A DNA stretch of 39,844 nucleotides from contig JALVXO010000126.1 of assembly GCA_027022775.1 (NCBI GenBank), forward strand, positions 1 through 39,844, given 5' to 3'. Positions 1 through 39,844 of this stretch are shown piece by piece. The notes beneath the pieces are model-generated. The model worked only from the letters and a program-made list of their open reading frames with translations. It ran no database searches and was not told where the DNA came from. This DNA is from Campylobacteraceae bacterium (GTDB lineage: Bacteria; Campylobacterota; Campylobacteria; Campylobacterales; Sulfurovaceae). The stretch's first letter is position 1. The number at the start of each line of letters is the position of its first letter. Position numbers and translations under genes: made by a program.

Positions 1-310
1 TGGAGGTGAGACTTTAGTCTCACTTGTGCTTTGCACTCTCTTTGAGAAAAATATTACCAATAAATGGTAATAACAAGATGAGGCTAAAGCCTCATTTCCG
101 TTGTTTTCTAAGTTTTTGCGCACTCTCAAGCGGGAATCCAGGGCTTAAAATGCCAAAAATGACAGGAAGCAAAAACATTTCAGGTTACACAAACCGTGGA
201 TTCCCAATCAAGTTGGGAATGACGGGGTGCATCTCTTTATTGTTTGAATTCACTGCAGTTTCCCACTTTCGCGGAAATGACGAAGTGCCCGGCGTTTTAA
301 TTTAAGCGAC
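1..310. repeat. Cluster of short palindromic intergenic repeats
   Basis: Perfect inverted repeats GTGAGACT-TT-AGTCTCAC (6-23), ATGAGGC-TAAA-GCCTCAT (78-95), ATTCCCAA-TCAAG-TTGGGAAT (200-220), TTTCC-N9-GGAAA (259-277); motif TTTTTGCGCACTCTCAAG (about 114-130) recurs inverted at 27.66 kb. Confidence 0.75.
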
Positions 311-377
311 GGTTTCAGTTTTTTACCATTTTCAAACTTACGAAACATACAGATGCTAAAAGGAGAAACAAAAAATT

Positions 378-1034
378 ATGAAAAATCTATACAATGCACT
401 AATGTTAAAAAAACTTTTAAGTTTAAAAGAGCTTGGGTTTAATTATGTTGAACCTGTTCAAGAGTTTAAAGATGACAATATCAGCCTGCCAAACGATTTA
501 AATAGTTTGTATCAAATTGTTTTAAACTGCCACCTTTGCGAACTCTCTAAAACGCGCCAAAATGTGGTTTTTGGAGAGGGGAATGTTAATGCCGATATAA
601 TGTTTGTAGGCGAAGGACCGGGTGCCAGTGAAGATGCGCAGGGGCGCCCTTTTGTAGGAAGAGCCGGCGAACTTTTAACAAAAATGATAGAAAATGTTTT
701 ATACATCCCAAGAAGCCAGGTTTACATTGCAAACATAGTAAAGTGCCGCCCGCCTCAAAACCGCACCCCTTTGCCAAAAGAAGCCCTAACCTGCCGCCCT
801 TACCTCTTTAAACAGATAGAGCTTATCAAACCGCGCCTTATTGTGGCTCTTGGCTCAACGGCTTATCGCTACTTAACAGATGACACAACCCCAATAAGCC
901 GTGTGCGCGGACACATAATCCAAAAAGAAAACTACAAAATAATCCCAACCTACCATCCAAGCTACCTTTTGCGCAACCCATCAGCCAAAAAAGAGGCTTA
1001 TGCAGATATGTTAAAGGTTAAAAGTTTTTTGTAA
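378..1034 (+). CDS. Family 4 uracil-DNA glycosylase
   Basis: VGEGPGASEDAQGRPFVGRAGELL and HPSYLLRNPSAK motifs; CHLC and CRPPQNRTP cysteines of Fe-S type UDG4; AAGGAG upstream. Confidence 0.93.
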   Translation: MKNLYNALMLKKLLSLKELGFNYVEPVQEFKDDNISLPNDLNSLYQIVLNCHLCELSKTRQNVVFGEGNVNADIMFVGEGPGASEDAQGRPFVGRAGELLTKMIENVLYIPRSQVYIANIVKCRPPQNRTPLPKEALTCRPYLFKQIELIKPRLIVALGSTAYRYLTDDTTPISRVRGHIIQKENYKIIPTYHPSYLLRNPSAKKEAYADMLKVKSFL

Positions 1035-1204
1035 AGTCCAAATTAACTATTAAATAGTTAAACAGTGCAAAAAATATCTGCAAATACATTTTGGGTAAAA
1101 GCGGTTTATAAAGAGTTATTTTATTATAGTAAACTATTTTGCCATATTTTGCCAAACTGGAAGGGTATTATTGTTATAATTTCTAAAATAAAAAGTTTGG
1201 AGTT

Positions 1205-2485
1205 ATGATGGATGTTTTGATTATTGGAAGCGGGGGTCGTGAGTACTCTATTGGGTATGCATTAAATAAAGATGAAAATGTGGATAAAATATATTTTGCA
1301 CCGGGCAACGGGGCTACGGATGAGCTTGGAGAGAATGTAAATATAAAAGATTATAATGAGCTGGCAAAATTTGCAAAAGAAAAAGGGATAGATTTAACGG
1401 TTGTCGGGCCAGAAGCGCCTTTGGTTGACGGGGTTGTGGATATTTTTAAAGAGCACGGTCTGACTATTTTTGGTCCTAGCAAAGCTGCAGCGCAGCTTGA
1501 AGGTTCTAAAGTTTTTATGAAAAACTGCCTTAAAAAATATGGAGTGCCAACTGCCAGATATATCGAAACCGACTCTTTGGAAGAGGCGGCTGAATTTATA
1601 AATAGTTTAAGCGAGCCTATTGTTGTAAAAGCCGACGGGCTTTGCGCAGGCAAAGGGGTTATTATTGCTCAAAGCAAGCAAGAGGCTCTGGATGCGGTTA
1701 AGGGTATGCTAAGCGGAGAAAGTTTCGGGGAAGCCGGTTCTAAAGTTGTGGTAGAAGAGTATCTTGACGGTTACGAACTTTCCATATTTGCAGTGTGTGA
1801 CGGCAAAGATTATGTTGTGCTTCCTGCTGCACAAGACCACAAAAGGCTTTTAGACGGTGACCAGGGGCCAAATACCGGCGGTATGGGAGCTTATGTGCCC
1901 ACCCCTTTGGTTAACGATGAACTTTATAAAAAAGTAGAAGATAGAATTATCAAACCTACTCTAAAAGGGTTAGAAGAGGATGGTATGCCATATACCGGAG
2001 TTTTGTTTATCGGTATTATGGTGGTAAATGGCGAGCCGTATGTGCTGGAGTATAATGTACGCTTTGGCGACCCTGAGTGCGAAGAGCTTATGGTTCTGTT
2101 TGAATCTAGCGTTGCAGATATGCTTTATAAAGCGGCTACAGGGAATTTAAAAGATGCCGAAGTTAAGTTTAAAGATAACACTTACGCTGTAGGGGTGGTG
2201 CTTGCAAGCAAGAATTACCCATACAGCAGCAGCGAGCCTGCAGAGATTATTGTAGATGAAATTGTGCACGAAGATTTGAAAAACAACTCTTATATCGCTT
2301 ATGCCGGTGTAAGCAAAGATGAAGACGGCAAACTTTTGGCAACAGGCGGAAGGGTGCTTGTGTGCGTGGGGCTTGGCAGTTCTATTAGAAAGGCAAGAGA
2401 CAGAGCTTATATGCTTGCAGGGCAGGTGCATTTTGCTGGCAAAAAGTGCAGAATGGATATAGCCTATCAAGCGCTTAAGGATTAA
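1205..2485 (+). CDS. purD: Phosphoribosylamine--glycine ligase
   Basis: [17 protein letters not shown] start, [35 protein letters not shown] and [11 protein letters not shown] motifs. Confidence 0.97.
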
Positions 2486-2492
2486 AATTAAA

Positions 2493-2912
2493 ATGCAAAA
2501 CATACAATACGCCGGCATAGGAAAGAGATTATTATCGTTTACTATAGATGATATTATAGTTTCAATACTGTTTATTGCAATTTTTTTTGAACAGATTGCT
2601 GCTCTTAAAACCCCTGAAACTATGATGATGTTTATAGTGCAGTATAGTTGGGTATTGTATGCTTTAAAAGTTATTTATCACACATTTTTTATTGCATATA
2701 ACGGTGCTACAATCGGAAAGTATGCAGTTAAAATAAAAGCTATAGATGAAATAAGCGGCACTAACCTTACATGGAGCCAGGCGTTTATAAGGGCTGTGGT
2801 AAGAGAAATTGGCGAAATGCTTTTTTATTTTACCTTTTTTTATGCATTTTTCAATGCAAAGAGGCAGACTTTGCATGATAAAATAAGCAGCTGCGTGGTG
2901 GTAAATGTTTAA
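2493..2912 (+). CDS. RDD family membrane protein
   Basis: YAGIGKRLLSFTIDDIIVS with hydrophobic segments; WSQAFIRAVVREIGE and RQTLHDKISSCVVV typical of RDD. Confidence 0.85.
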   Translation: MQNIQYAGIGKRLLSFTIDDIIVSILFIAIFFEQIAALKTPETMMMFIVQYSWVLYALKVIYHTFFIAYNGATIGKYAVKIKAIDEISGTNLTWSQAFIRAVVREIGEMLFYFTFFYAFFNAKRQTLHDKISSCVVVNV

Positions 2913-4965
2913 GAAGATAATTTTATCAGCCGCTTTAAGCGCTGCGCTTTTGGGGGCAGAAACAGAAAAAGAGGTAGAGGTTTACGCCAATGAAGTTGTG
3001 CAAAACCAAAACAGCGCAATAATAAACGGCGGTGTTATGGTGGTGTATAACGGCGATATTATGAGTGCTGACGGCGGATTTTATGATATAAAAAGCAAAA
3101 CCATAACACTTAAAGGCAATGTAATATTAATAGGAAAAGATGGCAAAAGAGTTTCTGCAAAAACTTTAAAAGTTAAATTGGATAACAATAAGGTAACTTT
3201 TAAAGATTTTTTTGAAATTGATAAAAAAAAGGTTTGGATAAGCGCCAAAAACGCAACAAAACTGGATAATAACATAACGCTAAAAAATGCGCTTTTTTCC
3301 AGCTGTGCAGTGGGAAATCCAGACTGGATGATAGGTTTTAGCAAAGCGCTTTACGATACAAAAAGTGAAGAGCTTAAACTGCATGATGCAAAATTTTACA
3401 TAAAAGATACTCCGGTTTTTTACATTCCTTATTTGCCGCTGTTTCTTTCTAAAAAGCGCAGAAGCGGGCTTCTGTTTCCAAATTTCAGTTACAGCAAAGA
3501 TGAAGGATTTATGTATTCTCAGCCTATCTTTTGGGCTATTAGCAAATCGCAAGATTTAGAGTTTGACCCGCAAATTAGAACAAACAGGGGGTATGGGCTC
3601 TTTTTAACTTACAGAATAGCAGACGCTATTGACTCTTTTGGAAAAATCAGGCTGGGGTATTTTAAAGATAAATCCAGTTACAGCAGTAAATACAATTTAA
3701 ATTACAAAGAGCATTACGGGGCTGAAATTTATTACAAAAACAACTCTTTAATAGATTCACTTGCAAAAAAAGGGTTTGAAAACAAACTCTATATCAACAG
3801 CATATATATGAGTGATTTGGATTATTTGAATTTACAGGCTGATGATAAGTTTTATCACCATACACAAGGGTCTTTTTATGAGTCACGGCTTAACTATTTT
3901 GTTAAAAACAGTTATTTTTATACAGGCATAGGATTTAAATATTTTAAAGACACTACAAAAAGAAGCAACAAAGAAACTTTGCAAATTTTGCCTAAATTAC
4001 ACTTTCATATCCCTTATACCAATATAATTTATAACAACCTCTCTTATATGCTAGATGCAACTGTTACAAATTACACCCGCGACAAAGGAACCAGAGCATT
4101 TAAAGCTAAAATAAAAGCACCGTTAGAGATTCACTTTTCCTTGTTAAATGGTTATTTGAATTTAAACATAAGTGAAGAGCTGGAAGCAACAGGTTATGAT
4201 TTTTATAATGTTCCATTAAATCAAAAAAAATACAGTTCGGTGGTTTTAAACCATAGTGTAGAGTTAAGCAGTGAAATGAGCAAAATATATAAAAGCGGCG
4301 TACATACAATGTTTTTTAGTGCCACTTACACAAAAAGCTCAATTATCAGTGAAAATTTTATGAAATATAAAGATATACCGCAAAATCTAAAAGTTGATTT
4401 TGTTGATGATATACCTTTTGAGTCCAAAATCACATTAAGAACCCATCAGTACTGGCACAGTTTCAGTAACAATTTAGATATCAATTATATTTTAGAAAGC
4501 CATTACTATCCGCAAGAGGGGAAACTGAGAGACCTTTCACAAGAGTTAAAATTAAGATATAAAAACTGGCATTTTTATTCTAAATTGAATTATTCTTTTA
4601 TACATAAGCAAGCAACTGAAATCTATAACAGAATTGGTTATGCGAATGCTGATTACGGACTCTTTTTTGCATATTTATGGAATAGGGATTTATTAAGCTA
4701 TGAAACAGTTACAAAAGAGATATCTTTAAACGGTTATTACAACCAAAGTGAAAATTTAAAATTCAGGGCAGAGCTTGCATATAATTTAAAAGATAGAAAT
4801 TTAAAAAACTGGGAAATAGGGACATACTGGAATAGAAAATGCTGGAGCGTAGATTTCTCTTTTGGGCAAAATATCCGACCTGTTATTAAAGAGGGAGGAG
4901 GCAGAGGTTCGATAAAAAATAACTATATAAAAGTTCAATTTAAGGTGTTGCCGTTTGGAGGATAA
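2905..4965 (+). CDS. lptD: LPS-assembly protein LptD/OstA
   Basis: Signal peptide, OstA-like N-terminal domain (INGGVMVVYNGDIMSADGGFYD), PVFYIPYLPLFLSKKRRSGLLFPNFSYS, long beta-barrel-like C-terminus. Confidence 0.92.
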   Translation: MFKKIILSAALSAALLGAETEKEVEVYANEVVQNQNSAIINGGVMVVYNGDIMSADGGFYDIKSKTITLKGNVILIGKDGKRVSAKTLKVKLDNNKVTFKDFFEIDKKKVWISAKNATKLDNNITLKNALFSSCAVGNPDWMIGFSKALYDTKSEELKLHDAKFYIKDTPVFYIPYLPLFLSKKRRSGLLFPNFSYSKDEGFMYSQPIFWAISKSQDLEFDPQIRTNRGYGLFLTYRIADAIDSFGKIRLGYFKDKSSYSSKYNLNYKEHYGAEIYYKNNSLIDSLAKKGFENKLYINSIYMSDLDYLNLQADDKFYHHTQGSFYESRLNYFVKNSYFYTGIGFKYFKDTTKRSNKETLQILPKLHFHIPYTNIIYNNLSYMLDATVTNYTRDKGTRAFKAKIKAPLEIHFSLLNGYLNLNISEELEATGYDFYNVPLNQKKYSSVVLNHSVELSSEMSKIYKSGVHTMFFSATYTKSSIISENFMKYKDIPQNLKVDFVDDIPFESKITLRTHQYWHSFSNNLDINYILESHYYPQEGKLRDLSQELKLRYKNWHFYSKLNYSFIHKQATEIYNRIGYANADYGLFFAYLWNRDLLSYETVTKEISLNGYYNQSENLKFRAELAYNLKDRNLKNWEIGTYWNRKCWSVDFSFGQNIRPVIKEGGGRGSIKNNYIKVQFKVLPFGG

Positions 4966-5221
4966 AAATATATTTCATGAAGCTTTAAATATTTTAGGAC
5001 TGCCGCCTTTTGTTACTAAAAATGAAATAAAAAAAAGGTATAGAGAGCTGGCAAAAAAATATCACCCTGATGTAAGCAGCGATAAAGACAAGATATTGGA
5101 GTTAAACAGAGCATACAGTTTATTGATTGAGTATATAGATAATTTTAGATACTCTTTTGATGAACAAGAAATTGGCAAACAGTTGCCGCATATTAACCAC
5201 AACAGCAAATTTAAAATGTAG
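4955..5221 (+). CDS. Small J-domain protein
   Basis: YRELAKKYHPDVSSDKDKILELNRAYSLL; HPD motif; overlaps lptD by 11 bp. Confidence 0.92.
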   Translation: MEDKNIFHEALNILGLPPFVTKNEIKKRYRELAKKYHPDVSSDKDKILELNRAYSLLIEYIDNFRYSFDEQEIGKQLPHINHNSKFKM

Positions 5222-5272
5222 TTTTTACCGAGATTTTGATAAAATAGCGCAACTATTACAATAAGGTTAAAA

Positions 5273-7378
5273 ATGGGTCACATTATTGAATTGGAAAACA
5301 ATGGTTTAAAAGAGGTTTATGAGTTTAACAAAGTTGCAAGACAAGCTGACGGTTCAGTGCTTTACAGACAAGGAAAGGCAGTTCTATTAGCAACAGTAAC
5401 CATTGATAAAGAGAGCTGCATAGAAGAGGATTTTCTGCCTTTGACTGTTCAATATATAGAAAAATTTTATGCCGCAGCAAAAATTCCTGGCGGATTTGTT
5501 AAAAGAGAAGCAAAACCTAGCGATTTTGAAACTTTAACTTCAAGAATTGTTGACAGGGCTGTAAGACCTCTTTTTCCTAAAGGTTTTAATAAAAGTGTTG
5601 TTATTAATATTACAGTTTTTAGCAGCGACAGCGAAGTGGATTTGCAAGTTGCAGCTTTGCATGCTGCAAATGCCGCTCTTATTGTATCTACTTTACCGGT
5701 TAAAAAGTCTGTTGCAGCTGTAAGAGTCGGAAAAATAGGAGAAAAAATTATCTATAACCCTAAACTTTCCGATTTAAACAGAAGCAAACTGGACCTTTTA
5801 ATAGTAGGCAGCGGCACAGATATCGCCATGATAGAAATGAAAGCAAATGCTTCCAAAGAAGCGGGCAGTTTTAATGTTAATGAGTTACAAAAAGATGAAT
5901 TAATGAGCATATTAAAAGAGGCAAGCGGATACATAAGCAGCGCTTCTGAAAACTATTTAAAACAGTTTGTACAGTATAAAAGAGAAGATTTAATAGAACT
6001 GGAGAGTACTCACACAGAGAGTGAAATAAAAGAGACAATATTAAAAAATTATAGCCAAAAGCTTGACAGCGCTTTAAAATCATTGGCAAAAAGCGAAAGG
6101 CTGGATGCAGTATATGCTATTTTAAAAGAGGTAACCGAACAGTTTGAAGCTCAAGAGAAAGAGTATAAACCGGCAGATATAAAATACGGTTTTGAATTGG
6201 CGGTAAAAGAGAAAGTAAGAGAAATTATTTTAAACGGTACAAGGCTTGACGGCAGAAAATATAATGAAGTAAGACCCATTTCTATAGAAACAAACCTTTT
6301 GCCATCTGTACACGGCTCGGCTCTCTTTACAAGAGGCGAAACCCAAGCACTAGTTACTGTAACATTAGGAGACAGCAAAGATGCTCAAATGTATGAGCTT
6401 CTTACTAGCTCAACTGCGCAAAATGAGAATTTTATGGTACATTATAACTTCCCGCCCTATTCTGTAGGCGAAGCAAAACCTATCGGCGCTGTAAGCAGAA
6501 GGGAGCTTGGACATGGAAATTTGGCAAAAAGAGCTTTGGAACCTAGCGTTGAGATGGAAGATAACCAGACTATAAGAGTGGTTTCTGAAATTTTAGAGAG
6601 TAACGGCTCATCTTCAATGGCAACAGTCTGCGGCGGTTCTTTGGCACTGCATGCTGCAAAAGTAAATGTTAAAAAACTGATTGCCGGCATCGCTATGGGA
6701 GTTATAGTTGAAAACAGCGATAAATATACAGTTTTAACAGATATAATGGGTGCAGAAGACCATTATGGAGATATGGATTTTAAAGTTGCAGGAAGCCGCA
6801 AAGGAATTACCGCCTTGCAGCTTGATATTAAAATAGACGGTTTAGATTTAAAAGTTTTAGAAAAAGCCTTATCGCAAGCAATAGATGGATTAAACCACAT
6901 TCTTGATATTATGGAAGAAGCAAAAGAGAATATAGTGCCAAGCAAAGCTCTGCCTTCAGTTATTGAGTTTGAAGTTAATCCTTCAAAAATTCCTTTAATT
7001 ATTGGCAAAGGCGGTTCGACAATACGGGAAATTATTGATAAATTCAATGTATCTATAGATTTAAACCGCGATAAAGGAATAGCTAAAATTACAGGCGGAA
7101 ATATTGAAGATTTAGAAAAAGCAAAAGAGTATATTTTAGAATTAATTGAAAAAGATTCCAAACCAGTAACAAAATATGAAATTGGTAAAATTTATAAAGG
7201 AAAAATAAGCAAAGTGGTTGATTTTGGCTATTTCGTAGAGATGCCAGACGGATATGACGCTCTGCTTCATAACTCAAAAGTTCCTTTGGAAATGTTAAGT
7301 TCTTTAAAAGAGGGAGACGAAATAGAGGTAAAAGTAATATCCCAAAAAGATAAAAAAGTTGAACTGATAATGATATAA
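5273..7378 (+). CDS. pnp: Polyribonucleotide nucleotidyltransferase (PNPase)
   Basis: Two RNase PH domains, KH domain (IPLIIGKGGSTIREI), C-terminal S1 domain (GKIYKGKISKVVDFGYFVEM). Confidence 0.97.
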   Translation: MGHIIELENNGLKEVYEFNKVARQADGSVLYRQGKAVLLATVTIDKESCIEEDFLPLTVQYIEKFYAAAKIPGGFVKREAKPSDFETLTSRIVDRAVRPLFPKGFNKSVVINITVFSSDSEVDLQVAALHAANAALIVSTLPVKKSVAAVRVGKIGEKIIYNPKLSDLNRSKLDLLIVGSGTDIAMIEMKANASKEAGSFNVNELQKDELMSILKEASGYISSASENYLKQFVQYKREDLIELESTHTESEIKETILKNYSQKLDSALKSLAKSERLDAVYAILKEVTEQFEAQEKEYKPADIKYGFELAVKEKVREIILNGTRLDGRKYNEVRPISIETNLLPSVHGSALFTRGETQALVTVTLGDSKDAQMYELLTSSTAQNENFMVHYNFPPYSVGEAKPIGAVSRRELGHGNLAKRALEPSVEMEDNQTIRVVSEILESNGSSSMATVCGGSLALHAAKVNVKKLIAGIAMGVIVENSDKYTVLTDIMGAEDHYGDMDFKVAGSRKGITALQLDIKIDGLDLKVLEKALSQAIDGLNHILDIMEEAKENIVPSKALPSVIEFEVNPSKIPLIIGKGGSTIREIIDKFNVSIDLNRDKGIAKITGGNIEDLEKAKEYILELIEKDSKPVTKYEIGKIYKGKISKVVDFGYFVEMPDGYDALLHNSKVPLEMLSSLKEGDEIEVKVISQKDKKVELIMI

Positions 7379-7398
7379 TCCTAAAATTGGGATTATAT
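7373..7398. terminator. Hairpin between convergent pnp and RluA genes (candidate bidirectional terminator)
   Basis: ATATAATCC-TAAAATTG-GGATTATAT, 9-bp perfect stem overlapping the pnp stop, followed by TT. Confidence 0.55.
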
Positions 7399-7452
7399 TT
7401 GATAAATAAAACAGTTTTTTCGCTTTTAACTGCCAGCAGAAACAATTTATTA

Positions 7453-8187
7453 CTATTTATACTTTTGTATATCTTTTGGCTCTTCAGCTGTATAAATTTT
7501 ACCAAATATTTCAATTTTTGATGCATGAAGAAGTATTCTTTTAGTTTTAGTTGGGCTTCCATACTGCTCATCACCAACAATCGGGTGTCCTATATGAGAT
7601 AAATGGAGTCTTATTTGATGGGTTCTGCCTGTTTTAATCTCTATATCAACCTTGCTTTTTTTACCCTGTACCATATTTGGCTTAACTATAGTTATTGCCT
7701 CTTTACCCAGTTTTTTGCTTATTTTAGAAATTGATTTTGAACCTTTTATGGTATGGATAGGCAAATCTATCACTGTCTCTTCATAAACTATGCCTTCAAC
7801 CCAGGCAGTATAAAACTTTTTAACTTCTCTTTTTTTAAAAGCATCTATAGCTTTTTTTAAAAATTTATCATTTTTAGCCAGCATTAAAACACCGGTTGTC
7901 TCTCTGTCTAATCTATGTATAAGCTTAACACCTTTAAAAGAGGCTTCTACTTCATAACTGTCAAGAAAAGCCGGTTTGTTAACAACCAAAATATCACTGT
8001 CTTCATATATCTTTTCTATGCTTTCTGGCATTTCAACTCTAAATTTTGTTTTTATATTTATGGGAGCCCTGGCAATTTTTACTTTTTTATCACCTACATA
8101 TACCAATCCTCTATCTATAAGCTCTTTTGCTTTTTTACCCGAAATTCCCAACTGATGAGCCAAAAGCTTGTAAGCTTTTTCTTCCAT
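7453..8187 (-). CDS. RluA family pseudouridine synthase with S4-like N-terminus
   Basis: VNKPAFLDSY, LIHRLDRETTGVLMLAKN, TGRTHQIRLHLSHIGHPIVGDEQYG motifs. Confidence 0.93.
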   Translation of the reverse strand: MEEKAYKLLAHQLGISGKKAKELIDRGLVYVGDKKVKIARAPINIKTKFRVEMPESIEKIYEDSDILVVNKPAFLDSYEVEASFKGVKLIHRLDRETTGVLMLAKNDKFLKKAIDAFKKREVKKFYTAWVEGIVYEETVIDLPIHTIKGSKSISKISKKLGKEAITIVKPNMVQGKKSKVDIEIKTGRTHQIRLHLSHIGHPIVGDEQYGSPTKTKRILLHASKIEIFGKIYTAEEPKDIQKYK

Positions 8188-8215
8188 TCTTTTTCCTAAA
8201 AATTTATTTTTAGTA

Positions 8216-9031
8216 TCAACTGTTAATAATTTTTACAATCTTGGCATTAACCAGCAGTGTCGGATGGTAATTAATGCTTTTTTTTGCCTCTGCTTCACTT
8301 TCGTAAGGTCCCACCAAAACTTTATACAGCCCGCCGCTGCTGTTTGTTACAACATGCATTCCGCTTAATTGCAGCTTCATAATTTCTTCACTTGGATAGT
8401 TTTTGTAAATTCCTACCAAAAGGTAATATTTACCTTTGTTTTTAACCGGTTTATAACTGTTTTGAGAAACCGGCACTGATACTTTTGGCTCATATTTCGT
8501 ATTATATGCCGGTGTAATAGGTTTAGGTTTGAATTTTTGTGCATTGTAAAAATTGTAATATCTTCTTGCACCCATATAGTGGCGCTTGTAATACGGCTTA
8601 TCCAAAGAGCTTATTATAACTCTTTTTTTAGCGCTGCTTGCATGTTCAAATTTTCCGTCTCCTATATAAATGCCAACATGGTTTGCCCTGTATCCATTGC
8701 CAAAAAATACCAAATCACCTTTTTGCAGCTGGTCTCTGGGAACCGGTATACCGTTTCTAAACTGTGCATCTGCAACACGCGGAATCTCTATACCCATAGA
8801 ACCGAAATTGTAATATGTAAGCCCGGAACAGTCATAGCAGTAAGGACCCTCTTCTGCCCATACATATTTTCTGCCAAGCGCTTCACGGTTTAACCTGTCT
8901 AAAGCACTTAGAGAAGGTTTAAACCGGACTTTTGGCTTATGTATTGTATAGTCGTACCCCGATGTTGAACAGCCGCTAATAATAAAAAGCAAAAAAGCTA
9001 AAATCGCATATCTAATCTTTAAGTATATCAT
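8216..9031 (-). CDS. NlpC/P60 family lipoprotein with C-terminal SPOR-like domain
   Basis: Lipobox ISGCS; YDCSGLTYYNF and NHVGIYIGDGKFEHASS catalytic motifs; C-terminal KYYLLVGIYKN...YKVLVGPYESEAEAK. Confidence 0.92.
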   Translation of the reverse strand: MIYLKIRYAILAFLLFIISGCSTSGYDYTIHKPKVRFKPSLSALDRLNREALGRKYVWAEEGPYCYDCSGLTYYNFGSMGIEIPRVADAQFRNGIPVPRDQLQKGDLVFFGNGYRANHVGIYIGDGKFEHASSAKKRVIISSLDKPYYKRHYMGARRYYNFYNAQKFKPKPITPAYNTKYEPKVSVPVSQNSYKPVKNKGKYYLLVGIYKNYPSEEIMKLQLSGMHVVTNSSGGLYKVLVGPYESEAEAKKSINYHPTLLVNAKIVKIINS

Positions 9032-9197
9032 TTATCCTCTTTGTATCTTTATCTTCATTTGGGTCTTTTAAAGGCTTTTTCATTTCACGCACAAGTGACC
9101 ATATCAGCGTAACTGCTATAAGAACTATTGCAATATGCAAAATATAATTGCTAGGATCAAAAAGCATATTGGTTTCTAAATGCTCGCTTACTCCCAT
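9012..9197 (-). CDS. Small single-TM hypothetical protein
   Basis: 61 aa, one hydrophobic segment, overlaps the start of the NlpC/P60 gene and sits just downstream of queA on the same strand. Confidence 0.65.
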   Translation of the reverse strand: MGVSEHLETNMLFDPSNYILHIAIVLIAVTLIWSLVREMKKPLKDPNEDKDTKRINDILKD

Positions 9198-9207
9198 TTT
9201 ATTACCT

Positions 9208-10233
9208 TTAAATTATTAACATCGCATCGCCGTAACTGTAAAACCTGTATCTTTTTTTAATTGCCTCATTATACAATTTTAAAGTTTTATCTCTGCCTAA
9301 AAAGGCGCTGACAAGCATAATTAATGTGCTTTTTGGCAAATGAAAATTGGTCAGCAGATGATTAACCCGAACCGGCTTGTTGTGAGGGTGCAAAAAGAGG
9401 TCGCACTCTCCGCTTAAACGCTTTGTGCGGGCGTAAAACTCTACTGTTCTGGTAACTGTTGTGCCAACAGCTAAAATTTTTTGCGGGCTCTCTATTATTT
9501 TTGCCGCATCTTTTGGTATATTATAATATTCTGAATGCATCTGGTGCTTTAAAATCTCTTTTGCATCAACCGGTTTAAAAGTCCCCGCACCCACATGCAG
9601 TGTCAAAGTGCAGGTTTCATACTCTTTTTTCATCTTTTCTAAAAGTTCGGGAGTAAAATGCAAAGATGCCGTAGGCGCTGCAACAGAACCGCTCTTTTTG
9701 GCAAAAAGGGTCTGGTAATCAATCTCATCCTCTTTTTTATCTTCTCGGTTCATATAAGGCGGCAGCGGAATGTGCCCGATTTTTTCTAAAATTTCGATAA
9801 GTTCATCAAAATCTATCTGTCTGTTTTTAAAAAAAAACTCCGCAATACGGCTGCCGTCTTCATTTAAAGCAACAACTTTAGCTGTTAAATTCATATCAAA
9901 CTCAATCTGAGTCTGCTCTTTTACACGCCCCTTTATCATAACTATAAAGCGTTTATCGGGCAGGGGTTTTACAACCAGCATCTCAATTTTGCCGCCGCTG
10001 CTCTTTTTGCCAAAAATCCGCGCTTTTATAACTTTTGTATCGTTTAAAAAAATAGCGCACTCTTTTGGAATAAAGTTTAAAATCTCCCTAAAAACCGTAT
10101 GGGTTACGGTATCGGTTTTTCTATTGTAAACCAAAAGCCTGGCGCTGTCAGCTGGACGCGCCGGCGAAGTTGCTATAAGCTCTTTTGGCAAATTATAATC
10201 GTAAGAGTCGGTTAAAAGGTCTAGACTATTCAT
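9208..10233 (-). CDS. queA: S-adenosylmethionine:tRNA ribosyltransferase-isomerase
   Basis: YDYNLPKELIATSPARPADSARLLV; ASLHFTPELL; LHVGAGTFKPV; NHLLTNFHLPKSTLIMLVSAFLG. Confidence 0.97.
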   Translation of the reverse strand: MNSLDLLTDSYDYNLPKELIATSPARPADSARLLVYNRKTDTVTHTVFREILNFIPKECAIFLNDTKVIKARIFGKKSSGGKIEMLVVKPLPDKRFIVMIKGRVKEQTQIEFDMNLTAKVVALNEDGSRIAEFFFKNRQIDFDELIEILEKIGHIPLPPYMNREDKKEDEIDYQTLFAKKSGSVAAPTASLHFTPELLEKMKKEYETCTLTLHVGAGTFKPVDAKEILKHQMHSEYYNIPKDAAKIIESPQKILAVGTTVTRTVEFYARTKRLSGECDLFLHPHNKPVRVNHLLTNFHLPKSTLIMLVSAFLGRDKTLKLYNEAIKKRYRFYSYGDAMLII

Positions 10234-11233
10234 TTTTCAGCAGCTTTTGCTCTTCTTTTGGTTTATCTTCCTTCTCTTTAGGCTCATAAGGGTTTACAAT
10301 TTTTGCAACTAAAATAGAAGCGCCGTAAAGCAAAATAAGCGGCGCAGCCATAAGCATTTGTGTTAATACATCAGGCGGCGTTAAAAGCGCAGCAACTATA
10401 AAAATAATTACTATCGCATACCTAAAGAAATCCAGCAGCGTTTTTTCGGTAATTAACCTGATTGATGCCAGGAAATAGACAATCATAGGCAGCTCGAATG
10501 CTATTCCAAAGCCAAACAGGATTTTTGCAAAAAAGCCGATATAATCTTCTATATTAATTAATGGCGTATAAAGAAAAGCTCCAAAAGTAATTAAAAATTG
10601 GAATCCAAACGGTGTAACAACATAGTAAGCAAAAAGAACACCCACAATAAACATTACCGTAACACCGATTAAAAACGGCAACGCCATCTTTTTTTCATTC
10701 TCATAAAGCCCTGGAGCTACAAAAAGCCACCCTTGCCAAAGAATTATAGGAAGGGCAAAGAAAATAGCTGCATAGAGCGAAACCTTAAGCGCAACCATAA
10801 AAACCCCGCCTATCTGGTTGGTTGTAACACTCCCCCAGCCGACCGCGCCGCCGGCGCTATTTAACTTTAATGCCTGCTTTTGTATCTCTTGAGCCAGGCT
10901 TATTACAGACTTGGCAAGCGTTTTTTCTGTCTGGGTGGAGCTGTTATTTTCTAAAATTTTATTCGCATTTGCTATTGCAATCTCTGCCAGGGATCTGTTT
11001 GCCTCAACAGTTGTAAAATTCGCATCTTTATTTACAATATTCCATTTGCCCTCTTTTGTCTTTTGAACCTTTTTATTAACCTGAGTCAATGCGCTCTCTA
11101 AAGGCGAAGTAACCCAGTCTAAAATCGGTTTATAAAAAATAAAAGAGATTACAAAACCGGCAACAAGAGCCAGCACCGAAATAAACAGTCTTGTTCTTAA
11201 CTCAGCCAAATGGGGTTTAATATCCTCAAACAC
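10226..11233 (-). CDS. tatC: Sec-independent translocase TatC with expanded first periplasmic loop
   Basis: HLAELRTRLFIS N-terminus, multiple TM segments, GLYENEKK and FGIAFELPMIVYFL motifs. Confidence 0.95.
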   Translation of the reverse strand: MFEDIKPHLAELRTRLFISVLALVAGFVISFIFYKPILDWVTSPLESALTQVNKKVQKTKEGKWNIVNKDANFTTVEANRSLAEIAIANANKILENNSSTQTEKTLAKSVISLAQEIQKQALKLNSAGGAVGWGSVTTNQIGGVFMVALKVSLYAAIFFALPIILWQGWLFVAPGLYENEKKMALPFLIGVTVMFIVGVLFAYYVVTPFGFQFLITFGAFLYTPLINIEDYIGFFAKILFGFGIAFELPMIVYFLASIRLITEKTLLDFFRYAIVIIFIVAALLTPPDVLTQMLMAAPLILLYGASILVAKIVNPYEPKEKEDKPKEEQKLLKNE

Positions 11234-11236
11234 ATG

Positions 11237-11782
11237 CTATCCTTGAGATTTTAAATGTTTAAACTGCAATGTCTGGGGCTCTTCTTGGCTATCCTCTTGA
11301 GAGGACTCTTCATTTTGGGCTTTAAGTTTCTCTATCTGCTCTTCATGATTGCTTTTTGCATAAGGATCCGGAGCTTTTGCCGGCTTTTTTTTAGGTTTAT
11401 CTCTTTCTAACTCTTCAAACTCTTTTTCCGCCTCTTCAAGTTCATCCCAAAGGTCAATATCGTCATTTATATCTTTTGGCTCAAAACTCTCTAGCGCAGC
11501 CGCTTTTTTTATTTCGTTTACCTCTTTGTTTGCAACATTTTTAAAAGCGCTTAAATCCTCTTTTGCCTTCTCTATTTCGCGGCGGTAAGCAAGCGCTTCC
11601 TGGCGGAGCTCTTCTATATTGAGCTCTTGCTGAATTGTGCTTTTTGTATCTTCAAAAGCGCGCTTTATCTTCCCAAAAGTCCTGGCTATCTGGCGCATTG
11701 TATCAGGCAGCTTATCCGGCCCGATAAAAAGCAGAGCAACAATGGCTATTAAAATTATCTCGGTAAATCCAAGCCCAAACAT
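11237..11782 (-). CDS. tatB: Sec-independent translocase TatB
   Basis: MFGLGFTEIILIAIVALLFIGPDKLPDTMRQIARTFGKIKRAFED followed by charged helix; adjacent to tatC. Confidence 0.93.
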   Translation of the reverse strand: MFGLGFTEIILIAIVALLFIGPDKLPDTMRQIARTFGKIKRAFEDTKSTIQQELNIEELRQEALAYRREIEKAKEDLSAFKNVANKEVNEIKKAAALESFEPKDINDDIDLWDELEEAEKEFEELERDKPKKKPAKAPDPYAKSNHEEQIEKLKAQNEESSQEDSQEEPQTLQFKHLKSQG

Positions 11783-11836
11783 CTATATCCCTGAAATTTT
11801 TGTTTTATTGTATCCAATTATGGCTAAAATACAGAA

Positions 11837-12886
11837 CTACCCCATAATAAACAGCGCCAGTTCGTCGCTTAAAAAGTATTCTTTATTGTAAAATGTGCCG
11901 TTTTTACAGAGGAGTTTCCCCTCTTTTTCTAAAAGCCGGGCGTTTTGGAGCATTTTTGGGGTTAATATCTCTTTTTTTACTCCCACGCTTGAGCGCAAGC
12001 CTAAAAATATCTTTTCTGTCAAAAGCTCATTTGGGGTTAATTTTTCTGTTTTGGCAAAAAGCGGCTCTTTAATATATTTTTGGATATTTGTATGCGGGTA
12101 GTATCTAAAGCTATCTATAAAGCCGACAGCCCCGGCGCCAATTCCAAGATAATTTTTATGCTGCCAGTATCCTAAATTGTGACGGCTTTTATATCTGCCG
12201 TAGTTTGAAACTTCGTACTGTTTTAATCCGATAGCTTCGACACTCTCCCTAAAAAAGTATCCAAACTCTTCACTCTCTTTTTTAACATTTGGAGTTTGGC
12301 TAAAAAGTGTTCCGCGCTCAATTGTTAATTCATAAGCCGAGAGGTGGTTTACAGGCAAAACAGAGGCTGTTTTTACATCTTTAAGCAGCAGATCCTTGCT
12401 GTCAAGGTAAAAGTCGTAAATTATATCTATAGATATATTTTTTATTCCGGTTTTTTCAGCATTTTCTACAGCTTTTACCGCCTCTTTGGCAGTGTGCGCG
12501 CGGTTTAGCGCTTTTAACTTTTTATCATTGAAACTCTGCACCCCAAAACTTATTCTGTTTACCCCTAACGTTTTCATATCTTGAAGCCACTCAAAAGAGG
12601 CAGAGTTTGGATTGGCTTCGGCGGTAATTTCGGCATTTTTTTCAAGATAAGGCAAAAAGGTTTTAAAAATCTCTTCGTAAAACTTCGGTTTTACACACGA
12701 AGGAGTCCCGCCGCCAATGAAAACTGTTTCAATTTTTTTCACATTAAAACGCTTTAAATCCCACAGCAGCTGTCTTTTTAATGCATTCATATAATTTGGA
12801 ATTTCATCATGAAAATTTATAAATGAATTAAAAGAACAGTAGTAGCACTTAGAGTCACAAAATGGAATATGTATATATAAAAGCAT
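11837..12886 (-). CDS. hemW: Radical SAM HemW-like (coproporphyrinogen III oxidase-like) protein
   Basis: LLYIHIPFCDSKCYYCSF; TVFIGGGTPS; RISFGVQSFNDKKLKALNRAH. Confidence 0.93.
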   Translation of the reverse strand: MLLYIHIPFCDSKCYYCSFNSFINFHDEIPNYMNALKRQLLWDLKRFNVKKIETVFIGGGTPSCVKPKFYEEIFKTFLPYLEKNAEITAEANPNSASFEWLQDMKTLGVNRISFGVQSFNDKKLKALNRAHTAKEAVKAVENAEKTGIKNISIDIIYDFYLDSKDLLLKDVKTASVLPVNHLSAYELTIERGTLFSQTPNVKKESEEFGYFFRESVEAIGLKQYEVSNYGRYKSRHNLGYWQHKNYLGIGAGAVGFIDSFRYYPHTNIQKYIKEPLFAKTEKLTPNELLTEKIFLGLRSSVGVKKEILTPKMLQNARLLEKEGKLLCKNGTFYNKEYFLSDELALFIMG

Positions 12887-13009
12887 TTCAAACCTTAATA
12901 AATTTGCCCTAAATATTAAAATTTTTGCTAAAATGTCAAAGAATTATCTAATAGCTTTTTAGATAAAATTCTAACAGGTTTTTATTAATGTATTTATTAG
13001 GGGTAAACT

Positions 13010-13486
13010 ATGAGTAAAAATAGTAGTGAGTATCGCCCCAATGTTGCAGCAATTGTTTTGTCGCCAGATTTTGAAAACGACAGAAAGTTTTTTTTAGCAA
13101 AAAGAAAAGGAATAAGAAGAGCCTGGCAGTTTCCGCAAGGTGGGATTAATGAAGGCGAAAGCCCTCAAGAAGCGCTTTTAAGAGAGTTAAAAGAAGAAAT
13201 CGGCACAAATGATGTTGAAATTTTAGCTGAATTCCCAGAATGGATAAGTTACGATTTTCCAAACAGTAAAAGCGATAAAAAATATCCATACAAAGGGCAA
13301 AACCAGAAATATTTTTTGGTTAGGCTGAAAAAAGAGGCAATAATTAATTTAAATTATGAAAATGCGCCGGAGTTTGAAGATTTTATCTTTGTAACAGAAA
13401 CCGAACTCTTTAAAAAAGCTCTTTATATGAAACGGAGAGCCTACAAAAGGGTTATTGAGTACTTCAAAAAGAAAGGTTTTATTTAA
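13010..13486 (+). CDS. rppH: RNA pyrophosphohydrolase (Nudix)
   Basis: YRPNVAAIVLS; WQFPQGGINEGESPQEALLRELKEEIG Nudix box. Confidence 0.94.
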   Translation: MSKNSSEYRPNVAAIVLSPDFENDRKFFLAKRKGIRRAWQFPQGGINEGESPQEALLRELKEEIGTNDVEILAEFPEWISYDFPNSKSDKKYPYKGQNQKYFLVRLKKEAIINLNYENAPEFEDFIFVTETELFKKALYMKRRAYKRVIEYFKKKGFI

Positions 13487-14691
13487 TGCTTGTTGTTCAA
13501 AAATATGGCGGAACCAGTGTCGGCTCTTTAGAGCGTATTGAAAATGTGGCAAAAAGAGTTGCTAAAGCAAGGGACGAAGGAAAAGATTTAGTTATTGTTG
13601 TCTCTGCAATGAGCGGCGAGACAAACAAGTTAATTGAGTATGCGCACCATTTTTCTAAAACGCCGAGCAAAAGAGAGATGGATATGCTTTTAAGCTCAGG
13701 CGAGCGTGTAACGGCGGCACTGCTGGCAATTGCTTTAAACGAAATGGGGTATAAAACCATTGCACTTACCGGAAGACAGGCGGGAATTAAAACAGACAAT
13801 GCCCACACTTATGCCAGAATTGAATCTATTAACACCCAAAGACTCCGCAACGAAATAAATGACGGCAATATTGTTATTGTTGCAGGTTTTCAGGGTATTA
13901 ACAATGACGGCGAAGTAACAACCCTGGGGCGCGGCGGAAGCGATTTGAGCGCAGTTGCGCTTGCAGGTGCGCTAAATGCCGATGCGTGCGAAATTTACAG
14001 CGATGTGGACGGAATTTATACAACAGACCCAAGAATTGAGCCAAAAGCTAAAAAGCTTGATTTTATCTCTTATGATGAGATGCTGGAACTCTCAAGCCTG
14101 GGGGCAAAAGTGCTGCAGAACCGCTCCGTGGAACTTGCAAAAAAAATGGGTGTAAAAATTATTGCAAAAAGCAGTTTCAGCGACGGCGATGGAACAGTAA
14201 TAGCAGATAAAGGAGAAAATATGGAAGAGGTTTTAGTAAGCGGTGTGGCACTGGATAAAAACCAGGCTAGAGTATCTTTAAGAGATGTTAAAGACCGCCC
14301 GGGAATTGCGGCAGAAATTTTTAACAAACTGGCGGATGAAAATATAAATATAGATATGATTATCCAAAACGCCAGCGAAAACGGCACAACAAACCTGGGC
14401 TTTACAGTGCCTCAGAGCGAACTTGAGAGAGCCAAAAAAGTTATGGACAGCTTTAAAGAGGAGTTTGGCTCAAGCGATTACGATGAAAATGTGGCAAAAG
14501 TTTCAATTGTAGGCGTAGGGATGAAAAGCCACAGCGGAGTTGCCGCAAAAGCGTTTGAAGCACTTGCAAAAAACAATATAAATATAGAGATGATCTCTAC
14601 AAGCGAAATTAAGGTTTCTATGATTATAGATGAAAAGTTTGGAGAACTGGCTGTAAGGGTTTTGCACGAAGCGTTCGGATTGGGTGAGTAA
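13486..14691 (+). CDS. lysC: Aspartate kinase
   Basis: VVQKYGGTSVGSLERI; tandem ACT domains; TLGRGGSDLSAVALA. Confidence 0.97.
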   Translation: MLVVQKYGGTSVGSLERIENVAKRVAKARDEGKDLVIVVSAMSGETNKLIEYAHHFSKTPSKREMDMLLSSGERVTAALLAIALNEMGYKTIALTGRQAGIKTDNAHTYARIESINTQRLRNEINDGNIVIVAGFQGINNDGEVTTLGRGGSDLSAVALAGALNADACEIYSDVDGIYTTDPRIEPKAKKLDFISYDEMLELSSLGAKVLQNRSVELAKKMGVKIIAKSSFSDGDGTVIADKGENMEEVLVSGVALDKNQARVSLRDVKDRPGIAAEIFNKLADENINIDMIIQNASENGTTNLGFTVPQSELERAKKVMDSFKEEFGSSDYDENVAKVSIVGVGMKSHSGVAAKAFEALAKNNINIEMISTSEIKVSMIIDEKFGELAVRVLHEAFGLGE

Positions 14692-15230
14692 TGGATTTTA
14701 AAGATTGGACTCTAAAAGCGATAAGGGATGAGGGCTCATGTTTTAGCTGGATGGAAGAGCTCCGTTTTAACTGGATACCGCAGGTTCAGAGTGCAATTAA
14801 GAAAATTTTAGACGGTTACAGTGTAATTATAGTAACAGACAGAGAATTTAAATGGTTTAGCGACTATATATTAGACAGAATAAACAGGCTCGATAAAAAC
14901 AGGCCCTTTATTCCGATATACAATATAGACGGTATCTTCCCGGCTGCTTACAACCTTCAGGATGCCAACGAGCTTGATTTTCTTTATGATATGCTCGATA
15001 TCTCTTTTGTAAACGGTTACCTTTTTTGGTATATCGGGCGCGGAGAACATAAACATTATGAATATATTGAACAGGATAAAAGCAGCCTTATATGGCGGCT
15101 TAACAGAGAGATTGAGGGGCTTTTTAGTTTAAACGGAAACGACCCGCTGATAGATATTAAACTTATTCAAGCCTTCAGGCTTTTTGATGCCGCTTTAGAT
15201 GCAGCGCTGATTGGAGAGACAGAGCTTTGA
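14691..15230 (+). CDS. hobA: DnaA-binding initiation protein HobA
   Basis: MDFKDWTLKAIRDEGSCFSWMEELRFNWIP...; HobA-like sequence in the lysC-hobA-holB-folP order known in Campylobacterota. Confidence 0.9.
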   Translation: MDFKDWTLKAIRDEGSCFSWMEELRFNWIPQVQSAIKKILDGYSVIIVTDREFKWFSDYILDRINRLDKNRPFIPIYNIDGIFPAAYNLQDANELDFLYDMLDISFVNGYLFWYIGRGEHKHYEYIEQDKSSLIWRLNREIEGLFSLNGNDPLIDIKLIQAFRLFDAALDAALIGETEL

Positions 15231-15862
15231 AAATAGAGCCCGTAAGCCAGGTTTTAATTACCGATGATTTTGAAGGCGCTATAGAGATGCTAAAAGAGGC
15301 AGCGCCAAAAGATAGCGCTTTTGAGCTTTTTATAAAAGAAGAAGAGAATTTTAAAGTTAGCGATGCAAACGAAGTTATTGCAAAAGCTTACCTGGCTTCG
15401 CAAAACAAAATCTATCTCTGCCTTGCAACAAAACAGTTTAGCGATGTTGTGCAAAACAGGCTTTTAAAAATAATTGAAGAGCCGCCAAAAAATAAAGAGT
15501 TTATTTTAATCACCCCTTCTAAATCTTCACTTCTTCCGACAATTAAATCTAGGCTTCCGGTAAATGTGCTGAAAAATGAAACAGAAACCGCAGATTTTGG
15601 GCTTGATTTTAACAATTTAACCCTTGAAGCGGTTTACAATTTTATACAAGAGAATAAGAGGCTAAAGCCCAAAGAGGCGACATATTTAATTGAGCAGATT
15701 GCCAAAGAGGCAATTTTTAGCGGAGCTTTTGATTTGGACGATTCTGCGCTGGATATGTTTAAAAATGCCAGAAAAGCGCTGGATGTGGGCTCTCCGGCAG
15801 ATTTTACATTAACTGCTGTTTTGCTTAAACTTTTAGCTAAGAAAAGAAAGGCAAAAAGATGA
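15227..15862 (+). CDS. holB: DNA polymerase III subunit delta' (short form)
   Basis: VVQNRLLKIIEEPPKNKEFILITPSKSSLLPTIKSR; position between hobA and folP. Confidence 0.85.
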   Translation: MKIEPVSQVLITDDFEGAIEMLKEAAPKDSAFELFIKEEENFKVSDANEVIAKAYLASQNKIYLCLATKQFSDVVQNRLLKIIEEPPKNKEFILITPSKSSLLPTIKSRLPVNVLKNETETADFGLDFNNLTLEAVYNFIQENKRLKPKEATYLIEQIAKEAIFSGAFDLDDSALDMFKNARKALDVGSPADFTLTAVLLKLLAKKRKAKR

Positions 15863-16995
15863 CAGCTTATGAAATAGCCAAACCAGAAGATGCAAAAGAG
15901 TATTTTTTAAAGCTTGGAGCCGATATAAGCGGGGCAAAAATAATGGCAGAGAAAGCCGATATGCTTTTTTTAAAAATTAAAAATTTAAAAACTCCTGCAG
16001 TAAATATTTTAAAACAGGATGCTTTAAGCGTAGGAGCGGAACTTGCAGTCCCAAGCGGGGTTATATTGTGCGAAAAAGAGAGTTACGACTGCCTGCTTTT
16101 TGGCACAAAGCGGCAGCTTGCGCGTTTGGCAAAAAAAGAAAAAGCACAGCCGTTTGGGCTTAAAAAAGTTGCAAAGATTTTAGAGAGCCTGCTGGTTGCT
16201 AAAAAGTTTAAACTCAAAATTATGGGTGTAATTAATGCAAACAGCGACAGCTTTTACAGCGGCAGCAGGTTTTTGGGCGCTGAAGCGATTGCTAAAATAG
16301 AGCAGATGGCAGCAGATGGGGCGGATATTATAGATATCGGCGCAGTCTCCAGCCGCCCAGGCTCAAAAGCGGTAAGCCAAGAAGAGGAGTTAAACCGCAT
16401 TAAAGATATATTAAATGAGATAAAGCGCCAAAAACTTTATGAAAAAATTGATTTTAGCATAGACTCTTACACCCCTGCCGTAATAGAAATGGCGCTTGAA
16501 AGCGGTTTTAATATTGTAAATGATATAACAGGCGCAAGGGATGAGAGGATTATACAACTGGCTGCTTCTTACAGTGCAAAACTTTGTATAATGCACATGC
16601 AAGGAACGCCGGAGAACATGCAGAAAAACCCGCACTATGAAGATGTTGTAAACGAAGTTGACAGCTTTTTTGCCAGACAGATAAAAAAGTGCGAAAATCT
16701 GGGCCTTTCTAGAGAAAATATAATTTTGGATGTAGGCATAGGTTTTGGCAAAACACTCGAGCACAACCTAGCTCTTTTAAAATCGCACCGCCACTTTACG
16801 CACTTTGGCTGCGAACTTCTAATAGGAGCAAGCCGAAAATCTATGATAGATATGATAACCCCTTCTCAAATCCAAGAGCGACTGCCAGGAACTTTAATAA
16901 TCCACGCCAAAGCAGTCGAACGGGGTGCAAGCATAATACGCTGCCACGATGTAAAAGAGCATTACCAAGCTTTTAAAGTTTTAGAAAAGTTGTAA
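15859..16995 (+). CDS. folP: Dihydropteroate synthase
   Basis: KIMGVINANSDSFYSGSRF; GADIIDIGAVSSRPGS; LCIMHMQGTPENMQKNPHY; DVGIGFGKTLEHN. Confidence 0.96.
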   Translation: MTAYEIAKPEDAKEYFLKLGADISGAKIMAEKADMLFLKIKNLKTPAVNILKQDALSVGAELAVPSGVILCEKESYDCLLFGTKRQLARLAKKEKAQPFGLKKVAKILESLLVAKKFKLKIMGVINANSDSFYSGSRFLGAEAIAKIEQMAADGADIIDIGAVSSRPGSKAVSQEEELNRIKDILNEIKRQKLYEKIDFSIDSYTPAVIEMALESGFNIVNDITGARDERIIQLAASYSAKLCIMHMQGTPENMQKNPHYEDVVNEVDSFFARQIKKCENLGLSRENIILDVGIGFGKTLEHNLALLKSHRHFTHFGCELLIGASRKSMIDMITPSQIQERLPGTLIIHAKAVERGASIIRCHDVKEHYQAFKVLEKL

Positions 16996-17071
16996 TTGTG
17001 CAATATAATACCAAAAATTAAATTTCTTTTTATATAATAATAACTATATTTCATATTGAAAGGATCGTGCA

Positions 17072-17470
17072 ATGAAAAAAATCTTATTTTTTGCTGTTTT
17101 AAGTTTCGGGTTGCTGTTTGGTTTAAATCCTCAAACCGCTTCTAAAGAAGAGTTAATGAAGATTAAAGGCGTTGGGGAGGCTAAAGCCAATGCTATTATT
17201 GAATATAGAAAAAAACATAAAATCAAAACTAAAGATGATTTAATGCAGGTAAAAGGCATTGGTGAAGTGATTGCCGAAAATATCTTAAAAGATGTTAAAA
17301 ACGGGGAAGAGTCTAAAGGCGGCAAATCTAAAAAAGGCAAAGACAAGAAACCTAAAAGCAATAAGCCAAAAAAAGATGACAATAAAACAAAAGATAAAAA
17401 AGATAAGTTAAAAGATAAAAAACCTAAAGATAAAAAAGATAAAAAACCTAAAGATAAAAAAGCCGCATAA
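17072..17470 (+). CDS. Secreted ComEA-like helix-hairpin-helix protein with Lys-rich tail
   Basis: Signal peptide; LNPQTASKEELMKIKGVGEAKANAIIEYRKK HhH motif; C-terminal KDKKPKDKK repeats. Confidence 0.88.
   Translation: MKKILFFAVLSFGLLFGLNPQTASKEELMKIKGVGEAKANAIIEYRKKHKIKTKDDLMQVKGIGEVIAENILKDVKNGEESKGGKSKKGKDKKPKSNKPKKDDNKTKDKKDKLKDKKPKDKKDKKPKDKKAA
17414..17461 (+). repeat. Perfect 24-bp tandem duplication within the Lys-rich tail
   Basis: GATAAAAAACCTAAAGATAAAAAA x2. Confidence 0.9.
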
Positions 17471-17481
17471 TAAGCGGCTTT
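17459..17481 (+). terminator. Candidate hairpin terminator overlapping the stop of the HhH protein gene
   Basis: AAAGCCGC-ATAATAA-GCGGCTTT, 8-bp perfect stem, weak T-tract. Confidence 0.55.
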
Positions 17482-17542
17482 ATGCTACTTAAGTTCCAAA
17501 AATCTTTCAATATTTAAGGTATAATCCAACTAAAAAAAGGAT

Positions 17543-17980
17543 ATGCCTATGAGTAACTTCAATTTTGTCTGTCCTAACTGTAAAAAAGTCAACAGACTGC
17601 CTTTAAAAGAGAGTTATACAAAAGCAAAGTGCGGATATTGCGGTGAATCTTTGTTAAATGGAAAAATTATTGAAGCAAATGATAGCAATTTTAACCATAT
17701 TATCCAAAACTCAACAGCACCAGTTATAGTGGACTTCTGGGCGCCGTGGTGCGGACCTTGCAGAATGATGGCGCCAAATTTTGAAAAAGCAAGCCGTGAA
17801 CTTGCACCTAAAGTTCAATTTGTAAAAGTAAATACCGAAGAGAGTCCTTATTTAAGTCAGCAGTATGGTATTAGATCGATTCCTACAATAATTGTTTTTA
17901 AAAATGGAACAGAAGTAGATAGAGTATCAGGAGCGCTGCCTTATGAGCATATTGTAAATTTAGCTAGAAGATATCTGTAA
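17543..17980 (+). CDS. Thioredoxin 2-like protein with N-terminal zinc-ribbon
   Basis: CPNCKKVNRLP...CGYCG zinc-finger pairs and VDFWAPWCGPCRMMAP active site. Confidence 0.95.
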   Translation: MPMSNFNFVCPNCKKVNRLPLKESYTKAKCGYCGESLLNGKIIEANDSNFNHIIQNSTAPVIVDFWAPWCGPCRMMAPNFEKASRELAPKVQFVKVNTEESPYLSQQYGIRSIPTIIVFKNGTEVDRVSGALPYEHIVNLARRYL

Positions 17981-18016
17981 TTTATTGTATAATTATAAAA
18001 AATTAAAGGTTTAATT

Positions 18017-18682
18017 TTGTCAAACAAAATTTTTTTACTCGAAGATGATCCAATTTTAAATGAGACCCTGGTTGATTTTTTAGAAGATAACGGTTTTACA
18101 GTAGATTCTGAAACAGACGGATTAGAAGCAGAGTCAAAACTTTATGAAAAACGGTATGATTTAATTCTTTTAGATGTAAACGTTCCTAACCTGGACGGCT
18201 TTAATCTTTTAAAATCGGTAAAATCGTTCGGTGTTACAACACCTGTTATATTTATTACCGCCAGGGACGGATTGGAAGATTTAGAAAAAGGTTTTAATAT
18301 CGGGGCGGAAGATTATATAAAAAAACCTTTCTCTTTAAAAGAGTTAAAAATCAGAATAGATGCTGTTTTAAAAAGACACAACAAAAACAGCACAACAGTA
18401 AAAATAGATGACTCAACAGATTTTATTGTAAGCAGCGGAGAACTTTTAGTAAATGGCAAAAAACATAAATTAAGCAATAAAGAAGCAAAACTGTTAGAGA
18501 TTTTTATTTCTAAAAAAAATGAAGTCATTAGCCATGAGTATATATTTAATGAATTATGGAGCTATGATGAGACACCAAGCGACAGCTCTTTAAGAACATA
18601 TATAAAAAATCTGCGCAAGATTTTAGGAAAAGAGAGGATAGAGAGCATTAAAAAGAGAGGATACCGTTACATTGAAAAGTAG
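18017..18682 (+). CDS. OmpR-family response regulator
   Basis: REC domain (LLEDDPILNETL, LILLDVNVPNLDGF, KKPF) and C-terminal winged helix (SLRTYIKNLRKILGKERIESIKKRGYRY); TTG start. Confidence 0.93.
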   Translation: MSNKIFLLEDDPILNETLVDFLEDNGFTVDSETDGLEAESKLYEKRYDLILLDVNVPNLDGFNLLKSVKSFGVTTPVIFITARDGLEDLEKGFNIGAEDYIKKPFSLKELKIRIDAVLKRHNKNSTTVKIDDSTDFIVSSGELLVNGKKHKLSNKEAKLLEIFISKKNEVISHEYIFNELWSYDETPSDSSLRTYIKNLRKILGKERIESIKKRGYRYIEK

Positions 18683-19826
18683 TTTAAACAGTGCTCTAAT
18701 ACGGTTTTTGTCGGTTTATACTTTTTTGATACTGCTGGTTATAATTTCTGCTTCTGTTATTTATTATAAAATAAATATAGACAGGATAAATTTAGAGTAT
18801 AAAACCATTATGCAAGAGTTTGCTATACTTCAGACAAGAAGGTTAAAGTGGCTTCACAACCATTTCCCAAAATATAACAAATATCCGCGCGATGACCGCT
18901 ATAACAGTGCAATTTACGATTTGGAGTACACAGAAATTTTCTCTACAATGAAAAGCAATAAAATTGATTTTTCTAAATCTTTATATTTTACAAAAAAATA
19001 TGTAATTTACCTTTCTATATTAAGCGATTACTATTTAGGCGCAAAATATCTATTTATAGAAATTCCTAAAAATCCTTTCTTTGTAAAAAGAATTTATAAA
19101 AAGATTTTTATTTTTGCGACAGTTGCACTTGTTGTTCTGTTTATTTTGGGAATATATTTAGCAAAACTTTTCGTAAAACCTATGCAGGAATCTATTGAAC
19201 TGTTAGATAAATTTATTAAAGATACAACCCATGAGATAAATACTCCTATAAGCATTATCAATACAAATATAGAAATGGTAAATACAGAGAATTTAAAAGA
19301 TAGAGAAAGAAAAATTTTAAACAGAGTTAAAATTGCTTCCAGAACTTTAGAAAGCATTTACAAAGATTTAAAATTTATCACTCTTGAGCAAAATAAAAAA
19401 CCTGAATTTAAAAAGTTTAATTTAAAAGAGTTAATTAAAGAGAGGGTTGAGTATTTCTCTTTGTTAATAGAATCTAAAAAGATAAAAACAGAACTTAATT
19501 TAAGCGATTTTTATGTAACTGCAGATGTTAAATTGATATCAAGAGTAGTTGACAACTTGATTTCTAATGCAATTAAATACAATAAAGTAGGAGGAAAACT
19601 ATCGATAACTATTCAAAATAGCCGTTTAATTATAGAAGACAGCGGGATAGGCATTAAAAAAGAAGATTTAAATAAAATTTTTAACAGATATGCCAGGTTT
19701 AACTCCAGCGAAGGCGGGTTTGGCATTGGTTTAAGCATTGTAAAACAGATTATAGATATTCATAATTTAAAAATTGACATAGAATCTCAAGAAAATAAAG
19801 GAACAAAGGTTATTATAAAATGGTAA
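18672..19826 (+). CDS. Sensor histidine kinase
   Basis: Two TM segments, H-box DTTHEINTPISIINTN, N-box DNLISNAIKYNKVGG, G-box GIGLSIVKQI; overlaps the response regulator gene. Confidence 0.94.
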   Translation: MKSSLNSALIRFLSVYTFLILLVIISASVIYYKINIDRINLEYKTIMQEFAILQTRRLKWLHNHFPKYNKYPRDDRYNSAIYDLEYTEIFSTMKSNKIDFSKSLYFTKKYVIYLSILSDYYLGAKYLFIEIPKNPFFVKRIYKKIFIFATVALVVLFILGIYLAKLFVKPMQESIELLDKFIKDTTHEINTPISIINTNIEMVNTENLKDRERKILNRVKIASRTLESIYKDLKFITLEQNKKPEFKKFNLKELIKERVEYFSLLIESKKIKTELNLSDFYVTADVKLISRVVDNLISNAIKYNKVGGKLSITIQNSRLIIEDSGIGIKKEDLNKIFNRYARFNSSEGGFGIGLSIVKQIIDIHNLKIDIESQENKGTKVIIKW

Positions 19827-20146
19827 AAAAAATATTGGCTGCATTTACACTTACAGTTTTCTCATTTGCAAATTTTAATACCGCTTGTGTATCATGCCAC
19901 AAAGCAAAAGATGTCGATTTAAGAAAAACTTTTATGAATGCTTTACTGGTTTATGGAGGAGAAAAAAACTTTAAAACCGCTCTTTTTTATTACTGCAAAA
20001 ATCCAATATACTTAAATTCTGTTATGGATGAAGAGTTCGTAAAAAAATATTTGCCTCTAAAACCGGTAAAATTAAGCGACAGTGAATTAAAAAAAATGCT
20101 TAATATCTATTGGGAGAAATATAAAGTAATTGGAAATTTAAAATAG
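19820..20146 (+). CDS. Small exported CxxCH (c-type heme) protein of unknown family
   Basis: Signal-peptide-like N-terminus, single CVSCH motif, overlaps the kinase stop by 7 bp. Confidence 0.7.
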   Translation: MVKKILAAFTLTVFSFANFNTACVSCHKAKDVDLRKTFMNALLVYGGEKNFKTALFYYCKNPIYLNSVMDEEFVKKYLPLKPVKLSDSELKKMLNIYWEKYKVIGNLK

Positions 20147-20207
20147 TTTTCACTTTAAATTCACACTAAAAATGGTAAAATAGCAAATAAATAACAAGGA
20201 GAAGCTT

Positions 20208-20549
20208 GTGAAAAATTTATTCCTGTTATTGGCAGTTATTTTTTCGTTTCTTAATAGTGCAGAACCGGCTGTGGCCAATAAAAGAGATATAAAACCCAAA
20301 GATTTATACAATAAATGCATCACATGCCATGGAAAACAAGCAGAGAAAAAAGCTTTAGGAAAATCAGATATAATTGCCAACTGGGATGCTGCCAAAATTG
20401 AAAATGCTTTAAAAGGATATAAAGCCGGTTTAAGAAACAAACATGGAATGGGCGGCGTAATGAAAGGGCAAGTAATTTCATTAAGCGATGAAGAGATAAA
20501 AAAATTATCTGTTTATATCTCTAAGTTTGCTAAAAATTCTAAAAAATAG
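20208..20549 (+). CDS. Class I c-type cytochrome (c553-like)
   Basis: Signal peptide, CITCHG heme motif, C-terminal LSDEEIKKLSVYISKF helix. Confidence 0.9.
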   Translation: MKNLFLLLAVIFSFLNSAEPAVANKRDIKPKDLYNKCITCHGKQAEKKALGKSDIIANWDAAKIENALKGYKAGLRNKHGMGGVMKGQVISLSDEEIKKLSVYISKFAKNSKK

Positions 20550-20597
20550 AGGCGTAACTTTTAACCTAATTTTGGCTACGCCAGCTTTTGACCCGCT

Positions 20598-21932
20598 TTA
20601 AAAGTTTTCTGAAATCATAAATGCCAACTCCAAAGCCTGATTGGCATTTAAGCGCGGGTCGCACTGTGTATGGTATCTGCTTGATAAATCATCAACAGTA
20701 ATATGGCAGCTTGCACTTCCTGTACACTCTGTCACATTTTCTCCTGTCATCTCCAAGTGCACGCCAGCTGCCACTGTACCATACTCTTTATGTATTTTAA
20801 AAAAGCTTTTTACTTCAGAAAGAATATTATCAAACTCTCTTGTTTTAAAACCTGTTGAACTTTTTTCAACATTTCCGTGCATCGGGTCAATTGTCCAGAC
20901 AACATTCAACTTGGCATCTGTAACAGCTTTTAAAAGCGGAGGGAAAAGTTTTTCTATTTTATTGGCACCCATTCTCACAATCAGGTTTAGTTTGCCTTCT
21001 TCATTTTGCGGATTTAAAGTTTTAACCAACTCAATTAATTCATCAGTCTGCATTGAAGGTCCGACTTTACACCCAATAGGGTTATGAATTCCCCTGAAAT
21101 ACTCAACATGAGCCCCATTTAGATCGCGTGTTCTATCACCTATCCAGAGCATGTGGGCAGAAGTGTTATACCAGTTACCTGTAATACTGTCGACTCTTGT
21201 TAACGCCTCTTCGTAATTTAAAAGAAGCGCTTCGTGCGAAGTAAAAAGTGTTGTCTGTTTAAGCTGCGGCGTATTTTTTGGCGTAAGCCCCGCCGCTTTT
21301 AAAAAATTCATCGCTTTATCGATTTGGCAGCTGATCTCTTCATATTTCTGCCCGATTGGATGGTTTTTGATAAAATCTAAATTCCATCTGTGCACTTGCG
21401 TTAAATCTGCCAAACCTCCGCGCGAAAATGCCCTAAGCAGGTTCATAGTTGCCGCAGACTGGTTGTAAGCCCTTAACATTCTAAACGGGTCTGCTTCTCT
21501 TGCTTTTTCGTTAAATTCGATACTGTTTATGATGTCTCCGCGATAACTAGGCAGTTTTATCCCGTTTCGCTCTTCAAAATCACTGCTTCTTGGTTTTGCA
21601 AACTGTCCCGCAACACGCCCGATTTTAACCACGCTTTTGCCGCTAGAGTATGCTACCACAACCGACATTTGCAAAATAAGTTTAAAAAGGTTTTTTATAA
21701 CATCTGCATTAAATGCGTTAAAACTTTCGGCACAATCGCCTCCTTGCACAATAAAAGCCTCTCCGCGTCCCGCTTTTGCAAGCTGCTCTTTTAAATTTCT
21801 AGCCTCGCCTGCAAAAATAAGCGGCGGGTATCTTTTTAATTCCTCTTCTACCTTTTTTAATAATTCTTTATCTTTATATTCCGGCTGCTGTTTTATCGGA
21901 AAATTTCTCCAAGAATCTGGGCTCCAGCTCAT
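20598..21932 (-). CDS. Class II 3-deoxy-7-phosphoheptulonate synthase
   Basis: FIVQGGDCAESFN; KIGRVAGQFAKPRS; IGDRTRDLNGAHVEYFRGIHNPIGCKVGPSM; DPMHGN; CDPRLNANQALELA. Confidence 0.96.
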   Translation of the reverse strand: MSWSPDSWRNFPIKQQPEYKDKELLKKVEEELKRYPPLIFAGEARNLKEQLAKAGRGEAFIVQGGDCAESFNAFNADVIKNLFKLILQMSVVVAYSSGKSVVKIGRVAGQFAKPRSSDFEERNGIKLPSYRGDIINSIEFNEKAREADPFRMLRAYNQSAATMNLLRAFSRGGLADLTQVHRWNLDFIKNHPIGQKYEEISCQIDKAMNFLKAAGLTPKNTPQLKQTTLFTSHEALLLNYEEALTRVDSITGNWYNTSAHMLWIGDRTRDLNGAHVEYFRGIHNPIGCKVGPSMQTDELIELVKTLNPQNEEGKLNLIVRMGANKIEKLFPPLLKAVTDAKLNVVWTIDPMHGNVEKSSTGFKTREFDNILSEVKSFFKIHKEYGTVAAGVHLEMTGENVTECTGSASCHITVDDLSSRYHTQCDPRLNANQALELAFMISENF

Positions 21933-22007
21933 AACCTATCCTTACACTAAAATTTCGAGATTATATCATAAAAAGCTAAAGCTGGCAATTTACGGTAACC
22001 ATTGTAA

Positions 22008-23918
22008 TTAAAAAATTTTTAAACTCTCTATAAGCTCCTCTTTGCTTTTAGCATTTGCAAAGCAGGCGCGGTTTGTGCACACTTCGTAAGTTCCGCCCGG
22101 GGTTGTTTTAAACAGGGTATATGGGTAGGCAAATTCTAAATTTTTAATCTCTTCAAGCGCCTTTTTGTTTGATTTTATGATATTGTCATCTTTAATGTAT
22201 CTAATAGCCGCATCTGCAAGTGTGGGGCTGGAGATTGGCTGGCGCATAATGTCATAAGAGTTAACCTCCAGGGTTTTAAATGCAAATTTTTCATAAACCG
22301 GTTCTGCCAAAGAGCGCAGCGTTAGCAGATTATGAGCCATTACTGCAACAGAAGATGGGTAAGAGGTGTCGTAATTTTCAGCGAAATTTTTAAACTCTTT
22401 ATTGCCGACAATCCAAAAACCGTTACGGTAAAATCTTTTTATCGCTTCATTTACCAAATTAAGCGCTTTAATAAGCTCCATCTCATCAAGGGTTAAGTTG
22501 TAGCTTTGAATATAAACATAAACCAGCCATGCGTAATCTTCTAAAAAGCCTTCAACTTTTGGGCGGTTTGTTATTAGGGCGCTATGAAAAACATTAACCC
22601 CTTCAACCATTTTACTCTCTAATGCTGCAAGGCTTTTTTTTGCAATTTCCAAAAATTGAGGCTCTGTTTTTGCGGCTTCAAACAAAGATGCAATCATCAT
22701 AGCATTCCAGGATGTAATAACCTTTTTATCTACAAACGGATACTCTCTTTTTTTTCTAATCTCCAGCAGCGCCTCTTTTGCTGTTTTAAAAAACTCTTTA
22801 TCTCTTAAATCCAAAGAAGATAGCCTTACAATCGATTTTCCTTCGAAATTTCCCCTTTGAGTTATTCCAAAATCGTAAAGCAGCTCTTCGCTCAAACCAT
22901 ACTTTTTAAATGCCTCTTTTGCTTCATTGTAACCGTAAACAAAATATGCCCCTTCGCCCCCTTCGCTGTCTGCATCGCTGGCACTGAAAAAAAGCCCCTC
23001 TTTAGACATCTTTTTAAGCATAAATTGCAAAATTTCAACCGCTATCTCCCGGTAGCGCTCTATCTTAAAAATTCTATGCGCCCTTAAAAGAGTGTAACTC
23101 ATTAAAGCGTTATCGTAAGTCATCTTTTCAAAATGGGGCACAAGCCAGATTCTATCGGTGCTGTATCTGCAAAATCCCCCCTCAACTATATCGTAAATAC
23201 CGCCCAAAAGCATACTGTCAAGTGTTTTTGTTACAATCTCTTTTAACTCTTCGTCTCTATTTAATTTATACAGATTCATTGCCAGGTTTAAAACATAAGA
23301 GCTTGGAAATTTTGGCGCATCCCCAAAACCGCCCCACTCTTTATCGTAAATAGTTTTAATCTGCTTTGCAGCTGTATCTATAAGCGCCGGGGTTAGTTTA
23401 GTGGCTTCAATTTTGCTTTTTGGTTTAAGCGCTTCTAAAACATCCTGCCCTTTTCTTGCCAGAAGCGCAGGATCTTTTTGGTAACTCCCAATAATGGTAT
23501 TTAGCAAATCTTTAAAGCCTATTATCCCGTATCTTGGCTCTGGCGGAATATATGTAGCAGAATAAAACGGCTTTAAATCGGGTGTTAAAAAAATAGAAAG
23601 AGGCCAGCCGCCCGGTTTTCTATTCATTTTTACAAAAACTTCCTGAAAATGCTTATCTATATCGGGGCGCTCCTCTTTATCTACTTTTATACTGATAAAA
23701 TGCTCATTTAAAATCTTTGCCGTCTCTTTATCTTCGAAAGACTCTTTTTCCATAACATGGCACCAGTGGCAACTGCTATAACCAATGCTTAAAAAAATCG
23801 GTTTATTCTCTTTTTGCGCCCTGTTTAGCGCTTCTGGTCCCCATGGAAACCAATCAACGGGGTTGTGCGCATGCTGCATAAGGTAAGGAGACTCTTCGTT
23901 AATTAATCTGTTTGCCAT
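22008..23918 (-). CDS. DUF255 / YyaL-like thioredoxin-domain protein
   Basis: [49 protein letters not shown]; glycosidase-like C-terminal region. Confidence 0.95.
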
Positions 23919-24007
23919 TTTTGTTACCTTTTATTAATAATTCTTTGTTATAGTTACATATAAATTCTCACCCAGAATATACTTTTATAAACTTAAAAAG
24001 GGATAAA

Positions 24008-25804
24008 ATGAAAAAATTAGTTTTGATATTTATACTCTTGGCTTCATCTCTTTTTGGCGGTTTTGGCTCTTTTAACCTGCCAAAACAGCAAAAATTTTTA
24101 ACCCCGCAAGAGGCGTTTAAAGTAAGCGCAAAAAGTGCCAAAGGCGGTGTAGAGATAGACATTAAGCTTGGCGAAAAGATACATATTTACAAAAATAAAT
24201 TAAAATTTACTATCACAAAACCGCAAAAAAAAGAGTTGCATCCAGCTTTGCCAAAAGGCAAAGATGTCGGCGGCGAGGAAGGGTATGAAAAAGAGGTAAA
24301 AATTTCAATACCTAATTCTCAAATTGGAATAAACGGCGCATACACCCTGGAGGTTAAGCTTGTTGGGTGTTCAGACAGCGGTATATGTTACGCTCCGCAA
24401 ACTTACACATTTAATTTAACCGGCAAAAGCGCCGCCGCTGCAGACAGCAAAAAAAATAAAAGCCAAAAGAGTGAAAGCTTTTTTGGCAAGCTCTCTAAAC
24501 TAGCAAAAGACGGCAACAGCAAGCAGATTGCCCAGGCTTTAAAAAACGAGGGGGTTCTTTTTATCCTGCTTTTATTTTTTATTGTCGGGCTGTTAATGGC
24601 GCTGACCCCTTGCATTTTGCCTATGGTGCCGATTTTAAGCTCTATAATTATCCAGCAGGCGGGCAAAAAAGATGGCGGATTAGGCAAGGGGGCATCTTTT
24701 GCAATTTCGCTTGTTTATGTGCTTGCAATGTCTTTTACTTATGCGGTTATCGGTGTTGTTGCCGGGCTTTTAAATTTTGATTTGCAGGCAAATGCAAACA
24801 ATCCTTGGGTTATTATTCCGGTTGCGCTTATTTTTATAGCCCTGGCTTTTTCGCTTTTTGGATATTTTGAGATGGCTCTGCCTTCAAGCTGGCAAAGCAA
24901 GCTTAATAAAATTAGCAATTCAGCAGAGGGTAAAGGGTATTTTGGAACCGTTGTTATGGGTGCAATTTCTGCCCTAATTGTTGGCGCTTGCACAGCTCCT
25001 GTTATTAGCGGGGCTATAATATTTATTTCAATTACCGGCGATGCGCTTCTTGGAGGGCTGGCACTGTTTGTTATGGGCATTGGCGCCGGGGTTCCTCTTT
25101 TGCTTGTTGGAATCGGAGCTGGAAAATTTGTTCCAAAGCCTGGCGGATGGATGGAGAGTGTATCGAAATTTTTCGGCTTTTTAATGCTTTTAATGGCGCT
25201 TTACATATCGCGCGGAGTTATTAGCAATACGCTTTTTATGTATCTATTTTCGTTTTTGCTTATTGGCGCGGCAATATTTTTTGGAGTGTTTAGCCCGCAA
25301 AACACAAAAGGTTTTGCAGGTGTGTTTAAAACCGCGCTTTTTGTAATGCTGCTTTACGGTTCACTTGTTTTTATCGGCGCTGTTGCTGGCGCAAAATCTG
25401 TTTTAAATCCGCTAGAGCCGTTTATTGGGGTTAAAGCAAAAACCACAGCCAAAGAAGAGAGTGCAAAAAGTTATACGCTAAATGAACTTTTAAAAGAGAT
25501 TAAAAGCGCCGGCAAACCTGTAGTGATAGATATCGGCAAAGAAAACTGCGCCGCTTGCACAGAGCTTGCTACAAAAACTTTCCCTAGCAGCAAAGTTCAA
25601 AAAGAGTTAAAGCGCTTTAAATTTATAAAACTGGATATTACAAATTATACCAAAGATGACCAGGAGATTATGAACCACTTTAAAATATTCGGCGCTCCAA
25701 ATATTCTTCTTTTTGACAGTAATGGCAGCGCTTTAGAAGATAAATTTATACAAGGGTATATTGAGCCGGAAAAATTTGTAAAAATATTGAAAGATATTAA
25801 ATAA
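24008..25804 (+). CDS. dsbD: Thiol:disulfide interchange protein DsbD
   Basis: N-terminal periplasmic domain (CSDSGICYAPQTY), 8-TM core with TPCILPMVPILS and CTAPVISGA, C-terminal thioredoxin domain with CAAC. Confidence 0.94.
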   Translation: MKKLVLIFILLASSLFGGFGSFNLPKQQKFLTPQEAFKVSAKSAKGGVEIDIKLGEKIHIYKNKLKFTITKPQKKELHPALPKGKDVGGEEGYEKEVKISIPNSQIGINGAYTLEVKLVGCSDSGICYAPQTYTFNLTGKSAAAADSKKNKSQKSESFFGKLSKLAKDGNSKQIAQALKNEGVLFILLLFFIVGLLMALTPCILPMVPILSSIIIQQAGKKDGGLGKGASFAISLVYVLAMSFTYAVIGVVAGLLNFDLQANANNPWVIIPVALIFIALAFSLFGYFEMALPSSWQSKLNKISNSAEGKGYFGTVVMGAISALIVGACTAPVISGAIIFISITGDALLGGLALFVMGIGAGVPLLLVGIGAGKFVPKPGGWMESVSKFFGFLMLLMALYISRGVISNTLFMYLFSFLLIGAAIFFGVFSPQNTKGFAGVFKTALFVMLLYGSLVFIGAVAGAKSVLNPLEPFIGVKAKTTAKEESAKSYTLNELLKEIKSAGKPVVIDIGKENCAACTELATKTFPSSKVQKELKRFKFIKLDITNYTKDDQEIMNHFKIFGAPNILLFDSNGSALEDKFIQGYIEPEKFVKILKDIK

Positions 25805-25813
25805 TTTTGATAT

Positions 25814-25852
25814 AATTAGCCTAAATAATAAGTTTAATTTATAAGGCTAATT
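25814..25852 (+). promoter_or_regulatory. 9-bp inverted repeat spanning the leader of the rhodanese gene
   Basis: AATTAGCCT (25814-25822) / AGGCTAATT (25844-25852), overlapping a TATAAT-like -10 (25811-25816) and the AAGG ribosome-binding site. Confidence 0.45.
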
Positions 25853-25853
25853 T

Positions 25854-26237
25854 ATGGTTCACTTAAGTAAAGAGAATATTTTAAACCTTCTGCATAAAGA
25901 GCAGCTTTTAGATGAAGATTTGCAAACGCTTCTTAAAGCAAGGGAGGAAGGCAAGGCCGACTTTGTTTTAATAGATGTAAGAGAGCCGTTTGAGTATGAG
26001 ATGGCGCATATTGTGCCAACAGATATGCTTTTGCCAACCAGCCGGTTTCAAGAGTGGTTTGAAGAGATTCAAAAATTAAAAGATAAAAATTTAATAATTT
26101 ACTGCAGAACCGGCAACAGAAGTTACCAGGTGCAACAGATACTAAAAAGATACGGATTTAAAAATGTCGGCAATTTAGCTTACGGAATTGTCGATTACAG
26201 CGGCAGAATTGAACAAGGGGTTTTTGAAAACAAATAA
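25854..26237 (+). CDS. Single-domain rhodanese
   Basis: FVLIDVREPFEYEMAHI; active-site loop YCRTGNRSYQ. Confidence 0.93.
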   Translation: MVHLSKENILNLLHKEQLLDEDLQTLLKAREEGKADFVLIDVREPFEYEMAHIVPTDMLLPTSRFQEWFEEIQKLKDKNLIIYCRTGNRSYQVQQILKRYGFKNVGNLAYGIVDYSGRIEQGVFENK

Positions 26238-26244
26238 CGCCGTA

Positions 26245-26286
26245 GCCTTTTTTTGTGCTATAATTTAAGAAAAAAAGGCACAAAAA
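26245..26286 (+). promoter_or_regulatory. Overlapping alternative inverted repeats around a TATAAT box upstream of the SLC13 transporter
   Basis: GCCTTTTTTT (26245-26254)/AAAAAAAGGC (26270-26279) and TTTTTGTGC (26250-26258)/GCACAAAAA (26278-26286); TATAAT at 26259-26264. Confidence 0.45.
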
Positions 26287-27611
26287 TGAAAGGTATTATC
26301 AGTGCAGTTGCGATTGGTGTTGCTCTATTTGCGTTGGCTTCTTTAAGCTTTTCTTTAAAACATGCCCTTTTAATCGGAGTAGTTGCTTTGCTGGTTGCTC
26401 TTTGGACAAATGGGGCTATTGCGCTTGGGGTTGTTTCGCTTTTTCCGATTATTCTCTTCCCGGCACTGCATATTTTAAGCCTTAAAGATGTTGCGCCAAA
26501 CTACTCCAAATCTATTATTTTCCTATTTTTGGGCGGTTTTATGATAGCAATTGCTATTGCAAAAACCAATTTGCATAAATATTTCAGTTATAAGCTTTTA
26601 TCGCTCTTTCCAAACACCCCGCGCGGAATAATTTACTCCCTGGCGGTAACTTCTGCGCTTTTGAGCTCAATTTTGTCAAACACAACAATTACTCTTATGC
26701 TTATGCCAATTGGCCTATTTTTAACCCAAAACACCAAATTAAAAGTCCGCTTTCTGCTTGCTATAGCTTACGGTGCAAGCATAGGCGGGATAATAACCCC
26801 AATTGGAACCCCGCCAAATATGCTTCTGCTTGGCTTTTTAGATGACCATCACATTTTAGCACCGACTTTTGGCGAGTGGATGATAAAAGTAGCGCCAGTT
26901 GCTCTGTTGATGCTTTTAACAGTCCCGTTTATCCTATCTATGTCTGTAAAAAATGAAAAAATCGAAGAGTTAAAAGAGGCTGCAGTTTTAAACTCCACTC
27001 AAAAAAGGCTGCTTTATATTCTGGCTGCACTTGTTGTGCTGCTTCTTGTAAATACACCTATAAAACCGTATTATCATGGCTTGGGTTTAAATGAAAAGCT
27101 TATTTTGCTGGGCTTTGGACTATTGATGTTTATGCCAAAAATAGGCTTTTTAACCTGGGATGACAGCAGAGATATCCCTTACGAAATTGTTTTTCTATTT
27201 GGTGCAGGATTTACAATTGCAAAGGCATTTGCAAAAACCGGACTGGCGGCTGATATTGCTCATAAATTGAGTTTTATTTCTAATATGCCGCTTTTATGGA
27301 TGCTCTTTTTTATTGCTCTTTTTGTAAGTTTTGCAACAGAGGTTACAAGCAATACCGCTCTTACAGCTATTGCACTTCCAATTTTTTATGAATTTGCAAA
27401 AAACATGGGCGATAATGCGCTGCCAGTAATGATGGTAACAACAATAGCCGCAAGTTATGCCTTTATGCTCCCAATTGCCACTCCGCCAAATGCCATTGTT
27501 ATGAGCAGCCGCGTTATTAAAGTAAAAGAGATGGCAAAAGTAGGCTTTTTTGCAAACATAGCAGGCGTAATTTACTTAAGCGCAATTGCTTATGTTTTAT
27601 GGGCTAATTAG
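26286..27611 (+). CDS. SLC13/DASS family anion transporter
   Basis: SNTTITLMLMPIG, TPIGTPPNMLLLGF, SNTALTAIALPIF, PIATPPNAIVMSS; start moved to ATG 26286 from the ORF-track 26253. Confidence 0.9.
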   Translation: MKGIISAVAIGVALFALASLSFSLKHALLIGVVALLVALWTNGAIALGVVSLFPIILFPALHILSLKDVAPNYSKSIIFLFLGGFMIAIAIAKTNLHKYFSYKLLSLFPNTPRGIIYSLAVTSALLSSILSNTTITLMLMPIGLFLTQNTKLKVRFLLAIAYGASIGGIITPIGTPPNMLLLGFLDDHHILAPTFGEWMIKVAPVALLMLLTVPFILSMSVKNEKIEELKEAAVLNSTQKRLLYILAALVVLLLVNTPIKPYYHGLGLNEKLILLGFGLLMFMPKIGFLTWDDSRDIPYEIVFLFGAGFTIAKAFAKTGLAADIAHKLSFISNMPLLWMLFFIALFVSFATEVTSNTALTAIALPIFYEFAKNMGDNALPVMMVTTIAASYAFMLPIATPPNAIVMSSRVIKVKEMAKVGFFANIAGVIYLSAIAYVLWAN

Positions 27612-27960
27612 TGATAGTGAAAAGTGATAGTGGATAGTGACAGTTTATCTCTGTTATTCCCACTTGAGAGTGCGCAAAAAGTTAAAATTTCTGTAAAATT
27701 ACCCATTTCAGTCATTCTGAGCGAAGCGAAGAATCTCGATAGAACGGCAGTAAATAGATTCTTCGCTACGCTCAGAATGACGATTAAGGCAAATATTTTG
27801 GACTTTTGCGCAGTCTCGCTTTCGCAGGAATGACAATAACTCCAAACTATCACTGTCAACTGTCACTGTCACTAATTGTACGGCACAGCCGCACCTACAT
27901 TCGGATTACGGAATACAGATTACGGAATTTAAATTATCTATTCTCAATTATCAATTCCCA
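27606..27960. repeat. Intergenic nested-palindrome repeat mosaic
   Basis: Inner arms 27711-27736/27756-27781 (25 of 26 bp complementary); middle arms about 27656-27680/27804-27831; degenerate outer arms GTGATAGTG.../...CACTGTCAC; then GATTACGGAATACAGATTACGGAAT direct repeats. Confidence 0.85.
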
Positions 27961-28085
27961 AACCCAACACCCATTTCTATACTTTTCTTTGCCGACTTTG
28001 CAGCCTTAATAACCGCATATTAATATTATTTTAGATAAAATTCGCCCCAAAATATAAATTTAACTGAAAGCAAGGATATGAAACT

Positions 28086-28829
28086 ATGAATAATATAGAT
28101 ATAAATTCACCGATTTTTCAGGCAGAATTAGAAAAAACATGGAAATTTGTGGAAAAAGTCAATAAACAGTTCGGTTTTGTTCAAAACCCAGACGAAGAGG
28201 TTAATGAAGGGGTAGCAATGGGGCTTGCCAGAAACAGGCTTATGTATGGCAAACGCTACTGTCCGTGTTTTATCGTTCAGGGAGAAACCGAAGAAGAGCG
28301 CAAAAAGGCAAACAACCGAATCTGTCCATGCAAACCGGCTTTGGAAAATGAAATTCCAAACAATGGTGTATGCCACTGCGGAATTTTCTGCACACCAGAA
28401 TACGCAGAGCAAAAAGCCAAAGAGAAAGCCCTGGAAGAGGCTGTTCATACCCACTCTAGAGGCTTAAGCGAAGAAGAAGCCCAAATGCTAGTGCATAAAG
28501 AGCAGCTCGATGGAGATGAATTAGAAGCGCTGCTTGAAGCAAGAGAGTTAAAAATGGTAAACTTTACCCTCATAGATGTGCGCGAACCTATGGAGTATGA
28601 AATGGCTCATATTGTCGGCACAGACGAACTTTTGCCAACTTCGCAGTTTTACGACTGGGTTAACAAAATCCAGCACAGAAAAGATGAAAATTTAATAATC
28701 TACTGCCACACAGGAAGCCGAAGCTACCAGGTGCAAATGATACTAAAACAGCAAGGTTTTAAAAGCGTAGGCAACCTGACTTATGGAATTATAAGCTACC
28801 CGGGTAAAATTAAACAAGGAAGATATTAA
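28086..28829 (+). CDS. Ferredoxin-thioredoxin reductase catalytic domain fused to C-terminal rhodanese
   Basis: N-terminal CPC-X18-CPC-X13-CHC Fe-S/redox motif; C-terminal LIDVREPMEYEMAHI and YCHTGSRSYQ rhodanese loop. Confidence 0.92.
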   Translation: MNNIDINSPIFQAELEKTWKFVEKVNKQFGFVQNPDEEVNEGVAMGLARNRLMYGKRYCPCFIVQGETEEERKKANNRICPCKPALENEIPNNGVCHCGIFCTPEYAEQKAKEKALEEAVHTHSRGLSEEEAQMLVHKEQLDGDELEALLEARELKMVNFTLIDVREPMEYEMAHIVGTDELLPTSQFYDWVNKIQHRKDENLIIYCHTGSRSYQVQMILKQQGFKSVGNLTYGIISYPGKIKQGRY

Positions 28830-29311
28830 TTTTGGTGCTTTTGCACCAGTGCACTATTGCTGTTAAACTTATTAACAGTCAGAGGAAAGTTTATCTTTTT
28901 ACTATTTAACTCTTTTGTTCCTATTTTAAAGCTTTTTATAAACTTCGTTGAATTGTTTTCTATTAAAGTCAAACCGAGTGGGGTTTTTTTATTCTGAATA
29001 ATAATATTTCCACTAATATTAACTAACTTATCTTTTTTATTATACTTTTTCAGTATAAACTTAAAGTTTTCATTCAAATGTATATCTTTGCAAAATTTCT
29101 CTATATCCTCTATAGATACTGTTTTTTTTGCATTTGGAGTTAGTCTCTCTTGTAGGGAGAAGTAGTTTTGGTGTTTTATGTCTGTTAAAATTGTGTTTAC
29201 TTCTGTTGAGAGCTCTTCTCTGTAGCTGGAATCATCTATAAAAAGTTTGTAAATTATAAATAAAATAATTATTGCAACTATTAAATATCCCGGTTTTTTG
29301 AATATTCTCAT
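28826..29311 (-). CDS. Hypothetical membrane-anchored protein
   Basis: 161 aa with one N-terminal hydrophobic segment; co-directional with downstream operon genes. Confidence 0.65.
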   Translation of the reverse strand: MRIFKKPGYLIVAIIILFIIYKLFIDDSSYREELSTEVNTILTDIKHQNYFSLQERLTPNAKKTVSIEDIEKFCKDIHLNENFKFILKKYNKKDKLVNISGNIIIQNKKTPLGLTLIENNSTKFIKSFKIGTKELNSKKINFPLTVNKFNSNSALVQKHQN

Positions 29312-29316
29312 AAACT

Positions 29317-29847
29317 TTATAACCTCTTTTGATAATATGTAAAATAGATTACTGCTGTTAAATTGGGTAAAAAGAGGGTTGGTATGTAGTATAGTTTGTC
29401 TAAATTACCGCTTTTTATAAGTGTCAGCAGAGCTAGCACAAATATGGCGTAAGCCCCCAGTCTTAAGGGGTTAAAAGCTCTGACGGCATCTTTAAAACTG
29501 TTTAATACCCCTCTTCTGTTCTGCTTTAACAGCTTTTTTTCCTCTTTAATTATATCTTTTATACTTCTATTTTCGTTAATTTGTGTCAATTGGGCATTTT
29601 CATCATACAGATTAAAAGGGTCATCTATTTTATCTACCGTATCGCGGCTGTCTATATCGAAAGCTCCGGCATCAAGACGGCTTTTTACCATATTTTCGTA
29701 ATTTTTAAATGTGCTCAAAATCACAAGAGCCGAACTTGCATAAGCTGTAACAAAACTTATAAGCTGCGCTTTTGAAGAGAATGGCAGCAAAATCCCCACG
29801 CAGATTAAAGCAACAGCAATTAAAAACAGAATCAGCCTAATAAACAC
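29317..29847 (-). CDS. Hypothetical integral membrane protein
   Basis: Hydrophobic N- and C-terminal segments; abuts the AtpZ/AtpI-like gene. Confidence 0.7.
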   Translation of the reverse strand: MFIRLILFLIAVALICVGILLPFSSKAQLISFVTAYASSALVILSTFKNYENMVKSRLDAGAFDIDSRDTVDKIDDPFNLYDENAQLTQINENRSIKDIIKEEKKLLKQNRRGVLNSFKDAVRAFNPLRLGAYAIFVLALLTLIKSGNLDKLYYIPTLFLPNLTAVIYFTYYQKRL

Positions 29848-30167
29848 TAATAATCATCCTCTTCATCGCTATTGTCGTAAGTTCTTCTTGCGTATTTTGG
29901 GTCTTTTGCCAATTCATCCAACTCTTTTTTCTGCTTTTTATACGCTTTGTAAACATTTAAAACTGCGCCCCCTACTCCCCAAAATACACCCAGCCAAAAG
30001 AGCCACTCATATCCAAAGAGTTTGCGCATTCCATAACCTAAACCTACCCCTATCGCAACCGCAACCACAATAGAGATACCCAAGCTTAAATCGTTTGCTG
30101 CACTGACAGCTTTTTTATATTTTGGCTCTTGCTCCATTTTATCCTCTGATTTCGCGCATTGTTTCAT
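29847..30167 (-). CDS. AtpZ/AtpI family protein
   Basis: [56 protein letters not shown] two-TM signature. Confidence 0.85.
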
Positions 30168-31425
30168 AAGCTGCTATTATAGCCTCTTCTATCATTTCAT
30201 CTGTCATTGCTGTGCTTATGAACCCTGTCTCAAAAGCAGAACATGCCAAATAGATGCCTCTTCTTAACATTCCGCTGTGGAATTTTGCAAATGTTTCGGT
30301 ATCGCTAGATAGAGCGTCATCAAAATTTTTAACCTCTTTATCGCTAAAGAAATACCCAAACATAGAGCCGCGCACCTCAGTTACCAAAGGAATCTCTTCT
30401 GCATCTGCTGCAGCTTTAAAGCCTTTCATCAGCCGTTTTGCTTTTTTGCCAAGCTCTACATAAATTGCAGGGTTGTGTTTCAGTTTTCTTAAACTTGCAA
30501 GGCCTGCCGCCATTGCAACAGGGTTTCCGCTTAAAGTTCCTGCCTGATATACAGGTCCTTCGGGAGAGAGCCTTTCCATTATGTCAATTCTTCCGCCAAA
30601 TGCGCCAACCGGCATACCGCCTCCTATAACCTTGCCAAGGGTTACCAAATCGGGTTTAACCTGCGTAATTCCCTGCGCGCCTGTAAGTGTTGCCCTAAAT
30701 CCGCTCATAACCTCATCAAAAATCAAAAGCGCACCGTGCTCATTACAAAGCTCTCTTAAGCCTTCTAAAAACTCTTCGCTTGCAGGCACAAGCCCCATAT
30801 TTCCGGCAATCGGCTCTATGATTACACAAGCAATATCACCGCTCTCTTGAAAACATTTTTTAACGCTCTCTAAATCGTTGTAGGTTGCCAAAAGTGTGTG
30901 TTTTGTCAAATCTTCAGGCACGCCGGGGCTGCTTGGTGTTCCAAATGTTGCTGCGCCGCTGCCTGCTTGAACAAGCAAAGAGTCGCTGTGCCCGTGGTAG
31001 CAGCCTGCAAATTTAACAATATCGTTTTTGCCTGTAAAGCCTCTTGCCAGTCTTAATGCGCTCATTACCGCTTCGGTTCCCGAATTTACAAAGCGTACTT
31101 TATCTATGCTGTCAAAAAGCGTTACAATCTCTTTTGCCAGCTCGGTTTCTAGCTCTGTAGGCGCGCCGAAACTCAAACCTTTTTTTGCCGTTTCGATAAC
31201 CGCCTCTTCTATATCTTTGTCGCAGTGCCCAAAAATTAAAGGTCCCCAGCTTTGCACAAAATCTATATATCTGTTGCCGTCAATATCAAAAAGGTAAGCC
31301 CCCTCCCCTCTTTCGATAAACGGCGGTGTTCCGCCGACACTTCCAAATGCGCGAACCGGAGAATCAACACCGCCTGGAATATATCTGCTAGCTTCTGCAA
31401 ATGCCAATTTGCTTTTTTCAAACAT
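30139..31425 (-). CDS. hemL: Glutamate-1-semialdehyde 2,1-aminomutase
   Basis: [71 protein letters not shown]. Confidence 0.97.
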
Positions 31426-31449
31426 GGTTTATCCTTTTTTTGGTGAAGA

Positions 31450-31557
31450 TTAGAGCCAAGAGCTAACAAAGTGGCTTCGCCTTTTTTTAAGCAGCAAAGC
31501 CGCTAATATTAAACGCGGCGTTAGCCGCACCTTTTCGCTCTACGCTCTTAGCTCTAA
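31450..31557. repeat. Nested inverted repeat at the 3' end of the HAD phosphatase gene
   Basis: TTAGAGCCAAGAGC (31450-31463) / GCTCTTAGCTCTAA (31544-31557), 13 of 14 complementary; inner GTGGCTTCGCC.../GGCGTTAGCCGCAC and AGCCGC/GCGGCG arms. Confidence 0.75.
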
Positions 31558-32189
31558 GCTTTTACATAATTATACAAAAAAAACTCTTCTATCTCTTTTG
31601 CAACCTGCTTTGGTGAATTTAAAAGTTTTGAATTTCCTGCGCCAAATGCTACGCGGATAAATTTTACCCCTGCTGCTTTGGCTGCCAGTTCATCTCTGTC
31701 GCTGTCGCCTACAAAAACCGTTGTTTTGGGGGTTTCGCAGTTTCTTTGCATAAGTTTTATCAGCATTTCGGGTGAGGGTTTGCCCTCTTTTACATCATCC
31801 CAGCAGATTATATCGTCAAAATATCTGTCTATTTTTAAATGTTTCAAAGCTTCAAGAGCAGAGTGCCTGTAGGCATTTGTAGCAATTGCCAGTTTAACTT
31901 TTAAAGATTTCAACTCTTTTAGCATCTCTTCCACGCCGTCAAACAGAACAAGCTCTCTGTCGTGGTTTGCTGTATAATACTCTTTAAACCACCGCTCATG
32001 AATCGGTTCTATTTTATCAATGCCGTAAAAAAATTGTGCCAAGTTGCAGCGGGGATTGTTTATCTGTTCTATAACAGTTTTGGAATCCAGCGGTTTTAAA
32101 CCAAGTTTGCCCCTGACATAATTTATTGCATTTGTCAAAACAGTGGAGCTGTCAACCAGCGTGCCGTCCATATCAAAAACAGCCAGCAC
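31554..32189 (-). CDS. HAD-family phosphatase (Gph-like)
   Basis: LAVFDMDGTLVDSS; LAIATNAYRHSALEAL; GKPSPEMLIKLM; FVGDSDRDELAAKAAG. Confidence 0.92.
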   Translation of the reverse strand: MLAVFDMDGTLVDSSTVLTNAINYVRGKLGLKPLDSKTVIEQINNPRCNLAQFFYGIDKIEPIHERWFKEYYTANHDRELVLFDGVEEMLKELKSLKVKLAIATNAYRHSALEALKHLKIDRYFDDIICWDDVKEGKPSPEMLIKLMQRNCETPKTTVFVGDSDRDELAAKAAGVKFIRVAFGAGNSKLLNSPKQVAKEIEEFFLYNYVKA

Positions 32190-33094
32190 TATTTTTTGCT
32201 CCGATTTAATGCAAATATATAAATTGCCAAACCGATTATCAGAGCGGTAATTGCCAAAATCAGACCGCCTGCATAAAGCAGTTTAGAAGAGTCTGTAATT
32301 GCAAATTTAAACACCAGCATCAGCGCTTCTATTGAGAGAGCAATAATAATAGAACCCAAAAAGCGCACCATAGTTTTGTGTATATCGCTTTCGTGCTGCT
32401 TTCTGTGCTCTCCCAGAACTTCCTCTTCGTAAAGCGCTTTTACTAAATCGAAAATCGCTAAAGAGAGTGTCAGCAAAATTGTGGATTCAAAAACATTTTT
32501 TATATCCACCTCTTCAATATGAATTCCCATATCAAAAAAGCTTACAATACCTTTTACAAAAAGCATTAAAGCTACAAAAAGCAAAGCAGTGCTGAAAGCT
32601 GCATATATAAGTTTTGCCACTTTCCCGCTTAACGCATCTATAGAAGAACGGCTGACCATCCGCAAAATATTTTGCAAAGAGATATCGATGCATAAAATGT
32701 AAATCAGTTTGCCGTTTTCATCAAAAATCGGATATGCAGATGTGACTACCAGATTGTTGCTTTTAATAGATGGGTAAGGGTCGGTTAAAATACATTTTTT
32801 ATCGCGTATAACCCTGTAATAATACGCACGTGTGCTTCTGTTTTCACCAACCCCTTTGCGCGCATATTTAGGGTCCAGGCTGATTGTATTTATAACCTGC
32901 TTTCCATTTGCATCCAAAATATACATTGCATCGACATATTTTAATGTTTTTGCAACACTTTTTAAACCCACTTTTAAATCTTTAAGTTCAATGCCAGGCA
33001 CCCTGTTTGGAACAGCCCTGCTTAATATATAACATAAGTAAGCTCTGGCTTTTGTGCGTATCTGCGAAAATTCATCTATCTCTTTAATTGTCAT
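32189..33094 (-). CDS. Membrane protein with PDC/Cache-like sensor region
   Basis: Domain with YYYRVIRDKKCILTDPYPSIKSNNLVVTSAYPIFDENGKLIYILCIDISL followed by TM segments; no kinase or GGDEF domain seen. Confidence 0.75.
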   Translation of the reverse strand: MTIKEIDEFSQIRTKARAYLCYILSRAVPNRVPGIELKDLKVGLKSVAKTLKYVDAMYILDANGKQVINTISLDPKYARKGVGENRSTRAYYYRVIRDKKCILTDPYPSIKSNNLVVTSAYPIFDENGKLIYILCIDISLQNILRMVSRSSIDALSGKVAKLIYAAFSTALLFVALMLFVKGIVSFFDMGIHIEEVDIKNVFESTILLTLSLAIFDLVKALYEEEVLGEHRKQHESDIHKTMVRFLGSIIIALSIEALMLVFKFAITDSSKLLYAGGLILAITALIIGLAIYIFALNRSKK

Positions 33095-33905
33095 TAAGCT
33101 CCCCTATTACTTTGCCAAAATTTACTTTCTGATTCTCATTAATATACCATTTAATTGCATTTTTCTGGCTTAAAACAACAATTGTAGAACCCATCTCAAA
33201 CCATCCGAAAAGCTCTCCTTTTTTAAACTCTTTTGGAGTTTCATATTTAAAAAGAACCGGCCTTTTTGCATTAATATTTGTTTTTAAAGCAGGCTCGAAT
33301 GTTACAACTATTTTGCCGACATTAAGCGCCCCTATAAGTACAATAAAATGTTTATGGCCGAACCTATCAAGAATTTCTAAAACCACTCTCTCATTCTCAA
33401 GATAGAGATTTTTTTTCTTTTTTAAAAGCGGTATATTAACTGGAAAAAGCTTGCCAGGAATATGGAGTAAAGAGAGCACTTTAACATCAAACGGAAAGTG
33501 GTATCTATGGTAATCTTTAGGAGATAGATAAAAATTTATAAACTCACCCTCCTCCAAAACTTTATAATCATTCCCTTTTAAACCTATCAATTCATTTATG
33601 TTATACTCCATCCCTTTAATCTGGTATGCTCTATTTTGGTTAATTTGGCCGGCAGCAACAACTATTGCATCGCAAGGAGAAATAACAGAATTTATTCTGG
33701 CATCTATAAGAGGCTCTTTTTCCAATGCCCTGGTAAAAAGGGCAACAAGAGAGTTATACTCTTTAGGGCTTTTAAAGTTGCTCATATTAAGCCCCAGCAG
33801 TTTGACATAAGAGATATTTATGAAATTCTGAACAGGTTTGCTAAATTTCTTCGCTGCAAACTTTCCAAAGGCATAAGAGATAAAAGAGCTAAAATGCCTA
33901 CCCAT
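33084..33905 (-). CDS. psd: Phosphatidylserine decarboxylase
   Basis: SPCDAIVVAAGQI; YLSPKDYHRYHFPFD; IPGKLFPVN; WFEMGSTIVVL cleavage region. Confidence 0.95.
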   Translation of the reverse strand: MGRHFSSFISYAFGKFAAKKFSKPVQNFINISYVKLLGLNMSNFKSPKEYNSLVALFTRALEKEPLIDARINSVISPCDAIVVAAGQINQNRAYQIKGMEYNINELIGLKGNDYKVLEEGEFINFYLSPKDYHRYHFPFDVKVLSLLHIPGKLFPVNIPLLKKKKNLYLENERVVLEILDRFGHKHFIVLIGALNVGKIVVTFEPALKTNINAKRPVLFKYETPKEFKKGELFGWFEMGSTIVVLSQKNAIKWYINENQKVNFGKVIGELNDN

Positions 33906-34764
33906 TTATCCCCTTTTTATCGTAATACTCAATTGAACCTTTCTTACTGTAATACTCCAGGGCCTCTTTCATAAGTTCAATATGGTAATTCTCTTGATAA
34001 TTGATAAAATCAAAAAATCTAGAAAGCTCTTCACTGTCTCTAGCAACAGATTCAGAAAGAGTTTTACACTGCTCTTTAGCAGCAAGCTCTTCATCTATGC
34101 CGTCTTTTAAAAACTGCACCACATCCTCTATTTGGTAAAGAGATTTATGCAAAACCCTTGGAACTGCCAATATTCCCATCTCTGCCATCATATTGCCAAA
34201 GCTTTTTAAATGGAAAAAGCTCTCATCCACCAAAATCTGGAAAATTTTATTCAAAAAATCATCATTAAAATGGGCTTTTAGGTAATTGTAAATCATAATA
34301 AGCTCATACTCTTTGTAACTCTCTTCGAATAGAAACAGTGTAAATGAGTCAACAGCTTCCTGAGAAAGATTTATATCTTTATATGTTCTATTTGCATCAA
34401 AAGCTGTAATCTTTTCATCTTTAAGAGTATTTACTGTAAAGCGTATATAGTCCCAATCTGTTTCTAACCTAAAACGCAAAGCTTCGTTTTGAATATTTGG
34501 AAGCATCAATTCTAATTCATTCAATCTTGATGCAATATTGCTTAAAATCATTTTTAAATTACCCACCTTTATAGGCACATTGTCACGGTTATAATCGTAA
34601 TCAATTCCGGCTTTTATAAGTTCGCGCTCTATCCATGTAAAATGGCGGAAAAGAATATCGCTAAAGTCATTCAATACAGTTTTATTCTCAACGGTTTTAC
34701 TCATAAAAGATGCCATTAAAGTTACAATCCACGCCTCGTGGGTCTTTTTTAAAACATTTACCAT
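33898..34764 (-). CDS. Hypothetical all-alpha protein, candidate ferritin-like diiron fold
   Basis: Helical, with ESYKEYE, DESFFHLK and QENYHIELM Glu/His-containing segments resembling four-helix diiron ligands. Confidence 0.6.
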   Translation of the reverse strand: MVNVLKKTHEAWIVTLMASFMSKTVENKTVLNDFSDILFRHFTWIERELIKAGIDYDYNRDNVPIKVGNLKMILSNIASRLNELELMLPNIQNEALRFRLETDWDYIRFTVNTLKDEKITAFDANRTYKDINLSQEAVDSFTLFLFEESYKEYELIMIYNYLKAHFNDDFLNKIFQILVDESFFHLKSFGNMMAEMGILAVPRVLHKSLYQIEDVVQFLKDGIDEELAAKEQCKTLSESVARDSEELSRFFDFINYQENYHIELMKEALEYYSKKGSIEYYDKKGING

Positions 34765-35237
34765 TACTCCTCCTTTGCTGCTTGAGCGCTGAACTCTTTA
34801 TCGGGCGAGCAGCTCTGCTCTATTTTATAAATAAGTGTTTTTTTCTCCCCTGTCTCCTGGCTTAAAAGATAACCATCCATTGCCGCTTTTAAAGCAACCG
34901 CCACCATTTCGGAACATGCAGCTTCTTCAGGAGGTACACTCTCTAGCATCCCCAAAGTTACAGCAATCAACTCTTCGCATTTATCAAAAGTTAAATCGCG
35001 CGCTTCCTGGGTGATAATTGAGCCAGCAACAACAGTTGTCATACAAGCAATTGCTTCAAAAGCGATATCTGAAATAAAATAGTCATTGCAATCTTTCTCT
35101 ACCTTTATATAAATAATCACTTTTTCCCCATTTAGCGGGTTTTCTCCAATTCCAATACTGTCTGGATTTTCCATTCTGCCGTAATTATTTGGATTGGACA
35201 TATGGGCGATAATCTCTTCATCCATATTTTGCATCAA
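34764..35237 (-). CDS. IscU/NifU-N-like iron-sulfur scaffold protein, degenerate first ligand site
   Basis: MSNPNNYGRMENPDSIGIGENPLNGEKVIIYIKVE..., FEAIACMTTVVAGSIIT, ACSEMVAVALKAAMDGY; first Cys site reads NPLNGE. Confidence 0.8.
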   Translation of the reverse strand: MMQNMDEEIIAHMSNPNNYGRMENPDSIGIGENPLNGEKVIIYIKVEKDCNDYFISDIAFEAIACMTTVVAGSIITQEARDLTFDKCEELIAVTLGMLESVPPEEAACSEMVAVALKAAMDGYLLSQETGEKKTLIYKIEQSCSPDKEFSAQAAKEE

Positions 35238-35391
35238 GATTCCTTTGGATAGTTTTATTTATGTTATTATACATAGATAATACCTAAAATGTAATTTTTT
35301 TTGTTAAAACTTTTTATATTTTTAGCTTAATATTCTATTTTTTTATATTTTGAGGTATAATATTCACTAAAATACTCGATTTAGGAGCAGT

Positions 35392-35772
35392 ATGAATACT
35401 CAAAAAGTGATTTCGGGATTTTTTATTATTTTGGCGATGACGCTTAACTTTGGCTTTTTTTACGGAGATATTGATAATTTTGCACACCACAGTCCTTATG
35501 AACTGTTTGCCACAATTGTTGTAAACCTTATCGCAACAGTTTTAAAACTGGGTGATAAAACACAGCTTGGCTCTGTGCTTTTGGCAACAAGCCTTGTTGC
35601 AGATATTCAGCTTATATCTGCCGCTATTGTATGGGGCATTTCTGTATATGCCACAAGCGGCGGAATACAAGACAGTGCCCAGATTATCGTTTCGCTCTCA
35701 GGCGGTGCGCTAATGGCTAATGTTGTATCTGTAATTCTGTTTATGGGCGATACCTTAAAATCCAAAAGGTAA
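35392..35772 (+). CDS. Small membrane protein (DUF6394-like)
   Basis: Three to four hydrophobic segments; ends 2 bp before the K+ channel gene. Confidence 0.7.
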   Translation: MNTQKVISGFFIILAMTLNFGFFYGDIDNFAHHSPYELFATIVVNLIATVLKLGDKTQLGSVLLATSLVADIQLISAAIVWGISVYATSGGIQDSAQIIVSLSGGALMANVVSVILFMGDTLKSKR

Positions 35773-35774
35773 CT

Positions 35775-37475
35775 ATGCACTCCAGTAACATTTTATGGAT
35801 AATCATCCGCAGAATGCGGACCCCCTTTATCGTTATTATTGTCACTTTTGCAATTACAATTTTGGGGCTTGTAATAATCCCCGGAGTCGATGCCCAGGGG
35901 CGTCCATACCACATGAGCTTCCTGGATGCTTTCTACTTTGTAACCTTTATGGCATCCACAATCGGCTTTGGCGAAATACCTTACGAATTTACCTATGCCC
36001 AGAGATTATGGGTTCTTTTTTCTATATATATTGCAGTTATTGGATGGTTTTATGCAATAGGAGCGCTTGTTGCCCTAATTCAAGACAAACAGCTCATAGA
36101 ACAGCTTCGGCTTGCTAAATTCAGCCGCAAAATCAAAGATTTAAAAGAGCCGTTTGTAATTATTTTAGGTTACAATAGTACAACAAAAGAGTTAATCCAT
36201 AAATTAAATGAAGATGGCAAAAGGATTATTGTTATAGACAAATCCCAAGATAAAATAGACGAACTCGAACTGGAAAATTTTATGCCTGAAGTTTATGCCT
36301 TAAAAGCAAATATCGATTCACCAGACAGTTTAAAACTTGCCGGAATTACAAAACGAAACTGTAAAGCGGTTGTTGCCCTTTTTGACAACGATTTTAAAAA
36401 CACAAAAATCGCCCTTCTTGTAAGGCTGCTTAACCCCAAAATGAATGTAATTGTAAAATCTTCCACAAAAGAACAGTCTGAACACCTTAAAAACCTGGGG
36501 GTTAAAAACTTTATTAACCCATTCAACCTGGTTGCAGACAGATTCCATCTTGCACTTACCGCGCCAAATTTATGGAAGCTTGAAATGCTTCTCTTCCAGC
36601 ACAAACAGTATATTAAAAGTTACGAAGAGCTGCCTAAAGGAAAATATATTATATGCGGATACGGCAGAATGGGTAAAGTGCTAAAAGAAGCGCTCGATAA
36701 AGCCCAGCTGGAATCGGTATTTATAGATTTAAAATCTGCCAGTTACAAAGTTAAAAAAAATAGTGCAATTTTTGGCGATGCACAAGATTTTAAAGTGCTG
36801 CTGGAAGCCGGCGTTAAGGATGCTTCTGCCATAATTGCCGCAACCAAAGACGATTTAATAAACCTTACAATTTTGCTCACAGCAAAAAAGATAAATCCAG
36901 AAATTTATACAATTGCAAGAGAGAACACAAATGATGATATTACAATTTTTAACTCTGCAAAAATAGACAGGGCGTATATTATAGAAGAGGTAATATCAGA
37001 ACATGTCCACCGCCAAATTTCGCAGCCTCTTGCAGAGAGATTTTTAAAAGAGCTTTATAAACAAAACGATAAATGGGGCTTGGAGTTAAGTAAAACAATT
37101 AGAACAACAACCGGCTACAACCCCGAACTTTTTGAAATAAGAGTGGTAAAACCGGAAGCTTACGCCCTAACAGATTACTTAAAAAAAGGGGGTATTGTAA
37201 ATTTAGGTTTACTGGCAAGAGATTTAAGCGACAGAAATAGAAGGGCAAAACTTGTCTTTTTGATGGTTAAAAACCGAAAAGAAGAGATTACACTGCTGCC
37301 GGATGACAATTACGAAGTAAAGGTAAGCGACCGGTTCTTAATTGCTGCAACAAAAGAGGCAAAAGAGGATTTTGAACTTTTGGTAAACAATTTAAATGAG
37401 TTCCACTACGCCATAAGCGGCGAAGAGTTGAACAATTGGGCGTTGAGCAAAATATTAAAGAAAAAGGAGAGTTGA
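35775..37475 (+). CDS. Potassium channel with tandem TrkA-N/RCK domains
   Basis: Pore/filter ASTIGFGEIPYEF; two Rossmann starts (FVIILGYNSTTKELIHKL, YIICGYGRMGKVLKEAL); TrkA-C-like C-terminus. Confidence 0.92.
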   Translation: MHSSNILWIIIRRMRTPFIVIIVTFAITILGLVIIPGVDAQGRPYHMSFLDAFYFVTFMASTIGFGEIPYEFTYAQRLWVLFSIYIAVIGWFYAIGALVALIQDKQLIEQLRLAKFSRKIKDLKEPFVIILGYNSTTKELIHKLNEDGKRIIVIDKSQDKIDELELENFMPEVYALKANIDSPDSLKLAGITKRNCKAVVALFDNDFKNTKIALLVRLLNPKMNVIVKSSTKEQSEHLKNLGVKNFINPFNLVADRFHLALTAPNLWKLEMLLFQHKQYIKSYEELPKGKYIICGYGRMGKVLKEALDKAQLESVFIDLKSASYKVKKNSAIFGDAQDFKVLLEAGVKDASAIIAATKDDLINLTILLTAKKINPEIYTIARENTNDDITIFNSAKIDRAYIIEEVISEHVHRQISQPLAERFLKELYKQNDKWGLELSKTIRTTTGYNPELFEIRVVKPEAYALTDYLKKGGIVNLGLLARDLSDRNRRAKLVFLMVKNRKEEITLLPDDNYEVKVSDRFLIAATKEAKEDFELLVNNLNEFHYAISGEELNNWALSKILKKKES

Positions 37476-38692
37476 TGAGAAACACTTTAATAATCGGCGC
37501 AGGCGGCGTTGGAAATGTGGTTGCTTTTAAATGCGCAATGAATAAAGAGAGTTTTGGTAATATCACGCTTGCTAGCAGAACAAAATCTAAATGCGATGAG
37601 ATTGCAAAAAATATAAAAGAAAAAGTGGGTGTTGAAATTGCTACCGCTGCAGTAGATGCGGATAATACGCAAGAGGTTATAGATTTAATTAAAAAGACCG
37701 GTGCAGATATTGTTATAAATGTTGCTCTGCCGTATCAGGATTTGACAATTATGGATGCCTGCAGCGCTACGGGAACTGCATATTTAGATACTGCAAATTA
37801 CGAACATCCAGACACTGCAAAATTTGAATACAAAAAGCAGTGGGAGAGAGATGAAGACTTTAGGAAAGCTGGCACTATGGCACTTCTTGGCAGCGGGTTT
37901 GACCCTGGCGTAACAAATGTTTTTTGCGCATATGCACAAAAGCACTACTTTGACGAAATAGAAACAATAGATATTTTAGACTGCAACGCAGGCGATCACG
38001 GCTACCCCTTTGCAACCAACTTTAACCCGGAAATCAACCTTCGCGAAGTCAGCGCAAAAGGGCGCTACTGGCAAGAGGGCGAGTGGATAGAGACAGAACC
38101 TATGGAGATTAAACAGGTCTGGGATTACCCAGAAATAGGACCGCGCGACAGTTACCTGCTTTACCATGAAGAGATGGAGAGTTTAGTTAAACATATTAAA
38201 GGTTTAAAAAGAATTAGATTCTTTATGACATTTGGCGAAAGCTACCTTACACACATGCGCTGCCTTGAAAATGTGGGGATGCTTGGGATTGAGCCGATTG
38301 AGCACAAGGGGCAAAAAATTATCCCTATCGAATTTTTAAAAACTCTCCTGCCAGACCCGGCAACTTTGGGTCCTAGAACAAAAGGCAAAACAAATATCGG
38401 AATTGTTGCAACAGGTTATAAAAACGGCGAAAAGAAAACTATTTACATTTATCAGGTAAGCGACCACGAAAAGTGCTACCAAGAGGTTTTAAGCCAGGCT
38501 GTAAGCTACACAACCGGCGTGCCTGCAATGATTGGCGCAAAACTGATGCTGGATAAAATATGGTGGAAAGAAGGGGTTTACAACATGGAGCAGTTCGACC
38601 CCGACCCGTTTATGGAAGAGTTAAACAAACAGGGCTTGCCGTGGCAAATTAAAGAGTTAAAAAGCCCGGATGAGTTAAGAGTTGACATTTAA
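37475..38692 (+). CDS. Carboxynorspermidine synthase / saccharopine dehydrogenase-like
   Basis: NTLIIGAGGVGNVVAFKCA; YLDTANYEHPDTAKFEY; LLGSGFDPGVTNVFCAYA; TGVPAMIGAKLML. Start set at 37475 (AAAGGAGAG RBS, TGATG junction). Confidence 0.92.
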   Translation: MRNTLIIGAGGVGNVVAFKCAMNKESFGNITLASRTKSKCDEIAKNIKEKVGVEIATAAVDADNTQEVIDLIKKTGADIVINVALPYQDLTIMDACSATGTAYLDTANYEHPDTAKFEYKKQWERDEDFRKAGTMALLGSGFDPGVTNVFCAYAQKHYFDEIETIDILDCNAGDHGYPFATNFNPEINLREVSAKGRYWQEGEWIETEPMEIKQVWDYPEIGPRDSYLLYHEEMESLVKHIKGLKRIRFFMTFGESYLTHMRCLENVGMLGIEPIEHKGQKIIPIEFLKTLLPDPATLGPRTKGKTNIGIVATGYKNGEKKTIYIYQVSDHEKCYQEVLSQAVSYTTGVPAMIGAKLMLDKIWWKEGVYNMEQFDPDPFMEELNKQGLPWQIKELKSPDELRVDI

Positions 38693-38734
38693 ATTATATC
38701 ACAACCCTCTTCTTTAAGAGGGTGCATAAACTTA

Positions 38735-38783
38735 TAAAATGAAGCTTTCTTATCAAAAAGTGCAAACAGAGAGCTTCATTTTA
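38735..38783. other. Long intergenic hairpin
   Basis: TAAAATGAAGCT (38735-38746) / AGCTTCATTTTA (38772-38783), 12-bp perfect, extendable inward to about 16 bp with one G-T wobble. Confidence 0.65.
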
Positions 38784-38871
38784 TTGTTGCTGCATTGTTG
38801 TATTTTTATGAAGTTAAAGCCTCACTTTAACCCAAGATATTAAACAAAAGAGATAGGATAAAACCAACACA

Positions 38872-39396
38872 ATGAAAAAAAGAGCTTGTTTACTAATCTT
38901 TTTTATCTGTCTGCAAGCTTTATATGCAAAGTCTCAAAGCATTGAATCTGTATTAAAAGATGAATTAAAAAAATTAAACTTAAAAGACCCCAAAAAAGAC
39001 CTTGCTAGAAATTTAGAACACAACAATACGCGATTTATCGGAATATATGGATATACAATAGTATTACCCGGAGTTACTCTAAAATATCAACATAATATTA
39101 TGGAAAAATATGGTGTCAAAGTTATTAAAGGAACAAGCGATAAAATAGAAAGCAGTTTGCATGCCATTTTAACAGAAAAAGCATACAATTACGCACAAAA
39201 ATATAACACTGCTTTAATTAATGTATTAAGAGGCAACCCTAAAACAAGGAAAGCTATTAACAGAATCATTACCGACCCTCTTGTTAAAACAGATAATACA
39301 ATCGGTATAGAAAAGGCTTCGGGATTAAACAGCACAAAAAAGTATCCGGCAATTATTATAAGCGATATTTTAAATGAAATTTATAACTTAAAATAG
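38872..39396 (+). CDS. Secreted hypothetical protein
   Basis: Signal peptide MKKRACLLIFFICLQALYAKS; no recognised domain. Confidence 0.7.
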   Translation: MKKRACLLIFFICLQALYAKSQSIESVLKDELKKLNLKDPKKDLARNLEHNNTRFIGIYGYTIVLPGVTLKYQHNIMEKYGVKVIKGTSDKIESSLHAILTEKAYNYAQKYNTALINVLRGNPKTRKAINRIITDPLVKTDNTIGIEKASGLNSTKKYPAIIISDILNEIYNLK

Positions 39397-39403
39397 GCAA
39401 GTT

Positions 39404-39805
39404 ATGAAAACAGACAACATTTTCGTTTACGGCACATTACGGCGGGATGTTAAGAATTCTAACTATAAACTAATAGCAAAATATACCCAATTTATCGGTT
39501 TTGGATTTGTTTACGGCAAGCTTTATAACATAAGCTGGTATCCAGGCGCTGTTTTAGAAGAAAGAGGCAAAAACAGAGTTTACGGCGAAATTTACCGCAT
39601 AAAAAAGCCGTTTTATAAAAAGCTTTTAAAAATTCTGGATGAATATGAAGAGTGCTCACCAAAATTCCCAAAACCGCATGAGTATAAAAGAGTCATAACC
39701 GATGCTTTTGTAAATGGAAGCAAAATAAAAGTTTGGATTTATGAGTATAATTTTAATATAAACAAATTACAAATTATAAAATCTGGAAATTATACTCTTT
39801 TTTAA
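39404..39805 (+). CDS. Gamma-glutamylcyclotransferase-like (AIG2/GGCT) protein
   Basis: IFVYGTLRRDVKNSNYKL; GKLYNISWYPGAV; LDEYEECSP; W-I-Y-EY at C-terminus. Confidence 0.9.
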   Translation: MKTDNIFVYGTLRRDVKNSNYKLIAKYTQFIGFGFVYGKLYNISWYPGAVLEERGKNRVYGEIYRIKKPFYKKLLKILDEYEECSPKFPKPHEYKRVITDAFVNGSKIKVWIYEYNFNINKLQIIKSGNYTLF

Positions 39806-39844
39806 ATACTCCTTATACAATACCTATTATTTAATAGGCTATAT

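Follow-up and report, generated by a model that had tools for sequence, protein, structure and literature searches.

A conserved fusion of a ferredoxin-thioredoxin reductase catalytic domain with a rhodanese in Campylobacterota, a possible ferredoxin-linked persulfide reductase

Results

The locus and the fusion protein

The window, i.e. the whole stretch of 39,844 nucleotides that we analysed, belongs to a Campylobacterales metagenome-assembled genome (MAG) close to MAGs labelled Nitratifractor; the nature of these records suggests that the host lives at deep-sea vents. Within the window a single open reading frame joins a ferredoxin-thioredoxin reductase catalytic (FTRc) domain to a rhodanese domain (Table 1). 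Such a fusion had been put forward in the original prediction and was borne out by a Pfam search, in which both domains scored far above the curated cut-offs (FeThRed_B: E = 2.1e-37, 127.8 bits, cut-off 22; Rhodanese: E = 2.9e-14, 53.8 bits, cut-off 22.2). No further Pfam domain was found in the protein.

Table 1. Features of the window and of related loci. Positions refer to the window unless preceded by the label of another locus or genome.
Feature	Position	Strand	Remarks
Thioredoxin-domain protein	22008..23918	-	transcribed away from dsbD, with 89 nt in between; neighbourhood conserved
DsbD	24008..25804	+	598 aa; N-terminal, transmembrane and thioredoxin-like domains
Stand-alone rhodanese paralogue	25854..26237	+	127 aa; loop CRTGNRS
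DASS-type anion symporter	26253..27611	+	between rhodanese and fusion
Palindrome	27713-27779		intergenic, 5' of the fusion
FTRc-rhodanese fusion gene	28086..28829	+	247 aa plus stop; ATG start
FTR catalytic (FeThRed_B) domain	28125..28445	+	residues 14-120; Pfam, whole-genome match at same coordinates, motif
Seventh cysteine, Cys102	28389-28391	+	four residues past the CHC motif
Rhodanese domain	28515..28790	+	residues 144-235, loop C207-HTGSRS; Pfam, whole-genome match, loop survey
FTRc-TusA-like fusion	L147:3975-4598		
FTRc-TusA-like fusion	L148:4197-4874		
FTRc-TusA-like fusion	L149:4281-4946		
FTRc-TusA-like fusion	L150:3735-4382		
Fusion variant	L100:5001-5927		308 aa; uncultured Sulfurovum
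Broken second FTR copy	G090:C1:187723-188008		Nautiliaceae family
Example of arrangement B	L155:3838-7632		

The protein contains exactly eight cysteines, at positions 59, 61, 80, 82, 96, 98, 102 and 207. The FTR motif reads C59-P-C61-X18-C80-P-C82-X13-C96-H-C98-GIF-C102, such that all six cysteines of the FTR family (CPC...CPC...CxC) are present. Re-reading of the protein gave the same spacings as previously proposed (CPC-X18-CPC-X13-CHC) and the same extra cysteine within CHCGIFC, namely C102. In plant-type FTR the cysteines 1, 3, 4 and 5 bind a [4Fe-4S] cluster, and 2 and 6 form the redox disulfide. By homology we take C59, C80, C82 and C96 to be the predicted cluster ligands and C61 and C98 to be the predicted active-site pair. 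The remaining cysteine, C207, is the catalytic cysteine of a rhodanese-type six-residue CxxGxR loop, again as anticipated from the CHTGSRS sequence.

An AlphaFold2 model, for which 30 aligned fusions served as input, reached a mean pLDDT of 90.6 and a pTM of 0.63. According to the model the protein is composed of two well-folded domains, the relative placement of which is uncertain at this pTM. Foldseek matches of the model were the single-domain rhodaneses 3ilm and 1gmx, the FTRc structure 1dj7, and 7pwe. By sequence, the FTRc part came closest, among solved structures, to 7pwe and 4tpu and next to the enzymes of plants and cyanobacteria; the rhodanese part scored with MoeZ/MoeB and TrhO rhodaneses.

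The seventh cysteine, C102, is nearly universal in the FTRc of Campylobacterota, whether fused or stand-alone. The aligned sequences of 4tpu and 7pwe lack this residue, and it is not known from plant-type FTR. Its presence in almost all stand-alone FTRc of the phylum rules out that it is a relay residue specific to the fusion.

Among the neighbouring genes, the stand-alone rhodanese shares 63% identity with the fused one and sits directly upstream of the fusion gene in three sister genomes. The thioredoxin-domain protein is presumably DUF255/YyaL-like, as recognized from its sequence. The symporter was found at this place in the window genome only, among the genomes compared, and is probably not part of the system of the fusion. 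The near-perfect palindrome 5' of the fusion (CATTCTGAGCGAAGCGAAGAATCT and its inverse) has a folding energy of -41 kcal/mol (z = -7.7) and looks like a REP-like repeat.

Conservation in Campylobacterota

A survey of such fusions across the phylum had been suggested together with the original prediction. We used a sample of 299 Campylobacterota genomes, for which, apart from the window's own, a completeness of 90% or more was required. FeThRed_B was carried by 101 genomes, and in 87 of these the open frame around it spanned 235 aa or more, the size of the fusion. The fusion is real and conserved in the phylum. More than 80 distinct fusions were read individually, and both of their domains were confirmed by BLAST. 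Every fusion of the motif survey had kept the six FTR cysteines (CPC, CPC, CHC), and the rhodanese loop followed the pattern CH[TVS]GSRS or was near to it. In the alignment of 30 fusions all eight cysteines were invariant, as was the GSRS loop next to the catalytic cysteine.

The window protein was matched, by either domain or both, in 52 of 60 relatives. Full-length orthologues were 75-87% identical to it within the genus of the window, and 46-77% identical where they came from other genera and families. Since full-length orthologues exist in other genomes and the cysteines are invariant, the open frame is not a chance occurrence. A sporadic artefact or misassembly, the objection that had been raised beforehand, is ruled out by the many full-length orthologues. 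Hydrogenimonas, Sulfurovaceae and Nautiliaceae are among the named groups that have the fusion, and most sulfur-oxidising relatives have retained the pairing of the two domains. Among 399 Pseudomonadota genomes no fusion-length frame was found, and FeThRed_B itself occurred in 5. Among the FTR matches in plasmids and phages only the split Sulfurovum pair (see below) was seen. Besides the fusion, the window genome encodes an unfused FTRc that belongs to the subfamily of the fused FTR domain.

Two deviating cases were seen. The variant L100 is extended at its C-terminus by some 70 residues. In genome G090 a second FTR copy, at the place where the fusion is expected, seems to be broken by stops or frame changes; the stand-alone FTRc adjoining it is intact.

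Gene arrangements and history of the fusion

In Campylobacterota FTRc and rhodanese are paired repeatedly, in four arrangements (A to D). In arrangement A the fusion gene stands alone. Arrangement B is that of Nautiliaceae and some neighbours: the fusion gene is overlapped or abutted by a gene for an unfused FTRc. Genes for two small uncharacterized proteins, in some cases a rhodanese, and DUF7897 follow, and the genes are often divergent from glnB-amtB. Examples are L099, L105 and L155, the small proteins being without Pfam match in L105. In arrangement C a stand-alone FTRc is followed by a stand-alone rhodanese, in nine genomes in a gatC-dapE context and in one Nautiliaceae genome in the B context. 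The nine gatC-dapE cases seem to represent a single orthologous locus rather than nine events. In a record of Sulfurovum mangrovi such a split pair is annotated, flanked by gatC and dapE; a gene of the thioredoxin family comes after dapE. Arrangement D is that of the window's genus and its sister lineages: in about 14 genomes dsbD lies upstream of the fusion and is read in the same direction, mostly at a distance of 46-93 nt where no gene intervenes, and in some genomes with a rhodanese in between. In the neighbourhoods compared, the fusions of other families showed no linkage to dsbD, which rules out dsbD as a general partner. Neither a consistent sulfur-metabolism gene, rhodaneses aside, nor a conserved biosynthetic acceptor gene was found in these neighbourhoods.

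Given ten rhodanese-domain matches among roughly 1,700 genes in the window genome, we estimate a probability below 1% for an FTRc-rhodanese adjacency by chance. In a rhodanese tree of 99 rows a single branch set the fused rhodaneses apart from the others (support 78/90, recovered in 79% of the bootstrap trees), a topology that fits one old fusion followed by mostly vertical descent. The tree of the FTR domain was less clear, with five changes needed for the fusions. The rhodaneses of the gatC-dapE locus formed their own clade (100/100), separate from the fused ones, and for this reason the pairing of FTRc and rhodanese may have arisen more than once.

A second type of FTRc fusion was seen in four Campylobacterota genomes (Table 1). 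It carries a C-terminal TusA-like domain (LDTRG...) that lacks the TusA cysteine; Pfam TusA matched L150 alone of the four, below the cut-off (E = 0.0096).

Partner systems

The absence of an FTR variable subunit from the window, stated in the original prediction, extends to the entire sample: none of the 299 genomes had a FeThRed_A match in a search that was positive in a Synechococcus control. A plant-type FTR with an overlooked variable subunit is ruled out by this phylum-wide search with its positive control. FTRc proteins of the ferredoxin:disulfide reductase (FDR) type, archaeal and bacterial, among them the known enzymes of the 4tpu and 7pwe type, function without a variable subunit. 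Because of this, and because none was found in the phylum, its lack is not odd. A TrxB-type model matched in all 299 genomes, in 238 of them above the cut-off, which rules out FTRc as the sole thioredoxin reductase of the cell.

FTRc was present in all 54 genomes with SoxB above cut-off and in 73 of the 76 genomes with a strong match to ATP-citrate lyase (aclB); 195 of the 299 genomes had none of FTRc, soxB and aclB. This co-occurrence fits a role in a sulfur-rich, ferredoxin-driven metabolism. It is confounded by phylogeny, most of the genomes without FTRc appearing to belong to two families. Since families without all three genes largely carry the contrast, it does not constitute independent evidence.

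Discussion

We propose that the fusion is a stand-alone ferredoxin:disulfide reductase, in which the rhodanese would take up sulfane sulfur and the FTR dithiol would reduce it to H2S. We assign this reading a rough probability of 0.42. It is ranked first because the layout of NADH persulfide reductase (Npsr) recurs here with an unrelated reductase half of the ferredoxin type. The function suggested in the original prediction, reduction of persulfides or relay of sulfur linked to ferredoxin, is still an inference, but gains support from the adjacency of FTRc and rhodanese as separate genes, the precedent of Npsr and the co-occurrence with soxB and aclB.

In the proposed cycle Cys207 would be loaded with sulfane sulfur, the donor being polysulfide, thiosulfate or some other carrier of persulfide, to give Cys207-S-SH. 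The putative dithiol C61/C98 would then attack this persulfide such that H2S departs. A C61-C98 disulfide would result beside the predicted [4Fe-4S] cluster and would be reset by two electrons from ferredoxin, delivered singly. The cluster, ferredoxin as donor, the persulfide substrate and H2S as product are all putative. The CH[TVS]GSRS loop is compatible with sulfur transfer but is no proof of it.

Three other explanations rank behind persulfide reduction. The protein could be a general ferredoxin:disulfide reductase that mainly reduces thioredoxins or oxidised cysteines, the rhodanese being a docking module or a target that is kept reduced. The relatives fused to rubredoxin (4tpu) and glutaredoxin (7pwe), which are disulfide reductases, as well as the stand-alone FTRc of the same subfamily in the window genome, point in this direction. 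Mere docking would, however, not need the invariant catalytic cysteine and GSRS loop, and we regard this explanation as unlikely.

A little less likely, in our view, is that the fusion sends ferredoxin electrons to DsbD, either directly or via the rhodanese cysteine, in place of cytosolic thioredoxin, the purpose being the reduction of periplasmic disulfides or sulfur. The dsbD gene of arrangement D is close by and on the same strand, and TsoB (see below) provides a precedent for joining a rhodanese to a DsbD-like protein. A link confined to one genus and its sister lineages cannot, however, reflect a general function, and the TrxB-type matches throughout the sample indicate that DsbD already has its usual donor route. 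Least likely of the three appears a biosynthetic relay, in which the FTR half would use ferredoxin electrons to reductively free or pass on rhodanese sulfur for Fe-S clusters, thiolation or cysteine synthesis. The similarity of the fused rhodanese to MoeZ/MoeB and TrhO and, weakly, the FTRc-TusA-like fusions agree with such a relay. Against it stand the lack of a conserved biosynthetic acceptor among the neighbours, and the missing cysteine and sub-threshold Pfam match of the TusA-like domain.

At hydrothermal vents Campylobacterota play a major part in sulfur oxidation and CO2 fixation, and they run on ferredoxin via the reductive TCA cycle. If persulfide reduction by the fusion were true, ferredoxin electrons would be spent on persulfides and the redox pool of carbon fixation would be tied directly to intracellular sulfur handling. 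Moreover, the design of a reductase with an attached rhodanese would have arisen twice, from unrelated reductases. The fusions could then constitute a widespread, undescribed class of ferredoxin-dependent persulfide reductases of chemolithoautotrophic Campylobacterota, i.e. an iron-sulfur counterpart of Npsr of separate origin, a wider claim that we make more tentatively than that on the function of the protein. The small size of the gene and its presence in named groups make it amenable to testing.

Comparison with known systems

Fusions of FTRc with a partner domain are already known for rubredoxin and glutaredoxin, and the version with a rhodanese is common in public Campylobacterota genomes. 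We found no description of the latter in open-access full texts; subscription papers were outside the scope of this search. The Methanosarcina acetivorans FDR (4tpu) and the Desulfotalea glutaredoxin-FDR (7pwe) likewise consist of FTRc fused to a redox domain and have the six-cysteine CPC/CPC/CxC motif. They differ in the partner domain, rubredoxin or glutaredoxin instead of rhodanese, and the third motif has Tyr at its central position in FDR such as that of M. acetivorans but His in the fusion, as in plant FTR. With the plant and cyanobacterial FTR (1dj7, 2pu9, 7bzk) the fusion shares the fold of the catalytic subunit, the cysteines and the CHC motif. These enzymes, in contrast, require FTRv, have no rhodanese and have a shorter second spacer.

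The model of the selenocysteine-containing FtrB (NF041072) matches the FTR domain of the fusion (E = 9e-19). The score of 67.5 bits against a cut-off of 160 and the lack of Sec or an in-frame stop rule out that the fusion is this selenoprotein. In TsoB (NF045694), which is matched by the DsbD of the window, a rhodanese is joined to a DsbD-like thiol-redox membrane carrier; the rhodanese-DsbD-like TsoB selenoprotein is listed in PMC13188914. The fusion protein lacks Sec and does not qualify as a TsoB; FtrB and TsoB are distant kin only.

A parallel in layout is Npsr, whose C-terminal rhodanese of about 100 aa provides the cysteine that is the first sulfur acceptor, and whose reductase half reduces the rhodanese-borne sulfur to H2S (PMC7969121). 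Like the fusion, Npsr combines a thiol-disulfide reductase with a single C-terminal rhodanese, and its rhodanese matches the fused one. The reductase halves, however, are non-homologous: Npsr has an NAD(P)H-dependent flavoenzyme with CoA in this place, whereas that of the fusion is of the Fe-S ferredoxin type, and Pfam detected no flavin pyridine-nucleotide disulfide oxidoreductase half (Npsr/CoADR-RHD) in the fusion protein. The resemblance between the two is best regarded as a functional analogy only.
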